Assembly: GCA_947489525.1 (NCBI GenBank)
Contig: CANLDW010000003.1
Location: 248,001-312,000 of the forward strand
Direction: 5' to 3'
DNA: 64,000 nt
From: an uncultured Psychrobacter sp.
GTDB lineage: Bacteria; Pseudomonadota; Gammaproteobacteria; Pseudomonadales; Moraxellaceae
In this document: piece by piece, positions 1 to 64,000 of the stretch
Numbering within the stretch: position 1 is the stretch's first letter
Layout: each line of letters starts with the position of its first letter
Notes under the pieces: generated by a model
The model's database searches: none
What the model was told of the DNA's origin: nothing
What the model saw: the letters and a program-made list of their open reading frames with translations, nothing else
Made by a program: the position numbers and the translations under genes

Positions 1-1
1 C

Positions 2-190
2 GGCGCAAACTATCTGTATCGATTACAGCTCGACGATGGACAGACCGTGTTGTCTTTGGTTGCCAGTCATCACAACCACGCTATTGGCACGCGTATCGGT
101 ATATTGCCTATGCTTGAGCACGTTGTGGTCTTTGATGAAAAAAACATCAATACCACAACATGGTCAGAATATGATAGAAGGTTCATTTAG
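2..190 (+). CDS. ABC transporter ATP-binding protein, C-terminal fragment (TOBE-like domain), partial
   Basis: The window opens inside a plus-strand gene. Frame 2 reads GANYLYRLQLDDGQTV and ends at a TAG after about 62 residues. The pattern of a short beta-rich stretch with 'G.rigilpmlehvvvFd' resembles the TOBE domain that closes importer ATPases of the polyamine/iron/sulfate type (PotA, FbpC, CysA), where it helps sense substrate or regulate the ATPase. The Walker motifs would lie upstream, outside the window, so the family is inferred from this tail alone and the substrate cannot be named. The ORF-track entry at 36..224 is a different frame and is not the gene. Confidence 0.55.
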   Translation, partial: GANYLYRLQLDDGQTVLSLVASHHNHAIGTRIGILPMLEHVVVFDEKNINTTTWSEYDRRFI

Positions 191-295
191 TTTTACTATT
201 CTATTAAGGACTTATTTTTTCTAAACAGGCTCTATTCACAAAACAGGTTAGCAGCCAGTGTTTAAAGCTTGCAGCATGGTTTTAGCAAAGTCGTA

Positions 296-1174
296 TTATT
301 CAGGGCGGCGCGTCGCTAGGACGTGCAAGTAGCGTCCTAGCCATTTGAAGGGTTCTAGCTGGGAGTAGCGCAGCTCCATACGTATCACCGCTTCAGGACT
401 ATTATGACCGCCGCGTTTAAGCGGCGCGTAATCGTGGAAGACGCGCAGACCACTCGTTAGCAGTATCTGATAATCATGAGCAACCAGCCACGCATCCACC
501 TCAGTTTTGGCAACCGGATGATTCGGCGTTAAGCTCTTTTTATTATCAGCTTGATAATCGCTACCCTCTGCTACGCTATCAAGTAAGTTAAAGTTCCCCA
601 TAATCAAGTTACGATAGTCAAAGCTCGCTGGGTTATAAAAACACAAAGATAGCGCGCCACTAGGTTTTAGGAGCCGATCAAAGAAGTCCATAATCTCTAC
701 GGGTTCAGCGAGCCATTCAAGTAGCGCATGACACAGTATCACATCAAACTTCTGTATTTGATAGGACTTGCTACTAGCAGTCGTGCCACCTTTATCGTCA
801 TTTACCAGCTTAGCTTCAAGCGCTTGATAAGGGCAGACGTACCAGCTTATATCTAAATTATCGTCAGTTTTTGCTGCCTGAGCTTTCGCTTTGATGAGCA
901 TATTGGCTGAGATATCATTGACCACGACGCTATGACCTTGAGCGGCAAGATCTATAGCAATTTGAGCAAGACCTGCACCCACATCTAAGATACGTAGCGG
1001 ACGACCAAGCGCTTGTGCTGCTTTTTGGGTGTAGGTAAAAATATCACGGCGTAGTACAGCGAGTCTAATATCACCTTTAAGACCGCCATAGACCTTTTTT
1101 TCAAAGTGATCAGTGATGGTATCAAAGCTACGATCCGTGCGCTGATTGTTTGTTGAAGCGTTGTTATCATTCAT
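296..1174 (-). CDS. cmoM: tRNA 5-carboxymethoxyuridine methyltransferase CmoM (SAM-dependent)
   Basis: CmoM uses S-adenosylmethionine to methylate the carboxyl of 5-carboxymethoxyuridine at the wobble position of certain tRNAs, in the cytoplasm. The protein (292 residues from the preferred start) carries the family opening 'DRSFDTITDHFEKKVYG', SAM motif I ILDVGAGLAQ near residues 62-71, 'LCHALLEWLAEP' in the middle and the conserved end 'GLRVFHDY...LGRYLHVLATRRP'. I recognise close similarity in these blocks to the E. coli protein formerly called SmtA. The ORF track starts 13 codons earlier at 1213; the ATG at 1174 (MNDNNAS) matches the family N-terminus better. A short hydrophilic insert rich in K/D/T near residue 140 is not in the E. 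coli protein. Confidence 0.88.
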   Translation of the reverse strand: MNDNNASTNNQRTDRSFDTITDHFEKKVYGGLKGDIRLAVLRRDIFTYTQKAAQALGRPLRILDVGAGLAQIAIDLAAQGHSVVVNDISANMLIKAKAQAAKTDDNLDISWYVCPYQALEAKLVNDDKGGTTASSKSYQIQKFDVILCHALLEWLAEPVEIMDFFDRLLKPSGALSLCFYNPASFDYRNLIMGNFNLLDSVAEGSDYQADNKKSLTPNHPVAKTEVDAWLVAHDYQILLTSGLRVFHDYAPLKRGGHNSPEAVIRMELRYSQLEPFKWLGRYLHVLATRRPE

Positions 1175-1259
1175 GACGTTGTTTCTAGTTGTTAGGTGTG
1201 GAATAGGAAGCAAATTTTACAAGTAGCACTAACTTAGCACTGATTTAGCATTTACAAGC

Positions 1260-1535
1260 TTAGCGTTGGCGTCTAATAACCCATCCAAATATCAATTTGG
1301 CAACTATGATGACCACAAGTACTACCCCGATAAATACCCAGATGCCAGTACCTTGTAAGTTCTCTTGGTAAGCTTGAGCCAAATAAGCAGAGAGTCCCAT
1401 GGCAATCAGTAGTGATCCCCAGCGGATTACAGGCAGCGCGCGGTAGTGATGATTCGGATACGCCGCTGCGTAGTCACTTGAAAAGCTATAGAGCACCATC
1501 GCTAAAATCCAGACGCTTGCAATAATAATATCCAT
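1260..1535 (-). CDS. Small membrane protein of unknown function (91 aa)
   Basis: I do not recognise a family. The protein has three probable membrane segments (about residues 2-17, 37-55 and 64-86), a hydrophilic stretch 'SSDYAAAYPNHHYR' after the first, and a basic end 'WVIRRQR', suggesting a cytoplasmic C-terminus. A ribosome binding site (AAGG, 6 bases before ATG) supports the start. It lies just upstream of cmoM on the same strand with an 85-base gap to the preferred cmoM start, so the two may be co-transcribed, but nothing in the sequence ties their functions together. Confidence 0.6.
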   Translation of the reverse strand: MDIIIASVWILAMVLYSFSSDYAAAYPNHHYRALPVIRWGSLLIAMGLSAYLAQAYQENLQGTGIWVFIGVVLVVIIVAKLIFGWVIRRQR

Positions 1536-1764
1536 AGAAAACCTTATAATAGGGGTGTACTGCCAGAGCTAAGATGACAGGTAATTACACTCATTAAAGT
1601 AGCTTTGTGTAACCTTTTACGGTATAACTAGTAAGGTATAAGACACAATCGATATTGTCCAATAAACAATAGGATTTATAGAGAATCAACTGCTCAACAT
1701 AAGTCCTTTTTTTGTAGAAGTGATCGACTTTCACATTATTTTATCTTTGCTAAGGATAGCAACC

Positions 1765-3489
1765 ATGACCATACCTAAACCAAGTACCGCCAACTCTACT
1801 GGTACAAACAACTCGCTCAACTCTCATCATACCCCAGTATCCAAACCCTTTATGAAGCGCGGCTTACTATCTGTAGCCGTGGCGAGTTGCCTGCTATTAG
1901 TCGGCTGTGGAGATGATGATACAGAGGTGACTTTCAACGATGTCAATAGCGCGGAGCCGACTGAGGTTGAGACGATCAATACGTTTACTAGTAACCAAAT
2001 AAATGCACTAGTCGGTACTAATAACGCAGCTATACCCGAGGCTGAATGCGACGTAGTCGTAGAAAAAGTCAGCTATCAAACCGTAGGGGCAGCAGGGGAA
2101 TCTACGAACGCCACTGCCGCCCTCATGCTGCCACGCGGTGACGACGATGATTGCCAAGGCGATCGTCCTGTGCTCCTCTATGCGCATGGTACCACAACCG
2201 ATAAGAGCTACGACTTTAGCCAAGTCGGAAATGCGCAAAACTCAGCAGTTGGTGAAGCGACCTCAGTTGCGGCGAACTTTGCCGCGCAAGGCTATATTGT
2301 GGTTGCGCCTAACTACGCCGGCTACGATGAGTCAGAACTTGATTATCATCCTTACCTCGTTGCTGAGCAGCAATCTGCTGATATGATAGATGCTCTCGAT
2401 AGTGCGCGCGCAGCTATTAGTGAGCAGCGCCGTGCAAATAACACCAATTACTCAAACATTGGTGATTCAGGCGAGCTATTTATCAGTGGCTATTCGCAAG
2501 GCGGACATGTGGCGATGGCAACAGCGCGCGCCTTGGAGCAGCAAAACCAACCTGTGACTGCTATAGCGCCGCTGTCAGGACCTTATGCTTTAGCGGCTTT
2601 TGGGGATTTCATCTTTGCAGGTAATGTCAATCTTGGCGCAACTCGATTTGCGCCATTACTAGCGACAGGTCTACAAGAAAAATATAATGTCTATCGCAAT
2701 ACCTCAGAGATATTTACACCCAATTATGCCAACACTCAGCTACCGAGCTTATCAAGCTTTGATGATTTAGTTGCGGCTAATCAATTACCTCAGTTCGCTT
2801 TGTTTGAGCGCACACCGCAGAATAATCCAACGCTTGATATGTTGCCGCCCCCCGTAGTGCCTTTTGCTTCTCTTGGGTTTGACAATACTGATTATCTGAT
2901 TAGAACTGATTTTCGTACCGCCTACGTCGCTGATGCGCTGCGAAACCCTGATAGTTTAATTGCGCAAACAGGTGTATTGCCGGCAGCTAATCCACAAAAT
3001 GCTTTGCGCCAAGCACTCAAAGATAATGATCTGCGCGGTTATGTGCCGACGATGCCAACGCTTTTGTGCGGTGGTAATCAAGACCCAACCGTATATTATG
3101 ATCTAAACACAGGTTCTATGGCTGCTATATTGCGACAAGTTAGTATGCAAAATCCCCAAGCCAATCTTAATATTACGGTTTTAGATGTTGATGCTACCAA
3201 CGCCAGTAGTCGTCCAAATCAGCAAACCTTTAGTATTATTGGCAGTGCGTCCACTAATGACTGGGACGCAAATAGCGTCGTAGCTGATGTTCAAACTAGG
3301 TTTGCAGGCGCTCTGCAACAAGTGGGTCAACGTGCAGCAAATCAAGTTATCGCTAATGGTGGCACTCAAGCGCAAGCTGCACAGGCTGCCGCTGGGGCGG
3401 TACTCGCTAACTATCACGGTGGTCTGGTAAGCCCAGCGTGCCTGCAAGCGACGCGCGAGTTCTTTGAGCAAGATTTTGATCGCTCATAG
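1765..3489 (+). CDS. Secreted alpha/beta-hydrolase (lipase-like) lipoprotein
   Basis: A probable exported esterase or lipase anchored as a lipoprotein. From the ATG at 1765 (AAGGAT 7 bases upstream) the protein is 574 residues. A signal sequence 'MKRGLLSVAVASCLLLVGC' ends in a lipobox, preceded by an unusually long 29-residue polar N-region. The alpha/beta-hydrolase core shows an oxyanion-type 'YAHGTTTD', the nucleophile elbow 'GYSQGGH', a likely acid in 'CGGNQDPTVYYD' and a likely base in 'NYHGGLVSP'. This order fits the secretory lipase (LIP) type. Downstream is a terminator and then gyrA, so it seems monocistronic. The ORF-track start at 1720 has no ribosome site; 1852 would be a minimal start at the signal peptide itself but also lacks one. 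Substrate is not deducible. Confidence 0.75.
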   Translation: MTIPKPSTANSTGTNNSLNSHHTPVSKPFMKRGLLSVAVASCLLLVGCGDDDTEVTFNDVNSAEPTEVETINTFTSNQINALVGTNNAAIPEAECDVVVEKVSYQTVGAAGESTNATAALMLPRGDDDDCQGDRPVLLYAHGTTTDKSYDFSQVGNAQNSAVGEATSVAANFAAQGYIVVAPNYAGYDESELDYHPYLVAEQQSADMIDALDSARAAISEQRRANNTNYSNIGDSGELFISGYSQGGHVAMATARALEQQNQPVTAIAPLSGPYALAAFGDFIFAGNVNLGATRFAPLLATGLQEKYNVYRNTSEIFTPNYANTQLPSLSSFDDLVAANQLPQFALFERTPQNNPTLDMLPPPVVPFASLGFDNTDYLIRTDFRTAYVADALRNPDSLIAQTGVLPAANPQNALRQALKDNDLRGYVPTMPTLLCGGNQDPTVYYDLNTGSMAAILRQVSMQNPQANLNITVLDVDATNASSRPNQQTFSIIGSASTNDWDANSVVADVQTRFAGALQQVGQRAANQVIANGGTQAQAAQAAAGAVLANYHGGLVSPACLQATREFFEQDFDRS

Positions 3490-3516
3490 GTGCACCTGAA
3501 CGTAATTTTTAAGCTA

Positions 3517-3548
3517 TAAAACTGTGCCTTACTGGGTGCAGTTTTTTT
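3517..3548 (+). terminator. Rho-independent terminator of the lipase-like gene
   Basis: The sequence AAACTGTGCC-ttact-GGGTGCAGTT folds into a stem with two wobble pairs and is followed directly by a run of seven T. It starts about 30 bases after the lipase stop codon. Confidence 0.7.
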
Positions 3549-3940
3549 ATGAACAAATACATGAACGTAACCAAAAAAATTGTTGTAAATAGATAAATTA
3601 TCACGGCTGATATGGTGGTTTTATTACTTTATATCTCGTCAATAACATCATGTAAACGGGCGTGAAAGAAAGCGAGAATAAATAACACGAAAAAGCGGCT
3701 AGTCGGCTGTTTTACTTGCTTTTAATGCCATACCAATACCCCCTAATGGACAAAATTGTGTTAAAATAGCTTCTTTTATTTATTATCAAAACTATCGCTA
3801 TTTTTCTATGTTTTGCAGCGTCTGATAGTCGGTTTATGTCCCATATTTTAAAAATGGCTGTGCATTTGCGCCGCTGTGTTTTTGATTACCATAAAACAGC
3901 GCTTTGAACGCGGACAATAGAGATGAGTGAAGGAGTGTAT
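3549..3940 (+). promoter_or_regulatory. gyrA upstream region with extended -10 promoter candidate
   Basis: There is no gene in this roughly 390-base AT-rich stretch. The best promoter candidate is an extended -10, TG-T-TAAAAT at 3759-3767, with no good -35 box. It would give a gyrA leader of about 165 bases. The region otherwise shows no recognised riboswitch or repeat. Supercoiling-sensitive gyrA promoters often depend on the -10 region, so the weak -35 is compatible with that mode, but this is inference. Confidence 0.35.
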
Positions 3941-6679
3941 ATGAGCGAATCGGTCAGTCCTATTGCTATTGTAGATGAGCTAAAGCAGTCCTATTTGGAC
4001 TATGCAATGAGCGTGATCGTCTCACGTGCGCTACCTGATGTGCGCGATGGTTTTAAGCCAGTACATCGCCGCGTCATGTATGCGATGCATGTACTATCAA
4101 ACGACTACAACAAGCCTTATAAAAAGTCCGCGCGTGTCGTTGGTGATGTTATTGGTAAGTATCATCCGCATGGCGACAGTGCCGTCTACGATGCAATCGT
4201 ACGTATGGCGCAGGATTTTAGCTTGCGCTACCCTATGGTAGATGGTCAAGGTAACTTTGGTTCTATCGACGATGATCCACCAGCGGCTATGCGTTATACC
4301 GAAGTACGTATGACTAAGCTGACGCATCAGATGCTGGCCGACTTAGACAAAGACACTGTCGATTGGGAAGACAACTACGACGGCTCTGAGCGTATGCCAA
4401 GCGTTCTACCTGCTCGTATCCCTAATCTTTTAGTAAATGGTGCGACAGGTATTGCCGTTGGTATGGCAACCAATATGGCACCGCATAACCTCACTGAGGT
4501 CATTAACGCTTGTCTAGCTTATGCTCACAACCCGCAAATATCAGCAGAAGAGCTGATGACGCACATCTCAGGTCCTGATTTTCCAACAGGCGGTATTATT
4601 TACGGCCGCGCAGGCATCCAAGATGCGTACCGTACAGGTAAAGGTCGCCTGCACGTCCGTGGTCGCTACATCATTGAGCCGATGAGCGAGACTGGTGTCA
4701 ACCGTGACCGTGAGCGCATTGTATTCACCGAAATACCGTATCAAACGAATAAAGCCAAACTGATCGAACGTATTGCAGAGCTCGTTCGTGATAAAAAAAT
4801 TGAAGGTATCACTGAGATACGTGATGAGTCTGATAAAGACGGTATGCGTATTGCTATTGACTTGCGCCGCGGTGAGACCGCTGAGGTTATCGTTAATAAT
4901 CTATTCTTACAAACACCGCTTGAGTCGAGCTTTAGTATCAATATGGTGGCGCTTGACAATGGGCAGCCTAAGCTGCTGACTCTTCGTCAACTCATCGCCG
5001 CCTTTGTGCGTCATCGCCAAGAAGTCGTCACGCGCCGTACTATTTATGAGCTTAACAAAGCGCGCGTGCGCGGACATCTACTCGAAGGCTTGACGGTCGC
5101 ACTTGCCAACATCGACGATATTATCGAGGCGATTAAAGCCTCTGCCAATCGCGGCGAAGCGCGCGAGAGCTTACTGAATAACACTTGGGGTTCAGGTAGC
5201 GTGGTGGCGATGCTAAAAGCTGCTGGCAGTCAATCGGTACGCCCTGAATATATCGAAGGCGAGGATCCCAAAGCGCCGTTTGGTCTCATTGAGGGCACGA
5301 CTGCTGGCGAGCAAAGCTATCGCTTATCGCTTGAGCAGGTTAATGCAATCTTGGATATGCAATTACATCGTCTTACAGGTCTTGAGCAGGATAAGCTGAC
5401 TGAAGAATACCAAGATCTACTGCGTGAGATTGCTAATCTTGAAGCTATCCTCGGTGATTTTGATAAGCTGATGACCATCATATCCAATGAGATGATTGAG
5501 ATTCGTGACAACTTTGGTGACGAGCGCCGCACAGATATTATTGATTCACGTACCGACTTTAGCCGTGAGGATCTGATTCCTGAACAGACCGTAGTGATGA
5601 CCGTATCGCGGACAGGCTATGCCAAAACGCAGCCCATTGACGACTACGTGGCACAAAAGCGCGGCGGTAAGGGTAAATCTGCAACCGCGATGAAAGAAGA
5701 TGATGTGATTGACCATCTGGTTGTGACTTCCACACATGCTACAGTGTTGTGCTTCACCGATACGGGGCGCGTCTTTAGCTTGCGCGGCTTTGAAGTCCCG
5801 ATTGCTAGTCGCGGTTCGCGCGGTCGTCCACTGGTTAATCTGATCGGCCTTAGTGCTGATGAGTTGGTAACGACGATGCTACCCATACCGCAAACCACCG
5901 CTGAGGTCACCGGTCACTTTGTGTTTTTCGCCACCGCAAACGGTACGGTCAAGCGCGTTGAACTTGAGCAGTTTGCGAGCATACGCTCTAACGGTCTGAT
6001 AGCCGTTGGTTTAGAAGATGGCGATAAGCTGGTCAGTGCTCGCATCACTAACGGCAATCAAGAGGTCATGCTGTTTGCCTCAAGTGGTAAAGCAATACGT
6101 TTTGATGAAAACGATGCCCGTTCTATGGGTCGTACCGCTAAAGGCGTCCGCGGCATGCGTCTTAATGATGGTGAATTTATTAAGTCGCTTGTGGTCATTG
6201 AGGATGATGTTGATGAGATCCTCATCGCTTGCGAAAATGGTTTTGGCAAACGCACCTTTATCGATGAGTTCAACACCCAAAATCGCGGCGGCGGCGGTGT
6301 GATTGCTATTAAGACCAGCGCGCGTAACGGCGCATTGGTACGTGCGACCAAAGTTCATCCAGCGGATGATATCATCTTGATATCGGACAAAGGCACGCTT
6401 GTCCGGACACCAGTAGAGCATGTAGCCAGCTCCGGACGCAATACGCAAGGGGTCACACTTATCCGTTTGTCAAAGGATGAAAAGCTCGTTGCTATGGCGC
6501 GTGTTGAGTACGACGAAGGCGATGAGTCACTGGTAGATGTTATGCGTGAGGATGGCACTTTTGCGCCTGATGGACAAGAGCAAAAGGATGTTAACGCGGC
6601 AACTGATGACACCATTGCCACCGAAGTGGGCGATAGCATCGATATCGCTAACGATTACGACTTAGACGATGATGCGTAA
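3941..6679 (+). CDS. gyrA: DNA gyrase subunit A
   Basis: GyrA breaks and rejoins DNA in the A2B2 gyrase complex, introducing negative supercoils. From the ATG at 3941 (AAGGAG 5 bases upstream, preferred over the ATG at 3923) the protein is 912 residues. The N-terminal breakage domain contains the catalytic Tyr at about residue 119 in 'AAMRYTE'. The quinolone region [10 protein letters not shown] keeps Ser80 and Asp84, equivalent to E. coli Ser83 and Asp87, so no classic resistance change is present there. The C-terminal DNA-wrapping domain has the GyrA box 'QKRGGKG' (about residue 570). Just before the catalytic Tyr the sequence reads IDDDPPAAM, where E. coli has IDGDSAAAM. The protein ends in an acidic tail of about 45 residues. 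No gyrB is adjacent. Confidence 0.98.
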
Positions 6680-6725
6680 CTGCCCAGAGCTATAGTAGTA
6701 AATCATACAAAGAGTACGCAGCATG

Positions 6726-6787
6726 AAGAGGGCAGAGGTAGGTAGCAGTCAGTAGTACGTACCGTTACTTTGTCCCTCTTTTCTTTT
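6726..6787 (+). terminator. Possible gyrA terminator
   Basis: AAGAGGG at 6726-6732 pairs with CCCTCTT at 6774-6780, followed by TTCTTTT. The 41-base loop can itself pair in part. The long loop makes this less certain than the other terminators in the window. Confidence 0.4.
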
Positions 6788-6894
6788 ATTAGCCTTTACT
6801 CTTGTAATGAGTTATCACATCTTTATTCAGCCTCTAACGCTCGCGTTGGGGGTTTTTAGTTTTTGCATTATTGTTTTTAATTTGAAGGCTGTTT

Positions 6895-7965
6895 ATGCTT
6901 ACCTCCAACCAAACTGCTCAAGGCACATTTGCAGCAATAGCGGCAAACTTCTTGTTTTCGCTATTGTTCTTATTCGGATTATTTATGCAGCCGTTGTCTG
7001 GCACGCAAGTTGCGTCATGGCGCATACTGATGATGCTGTTGAGTTTGGTCGCACTGGTTAGTGTCCTAAAGCAGTGGCAGCACGTCTTTAAGTATCTAAA
7101 AACGCTAAAGACACCAAAAGAGTGGCTGATATTTATTTTACCGACGCCGATTCTAGGCGGACAGATCTGGCTATTTATGTGGGGGCCTGTCAATGGCTTT
7201 GGTTTGGATGTGACTTTGGGCTATTTTTTATTGCCGCTGGTGATGATTGTTGTTGGACGGTTCTTTTATCGTGAGCACATGAGTATTTTGCAGTGGCTTG
7301 CTGCCCTTTTGGCAGCGGTAGGTATCGGCTATGATATCTTGCAATACGGTACCATATCGTGGGTGACTTTATTCGTCTGTTTGGGTTATCCGCCATACTA
7401 TCTACTGCGCCGTAAGCTGGCTGTCCCGCCGATTACCGGTCTGTTATCCGATCTAACTTTGCTTACGCCTGTGGTGCTGGTTATGCTCTATAGTAGTGGC
7501 GGCTTTAGCGTTGCCGCACAGACGGTCAATCTTTGGTATCTATTGCCACTCCTTGGCGGGTTTAGTGCCTTGGCGATGTCATTGACTATGGTTGCCAGTA
7601 GTAAATTACCAGTGTCATTATTTGGGACACTGAGCTACCTAGAACCCGTTTTTTTATTCGTATTGTCCATTACAGTGCTCAGTCAAAGCCTTGAGGAGGG
7701 CGGCTCGCTGTTTATGTACGCGATGATTGTTACAGCGCTATCAGTTATGATTGCCGATAGTGCGTTGAGTTACCTAAACCGCCGCCGAGAAGATCGCTTG
7801 CATGGTTACAATGAGCCGCAGATTAATAGCTTTCCATCCCGTCAACGCTTAAAGAATCGCCGTATTGAAGGTATATTAAAGGCGCGCCGCTTTCGTAAAA
7901 TTAAGCGTTATCAGAACAAGATAGATAAGATGTCGCGTAAACTTGATAAGCTTTACTCAAAATAA
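6895..7965 (+). CDS. rarD: RarD-like EamA-family (DMT) permease
   Basis: A drug/metabolite-transporter superfamily permease of the RarD type; RarD was named from chloramphenicol phenotypes, but its real substrate is unclear. The protein (356 residues) has about ten hydrophobic segments, beginning with 'FAAIAANFLFSLLFLFG' and containing 'GPVNGFGLDVTLGYFLLPL', a signature of the RarD group. AAGG lies 6 bases before the ATG. The last 65 residues form a highly basic cytoplasmic tail (for example 'RRFRKIKRYQNKIDK') that is unusual for the family and may be a coiled or nucleic-acid/lipid-contacting segment. It is a single gene between gyrA and the GST gene. Assignment to RarD rather than another EamA subgroup is fairly secure; the substrate is not. 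Confidence 0.75.
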   Translation: MLTSNQTAQGTFAAIAANFLFSLLFLFGLFMQPLSGTQVASWRILMMLLSLVALVSVLKQWQHVFKYLKTLKTPKEWLIFILPTPILGGQIWLFMWGPVNGFGLDVTLGYFLLPLVMIVVGRFFYREHMSILQWLAALLAAVGIGYDILQYGTISWVTLFVCLGYPPYYLLRRKLAVPPITGLLSDLTLLTPVVLVMLYSSGGFSVAAQTVNLWYLLPLLGGFSALAMSLTMVASSKLPVSLFGTLSYLEPVFLFVLSITVLSQSLEEGGSLFMYAMIVTALSVMIADSALSYLNRRREDRLHGYNEPQINSFPSRQRLKNRRIEGILKARRFRKIKRYQNKIDKMSRKLDKLYSK

Positions 7966-8132
7966 AACAACATATTTATGTACATATCTATACTTTGACC
8001 AGTGAGGCTGTATTTTTATGGTTTCAAAACATATCGTTTGTGTCAAAGACTCTTTAAGTGCGCTATTATCTAAATAACTTTAGGGAAGCTGTTTGGTTTT
8101 GGATTTTACACTACTACTTATTAGGATAATTT

Positions 8133-8801
8133 ATGTTGCATCTTCATCATTTAGAAAACTCGCGCTCTTTTCGCATTTTGTGGTTACTCGAGGAGCTAGA
8201 AGCGGACTATAAACTGACGACGTATGAGCGTACCAAAGCGCACCGTGCGCCTGATAATCTCAAGCAAGTACATCCTATAGGTCATGCGCCGATACTAGAA
8301 GTTGATGATCGCGCGCTGATAGAGTCTGGGTTTATTATTGAGTACTTAATAAAACACTATGATAAAGACCAGCAGTTTAAACCTGCTGATGACAATGAAG
8401 CGGCGTGGGAAGCTTATACATTTTGGTTACACTTCGCTGAAGCGTCACTCATGCCGCTGCTGGTGATGCGCTTAGTCTTTACCAAAGTTGTTGAGCAGTC
8501 GCCTATGCTAATAAGACCTGTGAGTAAAAAGATTCAAGGTCAAGTTGAAAAAAACATGATCAGCTCAAGCTTAGACAACATGCTCACACTGATGGAGCAG
8601 CACTTACAGCATAACCACTGGTTTGCAGGTGAGGCCTTTAGTGCCGCCGACATCCAAATGCACTTAGCAGTCGTTGGTGCTAATGCAGGTTCAGGATTGA
8701 ACAAAAGCAAATATGCCAACATACTAAACTGGCTCAAACGCTGTGAAGAACGTCCAGCCTTTAAGCATGCAGAAGATAAAGGCGGTCGGTTACAGTTTTA
8801 A
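8133..8801 (+). CDS. Glutathione S-transferase family protein
   Basis: A cytosolic GST-fold enzyme that would conjugate glutathione to electrophiles or reduce peroxides; the actual substrate is unknown. At 222 residues it has the usual two-domain size. The thioredoxin-like N-terminal half shows 'NSRSFRILWLLEELEADY', with a Ser/Arg where GSTs place the catalytic side chain, then 'HPIGHAPILEVDD' with the conserved cis-Pro position and 'LIESGFIIEYL', the glutathione-contacting Glu-Ser pair. The helical C-terminal half includes 'WFAGEAFSAADIQM', the N-capping motif of the GST fold. A ribosome site AGGATAATTT precedes the ATG. The next gene begins 28 bases downstream, suggesting co-transcription. 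Confidence 0.85.
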   Translation: MLHLHHLENSRSFRILWLLEELEADYKLTTYERTKAHRAPDNLKQVHPIGHAPILEVDDRALIESGFIIEYLIKHYDKDQQFKPADDNEAAWEAYTFWLHFAEASLMPLLVMRLVFTKVVEQSPMLIRPVSKKIQGQVEKNMISSSLDNMLTLMEQHLQHNHWFAGEAFSAADIQMHLAVVGANAGSGLNKSKYANILNWLKRCEERPAFKHAEDKGGRLQF

Positions 8802-8829
8802 GTCTTAAATCGTTTATTGAGAGAGTGTC

Positions 8830-9051
8830 ATGCCTGAACAACGAGACCATCGTGACGTTATCGCACATGCAGATAATACATCTCCTATGTCCATAAAAGC
8901 TTGGTCGCAAAAGCTACTAGTAGCGCTATTGTGTATTGCAAGTTTCTATGGCGGCTGGAAGTCGTATGAATCAAATATGGCAAATCAATGCTATGCTAGT
9001 GGTGGTCAAGTGATTGAGGGCGAGAAGACGATGTTGTGTCAACTCTCTTAA
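8830..9051 (+). CDS. Small single-span membrane protein of unknown function (73 aa)
   Basis: No family recognised. The protein has a polar N-terminus of about 25 residues, one hydrophobic segment ('LLVALLCIASFYGGW', about residues 29-43) and a short outer tail with two Cys ('NQCYASGG' and 'TMLCQLS') that could form a disulfide if periplasmic. GAGAG upstream of the ATG is a plausible ribosome site. It sits between the GST gene and rnz with gaps of 28 and 29 bases, so all three probably share a transcript. The tail is compatible with a protein anchored by its N-terminus. Confidence 0.6.
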   Translation: MPEQRDHRDVIAHADNTSPMSIKAWSQKLLVALLCIASFYGGWKSYESNMANQCYASGGQVIEGEKTMLCQLS

Positions 9052-9080
9052 TTTTCTTTTAAGGTAATAACAAATTTACT

Positions 9081-10217
9081 ATGCTACAGCTTACCTTTTT
9101 GGGGACTTCGGCAGGCGTCCCTACCAAAGCGCGCAACGTTACTGCGCTCGCTATTGAGTGTCTCAATCCTTATCTCAAAGGCGCAAAACAGCAGAGTAAA
9201 AAATCGCGCCCTTGGCTGCTTATCGATTGCGGAGAGGGCACGCAGCAGCAGCTTTTACATACCAAGCTGTCTTTGCACCAACTGACTGCCATTTGTATTA
9301 CTCATGTCCACGGCGATCACTGCTATGGCCTACCGGGATTACTCGCCAATGCAGCAATGTCAGGGCGTACAGAGCCGCTGACCCTTATCGCGCCAAAAGC
9401 TATTGCCACCTTTCTCGATAGCATCACTTTGACCACTGAATTACACTTTCCTTATGCAGTTAACTTCATCGCTATCGAAGAGCTGATGCTCAAGGCGTCC
9501 AAAGCTACTGAATCTTCTAAAGACAAAGGCAAGTTTGATATTGAGCTGGGCGAGCAGCACCGACTCAAGATAGATATCACCCTGTTATCACACCGTGTTC
9601 CGTCACACGCTTTTGGCATTACGCAGTACATCAGTCGGCGCGTACTGGATACGGATAAACTACACGCAGAGGGTATTGCTGCCGGTCCGCTATGGGGGCA
9701 GCTGCAACAAGGTATAGATGTCTGCACTGCCACCGGTCAGACACTGAGCGCGGCAGAGTATGTAAACACCGAGCAACAGCGGACGCGAGTAGTCATCGCA
9801 GGGGATAATGACGCCCCCGAAAAGCTTAGCGAAGCAATCAGTCATACTGATCTGCTCGTACACGAGGCCACTTATACTGCTGATGTGCTAGCGGCAATAC
9901 AAGCTAAAGGCTTAACGTTTGACCCCATGCACAGTAGCGCACAGCAAGTGGGCAGGTTCGCGCAGCAATCTGGTCTTAACAATCTTATCTTGACCCACTT
10001 TAGCGCCCGCTATCAAAGCTTTGATAACCCAAATAGTGACACAGCTAACATGGGACATATCCGTCTTGATGCAACCAGCGCGTATCAGGGTAATCTGTGG
10101 TTAGCTGCTGACTTTGATCAGTACCTCGTTACAGGTAGCCCAGTGATAGCGGACGCTCAAACAGAAGCTCTGGGCAAAGGTGACGTGCAGTATCTAGGCT
10201 CTGCGCTTACGCCATAA
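9081..10217 (+). CDS. rnz: Ribonuclease Z (tRNase Z), tRNA 3'-end endonuclease
   Basis: A metallo-beta-lactamase-fold nuclease that cuts tRNA precursors after the discriminator base. The zinc motif is clear in 'ITHVHGDHCYGLPG' (about residue 75); further ligands lie in 'LLSHRVPSHAFG', 'VIAGDND', 'LVHEATY' and 'LILTHFSARY'. The N-terminus 'LTFLGTSAGVPTKARN' is typical of the family. At 378 residues it is longer than the usual short form (about 305 in E. coli); the extra residues lie in a segment after the zinc motif and at the C-terminus. It is the last gene of the probable GST-small protein-rnz transcript. The tRNA encoded at 12.6 kb already carries CCA, so the substrate set of this enzyme here is unclear. 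Confidence 0.92.
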   Translation: MLQLTFLGTSAGVPTKARNVTALAIECLNPYLKGAKQQSKKSRPWLLIDCGEGTQQQLLHTKLSLHQLTAICITHVHGDHCYGLPGLLANAAMSGRTEPLTLIAPKAIATFLDSITLTTELHFPYAVNFIAIEELMLKASKATESSKDKGKFDIELGEQHRLKIDITLLSHRVPSHAFGITQYISRRVLDTDKLHAEGIAAGPLWGQLQQGIDVCTATGQTLSAAEYVNTEQQRTRVVIAGDNDAPEKLSEAISHTDLLVHEATYTADVLAAIQAKGLTFDPMHSSAQQVGRFAQQSGLNNLILTHFSARYQSFDNPNSDTANMGHIRLDATSAYQGNLWLAADFDQYLVTGSPVIADAQTEALGKGDVQYLGSALTP

Positions 10218-10237
10218 GATTAGCGTCTCACTTGCCA

Positions 10238-10397
10238 TATAGTCAATTTGAAATAAAATCGATACGCTAATATTACCAGTGCTACTGGTATAAATTTTAC
10301 TTGCGTGCTGTGTCGTTGCAGCCAGAGGCTGCGCAACCCATGTTTTAAAAAAAGCATCCCAGCAGCACTGTATCGGTTTTACAGTGATTCAACTATA
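10238..10397 (+). repeat. MITE-like interspersed repeat, copy 1 (about 160 bp)
   Basis: The element begins TATAGTCAATTTGAAATAAAA and ends with CGGTTTTACAGTGATTCAACTATA in shortened form; its ends are imperfect inverted repeats of about 28 bases starting TATAGT. Inside, CAGTGCTACTGG near the left end is mirrored by a degenerate CAGCAGCACTG near the right end, so the whole unit can fold back. It encodes no protein. A second, clearly related copy lies inverted at 51064-51210. It sits between the convergent genes rnz and the DUF815 ATPase, a position where insertion does little harm and where the fold could also stop transcription. Confidence 0.8.
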
Positions 10398-10442
10398 TCA
10401 TTTAGCGTAGAGACAATCATTCATAAGTAATCACCTACAAGA

Positions 10443-11360
10443 CTAAGACGCGTTATCCTCAACGGCCAAAAGCTCGCGTCCATGCCAATAACGACTAAAC
10501 TGATAAGCCACGCGTCCAGAGCGACCACCGCGCTCAGATGCCCAACGTAAGGCTTGTGTTCTGACATCGGCAGGCAGTTCAGTATCGATCGCCTCATTTT
10601 GCGCGCTATGACGACTTTTCGCTAAATAGTGCTGCACGATGTGTAAATACGTCTCTTGTTTCATCGGATGAAAAGATAGCCACAGCCCAAAGCGATCAGA
10701 TAGTGACACCGTCTCATCGATCGTCTCATAAGGATTGACCTCATCAGTCTGACCGTTGTAAATATTGACATTGTCTTTCATAAGCTGCGGTAGCAAGTGA
10801 CGACGGTTACTCGTGGCATATACCAGCAGCTTATCTTGCTCAGAATCAAGCGCGCCGTCGAGCACACTTTTGAGCGTGCGGTAGCTCTCATCTTGCCCAT
10901 TAAAAGCCAAGTCATCGCAGTACACAATATAACGACATTGACAATCAGCAGGTAGATCATTAATAGCCGCGCGTATCTTATCGAGTACCTGTAGATCATC
11001 ACGGGCAATCTCGATGATACGTAGGCCTTTGCTATGATAGGCTTGCAGTAAGGCGCGGATCAGCGATGACTTACCGGCGCCGCGCGTGCCGGTCATCAGC
11101 ACGTGATTGGCAGGATAACCCTTGAGAAATTGCCGCGTATTTTGTATAAGCTTTGACTTTTGAGTATCAATGCCCAGTAGATCCTCTAAGCCCAAGAATA
11201 AATTGACGGCTAAAGGTTCTAGATGACCTGAGTGCCCGCCAACCCAGCGATAGGCAAGCTGATTGGGATCAATAGTCACTTGAGGCGTAACGCGCTCCTC
11301 TAAGAACTGACTCAAAAGATTAAGTAAGGGTTCGGGTAGGGCATAGGTATTGGCAGGCAT
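10443..11360 (-). CDS. DUF815-family AAA+-type ATPase
   Basis: A P-loop ATPase of the DUF815 family, whose role is not established; some members are described only as predicted AAA+ ATPases. The Walker A motif is 'TGTRGAGKSSLI' (about residue 90), Walker B is 'YIVYCDDLAF' and a sensor-1-like Asn lies in 'LLVYATSNRRHLLPQ'. The segment 'SLSDRFGLWLSFHPMKQETYL' and the end 'GGRSGRVAYQFSRYW', with the sensor-2-like Arg, are typical of the family. The length of 305 is normal. It is convergent with rnz and divergent from the kinase gene (84 bases between starts), which may share a control region. AAGAG upstream of the ATG is a plausible ribosome site. Confidence 0.82.
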   Translation of the reverse strand: MPANTYALPEPLLNLLSQFLEERVTPQVTIDPNQLAYRWVGGHSGHLEPLAVNLFLGLEDLLGIDTQKSKLIQNTRQFLKGYPANHVLMTGTRGAGKSSLIRALLQAYHSKGLRIIEIARDDLQVLDKIRAAINDLPADCQCRYIVYCDDLAFNGQDESYRTLKSVLDGALDSEQDKLLVYATSNRRHLLPQLMKDNVNIYNGQTDEVNPYETIDETVSLSDRFGLWLSFHPMKQETYLHIVQHYLAKSRHSAQNEAIDTELPADVRTQALRWASERGGRSGRVAYQFSRYWHGRELLAVEDNAS

Positions 11361-11444
11361 AATAACTCTTAAAGTTTGTAAATCTAGTGTATTGAATGAA
11401 GGTATCGCGGATCAATAACGCATCGTTGATAAAAGGCTTATGCT

Positions 11445-12401
11445 ATGGCGAATAACAGTCTTGAGTTACTCACACCGTCTAGACTTGATGCTCAGGCGCA
11501 GGACTTACTGTTACCTCTTAACCAAGAATTATCAGCGCTACAGTATAGAGCAATCATGCATGAGCGACTTAGTCAGCAATTAAATAACAATACGATAGTA
11601 TACCAAGGTCTCACCCGTGCTCAGCATTCATCGTTTGGTACAGTGATGATTAAATGGCAGCTAAGTGACTGTAGCGGACAGTATAGTTTACAGCACGAAA
11701 TACAAGTGCTCAAAGCCTTGCAGTCCTCAATATATCCATCAGGTCATGCGCTTACGCCGCCTTGTTTAGCGTTTAAAGACACAAGGCTACGGATAGCAGC
11801 AAAAACGTGGCAATTAACGCTACTCGTCATACCTTATTATAGGCATAAGAGCTTAGCCAATTATATTAATACCAGCTATCTGATATCAGACTTACAAAAG
11901 CACCTGTTTATTATGCAAGCGGGGCAACTGATTAGCGACTTACATGTACGTGGCTGGCTACATAAGGATATTAAGTCGAGCAATATATTAGTACAAGACG
12001 ACTTATCTTTAGTGCTCACAGACTTTGCGCTAGCAGAGCGAATCGTTAGTAGCAAACAGGACAGGACAGAGGCTTCTATTCAAAACAACGCCGGCACTCC
12101 AGCTTATTTTGCGCCTGAGCGCTGGCAAGGGCAGAGCGCAACGGTGCAAAGCGATATTTATGCCTTTGGGATCTTGGTGTATGAGATATTGGCAGGCACG
12201 CGACCCTTTGCTATAGATAAGCAAAGTTGTGATCGTTTAAAGGCGTGGGCGATTCAGCACTGTCAGCAGCCAATCCCAAAATTGCCTTCTCAGTATAGTC
12301 AGTATCAAGTGGTTATTGAAAAGGCTTTGGCTAAGCGGGTCAATAAGCGGTATACAAGTATGCAGGAGGTGTTGCAGGATTTAAAACGCATACAACATTG
12401 A
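11445..12401 (+). CDS. Hanks-type serine/threonine protein kinase
   Basis: A soluble protein kinase of the eukaryotic-like class. The presumed ATP-binding Lys is in 'FGTVMIKWQL'. The catalytic loop reads 'LHKDIKSSNILV' (HKD in place of HRD, with catalytic Asp and Asn kept). The metal-binding motif is DFA instead of DFG in 'LTDFALAER'. The activation segment ends 'GTPAYFAPERW', followed by 'SDIYAFGILVYEILAGTRPF'. All essential side chains therefore seem present, so activity is plausible. There is no membrane segment or sensory domain, and 318 residues cover the kinase fold only. It is divergent from the DUF815 ATPase gene. Codon use and AT content look slightly richer in A/T than neighbours by eye. 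Targets are unknown. Confidence 0.85.
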   Translation: MANNSLELLTPSRLDAQAQDLLLPLNQELSALQYRAIMHERLSQQLNNNTIVYQGLTRAQHSSFGTVMIKWQLSDCSGQYSLQHEIQVLKALQSSIYPSGHALTPPCLAFKDTRLRIAAKTWQLTLLVIPYYRHKSLANYINTSYLISDLQKHLFIMQAGQLISDLHVRGWLHKDIKSSNILVQDDLSLVLTDFALAERIVSSKQDRTEASIQNNAGTPAYFAPERWQGQSATVQSDIYAFGILVYEILAGTRPFAIDKQSCDRLKAWAIQHCQQPIPKLPSQYSQYQVVIEKALAKRVNKRYTSMQEVLQDLKRIQH

Positions 12402-12502
12402 GGTCGACATTTTTAGGTTTTAACACATAGAACAGATTTATATAATCTATGATTTTACTGAATACGTCTAACAATGAGACAAATACATAATTGCTTTAAA
12501 CA

Positions 12503-12528
12503 CAAAAAAACCTGCTAAAAGCAGGCTT
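12503..12528 (-). terminator. Terminator of tRNA-Leu gene
   Basis: Read on the minus strand: GCCTGC-TTTTA-GCAGG followed by seven T, about 40 bases beyond the CCA end of the tRNA. Confidence 0.8.
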
Positions 12529-12564
12529 AATGTTTAATCTAATTTGAGAAGAACTATCGAAAAA

Positions 12565-12649
12565 TGGTGGGGCTGGAGAGACTCGAACTCTCACACCTTG
12601 CGGCGCCAGAACCTAAATCTGGTGCGTCTACCAATTCCGCCACAGCCCC
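12565..12649 (-). tRNA. tRNA-Leu, anticodon TAG (reads CUA)
   Basis: On the minus strand the 85-base gene begins GGGGCTG, which pairs with CAGCCCC at the other end, followed by discriminator A and an encoded CCA. The D region is GCGGAATTGGTAGACGC, typical of leucine tRNAs. The anticodon stem is CCAGA/TCTGG around the loop TTTAGGT, giving anticodon TAG. The long variable arm CGCCGCAAGGTGT marks a class II tRNA, and the T arm is GAGAG-TTCGAGT-CTCTC. The ORF at 12564..12746 in the track is an artefact across this gene. Confidence 0.96.
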
Positions 12650-12737
12650 ATTATCAAAACTCTATCATCAAAGCCATTTAGATTCAAACGTGCTTAAGAT
12701 AGTTAACTGCTTCGTTAGTGCGTCTCAGTGGTTGGCT

Positions 12738-12765
12738 ATTATATAGAGTTTAGTAGGTTTGACAA
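12738..12765 (-). promoter_or_regulatory. Sigma-70 promoter of tRNA-Leu
   Basis: On the minus strand TTGTCA (12765-12760) is followed after exactly 16 bases by a perfect TATAAT (12743-12738). Transcription would start near 12731 and leave a 5' leader of about 80 bases to be removed by RNase P. Confidence 0.8.
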
Positions 12766-12843
12766 CCCCTTTTCGCAATTTTTTTTAAATTTTTTACGCG
12801 TCTGATGATTTACACGTCCTCATCGATAGTACCAAGGGTATAG

Positions 12844-14628
12844 CTATTCATCAACAGGCGTGTCTGCTGATGATAGCTCCAATTGTTGTAGTTTACGCGT
12901 CAAAGTGTTGCGTCCCCAGCCAAGTAGATTGGCGGCTACTATCTTTTTGCCGCCGCTATGACTGAGTGCTGCTTGCAACAACACGCGCTCAAACTCAGGC
13001 GTTGCCGTTTGCAGAATATCGGTTGCACCAGCTTGTAGTGCTTGCTCTGCCCATTGCCCAAGCGCGTGTTGCCAGCTGACAGCCGTTGGGGCTGGCGCAG
13101 TAATTAGCGCTTGCTCAAATGAGCCGTCTTGCACTTCTGCTGACAAGGGTGGTGCTGAGCTATTGATCACAGCATCGCTTAGTAGTTCAGGTGGCAAGTC
13201 ATCTATAAACACCGTATCGCCCGTTGCCATCACTGTCAGCCACAAACAAACATTTTCAAGCTGACGCACGTTGCCACGCCAATCAAAGGCTTGCATGACA
13301 CGCATCGCCTCTGGATGCAGCTGTTTGGAGGCGGTATTCATCTGCTCGGCTGCACGCTGCATAAAGTAGGTTGCAAGCGCTGGGATATCCTCGCGGCGCG
13401 CGCGTAGCGGCGGTAGCGGTAGACGAATGACGTTAAGGCGATAAAATAAATCTTCGCGAAAGCGCCCCTGCTCAACCAAGTGCTCTAGGTTTTGATGGGT
13501 TGCGGCAATAATACGCACATCGACTTTGACCGGCTGTTGACCACCGACACGGTAAAACTCACCGTTTGCCAGTACGCGTAGTAGTCTAGTTTGCGTGCTA
13601 AACGGCATATCGCCGATCTCATCCAAAAATAGCGTTCCGCCATCCGCTTGCTCAAAGCGGCCTTGGCGCATCGTCGTTGCGCCAGTAAACGCACCTTTTT
13701 CGTGACCGAATAACTCAGACTCTATCAAATCGTGCGGAATAGCAGCCATATTCAAGGCAATAAAAGATTGATCTTTACGCGGCGAGTGCTGATGCAGGGC
13801 ACTTGCAACCAGCTCTTTACCCGTACCTGACTCGCCAGTGATAAGCACGGTAATGGGGGAGTGCGCTAAGCGTCCAATCGCCCGAAACACCGTTTGCATC
13901 GCTTGCGACTGTCCAATGATACCGCTTGGGTTGTCATTAGTTGGTTCAGTATTAGCCTGTACTTGTTTACGGTCTTTAGATGATTTTTTCGCAACGCTTT
14001 TGTTGGATTTGTTGAATGATGCGCTAGGTGTTTTAGGGTTTGTCAGTGTATCGTCTTGGGCTGCTGAGTCGGTGTTTGTTATAGATGTTTCTTTTGAGCT
14101 TGGAACAGCACGCGTTTGTGAACGTTTGGTCGCTTGGTTATCTGGCTTGTCTTTGACTTGATGTGGTAGGGCATTATTGGCTTTATTGGTAGTAATCGCT
14201 TTATGAATAGTTGCGACAGCATCATCTAGGTCAAAGGGCTTTGGCAAATAATCAAAAGCACCAGTCTCGTAGCTGTTGATCGCCGAGGTGATATCGGAGT
14301 GCGCAGTCATAATCACAATAGGCAGCTCAGGGAAGTGCTGATGCACCCAATTGCTAAAGGATATGCCGTCCATAAGCGGCATGCGAATATCCGTTAAGAT
14401 AACATCAGGTAGATTGGTGCTAACTTCATGTCCTTGCAATATATCGTTTAGTCGCGTCCACGCCGCCTTTGCCTGTGTAAAGCTGACCACACGTAACCCA
14501 GCCTCCTCAAAAGTATCGGCGAGTATCAGGCGCAAGGCAGCATCATCATCAATGAGCCACAAGGTGGCAGGCTTGGACGTGCTTGTTGTCGTATCAATTG
14601 TCGCGCTATGGTCAAAAGGTTGAGTCAT
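12844..14628 (-). CDS. ntrC: Nitrogen regulation response regulator NtrC (sigma-54 activator)
   Basis: NtrC activates sigma-54 promoters of nitrogen-assimilation genes when phosphorylated by NtrB. The receiver domain (about residues 20-145) has the acidic pocket 'LIDDD', phospho-acceptor Asp in 'ILTDIRMP' and Lys in 'DYLPKPFD'. The AAA+ domain (about 235-460) shows '[13 protein letters not shown]', the sigma-54 contact GAFTGA and '[12 protein letters not shown]'. A Fis-type helix-turn-helix ends the protein ('[16 protein letters not shown]'). At 594 residues it is longer than the usual 470, because of a roughly 90-residue Ser/Thr/Lys/Asn-rich linker between receiver and AAA+ domains and a longer segment before the DNA-binding domain. 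ntrB lies 84 bases upstream, the usual order. Confidence 0.93.
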
Positions 14629-14712
14629 ATATATAGCCTAAGCAGTAAATTTTAAATAAGTGCTCATTTACAAATGTTCAAACATGCCCTAGTTTATTGA
14701 CGATGGTGCTTG

Positions 14713-16095
14713 CTAGTCAAAGGGTAGATAGAGTGTAAAGCGTGTATATCTATGATCGGGGTCTTGGCTTGAGCTGACATCAATCATACCATGATGACGA
14801 CTGATAATATCTTGCACAATGGACAATCCTAAGCCAGTACCACTGGCACGACTCGTCACCATAGGAAAAAATATTTGTTCAATCATATCAGGCGCAATGC
14901 CGCAACCATTATCAGTTAACATGACCTTTAGGACTTGGCGGTGCTGCTGTCCATTTATCGTATGCTGGGAGACGACTCGCGTCTGAATATGTAGCTGCGG
15001 CGGCTCGGCAGGTTCGTTTGAAGAGTTACTATCGGGTAGTGCACTGTTTGAGGGAACCCTAGATTCAGTCATAGCCTCACAAGCGTTATTGATAAGGTTT
15101 AAAAAGACTTGAATCAACTGATCTTTGTCAGCGCGTAGTTCAGGTAATGACAAATCATAATCGCGCTGTAGATTGACCTGTGGGTATTGATTAAGTACTA
15201 AGGTGAGGACGTGTTCAATAGGCTCATGGATGTTAATCATCTGTAGGTTAGGCAGCTGATTTGATCCCAAAAACTGGCTGATAAGCTGTGTCAAACGATC
15301 CGTCTCTGAGATGATAATCTCAGTATAAGTCTTTAGTTTTTGAGCCGCCGCTTGGATGTTGGTAGCATCACGTGAATCAGGTTGAGCAGGCGTTTCTGCT
15401 TGCATAGGGGAGGTATGAGAGACACTGGGCATATCACTAGCGGAGGTCGTTAGTGTGCTGAACTTAATAAACTGGCGCTGTAATAGCTGCGCCGCCCCGC
15501 GTACACCAGCAAGTGGATTTTTTATTTCGTGCGCTACAGATCGTAGCATGTGACGCGCGACACTGTACTGCTGCTGCTGTCGCTGCTCATCATTAATACG
15601 GCTTTGCCGATCTTTACCCCAAAGCTCAACAATAAAATACGTTTCTGCTTCGTAGGTGACTGGCGTTACGCTGTAGTCGATAGACCCAGCCGCGCTCAAC
15701 TTCGGATTGATCGTGCGATCGTGATTGATAAAAGGCTGTTGATACTGCGCTGCTTGCGCAAAACGCGCCTTTAGTGAGTAAGTAGGCTTGTTAGCACTTA
15801 TATCCCGCTTAGCGTTATTTTTATGTCCTAAGTCATCATTATTTTTATGTTTAAAGTCATCTACTATCGCATCACCTTGACTCTGTTTTATAAAATGTTC
15901 TTGTGGAGCAAGCAGCGCTAATATGGATAAACTTAAAAGCCGCGTACGACTGATCGCAAGCAACTGTTCGGCCTGCGCATTGGCCCACTTAATATTTAAA
16001 CCCTCATCAACCCATAAAATAGCGGTAAATAAATGCTTAGTGACAAAGGTGAGATCAGGCGTAGGATTAGACTCAGTAGTAACAGAACGCATCAT
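14713..16095 (-). CDS. ntrB: Nitrogen regulation sensor histidine kinase NtrB
   Basis: NtrB phosphorylates and dephosphorylates NtrC under control of PII. It has no membrane segments, as expected. An N-terminal PAS domain (about 15-150, with 'AILWVDEGLNIKWANAQAEQL') precedes the H box 'SVAHEIKNPLAGVRGAAQLL', and the ATPase domain carries 'LINNACEAM' (N box), 'LTDNGCGI' (G1) and 'GTGLGLSIVQDI' (G2). The length of 460 exceeds the usual 350 because of low-complexity inserts in the PAS region, after the H box ('TSASDMPSVSHTSPMQ') and before the G1 box. An AGG ribosome site stands 7 bases before the first ATG. No glnA gene precedes it in the window; rimO diverges upstream. Confidence 0.92.
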   Translation of the reverse strand: MMRSVTTESNPTPDLTFVTKHLFTAILWVDEGLNIKWANAQAEQLLAISRTRLLSLSILALLAPQEHFIKQSQGDAIVDDFKHKNNDDLGHKNNAKRDISANKPTYSLKARFAQAAQYQQPFINHDRTINPKLSAAGSIDYSVTPVTYEAETYFIVELWGKDRQSRINDEQRQQQQYSVARHMLRSVAHEIKNPLAGVRGAAQLLQRQFIKFSTLTTSASDMPSVSHTSPMQAETPAQPDSRDATNIQAAAQKLKTYTEIIISETDRLTQLISQFLGSNQLPNLQMINIHEPIEHVLTLVLNQYPQVNLQRDYDLSLPELRADKDQLIQVFLNLINNACEAMTESRVPSNSALPDSNSSNEPAEPPQLHIQTRVVSQHTINGQQHRQVLKVMLTDNGCGIAPDMIEQIFFPMVTSRASGTGLGLSIVQDIISRHHGMIDVSSSQDPDHRYTRFTLYLPFD

Positions 16096-16249
16096 ATAAA
16101 AGCCTAGGTAGTGATTACAGTAGTTAATATAGTTAAGATAAACAGTTCATATTTAACCACAATTTTTTTAATAGACGCGGCAAAACTGGTGATTACCGTA
16201 AAAAAAACGTACAATGCGCACAGCCAATTTATATCTAGCAAGGTCAATT

Positions 16250-17863
16250 ATGCCTAAAACACCAACGCCATCGGACAACGCTGTGCTTGTAGACAAAAAC
16301 GATAATACCCTATCATCAGCGGTAGAAGATAGCATCTCAAAGCCAGTAGCCACGCAAACGGTTACTGTGTTCAATCCAGCTGCCGCGTCTGATAGCGCGC
16401 AGCCTTATCATCACAAAGCCAACCACAACCAGAACCGTAGCATCGAACAAAGTGGCAGTGTCAGTGCTTATAGGGTTGCGAGTAGCAGTCATAATCAAAG
16501 CGCGCAGGCAGCATCCCCAGTTAGTCAGGCGAAGATAGGTTTTGTGTCCTTGGGCTGTCCAAAGGCGCTGGTCGATAGCGAGCGTATCATAACTGAGCTT
16601 AGCCGCGATGGCTACGAAGTAGCAAGCGATTATGCAGGCGCAGATCTAGTCGTGGTCAACACCTGCGGCTTTATCGAGTCCGCTGTGCAAGAGTCGCTTG
16701 ACGCTATTGGTGAGGCGATCAGTAAAAACGGTAAAGTCATCGTAACGGGCTGCTTGGGTAAAGAGGCGGATAAAATACGTCAAATGCATCCAGCGGTACT
16801 GGCAGTTACAGGCGCTCACGCTTACGACGAGGTTATCACAGCAGTTGCCCAGCACGTCCCTAGACCTGTACGTGCCACTGATCAACACTACGACCCCAAA
16901 ATAGATCTGATCAATGAAGCGGGTATCAAGCTGACGCCAAGCCACTACGCGTATCTCAAAATATCTGAAGGCTGTAATCACCGCTGCACGTTTTGTATTA
17001 TCCCAAGTCTGCGTGGCGATCTGGTTTCGCGTCCCATCGATAGGGTTATGAATGAAGCTCTTGCGCTCAAAAATGCAGGCGTAAAAGAGCTTCTTATTAT
17101 CTCGCAAGACACTTCAGCATACGGGTTAGATCTTAGATACAAGACGAGCTTTTGGAACGGTATGCCGCTCAAATCCAAGTTTTACGACTTGTGCCAAGCC
17201 CTAAATGGTCTTGGCATTTGGGTGCGTTTGCATTACGTCTATCCGTATCCACACGTGGATAAAGTCGTTGAGCTTATGAGCGAGAACAAGCTACTACCGT
17301 ATCTTGACATCCCTTTTCAGCACGCCAGCCCGCGTATCTTAAAACTGATGAAACGCCCAGCCCATAGTGAGAACACTCTAGCGCGCATTCAAGCTTGGCG
17401 CGATATTTGTCCTAATATCGTCATTCGCTCCACCTTTGTGGTCGGCTTCCCTGGCGAGACCGAAGACGATTTTCAGTGTTTGCTTGATTGGTTGGTTGAA
17501 GCGCGTCTTGATCGCGTGGGCGCTTTTACCTACTCAGAGGTCGAAGGCGCGGTCGCTAACGATCTACCTGATTACGTACCAGAAGCTATTAAGCAAGAGC
17601 GTTACGAGCGCTTAATGGCGCTACAACAAGAGATCTCCGCCCAAAAACTACAAGAAAAAATTGGTAGAACCTTAACGGTACTTGTCGATGATATCGATAC
17701 CGAAGAGCATATCGCTATTTGCCGCAGTTACGCTGATGCGCCTGAGATCGACGGTCACGTCTACGTCGATCATATCAGCGAGCAGGTCAAAGTTGGTCAG
17801 TTCTTAACGGTGACTATTGATGATGCGAGCGACTATGATTTATTCGCCAGCTATCAAGCTTAA
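16250..17863 (+). CDS. rimO: Ribosomal protein S12 methylthiotransferase RimO
   Basis: A radical-SAM enzyme that adds a methylthio group to an Asp of ribosomal protein S12. The N-terminal UPF0004 domain has three cluster-binding Cys in 'SLGCPKAL', 'NTCGFI' and 'VTGCLG'; the radical-SAM motif is 'CNHRCTFC' in '[17 protein letters not shown]'; a TRAM domain follows near the end ('[11 protein letters not shown]'). From the ATG at 16250 (CAAGG upstream) it is 537 residues, about 95 longer than the E. coli enzyme, because of an N-terminal extension rich in Ser, Ala, Gln and His that looks disordered. The ORF-track start at 16214 lacks a ribosome site. It lies upstream of pyrH, whose usual partners rpsB-tsf are absent here. 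Confidence 0.95.
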
Positions 17864-17930
17864 GCGTAGATTTGGTAAAGGATAACGCTGTAAGCTAGTA
17901 TCGATTTTATCTTAGGCGATGATGATAGCG

Positions 17931-17973
17931 CACTGATAGTTGCCCAATCAGTGATAGAGTTTGCTACAATTGG
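17931..17973 (+). promoter_or_regulatory. Inverted repeat and -10 candidate upstream of pyrH
   Basis: CACTGAT-n9-ATCAGTG (17931-17953) is a perfect 7-base inverted repeat without a following T run. It is followed by TACAAT within 'TTTGCTACAATTGG', a possible -10 element with a poorly spaced TTGCCC as -35. It could be an operator or a weak terminator of rimO; I cannot distinguish them. Confidence 0.3.
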
Positions 17974-18099
17974 CGCAATTTATCGCCTTATTGACTATAC
18001 TATCTTGTGCGTTTTGCCCAACCTTTATATACCTACAGATTAATTTCATTTGTATTATGGCGATAGTTTTAATTATAATTTAAAAATAAAAGGTGCTCT

Positions 18100-18825
18100 A
18101 TGTCGGACAAAAATCCTCGTTACTCTCGTATCTTACTCAAACTCTCAGGCGAAGCCTTAGCGGGCGGCAAAGATATGGGTATTGATACTGAAGTGCTAGA
18201 TAAGATGAGCTTGTCTATTGCACACTTACGAGGGCTTGGGGTGCAAGTCGGTATCGTCGTTGGCGGTGGCAATTTGTATCGCGGGGCGCAACTACAAAAA
18301 GAGGGGCTAGTCGGTCGTGTTACAGGCGATCAGATGGGCATGCTAGCAACGGTTATGAACGGCCTTGCGATGCGCGATGCCCTCGAGCGCCGCAATATCA
18401 AAACGCGCTTGATGTCAGCCCTGCCTATCGGCGAGGTCACCGAAAGCTATAGCAGCCGTAATGCGATTCGTTACCTCAAAAACGGTGAGGTCTGCATCTT
18501 TGTGGCGGGTACTGGTAATCCATTCTTTACCACAGATACGGCTGCCTGTCTGCGTGGTATCGAGATTGAGGCAGGTCTTATCCTAAAGGCAACTAAGGTT
18601 GACGGCGTTTACGACAAAGACCCAAGCTTACATAGCGATGCTAAAAAGTACGATGGTTTGACCTTTGATGAGGTTCTAGAGCAAAAGCTTGGCGTGATGG
18701 ATTTAACCGCCATTGCCTTGTGCCGCGAGCATAATGTACCGCTACAAGTTTTTGATATGACTAAACCCAATGCTTTATTAAATGTCGTTATGGGTGAGAA
18801 CGAAGGCACGCGCGTTTATCATTAA
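18100..18825 (+). CDS. pyrH: Uridylate kinase (UMP kinase)
   Basis: PyrH phosphorylates UMP to UDP in pyrimidine nucleotide synthesis; the bacterial enzyme is a hexamer of the amino-acid-kinase fold. The 241 residues are the normal length. Motifs visible are '[13 protein letters not shown]' (phosphate-binding Lys), '[13 protein letters not shown]' and '[16 protein letters not shown]' (UMP binding), and '[16 protein letters not shown]' near the ATP site. An AAGGTG ribosome site precedes the ATG. It begins the run pyrH-frr-uppS-cdsA-dxr-rseP-bamA-lpxD-fabZ-lpxA; the frr gene follows after 110 bases. Confidence 0.97.
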
Positions 18826-18935
18826 CACGTGTTTGTTATGCATTCAGGCTCAATGCAGACCCAGTTTGAGCACCACACTTATCTAAATTCTAACTATAAA
18901 AACGAGTTATCGTTAGCGATATATAAGGATACCCA

Positions 18936-19490
18936 ATGATTAAAGAGATTAAACAAGACGGCGAATCGCGCATGCAAAAGACGCTAGAAGCGCTCGATAA
19001 CACCTTTAGTAAAGTACGTACGGGGCGCGCGCATCCCGGCATGTTATCTGGCATTATGGTCAACTATTACGGTGCGGATACGCCCCTGAATCAAGTGGCT
19101 AGTGTCAACGTTGAGGACTCACGTACCTTACTCGTGCAGCCATTTGATCGCACGATGGTGCAAGCGGTCGATAAGGCCATTCGCGAAGCGGATCTGGGTC
19201 TTAACCCTATGACCGCTGACGTCATTCGAGTACCGATGCCAGCACTCACGGAAGAGACGCGCCGTGATATGCAAAAGCTTGCTCGCGGTGAGGCTGAAAA
19301 CAGCCGCGTCTCCATTCGCAATATTCGCCGTGATATGCTAAACGATATTAAAGAGCTAGCAAAAGAAAAAGAGATCTCAGAGGACGATGAGCGCCGCGCT
19401 AGTGACGATATCCAAAAAATCACTGACAAATATATCGAGACGATTGATAGTCGTCTGAGTAAAAAAGAAAGCGACTTGATGGAAGTGTAG
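18936..19490 (+). CDS. frr: Ribosome recycling factor
   Basis: Frr splits post-termination ribosomes together with EF-G. The protein is 184 residues, the standard size, and shows the family blocks '[10 protein letters not shown]', '[13 protein letters not shown]', '[20 protein letters not shown]' and the charged helical end with '[17 protein letters not shown]'. AAGGAT stands 5 bases before the ATG. Position directly after pyrH is the usual one. The 189-base gap to uppS is longer than in many relatives and includes no clear terminator. Confidence 0.97.
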
Positions 19491-19679
19491 TGAGCTGTTG
19501 GGTTGAAGTATATCCATGTGTCAACGCCTGTCCGTAACGATATATTTTAATACCGCTCTTGAATGCAATGTTAATAAACGATGCTGCATTTGCAACTGTA
19601 CGCTTTTTACTGCGTTTGATCATGTATGGCTTAAACGCAGTGACACCTTTTAAACCTCTTATTTCAACTATAAGCAGTC

Positions 19680-20441
19680 ATGCCCATGTCTAGTACCGCC
19701 GGCTCGGCGCCTACCCTTATCCCTCGCCATATCGCTATTATTATGGATGGTAATAACCGCTATGGCAAAGCTCATGGTCTTAGACGCGGCGAAGGGCATT
19801 TAGCAGGCAAAGACGCCTTAGACCCTATTGTTGAGTACTGCGTCGAAACTAAGATTGAGATCTTAACGGTTTTTGCCTTCTCAAGCGAAAACTGGCAGCG
19901 TCCGCCAAGTGAGGTGGCGCTTTTAATGCAGCTTTTAAGCTTGACCATCACTGAGCAGATGCCGCGTATGAAAAAATACGGCATCAGACTGCGTTTTATC
20001 GGTGACCGTCAGCAGCTCAGTTCCGAGCTGCAAGAACAAATGGCTGACGCGGAAGCAAAGACTGCAAATTATAATGCCATGACGTTAGTAATTGCGATCA
20101 GTTACGGCGGTCAGTGGGACATCGCGTATGCCGCGCAACAGCTCGCCGAGCGTGTACAAAGTGGACAGCTACAAGCTGAGGCTGTCGATGAGACTTCGCT
20201 TGGTCAGTATGTACAACTGGCGGATGCGCCTGCGGTCGATATGTTGATTCGTACGGGCGGGGAATATCGGCTATCAAATTTCTTATTGTGGCAGTCCGCT
20301 TACGCTGAGCTATTTTTTACCCCTACGCTATGGCCAAACTTTACAAGTACTGAGCTTGCGCAAATGATAGATGAGTTTGGCAAGCGTCAACGCCGTTTTG
20401 GCAAAACCAGTGAACAGATTATAGTAGGCGATTCGCTTTAA
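19680..20441 (+). CDS. uppS: Undecaprenyl diphosphate synthase (cis-prenyltransferase)
   Basis: UppS condenses isopentenyl diphosphate onto farnesyl diphosphate to make the C55 carrier lipid for peptidoglycan and other envelope polymers. The active-site Asp is in 'IAIIMDGNNRYGKAHG'; further motifs are 'LTVFAFSSENWQRP' and 'VDMLIRTGGEYRLSNFLLWQ', with the substrate-binding Arg residues, and 'YAELFFTPTLWP'. Length 253 is normal. The start may be the ATG at 19680 or the one two codons later; neither has a strong ribosome site. It belongs to the envelope run with cdsA 35 bases downstream. Confidence 0.96.
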   Translation: MPMSSTAGSAPTLIPRHIAIIMDGNNRYGKAHGLRRGEGHLAGKDALDPIVEYCVETKIEILTVFAFSSENWQRPPSEVALLMQLLSLTITEQMPRMKKYGIRLRFIGDRQQLSSELQEQMADAEAKTANYNAMTLVIAISYGGQWDIAYAAQQLAERVQSGQLQAEAVDETSLGQYVQLADAPAVDMLIRTGGEYRLSNFLLWQSAYAELFFTPTLWPNFTSTELAQMIDEFGKRQRRFGKTSEQIIVGDSL

Positions 20442-20476
20442 CTCGCTTCTCCTGTCCTTCAATATATTAAGGCTTG

Positions 20477-21295
20477 ATGCGTATGTGGCAACGGATTAAA
20501 ACGGCAGTTATCCTGATTATTATCGTTGGCATTGCCCTATTTGCGAGCCGAACTCCGGTACTGTTTGCTCCCTTACTCGCTATTGGGGTTATCATCGCTG
20601 CCCATGAGTGGACAAAACTCATGCCCAAGTGGCGTCAGCCTGCTGTATTTGTACTGCTGACGTTAGTTATCACCTTAACATCTTTGATGCTACCTGTGAC
20701 TTGGGTTGTTTGGTGGGCGATGTCGCTTGTCATTTGGTTGATGGCGCTATCATGGGTGCGCAAATTCCCCATCCATACTCACTGGTATGGTAGAAAGCTT
20801 GGCTTGATGGGTGTTGTCATTTTGACTGCGGCTATTACCGCTATGTTTTACTTGTGGCAACAGTCTGCATGGTGGCTACTCTATGTCTTTTTGATGGTGT
20901 GGTGCGCGGATAGTGGCGCCTATTTTGTTGGGCGTAAGCTTGGTCGACGAAAGATGGCACCTAACGTCTCACCTAATAAGAGCATGGAAGGACTAGCAGG
21001 CGGTCTTGTAACGGGTCTGATCGTGGTTATCGCAATTAGCGTTTTTAAACTGCAATTGACTGGTGTGGCACTCGTCGCCTTTATCGCTTTATCCGCTTTA
21101 ACGATACTAGCGTCCGTACTTGGCGATTTGTTTGAATCTATGCTCAAACGCCGTGCTAAAGTTAAAGATTCAGGAACCATATTGCCAGGTCACGGCGGAG
21201 TGCTGGATCGTATCGACTCCTTGCTGTCTGCTACGCCGCTATTTGCGCTTGGTTTTTGGGGTTTGCAGCACTTAGGACTACTGGTGGTTTCTTAG
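20477..21295 (+). CDS. cdsA: Phosphatidate cytidylyltransferase
   Basis: CdsA converts phosphatidic acid and CTP to CDP-diacylglycerol, the precursor of all phospholipids, in the inner membrane. The protein (272 residues) has about seven or eight membrane segments and the family signature near its C-terminus, 'VLGDLFESMLKRRAKVKDSGTILPGHGGVLDRIDSLL' in shortened form: SMLKRRAKVKDSG followed by PGHGGVLDRIDS. The ORF track opens at a TTG at 20474; the ATG at 20477 with AAGG four bases upstream is the more likely start, and ATG 20483 is also possible. It follows uppS closely, and dxr follows. Confidence 0.94.
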   Translation: MRMWQRIKTAVILIIIVGIALFASRTPVLFAPLLAIGVIIAAHEWTKLMPKWRQPAVFVLLTLVITLTSLMLPVTWVVWWAMSLVIWLMALSWVRKFPIHTHWYGRKLGLMGVVILTAAITAMFYLWQQSAWWLLYVFLMVWCADSGAYFVGRKLGRRKMAPNVSPNKSMEGLAGGLVTGLIVVIAISVFKLQLTGVALVAFIALSALTILASVLGDLFESMLKRRAKVKDSGTILPGHGGVLDRIDSLLSATPLFALGFWGLQHLGLLVVS

Positions 21296-21387
21296 GACTA
21301 TTGGTTGCTTAATACGCAGCAAATTCTGTGTTCTTCAATAAAATTTGTATATTTTAATCATTTTATTCATTGACCCAAAGGCTCGTT

Positions 21388-22590
21388 ATGACTCAACGCA
21401 TCGCTGTCCTTGGCGCAACCGGCTCAATTGGTGATAGTACGTTAGCTATATTGGCAATGCATCCTGACGAGTTTGACGTGTACGCTTTATCTGGCCATCA
21501 GCGCTTAGATAAATTACTCATTTTATGTCAGCAGTTTCGCCCGCAGCGCGTTTGTGTCCCTACGGCTGCTACTCACGATTTTGCTAAACGCTTACAGAAC
21601 GCAGGGTTAGATACTGACGTAGTAGGCGGTGAGACAGGGCTGATTGATATCGCTACCGACAATCAGACTGATACCCTAGTCGCTGCTATTGTGGGAGCGG
21701 CCGGTCTGCCCTCAACTTTAGCGGCAGCACGGGCAGGCAAGCGTATCTTATTAGCGAATAAAGAGGCGCTAGTGATGGCGGGTGCGGTCATGACAAACGC
21801 CGTAAAAATGCATAATGCGACCCTACTGCCTCTAGACTCTGAGCACAATGCTATCTTTCAGTGTCTGCCGCCTGAGATTCAGCGAGATACCACACAGATC
21901 CATGCGCCAAAATATGGGGTGCGCAAGCTGTGGTTGACAGCCTCTGGCGGGCCGTTTTTGCAGCAGACATTTGCGCAAATGCAGCAAGCAGGGGTCGCTG
22001 AGGCGATTAAACATCCTAACTGGTCAATGGGTCAAAAGATCTCCGTTGACTCAGCGACGATGATGAACAAGGGCTTAGAGTTGATTGAAGCCTGTCATTT
22101 ATTTGATTTAAGCGAAGATAAGATAAATGTCGTCATCCATCCGCAAAGCATTATCCACTCAATGGTAGAGTATAGCGATGGCAGCTTTTTGGCGCAGCTG
22201 GGCAGTCCAGATATGAAGACCCCGATCGCGCACGCACTTAGCTACCCTGAGCGTATGGATAGTGGCTCGCAACCTTTAGATCTTTATGCACTAAGTGGAC
22301 TTGAGTTTATAGAGCCTGACTTGCAAAAGTTTGCTTGCTTGCGCCTTGCTCGTACCGCCATGCAAGCGGGTACCCAAGCCACTATTGTTCTCAATGCGGC
22401 TAATGAGAGAGCGGTTTCAGCATTTTTAGCTGGTCGTATTCGCTTAACTGATATTGCTGATATTAATGAGCAAGCCCTCAATCAGGTATCGACTGGTTCT
22501 TTGGGGCACGATGCAGATATTGAAGAGATTATGGCGATTGATAAAGTTGCGCGCAAGCGTACTGATACATTGATTATGAAACTCGCTTAA
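21388..22590 (+). CDS. dxr: 1-deoxy-D-xylulose 5-phosphate reductoisomerase
   Basis: Dxr makes 2-C-methyl-D-erythritol 4-phosphate from DXP with NADPH, the committed step of the MEP isoprenoid pathway that feeds UppS; it is the target of fosmidomycin. The NADPH fold is 'IAVLGATGSIGDSTLA'; 'LLANKEALVMAG', 'LPLDSEHNAIFQ' and 'GQKISVDSATMMNKGLE' carry the metal and substrate ligands. From the ATG at 21388 (AAAGG 6 bases upstream) it is 400 residues, normal for the family; the ORF-track start is an upstream TTG. It sits between cdsA and rseP. Confidence 0.96.
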   Translation: MTQRIAVLGATGSIGDSTLAILAMHPDEFDVYALSGHQRLDKLLILCQQFRPQRVCVPTAATHDFAKRLQNAGLDTDVVGGETGLIDIATDNQTDTLVAAIVGAAGLPSTLAAARAGKRILLANKEALVMAGAVMTNAVKMHNATLLPLDSEHNAIFQCLPPEIQRDTTQIHAPKYGVRKLWLTASGGPFLQQTFAQMQQAGVAEAIKHPNWSMGQKISVDSATMMNKGLELIEACHLFDLSEDKINVVIHPQSIIHSMVEYSDGSFLAQLGSPDMKTPIAHALSYPERMDSGSQPLDLYALSGLEFIEPDLQKFACLRLARTAMQAGTQATIVLNAANERAVSAFLAGRIRLTDIADINEQALNQVSTGSLGHDADIEEIMAIDKVARKRTDTLIMKLA

Positions 22591-22757
22591 GTGCTAATGT
22601 TAAGTGCTAGGCTTGAGTGCTAAGCAGTTAGATAATGTTTTACTTATACTGTCAGTTTAGTCAATCCTCTCGTGAGGATATGGCGTATAATAACGAGCTA
22701 AGCTGTAATCACTATTTATTATGAATAAGCTTAGCCCATAGGCAGCGGGAGAAGGTA

Positions 22758-24161
22758 ATGACGTTGTTATTAACGCTTTTGGCAGCAATATTTGTACTCG
22801 GTCCTCTTATTGCCTTACATGAGTGGGGGCATTACATTGTAGCGCGTTTATGCGGCGTCAAGGTGCTAACCTATTCTATAGGTTTTGGGCCCAAGCTCTT
22901 TGGCTGGACGAGCAAAAAAACAGGTATTGATTATCGCGTATCTGCACTGCCACTGGGCGGTTATGTCAAAATGCTTGATGAGCGCGAAGGTGAAGTAGCA
23001 CCTAGCGAGCGCCACTTAGCGTTTAATCAGCAGCCTCCGCTAAAGAAGATTGCTATCGTGGCGGCAGGGCCACTCATGAACTTTATTATTGCGATTGCAC
23101 TGTTTTGGGTGTTATTTTTGACGCCATCAGAGCAATTAGCAACTAAGGTTGGACAGATATTACCAAATACTCCTGCAGCAAGTGCGCAGCTACCTGTCGC
23201 TGATAAAATAATAGCGATTGATGGTCATGACGTCCAAACTTGGGAGGAGATCAACTATCGCCTCGCTGGACGAATGGGTGAGACGGGCAATATTAATGTC
23301 ACCTTATTATCACAGACATCAAACGATACAGTCAATGACGTTACAACTAGGCGTCCAGGCGCGCATACTTATCAGGTATCTGTAACGCGCTTTATGCAGG
23401 GTCAGGATCAAGGCAAGGATGCTCTTAGCAGTTTTGGCGTTTTGCCATGGCAGCCTACTATTGCCCCTATAATTGGCGAGCTTGCTCCAGATGGTGCAGC
23501 AAAGCGTCAAGGACTACAAGTTGGCGACCGCATCACTGCTATTAATGGGAATGAGATAAACGACTGGATCAGTGTCACGCGTATTATAAAAGACAACCCT
23601 GAGGTTTTACTTAATTTTGCAGTAGTGCGTGATGGACAACCCGTTACTTTGCAGATTATGCCACAAGGTAAAAAGGATAATTTAGGTAATGATTACGGGC
23701 AGATCGGCGCTATGGTGGCTGAGACTGATATCGTTGTTCCTGAAGACTACAAAGCCACTATCGTATACGGTCCAGGCGAGGCGATTGTTAAGTCCTTTCA
23801 AAAGACAGAACAGCTTGCTGTTATGACTATAAGCTCGATGGGTAAGATGCTCTCAGGTATGATAGGTTTGGATAATTTATCAGGTCCTATTACGATAGCG
23901 AAAGTTGCCAAACAAAGCTTTGATATCAGTTGGAAGATGGTATTATCTACTGCTGCTCTCATTAGTTTAAGCCTTGCCGTACTCAATCTATTGCCTATTC
24001 CGGTGCTTGATGGTGGGCACATTTTGTATTACATGATAGAGCTGGTTCGAGGTAAACCCTTATCTGAGAGCGTACAAATAGCGGGACTAAATATCGGTCT
24101 ACTCTTGCTGGCAGGTTTCATGGTGTTAGCAATTGGTAATGATATTAGCCGTCTGTTCTAA
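22758..24161 (+). CDS. rseP: Site-2 zinc metalloprotease RseP
   Basis: RseP is an inner-membrane protease that cuts anti-sigma factor remnants within the membrane during envelope stress and clears signal peptides. The zinc motif HExxH is 'LHEWGHYIVARL' in the first membrane segment; the third ligand lies in 'NLLPIPVLDGGHIL' near the C-terminus. Two PDZ regions are visible in the periplasmic part ('ILPNTPAASAQLPVADKI' and 'GELAPDGAAKRQGLQVGD'). At 467 residues it is slightly longer than the E. coli enzyme (450). AGAAGG lies just before the ATG. It is followed by bamA after 274 bases, which may hold a promoter of its own. Confidence 0.95.
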   Translation: MTLLLTLLAAIFVLGPLIALHEWGHYIVARLCGVKVLTYSIGFGPKLFGWTSKKTGIDYRVSALPLGGYVKMLDEREGEVAPSERHLAFNQQPPLKKIAIVAAGPLMNFIIAIALFWVLFLTPSEQLATKVGQILPNTPAASAQLPVADKIIAIDGHDVQTWEEINYRLAGRMGETGNINVTLLSQTSNDTVNDVTTRRPGAHTYQVSVTRFMQGQDQGKDALSSFGVLPWQPTIAPIIGELAPDGAAKRQGLQVGDRITAINGNEINDWISVTRIIKDNPEVLLNFAVVRDGQPVTLQIMPQGKKDNLGNDYGQIGAMVAETDIVVPEDYKATIVYGPGEAIVKSFQKTEQLAVMTISSMGKMLSGMIGLDNLSGPITIAKVAKQSFDISWKMVLSTAALISLSLAVLNLLPIPVLDGGHILYYMIELVRGKPLSESVQIAGLNIGLLLLAGFMVLAIGNDISRLF

Positions 24162-24435
24162 TGTTATGCCTTCTACTCAACTCATATAAGTACGTAGATT
24201 TAATGGTTTAGAGCTTAAAGCGCTTTTTGGTTTAGAACGATCACCTAGCGCATTTGTGTCGCTGCTGCTGTACTAATCATAATTTTTAGTTTATTTTATG
24301 ACGCGTTTTATATAAAGTGTCTTGAGTCTGCAAGCGCCATAAATAACAGACGCAAATGATGCGTTGTGAGCTTGAGCAGATGATAGGTGCTTTTTAACTT
24401 AACTTAAGCAAGTTTTTTATTGACGGATAGTGTTT

Positions 24436-26868
24436 ATGCGTACGCCTTTATTTATGAGCGCGGCTGGGTTGCCGTTAGTTGTAGCTATGATGAGCATGCC
24501 TGTACAGGCCGCAGAGTTTGTGGTCACTGATATCGGTTTTACTGGTCTACAACGCTTAACCCCTGACAGTCTCTATCCAGTATTGCCTATTGAAGTCGGT
24601 GATACGGTAACGGATGCAAGTCTTGCAGCGAGTATTAAAGCGCTATATGCCACAAACAATTTTGCTAATATTCAAAGCCGAGTCGAGGGTAGCGCCCTGC
24701 GTTTTGATGTACTTGAGCGTCCCACTATTGCTGAGGTCAACTTTGAGGGCAATAAGCTTATACCTGAGGAAGGTCTAGAACAAGGTCTGCAAAATGCAGG
24801 ACTTGCTGTAGGCGATGTACTACAACAAGCCACCTTACAAGGTGTTGCCAACGAGCTGCAACAGCAGTACATTAGCCAAGGCTATTACAATAGTAATATT
24901 GAGGTCGAACAGACGCTACTTGACGGTAACCGTGTTAAGTTAGATATTCGTTTTATTGAAGGCAAACCTGCCAAAGTAGTCGATATCAATATCATCGGTA
25001 ATCAGCACTTTAGCGATGAGCAGATTAAAGATGTTTTTGCGGTAAAAGAATCATCATGGACTCGGTTTTTATCCAAGTCCGATCGCTACGCGCAAGAGAA
25101 GTTAGCTGCTAGTCTTGAGAATCTAAAAGCCCTGTACCAAAATGATGGTTATGTACGCTTTGAGGTCGATAACGCCGTCCTTAACATCAGTGAAGATAAG
25201 CGTAATGTCTTTATTGAGATCAGCTTGAGCGAAGGTGAGCAATATCAGTTTGGTGAAGTAAACTTTTTGGGTAAACCTACCTTTGATGTCAATGAGCTGG
25301 ACGAGTTAGTAACGTTTAATTCAAATGAGCAGTACTCACAAGCTGAGCTGGATGCCACAACCGCCGCGCTTAAAAATCGCTACGGCAATGAAGGCTTTTA
25401 TTTAGCACAAGTAAGACCTGTACCGCGGATCAACGATGAGACGCGAGTAGTCGATGTCGATTACTATATTGATCCTGCAAGACCCATTTACGTGCGCCGT
25501 ATCAACTTCTCGGGTAACCTAAAGACACAGGATGAAGTCCTGCGCCGCGAGATGCGTCAGCTTGAGAGCGCACTTGCTTCTAATGAAAAAATTCAGCTAT
25601 CACGTGCACGTCTGCTACGTACAGGATTTTTTAAAACTGTCGATGTGGATGTAACACCTGTCCCTAATCAGCCTGACCAAGTGGATGTAAACTTTACAGT
25701 TGAAGAACAACCTTCAGGCAGTTCAACGATTGCAGCGGGTTATTCACAAAGTGGCGGGGTAACGTTTCAGCTAGATTTAACCCAAAATAACTTTATGGGT
25801 ACAGGTAACCGTGTACAGGCAGGACTTGCGCGCTCAGAAACTCGTGATTCTTATAGCTTAGGATATACTGACCCTTACTTTACAGAAAATGGCGTATCGC
25901 AAGGGGTCAGCGCTTATTATCGCGAGACCAAGTTTGATGATCGAAATGTCAGTAATTATGTGACGGATTCTTACGGTGCAACGCTCAATTATAGTTATCC
26001 AGTTGATGAAACCAAACGTGTTAGTGCAGGTATTAATATCGATAATACTGATGTACGGGGCGGGCGCCGTTTAGGGGTCTCAAACGTACAGCAAATCATC
26101 GACGATGGTGGTAGCTTTGAGAACTTTACTGGTGAGTTTGAGGGACGTACAGGTTTTAAAAACGATTACACCACTTATAACCTGCTCTTTGGTTGGGATT
26201 ATAGTACCCTTGATCGTCCCGTATTTCCAACCAAGGGCATGAGTCATGCAGTAGATGCTACAATTGGTTTGGGCGACGCTGAATACCAAAAAGTTATTTA
26301 CCGCGGCAATGTCTATTATCCTATCTATAAAGACGTCATTGCGCGTGGCTATACTAAGCTTGGCTATGGTAATGATCTGCCTTTTTATGAGAACTTTTAT
26401 GCTGGTGGTTATGGCTCGGTTAGAGGTTATGAGTCATCAACTTTAGGTCCGCAGTCTAAGTCGTACAGCGATGCGATAAACGGTTTAGATCGTTTTCGTG
26501 ATGAAGAAGTAGGGGGTAACGCGCTTGCGACCTTTGGTACTGAGCTCATACTTCCGGTACCTTTCAAAGGCGATTGGGCAGATCAAGTACGTCCAGTATT
26601 GTTTGCAGAAGGCGGGCAGGTGTTTGATACCGATAATAGAGAAGATCGTGACTTTATTGATCCTAATACCGGTGAACCTATTCTCAATGCTGATGGCAGT
26701 ACGGTAAAGCTACTCAAGCAAGATAAAGATCTACGCTTTAGTGCAGGGGTTGGTGTTACTTGGTATACGCCTATTGGTCCTATTTCACTGAGTTATGCTG
26801 TACCGATTGGCGATAAAGAGCAAGACGAGACTGAAAACGTCCAGTTCCAAATCGGTAGTACGTTCTAG
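24436..26868 (+). CDS. bamA: Outer membrane protein assembly factor BamA
   Basis: BamA is the core of the BAM complex that inserts beta-barrel proteins in the outer membrane. A signal peptide ends 'MSMPVQAAEF'. Five POTRA domains (about residues 24-425) precede a C-terminal 16-strand barrel; the conserved barrel motif is 'GSVRGYESSTLGP'. The protein ends 'VQFQIGSTF' with the C-terminal Phe typical of outer-membrane proteins. From the ATG at 24436 it is 810 residues, as in E. coli; the ORF track starts at a GTG two codons earlier. Unlike in E. coli, no skp gene follows; lpxD begins 83 bases downstream. Confidence 0.97.
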   Translation: MRTPLFMSAAGLPLVVAMMSMPVQAAEFVVTDIGFTGLQRLTPDSLYPVLPIEVGDTVTDASLAASIKALYATNNFANIQSRVEGSALRFDVLERPTIAEVNFEGNKLIPEEGLEQGLQNAGLAVGDVLQQATLQGVANELQQQYISQGYYNSNIEVEQTLLDGNRVKLDIRFIEGKPAKVVDINIIGNQHFSDEQIKDVFAVKESSWTRFLSKSDRYAQEKLAASLENLKALYQNDGYVRFEVDNAVLNISEDKRNVFIEISLSEGEQYQFGEVNFLGKPTFDVNELDELVTFNSNEQYSQAELDATTAALKNRYGNEGFYLAQVRPVPRINDETRVVDVDYYIDPARPIYVRRINFSGNLKTQDEVLRREMRQLESALASNEKIQLSRARLLRTGFFKTVDVDVTPVPNQPDQVDVNFTVEEQPSGSSTIAAGYSQSGGVTFQLDLTQNNFMGTGNRVQAGLARSETRDSYSLGYTDPYFTENGVSQGVSAYYRETKFDDRNVSNYVTDSYGATLNYSYPVDETKRVSAGINIDNTDVRGGRRLGVSNVQQIIDDGGSFENFTGEFEGRTGFKNDYTTYNLLFGWDYSTLDRPVFPTKGMSHAVDATIGLGDAEYQKVIYRGNVYYPIYKDVIARGYTKLGYGNDLPFYENFYAGGYGSVRGYESSTLGPQSKSYSDAINGLDRFRDEEVGGNALATFGTELILPVPFKGDWADQVRPVLFAEGGQVFDTDNREDRDFIDPNTGEPILNADGSTVKLLKQDKDLRFSAGVGVTWYTPIGPISLSYAVPIGDKEQDETENVQFQIGSTF

Positions 26869-26890
26869 TTAAGTTATTAGCCCGTTACAG

Positions 26891-26919
26891 ATCGCCAGAG
26901 TGAGTATCAATCTGGCGAT
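26891..26919 (+). other. Hairpin between bamA and lpxD
   Basis: ATCGCCAG-n13-CTGGCGAT is a perfect 8-base stem about 20 bases after the bamA stop. No T run follows, so it is not a standard terminator; it may stabilise the bamA message end or reduce read-through into lpxD. Confidence 0.5.
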
Positions 26920-26951
26920 TGTCATATTCACCCACCATACTTATATTTATT

Positions 26952-27968
26952 ATGATAACGATTGAGCAACTTATCACTCAAATTGAGAAGCGTCAGCCTG
27001 TCCTTAATAAGACTGAGATTAGTACGGAAAATCTGCATTTAACCTTAAGCGGTATTGGCAGCTTAGTAGATGCCGATCAGACACAGCTTAGCTTTTTGGC
27101 AGATCCGCACTATGCCTCAAGCTTGGCTAGCAGCGTGGCAGGTGCAATACTCGTTACAGAAGCGTACCGCGAGCAAGTACCAGCAGGCAGTGTCGCTTTA
27201 GTCGTTACAACGCCTTACTTAGCTTATGCGAGCAGTAGTCAGCTGTTTGCGCCTAAGAATCCAGCCTCTCATATACACTCAACAGCGGTGATCGCTGACA
27301 GTGCCGTGATAGATCCGCAGGTGCATATTGGTGCTTTTTGTGTGATTGGTGAAGGTGTCCATATTGGTGCACGCAGTGTTCTTAATGCTCACGTAGTTAT
27401 TGAAGAGAGTACGGTGATTGGTACGGACTGCGTTATTAAGTCTCAAGTCGTTATCGGTCATCACTGTGTAATTGGCAATCATGTCAGAGTGCATGCTGGT
27501 GCGAGTATAGGTTCTGAGGGTTTTGGTTTTGCGCCAACACAGGATCCAAGCAGTGAGGGTTGGGAGCGTATTGCTCAACTTGGCCGTGTGATTATAGGCA
27601 ACAACGTACGTATCGGTAGTAATAGCTGTATTGATCGCGGCGCAATTGATGATACGGTCATTGAAGATCATGTTATCATTGACAACGTCGTCCAAATCGC
27701 ACACAACGTTCACATTGGCGCAGGCACCGCTATCGCAGCGCAAACTGGTATTGCTGGTAGCACCACTATAGGTCGCCGCTGTATTATAGGCGGCGCGGTT
27801 GGTATTACTGGTCATATTGATATTGCAGATGATGTTGTGTTGTCAGGTATGTCTATGGTGACTAAATCCATCAAGAGCGCAGGCAGTTATTCGTCGGGCG
27901 TTCCAGTAATGCCAACTGCCAACTGGCGCCGCGCTGCAGTACGTTTTCGCCAACTCAGCCGCAATTAG
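26952..27968 (+). CDS. lpxD: UDP-3-O-(3-hydroxyacyl)glucosamine N-acyltransferase
   Basis: LpxD adds the second hydroxyacyl chain in lipid A synthesis, working as a left-handed beta-helix trimer in the cytoplasm. The N-terminal uridine-binding domain is followed by many hexapeptide repeats (from about residue 105, for example 'VIDPQVHIGAFCVIGEGVHIG'). The catalytic His is expected in 'VQIAHNVHIG'. The family end 'YSSGVPVMPTANWRRAAVRFRQL' is clear. From the ATG at 26952 it is 338 residues, normal; the ORF track starts at an upstream TTG. No good ribosome site is visible, so translation may depend on the upstream structure. Confidence 0.95.
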   Translation: MITIEQLITQIEKRQPVLNKTEISTENLHLTLSGIGSLVDADQTQLSFLADPHYASSLASSVAGAILVTEAYREQVPAGSVALVVTTPYLAYASSSQLFAPKNPASHIHSTAVIADSAVIDPQVHIGAFCVIGEGVHIGARSVLNAHVVIEESTVIGTDCVIKSQVVIGHHCVIGNHVRVHAGASIGSEGFGFAPTQDPSSEGWERIAQLGRVIIGNNVRIGSNSCIDRGAIDDTVIEDHVIIDNVVQIAHNVHIGAGTAIAAQTGIAGSTTIGRRCIIGGAVGITGHIDIADDVVLSGMSMVTKSIKSAGSYSSGVPVMPTANWRRAAVRFRQLSRN

Positions 27969-28015
27969 TTTTATTACTTGTACGCCCTTTAGATACACAG
28001 CAAGGATGCATCGCT

Positions 28016-28522
28016 ATGAACCGTATTCCGAACACACCGATGGACAATAATGTAAAAAGCTTAGCGGAGCAAGGCCTAACCTTACCACTGACCTTTGACA
28101 CATTGAAACACTACTTACCACACCGTTATCCGTTTTTACTCATTGACAAAATCATTGCCTGTACGCCAGGTGAGTGTATTACGGGTATCAAAAACGTGAC
28201 TATCAATGAAGAGTTTTTTAGTGGGCATTTTCCTGACGAGCCTATTATGCCAGGTGTACTAATGGTTGAGTCTATGGCACAAGTCTCAGGAGTATTGGGG
28301 TTTATCACAGCGGGTTTGACCTCTGAGGATGGTTACTTATATTTATTTGCAGGCGTTGATAAGGTGCGTTTTAAGCGTCGTGTTATCCCAGGCGATCAGT
28401 TGGTCGTCCGCGCTATTAGTACGATGCAAAAACAAGGCATATATAAGTTTGATTGTACGGTTCATGTCGATGATAAGCTTGCTGCTAGTGCTCAAATTAT
28501 GATTGCTCGTCAAGAGCAATAG
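28016..28522 (+). CDS. fabZ: 3-hydroxyacyl-[acyl-carrier-protein] dehydratase FabZ
   Basis: FabZ dehydrates beta-hydroxyacyl-ACP in fatty acid elongation and thereby competes with LpxA and LpxD for hydroxyacyl-ACP, which explains its place between their genes. The hot-dog fold motifs are 'LPHRYPFLLIDKI' with the catalytic His and 'FSGHFPDEPIMPGVLMVE' with the catalytic Glu region. At 168 residues it has a short N-terminal extension of about 15 residues compared with typical forms. AAGGA lies 9 bases before the ATG. The gap to lpxD is 47 bases and to lpxA 100 bases. Confidence 0.96.
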   Translation: MNRIPNTPMDNNVKSLAEQGLTLPLTFDTLKHYLPHRYPFLLIDKIIACTPGECITGIKNVTINEEFFSGHFPDEPIMPGVLMVESMAQVSGVLGFITAGLTSEDGYLYLFAGVDKVRFKRRVIPGDQLVVRAISTMQKQGIYKFDCTVHVDDKLAASAQIMIARQEQ

Positions 28523-28622
28523 CGACTTGTGTATCAAATGAGATTTGCGCTACGGCAAACCCTATGCTTAACTTTTAATTCGCACCCTTAATACCCTTAA
28601 TACCAAGACCAAGGTTCATACT

Positions 28623-29402
28623 ATGAGTCAGATCCATCCTACCGCACTCATCTCACCCTCCGCGACTATCGATGAGAGCGCTACTATAGGGCCATATTGT
28701 ATTGTCGGTGATGAGGTGACTATTGGCGCGCATACCGTTTTACATCGTCATGTTGTGATCACAAGACTTAGCCGTATTGGCGCGCACAATCAGTTTTATC
28801 AATTTGCCAGTATTGGTGAGGATCCACAGGACTTAAAGTACGCTGGTGAGCGTACTTGGCTTGAGATTGGTGATCACAATACCATTCGCGAGGCTTGTAG
28901 TTTGCACCGTGGTACGGTACAGGACAAAGCATTGACTAAGATTGGTCATCACAACTTGCTTATGGTGAACACGCACATCGCCCATGACTGTATAGTAGGC
29001 GATCACAATGTACTGGCTAACAACGTTGGGATTGCAGGTCACGTGACGATTGGCAATCATACGATTATTGGTGGTAATTCTGGTATTCATCAGTTCTGCC
29101 GCGTTGATGATTATAGTTTAGTGGGCGGCGCGAGCCTGATTTTAAAAGATGTTGCTGCTTTTACCATGGTTTCAGGTAACCCAGCAGGGGCACATGGTCT
29201 CAATGTAGAGGGTATGCGCCGTAAAGACTGGCCTCAGCACACGATTGACGTTTTGCGCCAAGCATACCGCGTTATTTACCGCTCGGGATTAACAACGGTT
29301 CAAGCGCTCAAGATACTTCAAGATGATCTATTGCCCAAAGAGCCTAAGATCCAGATGCTCATTGATTCTTTAGAACACAGCAAACGCGGTGTCGTACGCT
29401 AG
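28623..29402 (+). CDS. lpxA: UDP-N-acetylglucosamine acyltransferase
   Basis: LpxA transfers a hydroxyacyl chain to the 3-hydroxyl of UDP-GlcNAc, the first step of lipid A synthesis. Hexapeptide repeats fill residues 1-190; the catalytic His is in 'MVNTHIAHDCIVGDHN', followed by 'GIAGHVTIGNHTIIGGNSGI' and 'FTMVSGNPAGAHGLNVEGMRR'. The C-terminal helical part is complete at 259 residues. It is the last gene of the envelope run; lpxB, its usual neighbour in many gammaproteobacteria, is missing, and a strong terminator follows. Confidence 0.97.
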   Translation: MSQIHPTALISPSATIDESATIGPYCIVGDEVTIGAHTVLHRHVVITRLSRIGAHNQFYQFASIGEDPQDLKYAGERTWLEIGDHNTIREACSLHRGTVQDKALTKIGHHNLLMVNTHIAHDCIVGDHNVLANNVGIAGHVTIGNHTIIGGNSGIHQFCRVDDYSLVGGASLILKDVAAFTMVSGNPAGAHGLNVEGMRRKDWPQHTIDVLRQAYRVIYRSGLTTVQALKILQDDLLPKEPKIQMLIDSLEHSKRGVVR

Positions 29403-29427
29403 ATGGTCTTTATCTATAGTCTTTGTT

Positions 29428-29460
29428 AAACCACAGCGCTCAGTTGTGGTTTTTTTGTTT
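29428..29460 (+). terminator. Terminator of the lpxD-fabZ-lpxA transcript
   Basis: AAACCACA-gcgctcag-TTGTGGTTT forms a compact stem followed by TTTTTGTTTTTT, 26 bases after the lpxA stop codon. Confidence 0.9.
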
Positions 29461-29628
29461 TTTATGATGACTTGACTTTTAGTAGGGATTAGCAGAAACT
29501 TTCTAGTCATATCCAGTAAGGTTTTGGTAACTTGCTTTAACTAACGGCTACGCCGTTGACTCTTCGTTGATTTATAGGTAGTAGCCGAATCATTTTGAGT
29601 CATTGCAATTATATTTTAGGAGTGTCAT

Positions 29629-31146
29629 ATGGCTGAGCAAAGGGAAAATTGGTCCAGTAGGACGGGGTTTATTATCGCTGCGGTAGGTTCCGCAGTAGGA
29701 TTGGGTAACATATGGCGTTTTCCTTATGTAGCGTATGACAATGGTGGCGGTGCGTTTATGGTGCCGTATCTCATTGCATTGCTCACCGCGGGTATTCCGC
29801 TGTTATTCTTAGATTATATCGTCGGTCATAAATACCGGGCCGCCGCGCCCCGTGCTTATAAACGAATGGTTAGATCGGCACAGTTTGTTGGTTGGTGGCA
29901 AACGCTTGTCTCTTTTGTTATAGCCATTTATTATGCTGCAGTTATTGTTTGGGCGGGCAGTTACATGGTGTTCTCATTTGGACAAAAATGGGGCGAGGAT
30001 ACCACGAACTTCTTCGTTAGTGACTTTGTACAGCATACAGGCGATCTGACCTCAGTATTTGTTCCGCAGATGTTTATTGGTCTTGTCATTGTTTGGGCAC
30101 TCGCCATACTCATTATGTCAGGTGGTATTCGAAAAGGTGTAGAGCTGGCTAACAAAATCTGTATTCCGCTACTTATAGTATTGTTTGGTATTATGGTATT
30201 TAAGGCAGTTACCTTACCAGGTGCAGTTGTTGGTTTGAATGCCTTCTTTGAGCCGAATTGGGAGAGGATGAAAGAGCCTAGCGTCTGGCTTGCCGCTTAC
30301 GGTCATGTGTTTTTCTCCTTATCAGTAGGGTTTGGTATTATGGTTACCTACGCCTCATACCTTAAGAGAAATACTAACTTGACAGGAGCAGGATTAGTCG
30401 TCGGTTTTGCAAACTCATCTTTTGAGCTTATCGCGGGTATTGGTATCTTCGCTGCTATCGGATTTATGGCGATGTCTACAGGTCAAGATGTCTCCGAGGT
30501 CGCAAGTGGCGGCGTTGGACTGGCATTCTTTGTGTTTCCCAAAATTATCTCAACAATGGGTGCAAGCGGCGACTTCGTTGGTTTCTTATTCTTTGGCTCT
30601 TTGGTTGTTGCTGGTATCAGCTCACTGGTTAGTATCCTTGAAGTTCCTATCTCCGCTTTCCAAGATAAATTTGCTTGGTCACGCAAAAAAGCCGTGGCTG
30701 CTATAGGCGGTGTGTGTGCGGTGATATCTATATCGGCATTCTCCACAGGTAGCTCACTGGTACTGGTAGATGTTATCGATCACTTTGCAAATAACATCGG
30801 TATTGTTGCAGGTGGCTTATTATCAATCATTTGGGTGACTTGGTTTAATCGTCACAAAATCCCAGGTCTGCTTGAGCATATCAATCGCATCTCAAGCGTT
30901 AAGCTTGGCGGCGCTTGGGTATTTATGCTGACAGTTATCACGCCAACCGTACTAGTGATCGCTTTGGGTCTAAAACTTATTGAGCTTGTCAGAACGCCTT
31001 ATGAGGGTTACTCAACAACTATACTATTGCTATTTGGCTGGGGCGTTGTGGTGTTCTTTGGCTTGGGCGCCTTTATTTTGACGCGTATGAGAGGCGTACA
31101 TGATAATGAAGATAATAAAGCCCGCGTCATGGACGATGCTCGTTAA
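29629..31146 (+). CDS. Neurotransmitter:sodium symporter (NSS/SNF) family amino acid transporter
   Basis: A sodium-coupled importer of the LeuT fold, probably for an amino acid such as methionine or alanine. The family start is clear: 'WSSRTGFIIAAVGSAVGLGNIWRFPY', where the unwound helix binds sodium and substrate, followed by 'GGGAFMVPYLI'. About 11 or 12 membrane segments fill the 505 residues. TTAGGAG stands just before the ATG. The next gene encodes a 44-residue MetS-like subunit, as in the methionine/alanine importer MetPS of Corynebacterium, and that pairing is the reason for the substrate suggestion. The two genes end in a strong terminator. Confidence 0.9.
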   Translation: MAEQRENWSSRTGFIIAAVGSAVGLGNIWRFPYVAYDNGGGAFMVPYLIALLTAGIPLLFLDYIVGHKYRAAAPRAYKRMVRSAQFVGWWQTLVSFVIAIYYAAVIVWAGSYMVFSFGQKWGEDTTNFFVSDFVQHTGDLTSVFVPQMFIGLVIVWALAILIMSGGIRKGVELANKICIPLLIVLFGIMVFKAVTLPGAVVGLNAFFEPNWERMKEPSVWLAAYGHVFFSLSVGFGIMVTYASYLKRNTNLTGAGLVVGFANSSFELIAGIGIFAAIGFMAMSTGQDVSEVASGGVGLAFFVFPKIISTMGASGDFVGFLFFGSLVVAGISSLVSILEVPISAFQDKFAWSRKKAVAAIGGVCAVISISAFSTGSSLVLVDVIDHFANNIGIVAGGLLSIIWVTWFNRHKIPGLLEHINRISSVKLGGAWVFMLTVITPTVLVIALGLKLIELVRTPYEGYSTTILLLFGWGVVVFFGLGAFILTRMRGVHDNEDNKARVMDDAR

Positions 31147-31175
31147 TTAGACTTAAATGTTAAAAGGAAAATATT

Positions 31176-31310
31176 ATGACGACCTCAGCAATTGTGTTTA
31201 TGATCATATCCATGCTACTCATTTGGGGCGGTCTGCTTCTCGCCGTCTTGCACCTAAGAAAGCATCCTGACATTCCAATGTCAGAGCTACCAGATGATAC
31301 TATTTACTAA
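31176..31310 (+). CDS. MetS-like NSS transporter small subunit (44 aa)
   Basis: This gene is below the ORF-track cutoff. It encodes 44 residues with one membrane segment ('SAIVFMIISMLLIWGGLLLA') and a short cytoplasmic tail 'RKHPDIPMSELPDD'. The pattern of a single span followed by 'LRKHPD' matches the methionine/alanine import NSS transporter small-subunit family (MetS), which is needed for activity of its large partner. AAAGGAAA stands 5 bases before the ATG, and the gene follows the transporter after 29 bases. Confidence 0.85.
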   Translation: MTTSAIVFMIISMLLIWGGLLLAVLHLRKHPDIPMSELPDDTIY

Positions 31311-31338
31311 AGCGTCATTTACTAAAGCGTTATTCTCA

Positions 31339-31377
31339 AAAAAAATGCCAGTCCCTTAATAATGACTGGCATTTTTC
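31339..31377. terminator. Bidirectional terminator between the transporter pair and tgt
   Basis: AAAAATGCCAGTC-n10-GACTGGCATTTTT is a perfect stem with A and T runs on opposite sides, so it can end both the plus-strand transporter transcript and minus-strand tgt. Confidence 0.9.
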
Positions 31378-31404
31378 GTCCTAGTGTTAAGCATTATCTA
31401 GTGA

Positions 31405-32630
<1,226 letters not shown>

Positions 32631-32770
32631 CTACGCTTTGGCGTCTATAGTCAGTACGCCAGTCAGTGCGATATTTAGCGTATCGGTAAGCGTATCGTAA
32701 GCGGCTACGCTGTTATATCCATCAATCTCAACAAGACATGAAGGGATATAAACAACAAACAGAACTCCAT

Positions 32771-32798
32771 AAAAAAGACAGCCCTAAGCTGTCTTTTT
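32771..32798 (-). terminator. Terminator of asd
   Basis: AAAAAAGACAGC-cctaa-GCTGTCTTTTT has an A run and a T run on either side; it stands about 30 bases beyond the asd stop and can act for the minus strand. Confidence 0.85.
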
Positions 32799-32826
32799 AG
32801 TAGGTTACCCAACTTTTGAATGACTG

Positions 32827-33963
32827 TTATTGGTCTGTTTGCTCGCGAATGATGTTTAACATACGGCGTAACGGTTCGGCAGCGCCCCATAACAGCTGAT
32901 CACCTACAGTAAATGCGCCTAGATACTCAGGGCCCATATTGAGCTTACGCAGACGACCAAGAGCAACAGTCAAAGTGCCAGTGACCGCCACAGGCGTTAA
33001 GCGCTGTACGGTTGCTTCTTTCGTGTCTTCAACGACATCAAGCCATTCATTACCGCTGTTTTTAAGAGCATCTTCGATTTCTGCTAATGGGATATCTTTT
33101 TTGAGCTTGATCGTCAGACCTTGCGCGTGACAACGCATCGCGCCAATGCGCACACACATACCATCGATAGGAATCTTGCTATCCGCGTCGTTACCGAGGA
33201 TCTTATTGGTTTCAACGCCACCTTTCCACTCTTCTTTTGACTGCTTATTATCCATTTGCACATCAATATAGGGAATCAAGCTACCTGCGAGTGGCACGCC
33301 AAAGTACTGCTGCGGGAAATCAGCTGAGCGCTGGGTATCAGCGATTTTTTTATCGATCTCGAGGATAGCGCTTGCAGGATCCGTCAGCTCCTTTTCAACT
33401 GCATCATGTAGTACGCCCATGCCTTTAATGAGTTCGCGCATATTATTAGCCCCCGAACCACTTGCTGCTTGATACGTCATGGCGCTCACCCATTCGATCC
33501 AGCCTCTATTGAACAGCTCACCAATAGCCATTAGCATAAGCGATACGGTACAGTTACCACCAATGAAGTCTTTAGTACCTGTTGCAAGCGCCTTGTCAAT
33601 GACCTGACGATTTACAGGATCGAGAATAATGATGCTGTTGTCTTTCATGCGTAGGGTGCTGGCCGCATCAATCCAGTAGCCATCCCAGCCGCTATCACGT
33701 AAAGGCTGATGTACTTTTTGCGTGTAGTCGCCGCCTTGACAGGTAATAATCACATCGCAATCAGCAAGCGCTGTAATATCATTGGCATCTTTGAGCGTGC
33801 TGGCCGCAACACCATCAAAGCTTGGTGCAGCGCCGCCTGCATTACTGGTTGAAAAAAACACCGGCGTAATACCAGCAAAGTCATTTTCAGCGGTCATGCG
33901 CTCTATCAATACTGAGCCGACCATACCACGCCAGCCTACTAAGCCTACTGTCAAATTGCTCAT
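32827..33963 (-). CDS. asd: Aspartate-semialdehyde dehydrogenase
   Basis: Asd reduces aspartyl phosphate to the semialdehyde, leading to lysine/diaminopimelate, methionine and threonine. The NADPH motif is '[14 protein letters not shown]' at the N-terminus; the catalytic Cys is in '[12 protein letters not shown]'; the second motif '[16 protein letters not shown]' follows. From the ATG at 33963 it is 378 residues, typical for the gammaproteobacterial form; the ORF-track start 47 codons upstream is in a non-conserved leader. A terminator follows. It stands alone and is not linked to leuB or usg here. Confidence 0.96.
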
Positions 33964-34082
33964 GAAACCTAATCCTCTCATTATGTCTTTATATAGTGCT
34001 ATGCTAGCGCCTAACAATGCCGTGAATGAACAAAAAAAGCAAGGCGTTATTAAGCTATTGAAGCGATTTTGACCGCTGTATA

Positions 34083-34414
34083 TTGAACTACCAAGTCGAT
34101 CCAATACTATCGTTTATAATGTGTATACTCAGCGAGTATTACAAGGGTGCAATTTATATTTATAAGCTTTTATGACTTGTAGAGTCGCGTGGCAAGTTAT
34201 AGCTACTGTAACGTTTTATAGTTGCTTTGACAAAAATAAGCGGCATGAGTAGGCGTCAGCGTCACGAGATGCTAAAGTATGCAGTATCGTCCAACAAGGC
34301 TACTGGCTAAACGATTATTGAGTTATTCTTTATAAACTTATATCAGCGGTACAGTAAGTCTCGTATAAATATCTGCCGCTACGTCAGCAATTTAATGAAT
34401 GGTCAACACATATT
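34083..34414 (+). promoter_or_regulatory. Upstream region of the EEP gene with TATAAT and 6-base inverted repeat
   Basis: A TATAAT at 34115-34120 is followed after four bases by ATACTC-agc-GAGTAT (34125-34139), a perfect inverted repeat placed where a repressor would block transcription. No good -35 box is visible. The remaining stretch up to 34414 is AT-rich and shows no gene. Confidence 0.35.
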
Positions 34415-35557
34415 ATGGATTTTCTTTTTATATACTACGCCGTACAGTTATTAGCAGGATTGGTTGTTTTTGTTACCATTTGGGGCTGGTTGCCTGTCGA
34501 TAATTGGTGGGTACGAGCCGTTGAGTTTCCGCGTATTCAAATTATGGTATTGGGGCTAACCGCTTGGCTTGGTATGTTACTGTCGTGGTCAACATGGCAG
34601 CGCAAACAGTGGGCTTTATTTGGTGCGCTTAGCGTGTCATTAGGGTTTCAGCTGCGCATGGTACTGCCTTATACTAGGCTTTGGAAAAAAGAAGTACAAA
34701 AGGCTAAGGACAAAGGGGACGGTCAGGCAAGTCAGATCAAAATTATGGTCTCAAATGTTCTTACCCCCAATAATCGCACCCAAGATCTTGTAGATTTGGT
34801 CAATCAAAAAGAACCAGACATCTTGATTACGCTTGAGAGCGATAAAAAATGGGAGCGCGCGCTCGAAGCGATTGAGCCTGATTATCCTTATACTGTGAAA
34901 GTACCCTTAGATAATCTTTATGGTATGCATTTATACTCGAAACTTGAGCTTATCGATCCTGAAGTTAAGTACCTTATGATAGATGACATACCCTCCATTC
35001 ATACGCAGATGCGCTTGCCGAGCGGGCGTGTTATTTGGCTTTACTGCTTGCATCCCATGCCGCCAAGTCCAACGGAGGCTGATAAATCAACTACGCGCGA
35101 TGCAGAGCTGCTCATGGTTGGTAGGCATATTGAAGAAAATAACCAGACGGCCATACTAGCAGGCGACCTCAATGATGTCGCTTGGTCAAAAACAACGCGC
35201 CGTTTTCAGCGTATCTCAGGGCTATTAGATCCGCGTATTGGTCGTCACTTTATCAATACCTTTCATGTCAAGTATCCGTTTTTACGCTGGGCACTGGATC
35301 ATATCTTTCATAGTGCCTGCTTTACCGTTGTCGATATTAAACGTATGCCCTCAATTGGCTCCGACCACTTTCCAGTTATGACGACTTTGCAATACGAGCC
35401 AGAAGAGGCCAGCATACAAGAACAAAACGCGCCGACAACAGACTCAAAAGATATCGATGAGGCGAACAAAAAAATTGAAGAAGGTAGCGTGGAGGGCGAA
35501 AAGGTGTCTATGGAACATGCTGAAGAACGCACTGAACAGCTTAAAAATTCAACGTAG
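34415..35557 (+). CDS. Membrane-anchored endonuclease/exonuclease/phosphatase (EEP) family protein
   Basis: The 380-residue protein starts with about three membrane segments (residues 3-25, 42-60 and 66-85), then has an EEP catalytic domain facing probably the periplasm. Motifs in order are 'IKIMVSNVLTPNN' (Asn), 'DILITLESDKKW' (metal-binding Glu), 'IWLYCLHPMPPSP' (His), 'LAGDLNDVAWS' (Asp-Asn), 'ALDHIFHS' and 'IGSDHFPVM' (catalytic Asp-His). All catalytic residues seem present. Such proteins act on nucleic acids, sugars or lipid phosphates; the substrate is not deducible. The last 45 residues form a charged, Glu/Lys-rich tail. It is a single gene between asd and surA. Confidence 0.82.
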   Translation: MDFLFIYYAVQLLAGLVVFVTIWGWLPVDNWWVRAVEFPRIQIMVLGLTAWLGMLLSWSTWQRKQWALFGALSVSLGFQLRMVLPYTRLWKKEVQKAKDKGDGQASQIKIMVSNVLTPNNRTQDLVDLVNQKEPDILITLESDKKWERALEAIEPDYPYTVKVPLDNLYGMHLYSKLELIDPEVKYLMIDDIPSIHTQMRLPSGRVIWLYCLHPMPPSPTEADKSTTRDAELLMVGRHIEENNQTAILAGDLNDVAWSKTTRRFQRISGLLDPRIGRHFINTFHVKYPFLRWALDHIFHSACFTVVDIKRMPSIGSDHFPVMTTLQYEPEEASIQEQNAPTTDSKDIDEANKKIEEGSVEGEKVSMEHAEERTEQLKNST

Positions 35558-35819
35558 TCTATAAGACTAGACGCTACATCAAATCCTATTCATCGACGCG
35601 TAAGCAAAAGCGTACAATAAATAGCGTCTTTAGCTTCTAGCTGAGACCATGGCTTTAGCATACAATAGCTTCATCAACACAAGGATAGGCAAGGATGCCT
35701 GATTAATCGTGTTGAGGTAGTCATGATAAAAGATAGGTCAGCCCGCTATCTTTGATGTGACTATTTAAGACTCAGGATGAGTTTATAAGGAAGAGATAAT
35801 AACAATAAGATAGAGCGTA
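35558..35819. other. Structured intergenic stretch, possible small RNA or long 3' UTR
   Basis: No open reading frame of note. There are nested inverted repeats: AGACGCTA (35569-35576) with TAGCGTCT (35622-35629); CAACAC with GTGTTG enclosing AGGC-n6-GCCT near 35675-35715; and AAGATAG-n9-CTATCTT near 35735. A TACAAT at 35661-35666 could be a -10 element. The strong terminator at 35820 would close a transcript of about 185 bases on the plus strand. It could equally be the 3' untranslated region of the EEP gene. Confidence 0.3.
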
Positions 35820-35857
35820 AAAACCCTGAACCTATCGCCCTAGGTTCAGGGTTTTTC
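35820..35857. terminator. Strong bidirectional terminator
   Basis: AAAACCCTGAACCTA-n6-TAGGTTCAGGGTTTTT forms a long stem of about 15 pairs with T runs in both directions. It can end transcripts from the EEP side (plus) and from surA (minus). Confidence 0.9.
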
Positions 35858-36048
35858 TTTGTCTAAAAAAGCAGTATAAAAAGAGAGTCTATTAGAAAAA
35901 GCTAGCCGACATTTAAAAGATTGATTGTTCTGCAGCATCTGCCAAGATAAAAACGAAAAACAGCAGATAAAACTAAAGACATGCCCGCGTCACATGCCTA
36001 TGTTACTTGCCTTTAACTTAATATGGGTTACAAGTGAAATGACCTGTC

Positions 36049-37458
36049 CTACTCAATGATTTGAATATAAGCACTTGTACGTAAGTCCTGTAGCCAATCC
36101 TCACGAGCTTGGGGCGCAAGACGCTGATATAGAGCTTGACGCGCGGTATTGCGGCGATACTCAGCGCTTACATCTTGTTGCCGCTTATCATCGACTTTGA
36201 GGATGTGCCAACCAAACTGCGTCTTAAAAGGTGCAGAGTAGTCACCAACCGCTGTGTTTTTCATTACAGCTTCAAAAGGTCCTACCATATCTTGCTCGCT
36301 TACCCATTCAAGATCGCCGCCGCGTCCCGCCGAACCGGGGTCATCTGAATAGGTTGAAGCTAGATCTGCAAAGTCAGCACCGCTGCGTAACTGATTATAT
36401 AAATCATTGATCTTTTGCTCAGCTAAGGCATTGTTTTGCAGCTCATCGACTTTGACTAAGATATGCCTTGTGCGCCACTGCGGTATAAGGGTAATGTCGC
36501 TTGATCTTTTGTCAGTGAGCTTTACGATGTCGATACCTGAAGGGGTAACTAGGGGTGCGCTGACACCGCCGACTTCAAGGTTGGTAATCTCATCTGCAAG
36601 CTCAGTGGGCAGGGCTACGGCTTTATTGAAGCCCATATCACCACCTTGTAGCGGGATAGGATAGCTACCTTGAGCGTTAAGCAGCGCTTGTTCAACGTCG
36701 ACATTAGAGTCTAGCAAACGTACGCGCAGCGTTTGAGCAACTTGTAGTGCCTCATCGCGCTGAGCTTGTGACAAGCGGCTGTAGTCGTCCACATAAGGGA
36801 CGCGTATATGAAGGGTTTGATACTCACTTTGATTTAAGCGTTTGGCCTCAGGTGAGGATAAAAACGCGTCAATATCTTGCTCGCTAATACGTACACGATT
36901 GGCTATCTGGCGCTGCTGTAAAGCTTGAATAGAAGCGTCTTCAATGAGCTGCGCGCGCAAAGCTGCATAACTGCCAGGTTGCTGAGCATCCAAACGTTGC
37001 TGCAAGGCAGAGATACTACCTAAACCCTCAGCTTGAGAAATTTGCGCTAAGCGTTGGTTGATCGCATCCTCATTTGGTCGAAGACCTGAGCGATTGATTA
37101 AGGAGAGTTGCAGCTCGCGTAATATAAGCGCGTTTAGAACCTCTGATTGTAGTTCCGGTGAGTTAGCAATAGGCTGACCTTCCGCTTGCGCTCTTGCTTG
37201 GGTACGATTGATTGCGTTCATCAGATCGCTTTTGAGAATAGCATTGTCATTCACTAAAGCGATAATACCATCGGCACTGGTTGCAGGTGACAGACGAGCG
37301 GCAAGGTTTGTAGTGGTATCATCTTGATTGGCACTAGTTTGAGTCGTCGTTGGCTGAACAGTAGCTGCCTGAGCGCTCAGGCTCAGCCCAACGCCTGTAC
37401 CTAAGACCATAGCTAATAATACGGCGCGGCGGCTCTGATTTAAACAAAAAAGTCTCAT
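36049..37458 (-). CDS. surA: Periplasmic chaperone and peptidyl-prolyl isomerase SurA
   Basis: SurA escorts unfolded outer-membrane proteins, including LptD, to the BAM complex. A signal peptide ends 'LSLSAQAATV'. The N-terminal chaperone domain includes 'GIIALVNDNAILKSDL'. Two parvulin domains follow; the second is the better conserved ('RHILVKVDE', 'FADLASTYSDDPGSAGRGGDL', 'TQFGWHILKVDD'). The protein is 469 residues from the ATG at 37458, which has GAGG six bases upstream; the ORF-track ATG is four codons earlier. It is 46 bases downstream of lptD, the conserved operon order. The usual downstream pdxA-rsmA genes are absent. Confidence 0.94.
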   Translation of the reverse strand: MRLFCLNQSRRAVLLAMVLGTGVGLSLSAQAATVQPTTTQTSANQDDTTTNLAARLSPATSADGIIALVNDNAILKSDLMNAINRTQARAQAEGQPIANSPELQSEVLNALILRELQLSLINRSGLRPNEDAINQRLAQISQAEGLGSISALQQRLDAQQPGSYAALRAQLIEDASIQALQQRQIANRVRISEQDIDAFLSSPEAKRLNQSEYQTLHIRVPYVDDYSRLSQAQRDEALQVAQTLRVRLLDSNVDVEQALLNAQGSYPIPLQGGDMGFNKAVALPTELADEITNLEVGGVSAPLVTPSGIDIVKLTDKRSSDITLIPQWRTRHILVKVDELQNNALAEQKINDLYNQLRSGADFADLASTYSDDPGSAGRGGDLEWVSEQDMVGPFEAVMKNTAVGDYSAPFKTQFGWHILKVDDKRQQDVSAEYRRNTARQALYQRLAPQAREDWLQDLRTSAYIQIIE

Positions 37459-37516
37459 AGGGTTCCTCATTACATCTATCGTCGGGAATGATAATAGGTT
37501 AGTTGATCAATAGTGT

Positions 37517-40390
37517 TTAGTCTTTCCATGCCGTTTGTACAGGTTCAAAGCCCAGCACTTTGTCAGTAAGCAGTTTACTCAAGCGGCTACTGCTACTACC
37601 AAGGCCATTCAAGCGTATTTCAGCCATAATTGCTTGATTAGGCTCGTCTTGCACGTTTAGATCATTGTAGTAACGACGACCATATACCGCAAAACCAATA
37701 CAGCAGTCCTCGTAATCAACACCTATCAACGAATCAAGCATTTTGTTGCGCTCATAATCGTATTGGCCTTGAGCCAAGACTCGCCACTTACTATTTATTG
37801 GGAAAACAGCGGAAGCGGTAAGCGCGGATAGCGGTAATTGATTGGTATTGTCATCGCGCTGACGCTTGACGTAACCGATGTTAAATAAACTATTGATAGA
37901 CGGCTGGTAACGCAGCTCAGTAGTGATAAAATTGAGATCATAGCTGCTATCTAGCGCACCGCTGATATCCACCCAAACATTATTGTAGGGCTGTGTACTC
38001 GTATTCCAGACCATTCCTGATGAGGAAGAGTCAAATACAGGCTGCTGATCATCAAGTGTCACCCGGCCATCATCGATATAAAACTGCTCAGCAATGCTAC
38101 CATCAAAACGTGTCACACCCGTTGCATCGATGTAACGATAGTTGATACCTGGCGTGATGGCATGCAAATCTTGCAAACGGTCGTGTCCTAAAAACCAACT
38201 ATCAGAGAATAGTTGCTCGTAGTTGATTGAAGCAATCCGCGAATTAAAGTTAGGAATGTCGTTTTGATCTTCAAAAGGGGAGTAGGTATATTTCAAGCGG
38301 GGGTTTAACAGCTGATAACCGCCTAAACTGTCGTTAAAAGCGCCAAACGGTGAACCTGCTTGATACAGATAGAGTCCAGCATCGACGCTCGCTTGTGGCA
38401 CAAACACAGATTGATCACCATCTTCCTCAGTAAGGTTATTTGCCTCTAGACTGTCCTCATCATAAGCAGTATACAAATGCTGCAAGCTCAACTTAGGCTT
38501 CACGTAGCCCCAAGTCTCTTCCATAGGATAGGCGGCGCTCAATGTATTGTAGATACGCGTGCCACTCTTTTCGTTCTCAGAGCCATCATCAATAGACTTT
38601 TTAAAATAAGCTAGGTCGTGAGTCCCTGTAATGTCAAACTGCTCTGCCCACGGTAGACGATAATTTAATGTCAGCTGCGGTAAACGCGAATAAGGCTTGT
38701 CCTTATCTTCTAATGCCTCACCCGTATTTGTGAAGGCATCCAAGGACTGAAAAGTTTCAACCTTAAGCTCGCCTGTAATGTAGTCATTATAGTAATTCAG
38801 ACGAGCGCGTCTAGGCAGGTTTAACGTATTGTTAGTGAGACCGAGCGTATCAAAGTCAGAGATATAATCAGCGTCTGATACGTAGCTGTATTTGGCATCC
38901 CCACTTAAGCGCGGGATACTATTAGATGACCAGTAGTGATCATAAAAAAAACTTTTACGATCCTCATTATCAAACTCTTTATCGTTAGGTAGATAAGCAC
39001 CCGTAAAAATCCCCTCACCAAAGTCTTCGGTCAAATAACGAAACTCACCGGCAAGCATAGGATTACGGTTGGTATAGATACGAGTATTAATCGTGGCATC
39101 ATAGTTGGGAGCAAGGTTAAGGTAATACGGAAGATCGACCTCAAGACCACTGTCACTATTTACCCCAGCGCTGGGTAATAAAAATCCGCTACTGCGTCTG
39201 CTGTCAATAGGAAAGTTAAAATAAGGTAAATACAACACTGGCACATCCGCAATACGCAAGGTGGTATTGTATGCTTCACCGCGACCAGTTTCCGTATCTA
39301 GATCGATATTTTTGGCTTCAAGCTGCCACTTACGATCCGTTGGTGGACAAGTCGTAAACATGACCTCATCAAGCTCGTACTGAGTATCGTTGGGCTTGTT
39401 AAGCTGTTTGGCATAGCCGTGTGCTTGTAGCGGCACACTGGCAAACGCCACCTCTTTAGCGGTTGATTGCCGATTTTGCGTATTGTAAGCCAAGCTATCA
39501 GCAACGCCAATAAGCCCACCTTGATTAGCGCGCTGGCTCAAAGAGACTTTGTTTGCATCTGATAAAGCAGTACGCCTCTCGCTACTACCGACATCACCAA
39601 TGGCTTGATCGGTGAACATCACGCCACCTTGTGCGCTTGCTGTATTGCTAGCGAGATCTAAAACAACGCTATCTGCTCTGATCTGCTGAGTACCTTGATT
39701 GACAATGACGTTGCCTGATAGCTCAGCGTAATCGACACTGTCGTAGTAGCCATAGTCAGATTCTGCGAATAACGGTACTTCACCGTTTGGATCTAGGGTG
39801 GTTTGATCAATAGAGGCGTCACTGGCAGCGCGCTGATAGTTCGCACTTTGCTCAGGATAGACCCATTGACCTTCGCAGCGCTGGAGGCTATCTACTTCAA
39901 GAGCGCTAGGTAATAGTTTAAGATTGCGACCTAGTTTAGGTAGCGTTTGTCTCGCTACTGATGTGCGCTTTGGTAGCCCATCAGGTCGTGCTGGGTCTCT
40001 TAGTTGAGAGACATCGGTATCAGGCGTAAGCTCATAAAATTCTGCCAAGCGTACTAGGCTGTCTTGGACGTTATCGCTATCAACGTCGAGACGACTACTA
40101 CGGGTAATCGGACTGATGACTTGATCAGTCTGCTGATTGCCGTCTGTAGTTTGACTGTCATTACTAGGAGTGTCAGCGATATCATCCAAACGCTCTGTAT
40201 TATCGTCATATCGAGTACGAGCGTCATCCAAAATAAGAGCGTCTTCCTCTTTATTAGCATTATTGATTGCTGATACCGCTAAAGGTTCAGGAGCGTTATT
40301 AGCCGCACCAACTGCTAAGCTTGAGAAGCCCAAGGCTCCAAATAAAATCAAACGGATGCTTTGGTAGAGCGGAGAATATAACAAGGGCAC
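37517..40390 (-). CDS. lptD: LPS-assembly protein LptD
   Basis: LptD forms with LptE the outer-membrane translocon that places lipopolysaccharide on the cell surface. A signal peptide (about residues 1-29, ending 'SLAVGAANN') is followed by a roughly 130-residue acidic, low-complexity segment, then the OstA-like periplasmic domain ('GNVIVNQGTQQIRADS') and the large beta-barrel. Four conserved Cys can be seen: 'LQRCEGQW', 'TTCPPTD' and the pair in 'YEDCCIGF', matching the two disulfides needed in E. coli. The length of 957 exceeds 784 in E. coli, mainly in the N-terminal part. The start codon is GTG, with no in-frame ATG nearby. surA follows in the operon. Confidence 0.94.
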   Translation of the reverse strand: MPLLYSPLYQSIRLILFGALGFSSLAVGAANNAPEPLAVSAINNANKEEDALILDDARTRYDDNTERLDDIADTPSNDSQTTDGNQQTDQVISPITRSSRLDVDSDNVQDSLVRLAEFYELTPDTDVSQLRDPARPDGLPKRTSVARQTLPKLGRNLKLLPSALEVDSLQRCEGQWVYPEQSANYQRAASDASIDQTTLDPNGEVPLFAESDYGYYDSVDYAELSGNVIVNQGTQQIRADSVVLDLASNTASAQGGVMFTDQAIGDVGSSERRTALSDANKVSLSQRANQGGLIGVADSLAYNTQNRQSTAKEVAFASVPLQAHGYAKQLNKPNDTQYELDEVMFTTCPPTDRKWQLEAKNIDLDTETGRGEAYNTTLRIADVPVLYLPYFNFPIDSRRSSGFLLPSAGVNSDSGLEVDLPYYLNLAPNYDATINTRIYTNRNPMLAGEFRYLTEDFGEGIFTGAYLPNDKEFDNEDRKSFFYDHYWSSNSIPRLSGDAKYSYVSDADYISDFDTLGLTNNTLNLPRRARLNYYNDYITGELKVETFQSLDAFTNTGEALEDKDKPYSRLPQLTLNYRLPWAEQFDITGTHDLAYFKKSIDDGSENEKSGTRIYNTLSAAYPMEETWGYVKPKLSLQHLYTAYDEDSLEANNLTEEDGDQSVFVPQASVDAGLYLYQAGSPFGAFNDSLGGYQLLNPRLKYTYSPFEDQNDIPNFNSRIASINYEQLFSDSWFLGHDRLQDLHAITPGINYRYIDATGVTRFDGSIAEQFYIDDGRVTLDDQQPVFDSSSSGMVWNTSTQPYNNVWVDISGALDSSYDLNFITTELRYQPSINSLFNIGYVKRQRDDNTNQLPLSALTASAVFPINSKWRVLAQGQYDYERNKMLDSLIGVDYEDCCIGFAVYGRRYYNDLNVQDEPNQAIMAEIRLNGLGSSSSRLSKLLTDKVLGFEPVQTAWKD

Positions 40391-40844
40391 ACCTATGATT
40401 GTAGAGCTTATTGGGGTTTAACAGGTTGTATAAAACTATTATGTTCGTTGTATCTTAAGAGTACATCTGATAAATATCGGCAGCAAACCACGACAGGCTA
40501 CAAGTATATAATCTAAAATGCGTCTAAAAAACCAACAAGCAATTTAAATAACGACTTATCATAGTCAAAAAAAACCAAATCAGCTACACTATTTAGCAAA
40601 TTTTATAGCTTAGACTTGCGAAGTATAGTGATAAAGTCAGGCATAGCGCTTTTGTAGTCGCTTCTAAGCTACAAACAAGCCACAAAACCAGCTCGCAAAA
40701 AAAGGGGTGTCACTATCGAAGCTTGAAGTTGTTTTCAAACAAACACCTGACAGCCTAAGCTGAATTGCCCTATTTTAGCAAGTATTTGTCCGACTTATCA
40801 CAACTTTAGTGATTTCCTCTTTAATTTAACTGGCAACGTTCTTT
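40391..40844. promoter_or_regulatory. Divergent control region of lptD-surA and amgK-murU
   Basis: About 450 AT-rich bases separate the two divergent starts. No gene, repeat or riboswitch is visible. By position it must hold both promoters, but I find no -35/-10 pair strong enough to place them. Confidence 0.4.
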
Positions 40845-41924
40845 ATGACCACTGTAAACCTTACCAATACCACCAGTCGCCAACAGCAGCTCATGCTGTG
40901 GGTACAAAATGCACTCGGTCAACAAGATGTGGTGCTCAATAGCTTACCTGGTGATGCCAGTAGCCGTCAGTATCATCGAGTGCAGCTTGGAGAGGATAAG
41001 TCGGCAAGCGCGCGCTACATCGTAATGGATGCCGCCGATGAACAAGAGGCTATGGCACAGTTTATAACGGTTGCTACGCTTATGGCGCCAGCTATTAACG
41101 TACCTGACATCCTTGGTCAAGACCTTGCCAATGGGTTTTTGTTGCTGCAAGATTTTGGCGCTGTAGAGTTCGCCCATCTATTAGTCGATGAGCCTGCCGA
41201 GACAATTGATGCGCACTATCAATCCGCTATGCAGACCTTGATTGAGCTACAGCGCATCTCCGTTGATACCGCTAGCAAGACTTATAAAATACCGCTTTAC
41301 GATGCTGCCATATTAGACCGAGAAATGGATCTATTTAGCGAATGGTTTATCCCTTATATTGGCGCAGCGCTTGATACTACATTATGGCACAACTCAAAAA
41401 CCGCGCTTATCAATGCGATTTTAGCGCAGCCGCAAGTCGTCGTGCACCGTGATTACCACAGCCGTAATTTGATGCAAGATCAAGCTGATACTAGCCGCTT
41501 AGGAGTTATTGACTTTCAAGATGCTCTCATTGGGGCATACAGCTATGATTTGGTATCACTAGTTCGTGACGCGTATGTCGATTGGCCAGATATGCAAGTG
41601 ACTAAGTGGATACATGACTTTTGGCATAGGCAGCAACAGGCTGGTCTTGAACACGCTTCTAGTGCGGCGCAATTTGAAAACGATGTGAACATTATGGGCG
41701 TGCAGCGTCATTTAAAGGTACTGGGTATTTTTATTCGCTTGTCTAAACGCGACGGTAAAGATCGCTATCTGGCTGATATTCCAAAGGTTATGCGTGATTT
41801 GCTTTTAGAGCTAGATTGGCTTGGTGTGCATGGATCTGAGGATATAAAAAGCGCGGTATTACCATTTAACGAGTGGCTGCGCACCATCGTATTACCCGCT
41901 TATCAAAATGTATTCTTAAAATAA
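40845..41924 (+). CDS. amgK: Anomeric MurNAc/GlcNAc kinase AmgK
   Basis: AmgK phosphorylates the anomeric hydroxyl of N-acetylmuramate (and GlcNAc) so that MurU can make UDP-MurNAc directly, a recycling route of Pseudomonas and relatives that bypasses fosfomycin-sensitive MurA. The protein has the aminoglycoside-phosphotransferase fold: 'LPGDASSRQYHRV' near the N-terminus, the catalytic loop 'VVHRDYHSRNLM' and the metal-binding 'GVIDFQDALIGAYSYDLVSL'. Its 359 residues are normal. murU follows after 20 bases, which fixes the assignment. The divergent neighbour lptD matches the Pseudomonas arrangement. Confidence 0.9.
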   Translation: MTTVNLTNTTSRQQQLMLWVQNALGQQDVVLNSLPGDASSRQYHRVQLGEDKSASARYIVMDAADEQEAMAQFITVATLMAPAINVPDILGQDLANGFLLLQDFGAVEFAHLLVDEPAETIDAHYQSAMQTLIELQRISVDTASKTYKIPLYDAAILDREMDLFSEWFIPYIGAALDTTLWHNSKTALINAILAQPQVVVHRDYHSRNLMQDQADTSRLGVIDFQDALIGAYSYDLVSLVRDAYVDWPDMQVTKWIHDFWHRQQQAGLEHASSAAQFENDVNIMGVQRHLKVLGIFIRLSKRDGKDRYLADIPKVMRDLLLELDWLGVHGSEDIKSAVLPFNEWLRTIVLPAYQNVFLK

Positions 41925-41944
41925 CTATTAAAAAAGGAGTCGTT

Positions 41945-42682
41945 ATGTCAGTGATCACCCAAGCAATGATTTTGGCAGCAGGGAAAGGTACGCGGCTGCG
42001 ACCTTTGACACTTGAAACGCCAAAGCCACTCGTTGAAGTTGGTGGACAGGCGCTGATCGTCTGGCACATAAAAGCGCTAAAAGCTGCTGGTATTACCGAT
42101 ATTACTATCAATGTCTCATGGCTCGCCGATAAGCTCATGGACGCATTAGGTGATGGCTCAAATTATGGAGTTACTATTCACTGGTCCGTGGAAGCGGACG
42201 AACCCTTGGAGACGGCAGGTGGAATTTATAAGGCGCTACAGGAAGATAAGTTAAAAGATGAGCCTTTTATACTGGTCAATTCTGATGTGTGGACGACCTA
42301 TGATTTTACTCAATTAATAAATTATGAGCTTAGCAATGATCAAAAAGCACACTTACTCCTTATAGATAATCCTAAGCATAACGACAGTGGTGATTTTGCG
42401 ATCAATAATGGGCTGGCAAGTGAGCAGCCTATTGGGGACGCTGATAAATACACTTTTTCTGGTATTAGTGTTATATCACCGCGCCTAACAGATGGACTCG
42501 TTGAGGGTCAACCCGCTGCGCTTGCGCCATTACTCAAGCAGGCGATGCTTAAGTTCCAAGTCACCGCCGAGATCATCAGCGACAACTGGATAGACGTCGG
42601 TACACCTGAGCGTCTAGAGCAAGTCAATGATTTTATTAAGGATAAGACAGTAAAGGTCAAAAATAAGCATCAAGGTGCTTGA
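41945..42682 (+). CDS. murU: MurNAc-1-phosphate uridylyltransferase MurU
   Basis: MurU transfers UMP to MurNAc-alpha-1-phosphate, completing the cell-wall recycling route started by AmgK. The nucleotidyltransferase signature 'AMILAAGKGTRLRPLT' with 'TPKPLVEVGG' stands at the N-terminus; 'FILVNSDVWTTYD' contains the metal-binding Asp, and 'NWIDVGTPERLEQVNDF' ends the fold. The start at 41945 has AAGGAG seven bases upstream; the ORF-track start 24 codons earlier lies within amgK. At 245 residues it is slightly longer than the Pseudomonas enzyme. A strong terminator follows. Confidence 0.92.
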   Translation: MSVITQAMILAAGKGTRLRPLTLETPKPLVEVGGQALIVWHIKALKAAGITDITINVSWLADKLMDALGDGSNYGVTIHWSVEADEPLETAGGIYKALQEDKLKDEPFILVNSDVWTTYDFTQLINYELSNDQKAHLLLIDNPKHNDSGDFAINNGLASEQPIGDADKYTFSGISVISPRLTDGLVEGQPAALAPLLKQAMLKFQVTAEIISDNWIDVGTPERLEQVNDFIKDKTVKVKNKHQGA

Positions 42683-42708
42683 GAGCATAAAAGAAAACGA
42701 AAGAAGAT

Positions 42709-42745
42709 AAAATGCCGCGTTAATTGGATTAACGCGGCATTTTTA
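42709..42745. terminator. Bidirectional terminator between murU and the cio operon
   Basis: AAATGCCGCGTTAAT-tgg-ATTAACGCGGCATTTTT is a perfect long stem with a tiny loop and A and T runs on opposite sides, serving murU (plus) and the cioA-cioB-DUF2474 transcript (minus). Confidence 0.92.
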
Positions 42746-42766
42746 CGAGCGGACTTTGATACCGCT

Positions 42767-42895
42767 CTATACTCCCATCGCAAGCTTGATAAGCTGAGCA
42801 ATAATAAAAATAGTGAGTAGGCCGGCTAGATACAACCCAATGAACCACGCCCATTGCGACTGTTTTTTACTTAGTTTTTTACTCAGTTTTTTCAT
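42767..42895 (-). CDS. DUF2474-family small subunit of the bd-type oxidase (42 aa)
   Basis: This gene is too short for the ORF track. It encodes 42 residues: a basic start 'MKKLSKKLSKKQS' and one membrane segment 'WAWFIGLYLAGLLTIFIIAQ', then 'LIKLAMGV'. The 'W.WF.GLYLAG' pattern fits DUF2474 proteins found next to cyanide-insensitive oxidase genes, probably analogous to CydX of E. coli, which stabilises the oxidase. A perfect AGGAGG stands five bases before the ATG. It begins 17 bases after the stop of cioB. Confidence 0.85.
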   Translation of the reverse strand: MKKLSKKLSKKQSQWAWFIGLYLAGLLTIFIIAQLIKLAMGV

Positions 42896-42912
42896 ACTGA
42901 CCTCCTGACATC

Positions 42913-43923
42913 TTAATGCTCATGACTGGTTTTGCCCTTAAAGGTGTAGTAGCCAAAAGCAGTATAGCTTAAGATAATGGGTATCATAACCGCTGCCCCG
43001 ATCAATAAGAAGGATAGGGTGGTATCTGCTGCTGCTGCCTCATGTAACGTCATCTGATAAGGAATAATATAAGGGAAGAGGGCATAGCAGATACCGATAT
43101 AACCCATCAAAAACAAACCAATCGTCAATAAAAACGGACGGTATTCGCGCTCAGTACGCAAATCTTTACGCATAAAATAAAACAAGGCAAGCACAATAAG
43201 CGGCATAGGCGCAAGATAGAGTAGACCTGGGAAGTCAAACCACCCTTCAAGAGCATCGATGTCTGAAAAATACATAGAGATGGTCACAACGACCATAGCG
43301 AGGACTAACGCAGTCAATATCCAGCCAGATATTTTGCGTGCCCAAACCTGTAGCGTGTGCTCAGTTTTGATAATCAGCCATGTCGACCCTAAAAGAGCGT
43401 AGCCAATGACTAAAGCGATACCGCACATCACAGAAAATAACGACACCCAGTCAAAAGCCCCGCCTGTAAACAGACGGTTGCTCGCTTCAATACCTTGCAC
43501 CAAAGAGCCTAGCATAACGCCTTGGAAAAACGCCGCCGCGTAGGAACCAAAGGCAAAAAAGAAGTTCCAGACGTACTGATGTTTTGTGGCTTTAAAGCGA
43601 AACTCAAAAGCTACGCCGCGCATAATAAGACCGAAGAGCATAAAGATAACGGGCAGGTAAAGACCGGTCATAATAATGCCGTACGCGACTGGGAAGGCAG
43701 CGAACAGACCTCCACCGCCGAGTACAAGCCAAGTCTCATTGCCATCCCAAAAGGGCGCAATAGAGTTCATCATGCGGCTACGGTTTTTCTCAGAACCTGC
43801 AAAGGGAAACAAAATCCCACAGCCTAAATCAAAGCCATCAAGCAAGACGTAAACGAACACCGAAAAAGCAATCAAGCCGCCCCAGATTAAGGGTAGATCT
43901 AATACATCACCGTAATTAAACAT
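42913..43923 (-). CDS. cioB: Cytochrome bd-type (cyanide-insensitive) quinol oxidase subunit II
   Basis: The second membrane subunit of a bd-type terminal oxidase that reduces oxygen with quinol electrons. The protein (336 residues) has about eight or nine membrane spans and family motifs 'FVYVLLDGFDLGCGILFPF' near the N-terminus and 'PFWDGNETWLVLGGGGLFAAFP' in shortened form NETWLVLGGGGLFAAFP. Its ATG overlaps the cioA stop (TAATG), so translation is coupled. The short length and partner gene type place it with the CIO subgroup of cydB. It is followed by the DUF2474 subunit. Confidence 0.92.
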   Translation of the reverse strand: MFNYGDVLDLPLIWGGLIAFSVFVYVLLDGFDLGCGILFPFAGSEKNRSRMMNSIAPFWDGNETWLVLGGGGLFAAFPVAYGIIMTGLYLPVIFMLFGLIMRGVAFEFRFKATKHQYVWNFFFAFGSYAAAFFQGVMLGSLVQGIEASNRLFTGGAFDWVSLFSVMCGIALVIGYALLGSTWLIIKTEHTLQVWARKISGWILTALVLAMVVVTISMYFSDIDALEGWFDFPGLLYLAPMPLIVLALFYFMRKDLRTEREYRPFLLTIGLFLMGYIGICYALFPYIIPYQMTLHEAAAADTTLSFLLIGAAVMIPIILSYTAFGYYTFKGKTSHEH

Positions 43924-45413
43924 TAGCGTAACCCTCCATCACTAGCGCCATCACCAGCTGAGTCATCTTTAGTGTTCTCCTCAGGGTTACTGTCGCCGCT
44001 TAGTGCGCGTCCCTGACCCTCAGTAATCGAATGATCATAATACGTGTCTTCGGCGGCATCGTCATAGGGTTGAGGACCTTTGAAGATAAGCTTAGCAATG
44101 TAAAAAGTACCAGCACCAAATACAAAGACATACAAAACAATAAAGCCAATGAGCGTTGTGGCGACTTGCTGAGCAACCAGAGGCGACATGCTCTCGCCCG
44201 TGCGGATGACTTCATAAACGGTATAGGGTTGTCGCCCTGTCTCAGTGACAAACCAACCCGCTAAGATAGCAATAAAGCCTGCTGGCATCATCATCATCCA
44301 TGCACGGTGGAACCATTTACTCTCTAGATCAAACTGTTGTTTTTTAAAGTATTTATACGCGCTAAATAGACCCATAAGAATCATCAGCATACCGATAGCG
44401 ACCATAACCCTAAAAGACCAAAAGACAATAGGGACATAAGGTTGATCCTCAGGAGCCCAGTTTTTTAGTCCTTTGACTTCACCATCAAGCGAATGCGTTA
44501 GGATAAGACCTGATAAATAGGGGATCTTAACCTCGTAATGATTTGTCTGCTCTTCTTGATCAATAACAGCGAACAATACAAGCGGCGCGCCGCGTTCATC
44601 CTCCCATAGACCTTCCATCGCCGCGACTTTTGCAGGCTGATGCTCAAGAGTGTTCAGGCCATGCATGTCACCAATAACAGCCTGCATTGGCGCTACAAAA
44701 ATAGCCATGATCATGGCCATACCGAGCATAATGCGTCCGTGTGCCCTATGTTCGGTATGACGCTTTGACTGCAAATAATAAGCGCCAACGCCGCCAACAG
44801 CAAAAGCAGTTGCCAAAAATGCGGCAGTCATCATGTGAGCAAAGCGATAAGGGAAGGAGGGGTTAAAGATAATCTCAAGCCAATTAGTCGGATACAGTAG
44901 ACCGTCAGCGCCCAGCATAAAGCCCTGCGGCGTTTGCATAAAGCTGTTGGCAGATAGGATCCAAAATCCAGAGATTAAAGTCCCAATCGCAACGATCGCA
45001 GTAGCGGCAAAGTGCATGCGCTTGCTGACACGGCCCCAACCAAAGAGCATAATGCCTAAAAACGATGCCTCCAAAAAGAATGCCGTTAGAACCTCATAAG
45101 CAAGTAGAGGTCCTAATACGTTACCGGCTCTATCAGAGAAGACCGCCCAGTTGGTGCCGAATTGGTAGGACATGACGACGCCTGATACCACACCTAGACC
45201 AAAGACGACTGCAAAAATTTTTACCCAATACTTATAAACCTCAGCGTAGATAGGCTTGTTGGTTTTGAGCCAACGAAACTCAAGCACAGTCAAAAAGCTG
45301 GCAAGTCCAATAGAAAAGGCAGGAAAGACGATATGGAATGAGACAACAAAAGCGAACTGGATGCGAGCGAGCATCAAAGCATCGAGCTGGCTGATTGCAA
45401 ATGAGGCGAACAT
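43923..45413 (-). CDS. cioA: Cytochrome bd-type (cyanide-insensitive) quinol oxidase subunit I
   Basis: Subunit I carries the hemes and the quinol site. The His ligand near the N-terminus is in 'FAFVVSFHIVFPAFSIGLAS'. The quinol loop is short, as in CIO-type and not E. coli CydA-type oxidases. The usual GRQPW motif reads GRQPY in 'GWFVTETGRQPYTVYEV'. About nine membrane spans fit the 496 residues; the last 40 residues are a polar tail. AGGT before the ATG is a fair ribosome site. It is the first gene of the cioA-cioB-DUF2474 operon, which lets the cell respire at low oxygen or when heme-copper oxidases are inhibited. Confidence 0.92.
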   Translation of the reverse strand: MFASFAISQLDALMLARIQFAFVVSFHIVFPAFSIGLASFLTVLEFRWLKTNKPIYAEVYKYWVKIFAVVFGLGVVSGVVMSYQFGTNWAVFSDRAGNVLGPLLAYEVLTAFFLEASFLGIMLFGWGRVSKRMHFAATAIVAIGTLISGFWILSANSFMQTPQGFMLGADGLLYPTNWLEIIFNPSFPYRFAHMMTAAFLATAFAVGGVGAYYLQSKRHTEHRAHGRIMLGMAMIMAIFVAPMQAVIGDMHGLNTLEHQPAKVAAMEGLWEDERGAPLVLFAVIDQEEQTNHYEVKIPYLSGLILTHSLDGEVKGLKNWAPEDQPYVPIVFWSFRVMVAIGMLMILMGLFSAYKYFKKQQFDLESKWFHRAWMMMMPAGFIAILAGWFVTETGRQPYTVYEVIRTGESMSPLVAQQVATTLIGFIVLYVFVFGAGTFYIAKLIFKGPQPYDDAAEDTYYDHSITEGQGRALSGDSNPEENTKDDSAGDGASDGGLR

Positions 45414-45945
45414 AAGGTTACCTGTATCTGTAAGCGAACTTGCACATACATCCCTTTATGAGCAAGTAACGATCCGCAATCTCACATAAGTATCGCGGAT
45501 TGGGTAGTATTATTTGTCTATAAACTGGTGATAACTCTAGTCTATAAGTGCAAATAGATTAAAATTTAGCGAGTTATAGTCCTATTATGCGCCGTCTTAG
45601 GATGTCACTCAATCTAAGTAGTACTTGGGACACGTACCTAGTAGTCACTTACAAGCTATTGAAATTAAAAGAGGTTTTAAGACCTTGTAGTTGTATGCTA
45701 CCTACACCTAAACTCACAGTAAAATATCGCTCAGTATAAAAAATGACTAAATACTGAATAGTAGTGTTTATAAAAGCAAATATAGTAGGGTGTTAAGTAG
45801 CGCTTTATCAGTGATCATATTATTCATCATTAATCATAGTATATGACGCGATGCTTAGCTTTTGTTTATAAGCGTTTAGTTTTGCAACGGTTTGTCAGCT
45901 TTTACAACTTCTACTCAGAGTATTTATCTCCTATTGAATAGGAGA
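45414..45945. other. Long intergenic region before cioA, with hairpins and weak promoter candidate
   Basis: About 530 AT-rich bases hold no gene. In the cioA leader ACTTGC/GCAAGT (45438-45467) and ATCCGC/GCGGAT (45472-45500) are perfect 6-base inverted repeats. On minus, TTATCA-n16-TAATAC further upstream is a weak promoter candidate. Near the far end ATCTCCTATT/AATAGGAGAT (45926-45946) forms a stem at the stop of the next gene, without a T run. No clear FNR/ANR site (TTGAT-n4-ATCAA) was found. Confidence 0.4.
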
Positions 45946-48444
45946 TTATTTAAGCTCAGTATCTTGTAGGTGCTGGTGCAATATACGTCGTAACGTTAGT
46001 ATGGTTTGAGGGTTTTTTTGAATACTGTGTCCACCGTTGATAATCGTTTCAGAAGCCGCACCTTCTAAATGTGCGCTGGTATAAGGAACGATGCCGTCTG
46101 ATAGGCGCTTTGTTATGGTTTGACTGATATCACCTTCGACAGTGACCGCAGCGACAAGTGGGGTGTTGGCTGATGACATATCGTTAGTGATGGTACTAAC
46201 ACTGCTGTTATCATCGTTAACGTTATTATCATCTGGTTGTACTTGTGATAAATCGATCTTGGCATTGTCAGGCTGTGCTTGCGCCAGTCCTTCGGTAATA
46301 TCAGGATCGTCATTAGCGATGATGGAGTGGTAAGTCACGCCATTTGTAATCTCGATATCTTTTGTGAGCTGGATAAAAGAGGACTTATCGCTTAACTGGC
46401 TGGCTCCGTTTTGTAAATACAATGCGCCAAGCGGATTTTTTGACAAATCGCCTTCTGTGGCGATCGTCGTTAAATTATCTGTGACAGTTTTGACCAAACC
46501 TACAGGCAGATAGATGATGCGTTGTAGCGCACGAGTAAACCAGCGATCAGCGTAGTCCGTCCCTCTAAAGGGTGCGGATAGAAACACTGCGGTATCTACT
46601 TGCGGCAATGCATGTAGTCTAAGACGCTTATCTAGCTTGTTCTCGCCAAAAGACTCTTTGAGCACGTTGGCAATCTTAGTTTTTTCACTGGCGGTTAGTA
46701 CGTTTTGATCATCAAGCGCAATCAAATTATCTTCTAAGTTAGCATTCGATAGCATCATACGCGCGATAACCGCGCCCATACTGTGACTGATAATCACACT
46801 ATTATTACTGGCACGGTTTTGTCCGCTAGGGTCGGTCTGCTGATACGTCGCAGCAATAAGTTTTTGGATCTGATAGCGGTTCTCAAGTATGGGCAGATTA
46901 GTCGGATAAAATATTTGCCACACTTGATAGTTATTGCGCAGCTCGTCATCATTAAAAATATCGTTGGTTAGATTAACCCAAGTATCTGGGCTAGAAGCTA
47001 ACCCATGCAGCATAATAATGACTTCTTTGTCAGGATCATAAGGCTCAAGCATAAAAAGCTTAGGCAGCGTTGTGCTTTGGTTGCGAGTCAATAAGTTTAA
47101 AAAACCCACACCACTGAGCTGATTCTCTGCTAGCCACATCCCGTAGCCTGCTGAAAAATTTGCTGCTATAGGATAAGCATCGCCTAAGATCGTCGCGCTT
47201 TTGCTTTGATAAGGATTATATAGATGCACGTCGAGCTGACGACTGCTTAGTACATCGAGCACATTAGTGCCCGTAGGGGTTATCAGTCCTGTTACTAACA
47301 AGTGTCCAGTCGGAAAGATACGGTCAATGGGGTCGCTATCGTCCGCATCGCCTTTACTAGTGCTTGCCTGTAATCTACCTGATAAGGACGACTTCAAAAG
47401 CTGGCGAATGGTCGCAGTATAACGCTCATCTAATGAGGCAACGAGTGGCACACCTAAACCTGAGCGCTTACTGATGGAGTTGAGGCCAGAGAGACGTAGC
47501 TGATATGTAGATACTAAGTCAGCTAGGGCTGAGGTTTGGTTGCGCGCATTTTGCAAATAGTTGTTTTCATTGGGTAGATAGACCCCTAGACTGTAGTCAT
47601 CGACTTTTATAGCCATTACTTTGACTTGCTTCGTTGAGTCGCCCCGTAGCGGTGCACGGTTAGCAATACTCGCTTCGTTATCGGTAATAATATCGACGTT
47701 CTCAATAGGTAAGTATTCTATATTAGTACTGCCCATAGCTTGGAAGGAGTTATTCGCTGTTTGATACAGCTGAGTGATGACATCGTTACTGGCAGCGTTA
47801 TAGACATCTTGGGTTTGAATATCCACTTCGTTTGGAATGCGATTTTGCATGCGAGCGCTATTTTGTTCAGAGTTTGCACCCTCAAAATTATGTTCTAACT
47901 TATCGTAAAATAAATAGGCATAACTGAACTTAACCGCATCAAAGAGTCGCTCTTGATAACGAATTAAGCAGTTCTCACTCTTTTCTTGCTGGGCTATCGC
48001 TTCATCCTCACTCAAAGGCGCATTGGCATAGTAAGGATTAATGGGTGGCCGTGCGAGCGCTGCTCGGCAGTCTTGGTTATTAGCGAGCTGACGTGCTCTG
48101 GCATAGTGTAGCTCAGCATAAGTAGCCAAAGATGAGCGGTAGTGCTGATTTAGCATACTATCGGCAATTTGCGTCAAGCATAGATCAAAGTATTGAAAAC
48201 AAGCTTGCTCATTGAGCCCAGCTGACAACAGCACAGATGAGGTCTTGCTACTTAACTTATCGTCGGTGACGATGTTTCCACGCTGCGCGGCAATCGTTTT
48301 TGCTGATGACTGCTTACTAACGGTAACGGTGTTACACGCCGATAAGAGTACAACCATGATAAAAAGCGAGATTGCGCTTATAAAGTGGGGCTTAAAGGCG
48401 CGCGTAGGCGCAGTGGATGGGTCGATAGAGCCTACGATCGTCAT
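45946..48444 (-). CDS. Large lipoprotein with alpha/beta-hydrolase domain
   Basis: An 832-residue exported lipoprotein (lipobox in 'FIMVVLLSACNTV'). The first half, about residues 40-450, has no recognised domain. The second half is a lipase-like alpha/beta-hydrolase: 'EVIIMLHGLASSPDTWVNL' (oxyanion region), the nucleophile elbow 'IISHSMGAVIARMM' and a likely catalytic His in 'INGGHSIQKNPQTI'. An Asp/Asn/Ser-rich insert ('DDNNVNDDNSSVS') interrupts the hydrolase near residue 760. The ORF track opens at a TTG at 48456; the ATG at 48444 with GGAAA upstream is preferred. It stands alone. It may act on lipids or esters at the envelope; the substrate is unknown. Confidence 0.72.
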   Translation of the reverse strand: MTIVGSIDPSTAPTRAFKPHFISAISLFIMVVLLSACNTVTVSKQSSAKTIAAQRGNIVTDDKLSSKTSSVLLSAGLNEQACFQYFDLCLTQIADSMLNQHYRSSLATYAELHYARARQLANNQDCRAALARPPINPYYANAPLSEDEAIAQQEKSENCLIRYQERLFDAVKFSYAYLFYDKLEHNFEGANSEQNSARMQNRIPNEVDIQTQDVYNAASNDVITQLYQTANNSFQAMGSTNIEYLPIENVDIITDNEASIANRAPLRGDSTKQVKVMAIKVDDYSLGVYLPNENNYLQNARNQTSALADLVSTYQLRLSGLNSISKRSGLGVPLVASLDERYTATIRQLLKSSLSGRLQASTSKGDADDSDPIDRIFPTGHLLVTGLITPTGTNVLDVLSSRQLDVHLYNPYQSKSATILGDAYPIAANFSAGYGMWLAENQLSGVGFLNLLTRNQSTTLPKLFMLEPYDPDKEVIIMLHGLASSPDTWVNLTNDIFNDDELRNNYQVWQIFYPTNLPILENRYQIQKLIAATYQQTDPSGQNRASNNSVIISHSMGAVIARMMLSNANLEDNLIALDDQNVLTASEKTKIANVLKESFGENKLDKRLRLHALPQVDTAVFLSAPFRGTDYADRWFTRALQRIIYLPVGLVKTVTDNLTTIATEGDLSKNPLGALYLQNGASQLSDKSSFIQLTKDIEITNGVTYHSIIANDDPDITEGLAQAQPDNAKIDLSQVQPDDNNVNDDNSSVSTITNDMSSANTPLVAAVTVEGDISQTITKRLSDGIVPYTSAHLEGAASETIINGGHSIQKNPQTILTLRRILHQHLQDTELK

Positions 48445-48605
48445 AAACATTTCCAATTACTATAAAAATATAACACAAAACAGAAGTCGACTGGATTGGC
48501 TCAGTATTATATAACACTGCGTATTAGGTATCTTGTTTTATTATATTAATGCAGGAGAGACCAGCTTGATTTTATTAACGTTTATAATCGCTCAATACAA
48601 CTAAA

Positions 48606-48656
48606 GCAAAAAGCGTAGCTCCTTTATATCAACAAATAATATAAAGCGGCTACGCT
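48606..48656 (-). terminator. Terminator hairpin downstream of the secreted repeat protein
   Basis: On the minus strand AAGCGTAGCCGCTTTATAT pairs with ATATAAAGGAGCTACGCTT, a stem of about 19 positions with one two-base mismatch, followed by TTTTGC. It stands about 80 bases past the stop of the gene at 48733. Confidence 0.75.
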
Positions 48657-48732
48657 TGTGATATCAATCTTGCTTTAAATATAATGTATCTGTTTTATTT
48701 AAAATTGACTATATAACATCTTTGCATAGACA

Positions 48733-50019
48733 TTAAGCAGTAGGTTTGACATCGATATCTGGAGCAGGGATATCCCAGATATAATATTTACCATCCTCAA
48801 TAATTTTAATCTGTTGACGAATGATCTCATTATTTGGATCTTGTTGCTCGAGGCGGCGTAAGCGCTCGAGGGCATTGCTGCGGCGATCGTTTAATAGATC
48901 AGACTGTGCAAGGCTTTGCTCAGCCTCAGTATAACCAAGAGCCGCAGCGCGATCCAAATACTTTTGACCTTCTTTAAAACCGCCGCCTTCAGCGAGCATC
49001 ATGCCATATAAGAAATTAGCCTCGCCGCTATTAGGATCAAGTTTAATTGCGCGATCAACGTAGCGTCCGCCGCGTATGGTATAGTCTGACCCCAAGTCCA
49101 GATTACGACCCATGCCGTTTAGTTTAGCAGCTCTAATCAGTACCTCGTAAGAGGCGTTGGGCGCTTCAGCATAAGGTTGAATCCACTCGCTCAAGGCTCT
49201 AATTTTTTCGCGAGTGTAGTGACGCTGTGAGCGATTAGGGAAGTTTGGCGGATAGTGACGGGCGTTGGGCGAGACGTCTGCAATGAAGTAATCTAATAAG
49301 CTGACGTCTATCTTATCACTGCTAACATCTTGCTGCTGCGGTATCAAGATAGTCGGCACAAAGCTGACAGCAGACAGCTGTACTTGCGGTGTGGGAATAT
49401 TTGGTAACGCATCGCGACTAAGATCAACACCTGCAGGGACAGTAATAGCCTCGCGCTGATAAACACGCGTAGCAGGAAGTGATGCATTCGCTTGGTTTGC
49501 AGGTGTCGCTCCAGTATTTTGTGGTACCTGATAAGGCTGCAAGCTGCTAGCAGGTATATTAAGCGGCGGGGCACTAGCAGCTGGCGTGTTAACAGCTGCG
49601 CCATTCATAATGGCGGTGGCAGCAGCTACTGATGAACTAGGCATAGTTGTCGTTGGCGTCGTACTAGACTGAGCTGGCGCGTTATAAGCTGGAACATTCG
49701 TTACTGTATTGGCTGCTGAACCTTCTGTTAAGTTGGTTGTTGGGTTTGTTGTTGAGTTGGCTGTTGGATTAACTACTGTATTAGGGGTAGCAGTACTTAC
49801 GGCTGCGCTAGGCTGCGCACGGCGAATAATCCTGCGACTTGAGTCAACTGCACTAGGAGCTGCTGCGACGTTATTGACAGCACTACTGCTCTCAGTAGTG
49901 TTGGTGTTATCAGTCTCAGCAGCCTGTGCTGTCATTGCCATGGTACAAGCGGCTGCAAGAACCGTTAGCGTCGCAATCCTTTGCGAGATATTAAGTGAGT
50001 GAGTTGCCTTCATAACCAT
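48733..50019 (-). CDS. Secreted Thr/Asn/Ala-rich protein with TPR/Sel1-like repeats
   Basis: No named family recognised. A signal peptide ends 'TMAMTAQAAETD'. Residues about 45-230 are low complexity, rich in Thr, Asn, Ala, Pro and Val, and probably disordered. The C-terminal 200 residues contain helix pairs of tetratricopeptide or Sel1 type, for example 'GRYVDRAIKLDPNSGEANFLYG' in shortened form AIKLDPNSGEANFLYG, and 'YLDRAAALGYTEAEQSLA'. The likely role is protein-protein contact in the periplasm. The ORF track opens at a TTG; the ATG at 50019 has AAGG five bases upstream, and ATG 50013 is also possible. Confidence 0.65.
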   Translation of the reverse strand: MVMKATHSLNISQRIATLTVLAAACTMAMTAQAAETDNTNTTESSSAVNNVAAAPSAVDSSRRIIRRAQPSAAVSTATPNTVVNPTANSTTNPTTNLTEGSAANTVTNVPAYNAPAQSSTTPTTTMPSSSVAAATAIMNGAAVNTPAASAPPLNIPASSLQPYQVPQNTGATPANQANASLPATRVYQREAITVPAGVDLSRDALPNIPTPQVQLSAVSFVPTILIPQQQDVSSDKIDVSLLDYFIADVSPNARHYPPNFPNRSQRHYTREKIRALSEWIQPYAEAPNASYEVLIRAAKLNGMGRNLDLGSDYTIRGGRYVDRAIKLDPNSGEANFLYGMMLAEGGGFKEGQKYLDRAAALGYTEAEQSLAQSDLLNDRRSNALERLRRLEQQDPNNEIIRQQIKIIEDGKYYIWDIPAPDIDVKPTA

Positions 50020-50178
50020 TACTACCTTGTTTGTGTCAGTGTTAGTCAATCATTGATGGACAAGTACACCAATGCATCTATAAATAAAATCGCCAAATAT
50101 TGTGTTGTTTAAATATACTCTAGTATCGCGCTTAAGCCTTTATTAAAAGGTCTGATACTGTGGTTGTCTGCGACTGTT

Positions 50179-50823
50179 TTATAAGTGATAAGCAGTGGCT
50201 TTCATTCCATCAGCGAGCTTACGCATCACATGGCGGACTGGGGGTGATAATGCTGCGCCGCCGCTTTGTAGCGCAAGCTCACGGTGGTGCAGCTCTTCAA
50301 TGTCCATCTGCGCGAGTATCTCCTTTGAGCGCTGATCGTTTGCAGGTAGCCGTCCGATGTGATCTTGTAAGTGCTCACTTACCTGCGCTTCTGTTTCAGC
50401 GACAAAACCTAAGCTAAACTCATTTGAGATCGCTCCAGCGACTGCGCCCACACCAAAGGACATACCGTACCAAAGTGGCGTAAAAACACTAGGATGACTG
50501 CCAAGCTCATCTAAACGCGTCTCGCACCAGACCAGATGATCGATCTCTTCAAGCGCGGATTGCTGCATATTTTGACGCACACTATCGTCTTTTGCTGCAA
50601 AGGCTTGTCCGTGATACAGCCCTTGAGCGCACACCTCGCCAGTATGATTGACACGCATTAGACCTGCAACGTGACGCGACTCTGTAATACTGAGCTGAGG
50701 GATATCATCGCTGCTGACGGGTAGAGGACGCGTACTGGGATTTGAGTGCGGGACGACAGCGCGTAGCGCTTTATCAACACCAAGCAAAAGCTTATCGACT
50801 TTGGATAGGGGACGCGCTGACAT
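50179..50823 (-). CDS. coq7: 3-demethoxyubiquinol 3-hydroxylase Coq7
   Basis: A di-iron monooxygenase that hydroxylates 3-demethoxyubiquinol in the late steps of ubiquinone synthesis, replacing the flavin enzyme UbiF of E. coli. Iron ligands lie in 'VNHTGEVCAQGLYHGQAF', 'LEEIDHLVWCE', 'ETEAQVSEHLQDHIG' and 'MDIEELHHREL', forming the repeated E...ExxH pattern. Its 214 residues are normal. TTAGGAG stands well placed before the ATG. It is a single gene; the quinone it makes feeds the cio oxidase encoded nearby, but there is no operon link. Confidence 0.93.
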   Translation of the reverse strand: MSARPLSKVDKLLLGVDKALRAVVPHSNPSTRPLPVSSDDIPQLSITESRHVAGLMRVNHTGEVCAQGLYHGQAFAAKDDSVRQNMQQSALEEIDHLVWCETRLDELGSHPSVFTPLWYGMSFGVGAVAGAISNEFSLGFVAETEAQVSEHLQDHIGRLPANDQRSKEILAQMDIEELHHRELALQSGGAALSPPVRHVMRKLADGMKATAYHL

Positions 50824-51063
50824 AACTTACTCCTAATCAATAAAACGCGAGGTATCAAACCCGCTTTGTACACTACTGTAGCTCATAGCGGTACAGGATG
50901 TACTAGTAGACTATACTCAATACTATAGCAAACATTATCTGCATTCTACATAGTGTTAACTACTTGATATTAACTATTTAGTATTAAGCGCTAAAAGCTA
51001 ATAAGCTTTAAACGAGCTATCAGTTTGAGCAAGCTATTAAGATATTATAAATCAAACACTTAC

Positions 51064-51210
51064 TATAGTTGATTCACTTTAAAACCGATGCAGTGCTACT
51101 GGAATAAATTTTGCGTAGCCTCTGGAGTGCTAAGCGCACAGCAAGCAAGGAAAATTTGTACCAGTAGCACGGTATTATTAACGTATCGATTTTATTTCGT
51201 ATTGACTATA
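51064..51210 (-). repeat. MITE-like interspersed repeat, copy 2 (about 147 bp, inverted)
   Basis: Its reverse complement starts TATAGTCAATACGAAATAAA and continues with CGATACGTTAATAATACC, matching copy 1 at 10238-10397 along its length with a few substitutions and a small central length difference. The ends are inverted repeats starting TATAGT, and inside CAGTGCTACTGG mirrors CCAGTAGCACGG. It carries no protein. Its right end lies five bases from the stop codon of the LplT-like gene. Confidence 0.85.
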
Positions 51211-51215
51211 TTATT

Positions 51216-52556
51216 TTATTGCTTGCTCTCAAAATCATCTTGACTGGTCTGAATAACAGCGTGTTTAACGTGTTTATTAAGTTTGTTATACAAAAACAGT
51301 CCAAAAACGATGTTAAGTAAACCCGTTACTAAAAACAGCTGCGGTAGACTCAGTGCCAAAGCGTTAAGTAGGACGATCGCAAAGATTGCTGAGGTCACCA
51401 TAAATATTGCATTAAAAATATTGTTAGCACCAACGATACGCGCGCGGTGGCTCTTAGGTGCATAAGCCTGCATAGAGGCATATAAAGGCACAATGTATAA
51501 ACCGCCGCTAAAGCCTAAAAAGAACAAATCAGCAAAGACGCGCCAGCTACCAGTGACTGCAAAGATATCACTGATACCTAGTAACTGCGCGGTGCTCGTG
51601 TCAACTTGCAAACTTGATAAGGAGAAATACAAGTCAATGGCAAAAATACTCAAGCCTGCTATGCCAAAGGGTAATAGTTTTAAGCTTACCTGATTTTTAG
51701 TCAAGCTTTTACACAAGAGTGACCCAATTGAGACGCCAACCGAAAATAAAGTTAGCAAAAAAATAACCACTGATTCATCACCGTGCAAGATAACTTTGCT
51801 AAATTCAGGCGTCTGCGTCAAAAAGGTAGCCCCGTAAAACCAAAACCAGCTATTACCTAAGATGACAAAGAATAAAAATGGCAAGGAGTACAAATAGCGC
51901 ACGGTTGCCATACTGGTCGTAAAGATGTTCCAGTTGACCTTGAGATCAGGCTGCATGGCTGGCATCACGGGGATGAAGCGAGCAGCCAAATAGCCAAGTA
52001 CAGCCACCGTTAGGACTGACGCACTTATCCAGTACAGCGACTGTGGCAGCTGGGTAAGCACCCCAGCGATGATCATGCCGAGTAGAATAGCCAAAGACGT
52101 ACCCATCTGAAACAGACCGTTGGCACCTACTAACTCATTTTCTTTCATGGCTTGTGGCAAATAAGCGTACTTAATCGGACCAAAAAAGGTTGAGTGCGTA
52201 CCCATCAAGAATAACGCGACAAACAATAACGGATACCACTCAAATACGAAACCGACAGCCGCGATCGTCATAATGACAATCTCAAGAATTTTTATAAAAC
52301 GGGTTAATTTAGATTTTTCAAACTTATCTGCCAGCTGTCCTGCTAAGGCTGAGAACAAAAAATAAGGCAAAATAAATAGCATGGCGGCCAAGTTATTTAA
52401 GATGCTGACTTCAACGCCAAGCTGACTGGCTGCAGTATAGGTCAGAACTAAGATGAGCGCTTGCTTAAAAACATTATCGTTAAAAGCCCCTAAGAACTGC
52501 GTAAAGAACATGGCACTAAAACGGCGATGCTTAAATAACTGAAACTGATTAGCCAT
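51216..52556 (-). CDS. MFS transporter, LplT-like (lysophospholipid transporter group)
   Basis: A 12-span major-facilitator protein. The N-terminus 'RFSAMFFTQFLGAFNDNVFKQALIL' matches the LplT/Aas group, in which LplT moves lysophospholipids across the inner membrane for re-acylation. 'FGPIKYAYLPQAMKENELVGANGLF' is another conserved stretch of this group. From the ATG at 52556 (AGGA six bases upstream) it is 446 residues; the ORF-track start 35 codons upstream is not supported. No acyltransferase domain is fused and no aas-like gene is adjacent, so lysophospholipid as substrate is only an inference. A MITE-like repeat abuts the stop. Confidence 0.78.
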   Translation of the reverse strand: MANQFQLFKHRRFSAMFFTQFLGAFNDNVFKQALILVLTYTAASQLGVEVSILNNLAAMLFILPYFLFSALAGQLADKFEKSKLTRFIKILEIVIMTIAAVGFVFEWYPLLFVALFLMGTHSTFFGPIKYAYLPQAMKENELVGANGLFQMGTSLAILLGMIIAGVLTQLPQSLYWISASVLTVAVLGYLAARFIPVMPAMQPDLKVNWNIFTTSMATVRYLYSLPFLFFVILGNSWFWFYGATFLTQTPEFSKVILHGDESVVIFLLTLFSVGVSIGSLLCKSLTKNQVSLKLLPFGIAGLSIFAIDLYFSLSSLQVDTSTAQLLGISDIFAVTGSWRVFADLFFLGFSGGLYIVPLYASMQAYAPKSHRARIVGANNIFNAIFMVTSAIFAIVLLNALALSLPQLFLVTGLLNIVFGLFLYNKLNKHVKHAVIQTSQDDFESKQ

Positions 52557-52886
52557 GAAAAATCCTACAGGTAGAGTACTTAAAAGATGAGAGTAATGTA
52601 AAAGCGAGCAGCTTTGGTTATACGTACTGCTCGCTTTAAACACTATTGTCAACGGTATCAAAAACCTAGCGCATTATAAGGTGGGTTTTAGCAAAGTTAC
52701 GTCGTATAATAGCAAGCCGGCGCCAAAAATACATGAGTGTGATGCTATGATTTAAGAATTAACTAAGTTATGATTTGTAAATTCTACAGTCACCCCTTTT
52801 TATACAATAGGTACACTCACCACTTCAGACTGGCTTGATCATTGTCAGTGATTTTGTTGTTGTAAGAGGATAGGAAGTCAGTACAC

Positions 52887-55800
52887 ATGAACGATCAGTC
52901 GTCACCTTTAACGCATTCGGCATCTATCAGATCGCAAAGTACAGACCATGTCGTAGGCGTAAGTGCGCAAGATGACGGCACTGTTGTGGTGACGCGCATG
53001 CATTTTACGCGCTCAGCACTTTTTAGCGCTATTGCTAGTAGCTTAGTCGGTTTTGGGGTAGTGCCTGTTCATGCTGCTGAGACCACTGAGCAGGACGCAG
53101 CTGACATGAGTCAAGCCCAAATACGTGCGCAAGCTGCTGAGGTTGGCATATTTATTCCGCCAGATGTTGATGAAGATACTGAGATAGAGGCTGCTTTTGA
53201 TGCCATTCGCCTTAGACAAGCAGTCGAGGAAGGAGAGGTCGACCCCACTGTATTAGAAGCGTATTACGAGCGTAATATCAGCGACGATACAGACGATATA
53301 GATGAAGACAATATAGATGAGGATAACAACGAAGAGCGCTTGGATGGTGAGGTAGCTGACGAGTCTCAAATCGATGGTGAAAACGATTATTTCAATAGCA
53401 ATACTTTTGCTGACAGCGACTTGAATGATAGCGGTTTTGCTGAACCTTATGACTTTGAAAATAATAACGACAGTGATGACAGTTATACTGATAGCGACAT
53501 TGATATCGAAAGTAACAATGATGAGTTAATGCGTCAAGCTACCCTCATACAAGGGCAGGGCTATCAGATGATGACGCCGGAGCAAATAGAGCGTGCGCTA
53601 GCTGATACTGATATTTTAAATGAAGATAGAGATTTTAGAACAGACCCTTATCAAGACAACAGCACAGAACTTAGTCAAGACAGCAATACCTGGCCAAATT
53701 TGAGTACTAATGACGATGCTTTTGATGCGCCAATTGCAACCTTAGATGGCAATCGTCCTCCCCTTGGCTTGGATGTAACTCTAGATGCCGCCAACCTGCC
53801 TGCACCTACGAATACCACGACCCTAGGTCGCGATACTATCAGTACCCAAAGCGACACTGATGATGTCATGTCGCGACCCATTAGCGTTAGTGATGCCGTC
53901 TCAAGCACAAATAATGCAAGTCTACCAAATGATCCGGTGGAGACACTTGCCGCGCAGGATGCAAATACAGTGACAGGCGCTGATGACACTATCTCTGAGA
54001 CCATTGCACAAGCGCGTGCAGGCGAGATACCTGATACGTTATATATTACTGATCAAGACTCAGAAGCGCAAACAGTCGCTATCGATCCTGATGACTACCT
54101 ACCTGAGTATCAAACAGAAACGCAAGCTGTCGCGCAAAGTCTTGAGCAGGTAAACAAACCCAAGACCAGTGCTCGTAACACCAGCAATATTTTTAAGCGC
54201 ATCTATAATCGTCTATTTAATGGCGGGGTTGAAGCATTACCACGCATAGAGACAACGGTCTATCTACAACAAAGGGGCAATAATGCTCAGCCCGTTCTAG
54301 TCGAGGCAGACGAAGATATCCAGCCGATTAACAACATAAAAGCAGCGCTCGATGACAATACGGTACAGTCCGTAGTGGATTTCACCGCCGCGCTACCGCG
54401 CTTACGTCAGATTGCGCAAGACGCGGCAAAAGCTGTTGGCTATTACGAAGTCAATATGCGTCTACGCCAACCGACAAGTGATACTATTGATGTCATCATT
54501 GAGGACTTAGGCGAGCCAGTACGAGTGGATAATCGCGTGGTTGATGTGCGCGGTGAAGGGATTGAACAAGAGGAGTTTCAGGTACTTACAGAGACACTAC
54601 CGCCAAAAGAAGGCGATATCTTTAACCACCGCGTTTATAAAAACAGTAAAGCCGCACTTGAGTCCTTAAGCAGCACTTATGGTTACTTTGATGCCAACTG
54701 GCTGGATAAGTCCGTCGATATCATCCTGCCTGACAATACAGCGGATATGTCGCTTATCTACGATACTGCTGAGCGCTATGAGTTTGATGATGTGGTGTTT
54801 TTTACCTACGATAAAGCCACTAATACCTTGACCCGTGATCCAGAAGCGCTCCCTGTTGAGCTGTCACTGCTGCGTCAATTGTACGACTTTGAAGCAGGTG
54901 ATCCCTTTTATCGTCCCGCTATTACAAAATTTACTAATGATCTCTCTGCTACGCGCTACTTTAACACCGTCAACGTCGAATCCATTTTACCGCCGACTGA
55001 TCGCAGCAGTACTCTAACATTTGATAATGACCCTACGGCAACGAATGGCGATAATATCGATGAAGATGTGAGCCTAGGTGCAAGTGGTAATGTTGAGAGC
55101 AAGGATGACAGTAACGTAACTGGCATTGTTAACACTGATACTGACTCTTTAGCCACTACGAATGCTACTCAGCCAACTGCTAATGCTATAATTAACAGCA
55201 CGCCTACAGCTACTACCACAGCGAGCAGCGAGCCATCACCTAGCCTAAGCGCTACTGACAATCAAGTAGATGATAACGAGGTGAGCACAGCAGATAATCG
55301 AGCGGCAGCGGATAGCAGCACGACGACGGTAAATGCCGAAGACGTCGCCCCTCTACAGTTTGAAGTCGATGAAGAGACGCAGGAGAAGCTACAGGCAATT
55401 AAAGATAAAGCTGAGCGTCTCGTACGTCTACCTGATAATCGGGTACTGGATGAAAAGGACGAAGAAGCTGAAAACTTCTTAGGCAAAATCAGCGATTCCA
55501 TCAGTGATATTGCCGAAAAGATATTCCCAGAAGAAGAGAGTTTGCTGGATGATGAGGACTTTGTACCGCCAACACTCGAGGGGCGCATTAGTCCTGAGGA
55601 GGTACTTGAGAGTAAACAAGTCCCTCTCTATGTGTTTGTTTATGCGGATAAACCCCGTGACGCCCAAGTTGGTCTGGGTTATGGCACTGATACGGGCGTG
55701 AGAGCGACGGGCAGAATTGATAACAATCTAATCAATCGTCAAGGGTACCAAGCCGGTCTTGAGACAGAGATCTCAAGGATTAATAAGAATGTTACTGTCT

Positions 55801-56651
55801 ACGGGAGTCGTCCTTGGAAGCACCCTTTAAACGACAAACTTGATGCGCGCTTAACGTACCAAGAGGAGGTGATTGACCAAGGTGAAGGTAACTTTGATTT
55901 ATCAACCCAAACGCTACAAGCGACAATTGCGCGTAATATTCGCAAAGAGAGCGGTTGGAATCGCAGCTATTCGATGCGTTACCGTTTAGATAAACTTGAT
56001 ACAGATCGTGATGATTTCGATTTAGAGGATTTACCAGTCGATTTTACTTCAGGTAATCCAAAACAAAGAGCGCTGCTCTTTGGTTACGGCCTCAACAAAA
56101 CGACGGTAGATAGCGCTATTAACCCAACACGCGGTATACGTCAGTATTACAGCGCCGAGGCAGGTTTTGAGAGTGCTTTTAGCGATACTGATTTGGCTAT
56201 CTTGCGTGCAGGGGTCAGCGGTATATACAGCTTTGGTGAAGATGAGAAGCATCAAGTCCTTGGTAGCTTAAATGGAGGCTATATCTGGGCAGATAATTTC
56301 TACGATGTACCATACAAGCTACGTTTTTTTGCAGGCGGGGATCAAAGCATTCGCGGTTATGACTATGAGAGCTTATCACCTATAGAAAACGGCTATCTCA
56401 CAGGGGGTCAGGTGCTAGCTGTGGGTAGTGCAGAGTATAACTACGAATTTAGGCCGGGTTTTCGCGGCGCTGTCTTTAGCGATGTCGGTAATGCCTATGA
56501 TAAAAACTTCGATACCGAGACCAAAGTTGGCGTCGGAGTTGGTATTCGCTGGGCTTCGCCTGTGGGCGTCGTTCGTGTTGATGTCGCAGCTGGGGTAACA
56601 GAAACGAGTGTGCCTATTAAGCTGCATTTCTTTATTGGCTCACCCTTATAA
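52887..56651 (+). CDS. tamA: Outer membrane translocation and assembly protein TamA with large acidic inserts
   Basis: TamA is a BamA-family barrel that works with TamB in envelope assembly or lipid transport. At 1254 residues it is about twice the E. coli length (577). After an unusually long 37-residue polar leader, the signal peptide 'MHFTRSALFSAIASSLVG' ends 'VPVHAAETTE'. Residues about 130-220 are strongly acidic ('DDTDDIDEDNIDEDNNEE'), and up to about 420 the sequence stays low in complexity. POTRA domains start near 450 ('PRIETTVYLQQRG'). A second low-complexity insert (about 710-820) splits the POTRA part. The barrel has the Omp85 motif 'QSIRGYDYESL'. tamB follows after 56 bases. Confidence 0.88.
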   Translation: MNDQSSPLTHSASIRSQSTDHVVGVSAQDDGTVVVTRMHFTRSALFSAIASSLVGFGVVPVHAAETTEQDAADMSQAQIRAQAAEVGIFIPPDVDEDTEIEAAFDAIRLRQAVEEGEVDPTVLEAYYERNISDDTDDIDEDNIDEDNNEERLDGEVADESQIDGENDYFNSNTFADSDLNDSGFAEPYDFENNNDSDDSYTDSDIDIESNNDELMRQATLIQGQGYQMMTPEQIERALADTDILNEDRDFRTDPYQDNSTELSQDSNTWPNLSTNDDAFDAPIATLDGNRPPLGLDVTLDAANLPAPTNTTTLGRDTISTQSDTDDVMSRPISVSDAVSSTNNASLPNDPVETLAAQDANTVTGADDTISETIAQARAGEIPDTLYITDQDSEAQTVAIDPDDYLPEYQTETQAVAQSLEQVNKPKTSARNTSNIFKRIYNRLFNGGVEALPRIETTVYLQQRGNNAQPVLVEADEDIQPINNIKAALDDNTVQSVVDFTAALPRLRQIAQDAAKAVGYYEVNMRLRQPTSDTIDVIIEDLGEPVRVDNRVVDVRGEGIEQEEFQVLTETLPPKEGDIFNHRVYKNSKAALESLSSTYGYFDANWLDKSVDIILPDNTADMSLIYDTAERYEFDDVVFFTYDKATNTLTRDPEALPVELSLLRQLYDFEAGDPFYRPAITKFTNDLSATRYFNTVNVESILPPTDRSSTLTFDNDPTATNGDNIDEDVSLGASGNVESKDDSNVTGIVNTDTDSLATTNATQPTANAIINSTPTATTTASSEPSPSLSATDNQVDDNEVSTADNRAAADSSTTTVNAEDVAPLQFEVDEETQEKLQAIKDKAERLVRLPDNRVLDEKDEEAENFLGKISDSISDIAEKIFPEEESLLDDEDFVPPTLEGRISPEEVLESKQVPLYVFVYADKPRDAQVGLGYGTDTGVRATGRIDNNLINRQGYQAGLETEISRINKNVTVYGSRPWKHPLNDKLDARLTYQEEVIDQGEGNFDLSTQTLQATIARNIRKESGWNRSYSMRYRLDKLDTDRDDFDLEDLPVDFTSGNPKQRALLFGYGLNKTTVDSAINPTRGIRQYYSAEAGFESAFSDTDLAILRAGVSGIYSFGEDEKHQVLGSLNGGYIWADNFYDVPYKLRFFAGGDQSIRGYDYESLSPIENGYLTGGQVLAVGSAEYNYEFRPGFRGAVFSDVGNAYDKNFDTETKVGVGVGIRWASPVGVVRVDVAAGVTETSVPIKLHFFIGSPL

Positions 56652-56707
56652 GCTGATTTTCTATCTCGCCGTTCGTTGGCAATCTTTTTTTAACGTAGTT
56701 GAGTGCG

Positions 56708-59700
56708 ATGCTGACCGAAAATAATCCGTCTAACCCATCACCAGATGAAGATCCAGCGCAAAGAGATGCTCGAGCGCTACGCCGCTGGTATCCCTTATCG
56801 TTTTTACTCAAATTAATGGTACTGCTTCTTATTGTACTGTTAATTATGTTTGCAGTATTCTTTTACATGGCAGGTACTGACTCAGGGACAAAGTTTATTC
56901 TAGAAAAAGTTAGTGCCGAGACGGGTATCGAGTTTAGTTACGGTAGTGGTAATCTGCGCGATGGCTTGATGGTCACTGATATTGAAATAGATGCCACCGA
57001 TGAGCTTGAGGTCATCGTAGATAAAGCCTACGTCAAGATAGGCTGGCGCGCTGTATTTGCTAAAGAAGTACACTTGCGTGATGCTGATATTCAACGCATT
57101 GAGATCATTAACAAAAAGCCGCCAACGGATGAACCTTATGATTATCGTACTATTGAGCTACCTGTCAATCTACGCTTCGATCAAGCAAAGATAAAGACGA
57201 TCATCTACCAACAAGTCACCAAAGATCCTATTGTGGTGCATGATATTAGTGCGCGAGACTTAACGTGGGTGGGTACTGAGGTGAGTGTAGGTCGCGGCGA
57301 TCTACGTTACGCCGACATCGTGAACGTCAGTGCCTTGCAAGGCGAGATTGACCTGCAAGGCAATTACCCTCTAGATCTAAGCGCTATAGTTGAGGTCAGT
57401 GCTCTTGAAAAAGCCTATATTGATCCTTTAAATATAAAAGCAGAAGGTAGCCTAAAGCGTACAGTGGGTACGGTACGTAGCCGCTACAATGATAGCGATG
57501 TGCGCGGTAGCTTTACTGTACAAGGATTGGATGAGGGTTCGCCGTTTCAGGCCAAACTACAATGGGACGATGTGCTTATTCCTTATGTTGAGGATCAAAA
57601 TATCCGTCTACAAAGCGGCATGGCGACCGCACAAGGCGTCATATCGGACATACGCTTGCGTATCAACACCGACCTTAGTGCCAAAGATATTCCATCAGGT
57701 CATTACCAAGGGCGCGGCGTCATAGCGAATAGTCAGCTGCGTATAGACCGTTTAGAGGCGAACGTTCCTGCTGGGCGTTTACTCCTACAAGGCATACTGG
57801 ATTGGCAAGAGAGTTTTGAGACGACTTTACGTGCAAGTGGCACTAACTTCGATATTCGCCGCGCTATTCCCGCTCAATATGCTGATTTTAGAGCCTACGC
57901 ACCAAAGACGCTTAATGGTCGCCTATCCTTTAGATACCAACAGCAAAATTTGTCTAACAATGTACAGATTGATGCTGATCTTCGTCAGCGTGATGGCGAG
58001 CACGTTAATGCAAATATTGTGCGCGGCAAAAAGCCTGCTAAGTCCAATGAAGAAGCGCCTTGGTATATCAAGGCAACGTGGCAGAATCTAACGCGCCGCG
58101 ATGTTCCTAACATAGGTAATGTCGATAGTCCTAATGGCCAAGCCAGCGTCATTGTGCGCGGCTCAAGCTTCTCCGTTGATGCAAATGCAATGATCAATGA
58201 GCTTAACGCTGCGCCAAAGGGTGACTATGACGTACAAATGCGCAAGAACGATAATGTCATCGATATCAATCGTCTCAATTACGAAGGGATTGTTGGGGAT
58301 TTATCAGGTACCGGTCAGATTAGACTGGCAACAGATGCGCGTCCTTTAACTTGGCAAGTTGATGCCAGTACCAACGGCTTACTTCCAAAAGAGTATCAAG
58401 AAGACCTGCCGCTTGAGCGCCTAGTAGGGCGTGTCAGCGCGCGCGGTCGTCTCATTGACATTACCAAAAACGGAGTTGCTGGTCAGCGCCATATTATTCG
58501 TTTGAGCAATACGGACTTGCAAGCGACATTAGATGAATCACAAAACCGCCGCCGTATCGGTATCATGGGTAGCGGCGCTGCTAGCGTTGATTTAATTGAT
58601 GGTGAGCTGTCTGTGTTTGATGCACGCTTCAATGGTCGGGTAGACACTGCTGATGTACCACAAGGTCGCTTGTCTCTCAACGTAGCTGGCACACCCAACA
58701 TGATCAGCATTCGTAATATTAACTATGAAGGTGAAGCTGGTGCACTCAATGCCAGCGGCGCTATCGATTTACGTCAAGGTGTTGGCTGGACGGTTGATGG
58801 TCGTTTTGATAACTTTAATTTAGGCTACTTTTTACCAAACAATCCAGCGATTCTAACAGGTGATCTGGTCACAAGTGGTCAATGGCAAAACGCGACTGGC
58901 AATCAAGCTAATAACTCAGCGGGTACATTACAGCGTTTCGCGATCAACTTCGATGGGGTATTGGACGCTGAGCAGTTGCCACCAGGCCGACTCACTATTG
59001 ATGCAAGCGGGGACGCGCAGCGTATCAATATCAGGCGCTTTCGTCACGTAGGGGCTGCAGGTAGTATCAGTGCCACAGGCTCCGTTGATATGCGTCAAGG
59101 TGTCGCTTGGAATATTAACGCGACAATGAACCGTTTTAATATTGGTTACTTTTTCAAAGACATACCCAGCACTATTACGGGTGTCATCGCCACTGATGGA
59201 CGCTGGAGTGATACTGAGCAGATTATAAATATCAAACGTATGGATCTAAGTGGTCGCCTCAAAGGTCAACCCTTGAGTGCTAACGGTAGCCTAAGCGCTT
59301 CACTCAATCTACCCCAAGATTTAGCAAGTTATTTTGAGCGTCTCAAACAGCAAAATGCAGAGGCACAGTATCAGCAAATCAATGCGTTGATTGAGAGTTT
59401 AAACGCCAATAATCTAGTCTTGCGCTGGGGTGATAATTATCTAACAGCGAATGGCACTGCCAAACAGTTACAAGTCAAAGTCAATATAACCAGCCTTGAT
59501 CAGCTCGCAGCTGAGCTTGGCGGTAAGCTTGCCGGCGGGCTTACACTGTCACAACCTGCTGGACAGGCGCTACCGACCATCTATATTGACTTGGTAGGTT
59601 CGCGTCTCTCTCTGCCAGGTTTTGTGCTACGTGAAGGTCAGATCCGTGGCAAGATTGTCAATCTAGCCAACAGTCCCAGTCAGCTCGTTATCACTGCTAA

Positions 59701-61702
59701 AGATCTAAATGCAGGCGGTCAGACATTCAGAAGCCTTGATGCTTCCTTTACGGGTACAGAGCAGGTACACGTGCTCAACCTCAAAGCGGCAAATGCGCAG
59801 ATCGATATTGCGGCGCGTCTAAAAGGCGGCTTTAATCGCGAGCTTATGCGCTGGGCTGGTGCAGTGGGTAAAGGACGTATAAAGTCTCAGTACGCGACCT
59901 TAAATCAAGTACAACCAGCGCAGCTGATCCTAGATCTGCCGCAAAACCAAAACGGTAGCCCGCGTGATCTAAAAGTACAGCTGGCTGCACACTGCTGGCA
60001 AGCCGCTGACCAAAGCGGTAAGCTTTGTTTGCGCAAAAACTTAGTTGCCTCTGCTGCGGGTGGTCAGGTAGATCTAGCCCTACAAAAACTTGATACCTCG
60101 CTGTTTTCTGCTTTTTTACCGAATGATATTGATTGGCAAGCCAAAATAAATGGTAAAGCGGTTATTGGTTGGCAGCGGGGCAGCTCACCCACGATTAACA
60201 CCACGTTGTACTCAGACAATGGCAAAATCGGTCTGATTCAAGATGGTGGTGTCCCCGCGAGTGTGACATACAAGCGCATCTCCTTAATAGCTTTGTCTGT
60301 ATCCGAAGGCGTAAAACTGCGAGTGGATATCGATACGGGTCGTGATGCGCGCGGTTATGCTGAGGTCATTGTTGACCCCTATAGTACACCAAAGCCGATT
60401 TCGGGTGCCCTGGTACTCAATAAGCTTAATTTAGCCGTTTTCAAGCCGTTCTTTCCCGGTATGCGCGCGCTTGAAGGTAACATAACTATGGCTGGTGGTT
60501 TGGGCGGCACGCTTGAAAAGCCGCAATTTTATGGTGATATTAAGCTTGAAAAAGGGCGGGTGGCGATGCTTGATCTGCCTGTAAATCTGCGTCAAATTAA
60601 TGCAACCGCCAAAATTCGAGGTACTACAGCGACGATTGATGGTAGGTTTAACAGTGGTAGTGGTGAAGGCACGCTTACAGGAACTATCGACTGGCAACAG
60701 CAGCTACAGGCCAAGCTCAGTATTGTAGGGAATCGTTTAGTCATCACTCAGCCGCCGTTATTAGTCGCTGAGATCAACCCCGACATCGATATTATCGTGC
60801 GTCCAGAGGATCGTTATGTCAGTATCACAGGAGCGGTCAGCGTACCCTCAGCAACCATTCGTCCTCCTGAAGCAAGCGAAGATGTGATTACCCAAACTGA
60901 GGATGCTGTTGTGATCGATAGACGTCTCATCGGTAATATTGATGAAGTACTTGCTGTATCCCGTCCTTGGTCTATCAATGCTGATATTGGTGTTGATTTA
61001 GGTGACGATATCAACTTCCGTGGTTTTGGCGCAGTCATACCTCTTGCAGGTGCGATTAATATTACTCAAAATGGCACGGGCGTTATGCGTGCCAAAGGCG
61101 TGGTACAAGTGGCACGCCGAACGAGTATTGATGCCTTTGGACAAAACCTTGAGCTCAATTATGGACAAATACGTTTTAACGGCGATGTGACTGCGCCTGA
61201 TCTAAGTATCGAGGCAGTTAAAACGATCGATAACCAAATAATAGGTTTGCGAGTCAAAGGCAGTGTTGAGAATCCTAATATCACTGTTTTCAACAATGCC
61301 GGTTTGACGCAGCAGCAAGCTATGAACGCACTTGTCACAGGTCGTATCAATGATGGTGGTCCCTCGCAGATCAGTGAACAAGGCTTTAAATCGCAGGTTA
61401 CCAATAACTTAGCGGCAGCAGGTTTTAATGCAGGCTTGAGCGGCACGCGCGGTCTGACCAATCAGATCGGTCAAGCTTTTGGTTTGCAGAGTCTCGTTGT
61501 TGATGCTTCTGGTAGTAGCGAGGATACCAATGTTAATGTCACAGGTTACGTGACGCCTGATCTATACATTCGCTACGGTGTCGGTGTATTCAACGCACAA
61601 AATAGCTTATCAGCACGTTATCAGTTGACGCGGCGCGTCTATGTTGAGGCAACGTCAGCCATTGAGAATGCAGTTGATATTGTCTATAGCTGGCAGTTCT
61701 GA
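56708..61702 (+). CDS. tamB: Translocation and assembly module protein TamB
   Basis: TamB is an AsmA/VPS13-like periplasm-spanning protein anchored in the inner membrane by an N-terminal helix, here 'LMVLLLIVLLIMFAVFFYMAG' (about residues 39-58). The rest is a very long beta-rich region of repeated short strands, and the C-terminal DUF490 domain contains 'QARRTSIDAFG'-type elements, 'ARRTSIDAFGQNLELNYGQI' and the end 'YVEATSAIENAVDIVYSWQF'. Its 1664 residues exceed the 1259 of E. coli. Two near-repeated stretches around 670 and 790 ('GQWQNATGN', 'NFDGVLDAEQLPPGRL' and 'VDTADVPQGRLSLN') suggest internal duplication. ATG 56708 is preferred over the ORF-track TTG. It is translated with tamA. Confidence 0.9.
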   Translation: MLTENNPSNPSPDEDPAQRDARALRRWYPLSFLLKLMVLLLIVLLIMFAVFFYMAGTDSGTKFILEKVSAETGIEFSYGSGNLRDGLMVTDIEIDATDELEVIVDKAYVKIGWRAVFAKEVHLRDADIQRIEIINKKPPTDEPYDYRTIELPVNLRFDQAKIKTIIYQQVTKDPIVVHDISARDLTWVGTEVSVGRGDLRYADIVNVSALQGEIDLQGNYPLDLSAIVEVSALEKAYIDPLNIKAEGSLKRTVGTVRSRYNDSDVRGSFTVQGLDEGSPFQAKLQWDDVLIPYVEDQNIRLQSGMATAQGVISDIRLRINTDLSAKDIPSGHYQGRGVIANSQLRIDRLEANVPAGRLLLQGILDWQESFETTLRASGTNFDIRRAIPAQYADFRAYAPKTLNGRLSFRYQQQNLSNNVQIDADLRQRDGEHVNANIVRGKKPAKSNEEAPWYIKATWQNLTRRDVPNIGNVDSPNGQASVIVRGSSFSVDANAMINELNAAPKGDYDVQMRKNDNVIDINRLNYEGIVGDLSGTGQIRLATDARPLTWQVDASTNGLLPKEYQEDLPLERLVGRVSARGRLIDITKNGVAGQRHIIRLSNTDLQATLDESQNRRRIGIMGSGAASVDLIDGELSVFDARFNGRVDTADVPQGRLSLNVAGTPNMISIRNINYEGEAGALNASGAIDLRQGVGWTVDGRFDNFNLGYFLPNNPAILTGDLVTSGQWQNATGNQANNSAGTLQRFAINFDGVLDAEQLPPGRLTIDASGDAQRINIRRFRHVGAAGSISATGSVDMRQGVAWNINATMNRFNIGYFFKDIPSTITGVIATDGRWSDTEQIINIKRMDLSGRLKGQPLSANGSLSASLNLPQDLASYFERLKQQNAEAQYQQINALIESLNANNLVLRWGDNYLTANGTAKQLQVKVNITSLDQLAAELGGKLAGGLTLSQPAGQALPTIYIDLVGSRLSLPGFVLREGQIRGKIVNLANSPSQLVITAKDLNAGGQTFRSLDASFTGTEQVHVLNLKAANAQIDIAARLKGGFNRELMRWAGAVGKGRIKSQYATLNQVQPAQLILDLPQNQNGSPRDLKVQLAAHCWQAADQSGKLCLRKNLVASAAGGQVDLALQKLDTSLFSAFLPNDIDWQAKINGKAVIGWQRGSSPTINTTLYSDNGKIGLIQDGGVPASVTYKRISLIALSVSEGVKLRVDIDTGRDARGYAEVIVDPYSTPKPISGALVLNKLNLAVFKPFFPGMRALEGNITMAGGLGGTLEKPQFYGDIKLEKGRVAMLDLPVNLRQINATAKIRGTTATIDGRFNSGSGEGTLTGTIDWQQQLQAKLSIVGNRLVITQPPLLVAEINPDIDIIVRPEDRYVSITGAVSVPSATIRPPEASEDVITQTEDAVVIDRRLIGNIDEVLAVSRPWSINADIGVDLGDDINFRGFGAVIPLAGAINITQNGTGVMRAKGVVQVARRTSIDAFGQNLELNYGQIRFNGDVTAPDLSIEAVKTIDNQIIGLRVKGSVENPNITVFNNAGLTQQQAMNALVTGRINDGGPSQISEQGFKSQVTNNLAAAGFNAGLSGTRGLTNQIGQAFGLQSLVVDASGSSEDTNVNVTGYVTPDLYIRYGVGVFNAQNSLSARYQLTRRVYVEATSAIENAVDIVYSWQF

Positions 61703-61705
61703 ACC

Positions 61706-61741
61706 AAAAAACGCCTTATTCGTTTGATAAGGCGTTTTTTT
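61706..61741. terminator. Bidirectional terminator between tamB and hemP
   Basis: AAAAACGCCTTAT-n5-ATAAGGCGTTTTTTT is a perfect stem right after the tamB stop; the A run on the left lets it serve hemP on the minus strand too. Confidence 0.92.
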
Positions 61742-61818
61742 AGTCTGGTATGAGCTTTTATTTACAACTCGTGCTGTAGAGCGTAGAACTCGATTTGTAT
61801 TAAAGCCGTATTAGCGCG

Positions 61819-61983
61819 TTACTTGGTTAATATCAAACGGTTATTGCGAGTTAAACGCAAGCGATACTCTTCGCCTTCGTGCTCAATACGTACCTCTTTT
61901 GTTAGAGCAAATAGATGCTGTGATTGGAGGGTGGGAAGACGATTATCATGACAGTTTAGATAGCGAGAGATAACCATGTTCAT
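61819..61983 (-). CDS. hemP: Hemin uptake protein HemP (54 aa)
   Basis: This gene is below the ORF-track cutoff. It encodes 54 residues ending in the HemP signature 'EGEEYRLRLTRNNRLILTK'. HemP/HmuP proteins are small cytoplasmic factors linked to heme acquisition; in some bacteria they activate the heme receptor gene together with Fur. The gene stands alone here with no heme transport genes beside it, but a near-consensus Fur box lies upstream, which supports the call. The first ATG (61983) and one two codons later are both possible starts. Confidence 0.88.
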   Translation of the reverse strand: MNMVISRYLNCHDNRLPTLQSQHLFALTKEVRIEHEGEEYRLRLTRNNRLILTK

Positions 61984-62097
61984 AATAAATCCTTTTGATA
62001 AGTGGCTGGGGTAGTATCACGGCTAACGATAAATAATGCCTAGCAAGACAAAAAGTAAAAAAATCTATGCAGGGCATACAATAATAAACTAATTAAC

Positions 62098-62116
62098 GAT
62101 AATGATTATCATTTAT
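62098..62116 (-). promoter_or_regulatory. Fur box upstream of hemP
   Basis: GATAATGATTATCATTTAT matches the classic Fur consensus GATAATGATAATCATTATC in 15 of 19 positions by my count, including the full GATAATGAT half and ATCATT. It is 115 bases upstream of the hemP start. Binding there would shut hemP off when iron is plentiful. Confidence 0.8.
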
Positions 62117-62220
62117 ATTGTCAGTTTTTACAAGGCTGTTGATATCATAAATAACTAAGATTGAGTAACTTTATGTAACTCATCTCTATTTGTAGTGCCC
62201 ATGTGATTTTAAATACATAG

Positions 62221-62265
62221 TTTAATAGCTAAAGGTTTAATAGCTAAAGGTTTAATAGCTAAGGC
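62221..62265. repeat. 15-base tandem repeat, three copies
   Basis: TTTAATAGCTAAAGG occurs twice perfectly and a third time ending AAGGC, directly in tandem, upstream of the Nudix-ThiE gene. Confidence 0.9.
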
Positions 62266-62338
62266 AAAGCAGCTAATTTAATAGGCAGCTAATATTGAAA
62301 TTAAGAATACATAAGATAGAAGAGGATCATTTACCGGT

Positions 62339-63499
62339 ATGTCAGACAGTACAGCGAGCCAACTGATGAATAAGAGCGAGAGCACAACCCTTCATGTAGC
62401 AATCGCTGTCATATATTATCAAACCCAATACTTGCTTGGGTTTAGGCATAGCACTCAGCACCAAGGGAATCGGTATGAATTTATCGGCGGCAAGATTGAA
62501 TCTCATGAGGACGCTCTGGCAGCGCTTGTCCGCGAAGTGCATGAAGAGACAGGTATAGATATCACAGACAATACGCTCATTAAACTTGGTCGATTACTTC
62601 ATGACTACGGTGACAAAAAGGTATGTTTACACGTTTATAGCGCAGCTCTCAACAAGGCACAATACCAGCAGCATGCGACGACTACGCAAGGGCTCGAAGG
62701 GCAAGCGCTTTGCTGGGTCAATAAAGATAAACTAATCGCCAATCACTACCCACTGCCTGCAGCTAACCAAACGATTCTGCAATGGTTACAACTACCAGAG
62801 CATTTGGTAATTACGTATCCTGTCCAGACGCATCTCATCGATATGACTAGCGATGTCGATAAGACTAGCGATATCATTGAACCTGAGCATAGTTTAGATC
62901 CCAAAACTTGGCTTAGCTATCATCAGAAGCAGATAAAGGCAGGAGCATGGACTTATATACGTCCAAAGATGAGGGATGCATCAAAAGAGAAGGGGGTTGA
63001 TAATATTTATTCTGATTTTAGCCTAAGCAGGCAATTAATGAGGCTACGTCCTGATATTAAGAGTGTCGTAAACATTACGACCTACAATGAACTACAGCAA
63101 CAGGATAAACGCCGAATCACTGCGGTACAATTATCGCACCAGCAGCTTATGCAAAGTGCCGATAGCGCTACTCAGGATCAGTACGCCAAACTGCCTCAAG
63201 ACAAACCCCTTATTATCAGCTGTCATGATAAAGATAGTATTGCAGCAGCAAATACACTGGCGACGCAGCGCGTTGAGCACGCTCTGCCAGCGGTTATCGC
63301 AATATTTATATCACCTATACTTGCGACCAAAACTCATCCGGACGCTCAGCCGTTAGGATGGACAAATTTTGCAGATTTAGCCCAGCACGCTAATATGCCA
63401 GTAGTCGGCTTAGGCGGGTTGTCTCCTATTTTTAATCATACAGCTAATACGCATGGAGCGGCAGTTATCGCCGGGATAAGAGGCTTTGTATCACCTTGA
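62339..63499 (+). CDS. Fusion of Nudix (MutT-like) hydrolase and thiamine-phosphate-synthase-like domain
   Basis: The N-terminal half (about residues 15-150) is a Nudix hydrolase with a complete box, 'GGKIESHEDALAALVREVHEETGI' in short form GGKIE...REVHEETGI; it resembles MutT, which removes oxidised dGTP. The C-terminal half (about 190-386) resembles ThiE: 'IISCHDKDSIAAANTL', 'PILATKTHPDAQPLGWTNF' and 'MPVVGLGGLSP'. This fusion is known in other gammaproteobacteria. The ThiE half has lost the glycine-rich 'GVHLGQ' pattern (here 'TAVQLSHQQL'), so true thiamine synthesis is doubtful. The start has AGAGGA about 12 bases upstream, slightly far. It stands alone. Confidence 0.85.
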   Translation: MSDSTASQLMNKSESTTLHVAIAVIYYQTQYLLGFRHSTQHQGNRYEFIGGKIESHEDALAALVREVHEETGIDITDNTLIKLGRLLHDYGDKKVCLHVYSAALNKAQYQQHATTTQGLEGQALCWVNKDKLIANHYPLPAANQTILQWLQLPEHLVITYPVQTHLIDMTSDVDKTSDIIEPEHSLDPKTWLSYHQKQIKAGAWTYIRPKMRDASKEKGVDNIYSDFSLSRQLMRLRPDIKSVVNITTYNELQQQDKRRITAVQLSHQQLMQSADSATQDQYAKLPQDKPLIISCHDKDSIAAANTLATQRVEHALPAVIAIFISPILATKTHPDAQPLGWTNFADLAQHANMPVVGLGGLSPIFNHTANTHGAAVIAGIRGFVSP

Positions 63500-63850
63500 T
63501 AGCGCCGTAAATTTCACGCCTTTGATGAGTAGTTTTTTGTCATCCTCTTTTGCAGTTAACCACGCACGGCACAGTTGTTTTATCACTTCGTAACTATATA
63601 TTCATAATCTCATATAAATATAGAAATGCTTACAAACCGTTGCTTTTTCATACACTGCTACACTGTTTTAAGAGATTTATTAACTCTAGTATATAGTGTC
63701 GTATGAGAGAGCAGCAGGCACTAAACGACCAAAAAATTTTAGCTACGTCAGTTTAATGACAGACTATTTATAAAGACTTACCACCATACAGTAATTTGCT
63801 AATTTTATATTAAGACAACCTCATTTAAGACAATTATATACGGTAATACT
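63500..63850. other. Intergenic region without visible features
   Basis: About 350 AT-rich bases between the Nudix-ThiE gene and the last partial gene. I see no gene, terminator with a T run, repeat or convincing operator. Confidence 0.5.
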
Positions 63851-64000
63851 ATGACAACCAATGAGTTACCTCGATCAGTTAAGCATGATCCACAGGCAAC
63901 CGGTTCTCAATTAAGGAAGATGAGTTATGACGATTATTCAGACAGCGATGATGACTCGCAAACCGGACATGCTATTATTTATGGTAGTACTTCAGTAAGA
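63851..64000 (+). CDS. Unidentified protein, N-terminal fragment (runs off the window)
   Basis: An ATG at 63851 opens a frame with no stop to the end of the window (50 codons). The sequence begins MTTNELPRSVKHDPQATG and continues with an acidic patch 'YDDYSDSDDDSQTG', then 'HAIIYGSTSVR'. The ribosome site is poor (ACGGTAATACT). There is no signal peptide. I do not recognise a family from this fragment; the acidic low-complexity start fits the style of other proteins in this window. Confidence 0.4.
   Translation, partial: MTTNELPRSVKHDPQATGSQLRKMSYDDYSDSDDDSQTGHAIIYGSTSVR

Follow-up and report, generated by a model that had tools for sequence, protein, structure and literature searches.

The non-coding repeat at positions 10238-10397 of the window, the 64,000-nucleotide stretch of Psychrobacter DNA analysed here, raises the question of what kind of element it is and which enzyme could have moved it. 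An earlier note had described it as a non-autonomous transposable element and had matched it to the reverse complement of 51064-51210. Our analysis shows that the repeat is a real and well-delimited mobile element of an ordinary kind, a bacterial MITE without its own transposase. The two window copies align from end to end at exactly the positions proposed, with approximately 77% identity over 162 columns, and differ chiefly in an internal stretch of some 14 bp, the 10238 copy measuring 160 bp and the 51064 copy 147 bp. Neither contains an ORF of 80 or more amino acids, in keeping with the non-coding character and the size of 147-160 bp first ascribed to them.

Both copies belong to what we call type A, elements of 138-162 bp with imperfect terminal inverted repeats of 28-30 bp that read TATAGTYRAT..TAAAAYCGATAC. 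A search of the window with the terminal pattern TATAGTYRATNNNNNNTAAAAYCGATAC, allowing up to three mismatches, returned five matches where 100 dinucleotide shuffles gave an expectation of none, so that the pattern is no product of chance. Copy 1 (10238-10397, plus strand, the outer TA dinucleotides included) lies between convergent genes, 20 bp past a stop codon; its left terminal repeat TATAGTCAATTTGAAATAAAATCGATAC occupies 10238-10265 on the plus strand, its right terminal repeat TATAGTTGAATCACTGTAAAACCGATAC occupies 10370-10397 on the minus strand, and the inner palindrome TACCAGTGCTACTGGTA (10274-10290, plus strand) forms one arm of its nested inverted repeat. Copy 2 (51064-51210, minus strand) follows an MFS-type gene of the minus strand (51216-52661) at 5 bp from its stop codon, with its left terminal repeat at 51183-51210 on the minus strand and its right terminal repeat at 51064-51091 on the plus strand. 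The mirrored inner sequence that had been noticed is evident in this copy as an inner inverted repeat spanning 51088-51175, whose 25-nt arms (51088-51112 and 51151-51175) are 84% complementary. An isolated terminal repeat, belonging to a related subfamily and corresponding to a type B left end, is found at 48686-48713 on the minus strand with no recognisable partner end and is probably a relic; a strong hairpin, AAGCGTAGCTCCTTTATAT / ATATAAAGCGGCTACGCTT, adjoins it at 48611-48657.

The description of a two-copy element proved to be an undercount, as the genome holds dozens. A whole-genome search recovered about 30 full or near-full matches together with many partial ones, a further copy with 88% identity lying just beyond the window (G000:C3:246704-246849), and two terminal-repeat searches of the genome gave 36 and 102 matches with none in the reversed control. 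The 102 matches include types A, B and C and a TTGATCC group. Type B elements are about 160 bp long and share 79% identity with type A over 150 bp. Type C elements are 107 bp long, with at least 21 matches among those listed and a mean identity of 92% over the seven distinct copies compared; no match between types C and A was obtained by BLASTN. In the stretches of this genome that were examined, 22 of the 26 scored A-like copies carry the core in one orientation, while in the other four it is inverted between the inner repeats. Cores inverted within ends that keep their orientation were observed in L024, L025, L026 (from 1501) and L045 (1650-1798), which suggests recombination or template switching within the element.

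The copies are sharply bordered, reading TATAGT...ACTATA between unrelated flanks. The proposed preference for a TA target is supported by two pairs of filled and empty sites, in both of which TA is exactly duplicated, the elements concerned being relatives of the two window copies. In the first pair (L039) a 107-bp type C element is nested within an A-like element, the flanks of which, when joined via a single TA, run without a gap across the junction in alignment with the uninterrupted copy L019. In the second a 144-bp element is present in genome G042, while the orthologous site in G004 lacks it and has one TA only. For the window copies themselves the relatives compared are too distant to provide exact empty sites, and the evidence comes from the spacing of flanking genes. 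At the 10238 locus 232 bp separate the gene pair in this genome, whereas in 27 of 29 relatives the two genes are 11-165 bp apart with no element between them; the remaining two (G034 and G002; L121 and L133) have elements between these genes. The gap at the 51064 locus measures 396 bp in this genome. In 28 of the 29 relatives it is 110-280 bp, and in the one left, where it is 367 bp, it holds an element-like pair of ends. The sharp borders, unrelated flanks, TA duplications and element-free orthologous sites, together with the IS630 elements with ends of the same type described below, uphold the reading as a non-autonomous transposable element. Neither outcome that the earlier note had named as contrary, a total of just two copies or conserved RNA genes at fixed loci, was observed.

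The same observations bear on a rival explanation, in which structured RNA genes or regulatory elements, conserved at fixed loci, resemble transposons only through their inverted repeats. Predicted RNA folds of the element do surpass those of shuffled sequences (z -3.8 to -5.8), some compensatory change is seen in 7 of the 24 pairs of the consensus fold, and for many copies a stop codon is no more than about 100 bp away. Against this, insertion sites vary between species, the borders are exact with TA duplications, the consensus fold of 31 copies is weak (-5.45 kcal/mol), no Rfam family was matched, and neighbouring genes are oriented almost at random, 24 facing the element with their 3' ends and 19 with their 5' ends, so that we regard this explanation as very unlikely. 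An Rfam scan of the window at the gathering threshold returned tRNA only, covariation across the element copies is weak, and promoter and terminator scans of the element were near chance or uninformative. The copies show no clear preference for the 3' or the 5' ends of genes, and a selected role in affecting neighbours is unsupported by gene orientation, promoter scans or covariation. The outer and inner inverted repeats would nevertheless allow a transcript to form a long hairpin, which may have an effect on neighbouring mRNAs.

For the mobile MITE, the earlier suggestion that the transposase is encoded elsewhere is supported by full-length IS630-family elements in the genus that have the same kind of ends. 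Complete elements in the relatives are 908-920 bp long, and their TATAGT ends, of 28-30 bp, are built like those of the MITE. Their orfA matches HTH_Tnp_IS630 (E 8e-16) and orfB matches both DDE_3 (E 3.5e-33) and the NCBIfam IS630 transposase (E 4e-34); the matches to PF01710, PF13358 and NF033545 are all above curated cut-offs, which places the partner transposase in the IS630 family. In intact elements the two frames overlap at a conserved C-A8-G run. Similarity between MITE and IS is limited to the ends: the left repeat of copy 1 (10238-10265) has 82% identity with nucleotides 1-28 of a 912-bp IS630 element (L073), and nucleotides 131-160 of this copy have 83% identity with nucleotides 883-912 of the same element. 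Beyond the common TATAGT, type A ends are more similar to those of the 912-bp group than shuffled sequences are (best pairs p ~0.0005-0.001, from 2000 shuffles with many pairs compared). We also considered whether the 107-bp subfamily is paired one to one with the 920-bp IS group, and rejected the idea because the left end of the 107-bp elements is closest to an end of the 912-bp group. IS630 elements on Acinetobacter, Piscirickettsia and Moellerella plasmids appear to end in TATAG(T/C) as well, and the motif thus seems common to a wider IS630 group.

Within the genome under study, a single IS630-type gene is bounded by such ends (L051, G000:C3, ~408.4-409.4 kb), and it is the only DDE_3 gene above cut-off. 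The second catalytic Asp of its transposase is replaced by Asn (VIVMNNARFHK), the orfA frame is truncated and one end reads CATAGT, and to judge from these features the copy is degraded and looks dead. It sits between two related membrane-protein-like ORFs. Because the sole DDE_3 gene found is degraded, the MITE copies of this genome may now be immobile, bearing in mind that in an assembly of 17 contigs a multi-copy IS could be missing at contig breaks.

We therefore favour, with a probability of about 0.93, a MITE that is recognised through its terminal repeats by the IS630-family (Tc1/mariner-type) transposases of Psychrobacter and inserted at a duplicated TA. The sequences make it very probable that the element is mobilised in trans at TA sites in the manner proposed for RUP and IS630-Spn1. 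A transposase of the 908-920 bp group would recognise, or would once have recognised, the 28-30 bp ends, excise the MITE and reinsert it into a TA dinucleotide, which would be duplicated on insertion. Action in trans is an inference, as is the cut-and-paste chemistry, which is expected by analogy with ISY100 (PMC2170065).

Searches for the MITE gave matches in 58 of 71 congeners, whereas all 45 genomes from outside the genus lacked them. The partner transposase occurs in 57 of the same 71 congeners, and 79 of the 80 best-scoring loci for this transposase are named Psychrobacter records, which places the host in this genus. Eight congeners have the MITE with no transposase detected and seven the transposase with no MITE; joint absence, in 6 of 72 genomes, is more frequent than expected (Fisher p 0.015, kinship ignored). 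A contig labelled Planctomycetia bacterium TMED53 (L251) carries a Psychrobacter-type IS630 element and probably represents contamination of that genome bin. A search of phage records for the element found nothing, and in plasmids only partial copies were found. Among these, one and the same partial related repeat is present at 3001-3080 in the Psychrobacter plasmid pYP14c (L053) and the Acinetobacter variabilis plasmid pAV_175-4 (L054), adjoining a cation diffusion facilitator gene in both, which suggests transfer between the two genera.

On pYP14c this partial repeat also adjoins an IS5-family gene, an arrangement that could be taken to favour mobilisation by another transposase family, such as the IS5-type enzyme suggested for the Correia elements of Neisseria via IS1106. 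The same partial repeat is found on the Acinetobacter plasmid with no neighbouring IS5 gene, however, and the TA duplication and matching ends indicate IS630 rather than an IS5-type enzyme; we consider mobilisation by another family extremely improbable.

Correia elements (CREE/NEMIS) are themselves a possible identity for the repeat. They are high-copy, hairpin-forming sequences of 104-157 bp, with ends of about 26 bp starting TATAG[CT] and a TA duplication (PMC2649163, PMC3898611), and the Psychrobacter element might be a member of the family that arrived by horizontal transfer. It agrees with them in size class, in its TA target and in its TATAG[CT] ends, and the resemblance of its right end to the Correia end TATAGTGGATTAAATTTAAACCGGTACGG extends beyond TATAGT (p ~0.0005, as one of many comparisons). 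Three Correia elements taken from Neisseria-type prophage contigs and compared by BLASTN with types A, B and C nevertheless gave only short end-like matches, none longer than 39 bp, and no common core, and the main form of the Correia end, TATAG[CT]GGATTAAATTTAAACCGGTAC, had no match in this genome with up to three mismatches. With a different core, and with the main Correia ends absent from the genome, Correia identity is rejected, only the slightest probability being left to it. Correia ends were likewise missing from a sample of 369 genomes of the class, among which the Neisseria DNA uptake sequence, when searched for, revealed no clear Neisseria genome. One genome (G367:C28:25055-33132) has five Neisseria-type uptake sequences within 8 kb and one elsewhere; this cluster was possibly acquired horizontally. 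The inner inverted repeat AAATTTATACCAGT (10274-10300 in the window, and in type B copies) is similar to AAATTTAAACCAGTACGG, which forms the inner half of the Correia end; for type B the identity is 86% over 22 bp, in what is a very small comparison.

No earlier description of this MITE was found in the literature searched, most of it outside subscription journals, where the family is apparently undescribed. Since one genus offers both a MITE family and the IS that is probably its partner, along with nested and empty sites, cross-mobilisation becomes directly testable. The Correia-like ends, target and size also supply a concrete candidate enzyme family for the old question of the Correia transposase. 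According to the literature the mobilising mechanism of Correia elements is undetermined, with IS1106 having been suggested (PMC2649163, PMC3898611). Given the marked likeness in ends, TA target, size and hairpin, an IS630-type enzyme becomes a candidate for that role, and an IS630-type origin for Correia elements is a reasonable hypothesis. More tentatively, and as something less likely than not, the Psychrobacter MITEs and Correia elements could belong as separate branches to a single class of MITEs that insert at TA and depend on IS630-type transposases with TATAG(T/C) ends, the Correia enzyme being of the IS630 family and since lost from, or still unrecognised in, Neisseria.

Four known systems invite comparison with the Psychrobacter MITE. 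MITEAba12, found in Acinetobacter and other Moraxellaceae, is a 113-bp element with 16-bp ends GGCTTTGTTGCACAAA, a 9-bp target duplication and ISAba12 as its partner (PMC6382973); it is a MITE of the same bacterial family, yet unrelated to that of Psychrobacter. The mechanistic model is ISY100 (IS630/Tc1/mariner), whose transposase binds to the ends of the element, makes the cuts and integrates at a TA, which is duplicated in the process (PMC2170065), although ISY100 is autonomous, cyanobacterial and has a single transposase gene, whereas the Psychrobacter partners have two overlapping frames. RUP of Streptococcus pneumoniae is non-coding, about 107 bp long, present in high copy number and directed to a TA target, and its ends resemble those of IS630-Spn1, so that an IS630-family IS has been proposed as the source of its transposase (PMC2229807). 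The Psychrobacter element is likewise a non-coding, high-copy MITE with a TA target and IS630-type ends, but it differs in host, end sequence, core and the presence of several subfamilies, and has terminal repeats of 28-30 bp plus an inner inverted repeat where RUP ends are listed as 9 bp. With Correia elements it shares size, ends, TA duplication, hairpin and high copy number, while its core is unrelated, the details of its ends differ and, for the Psychrobacter MITE, IS630 partners have been found.
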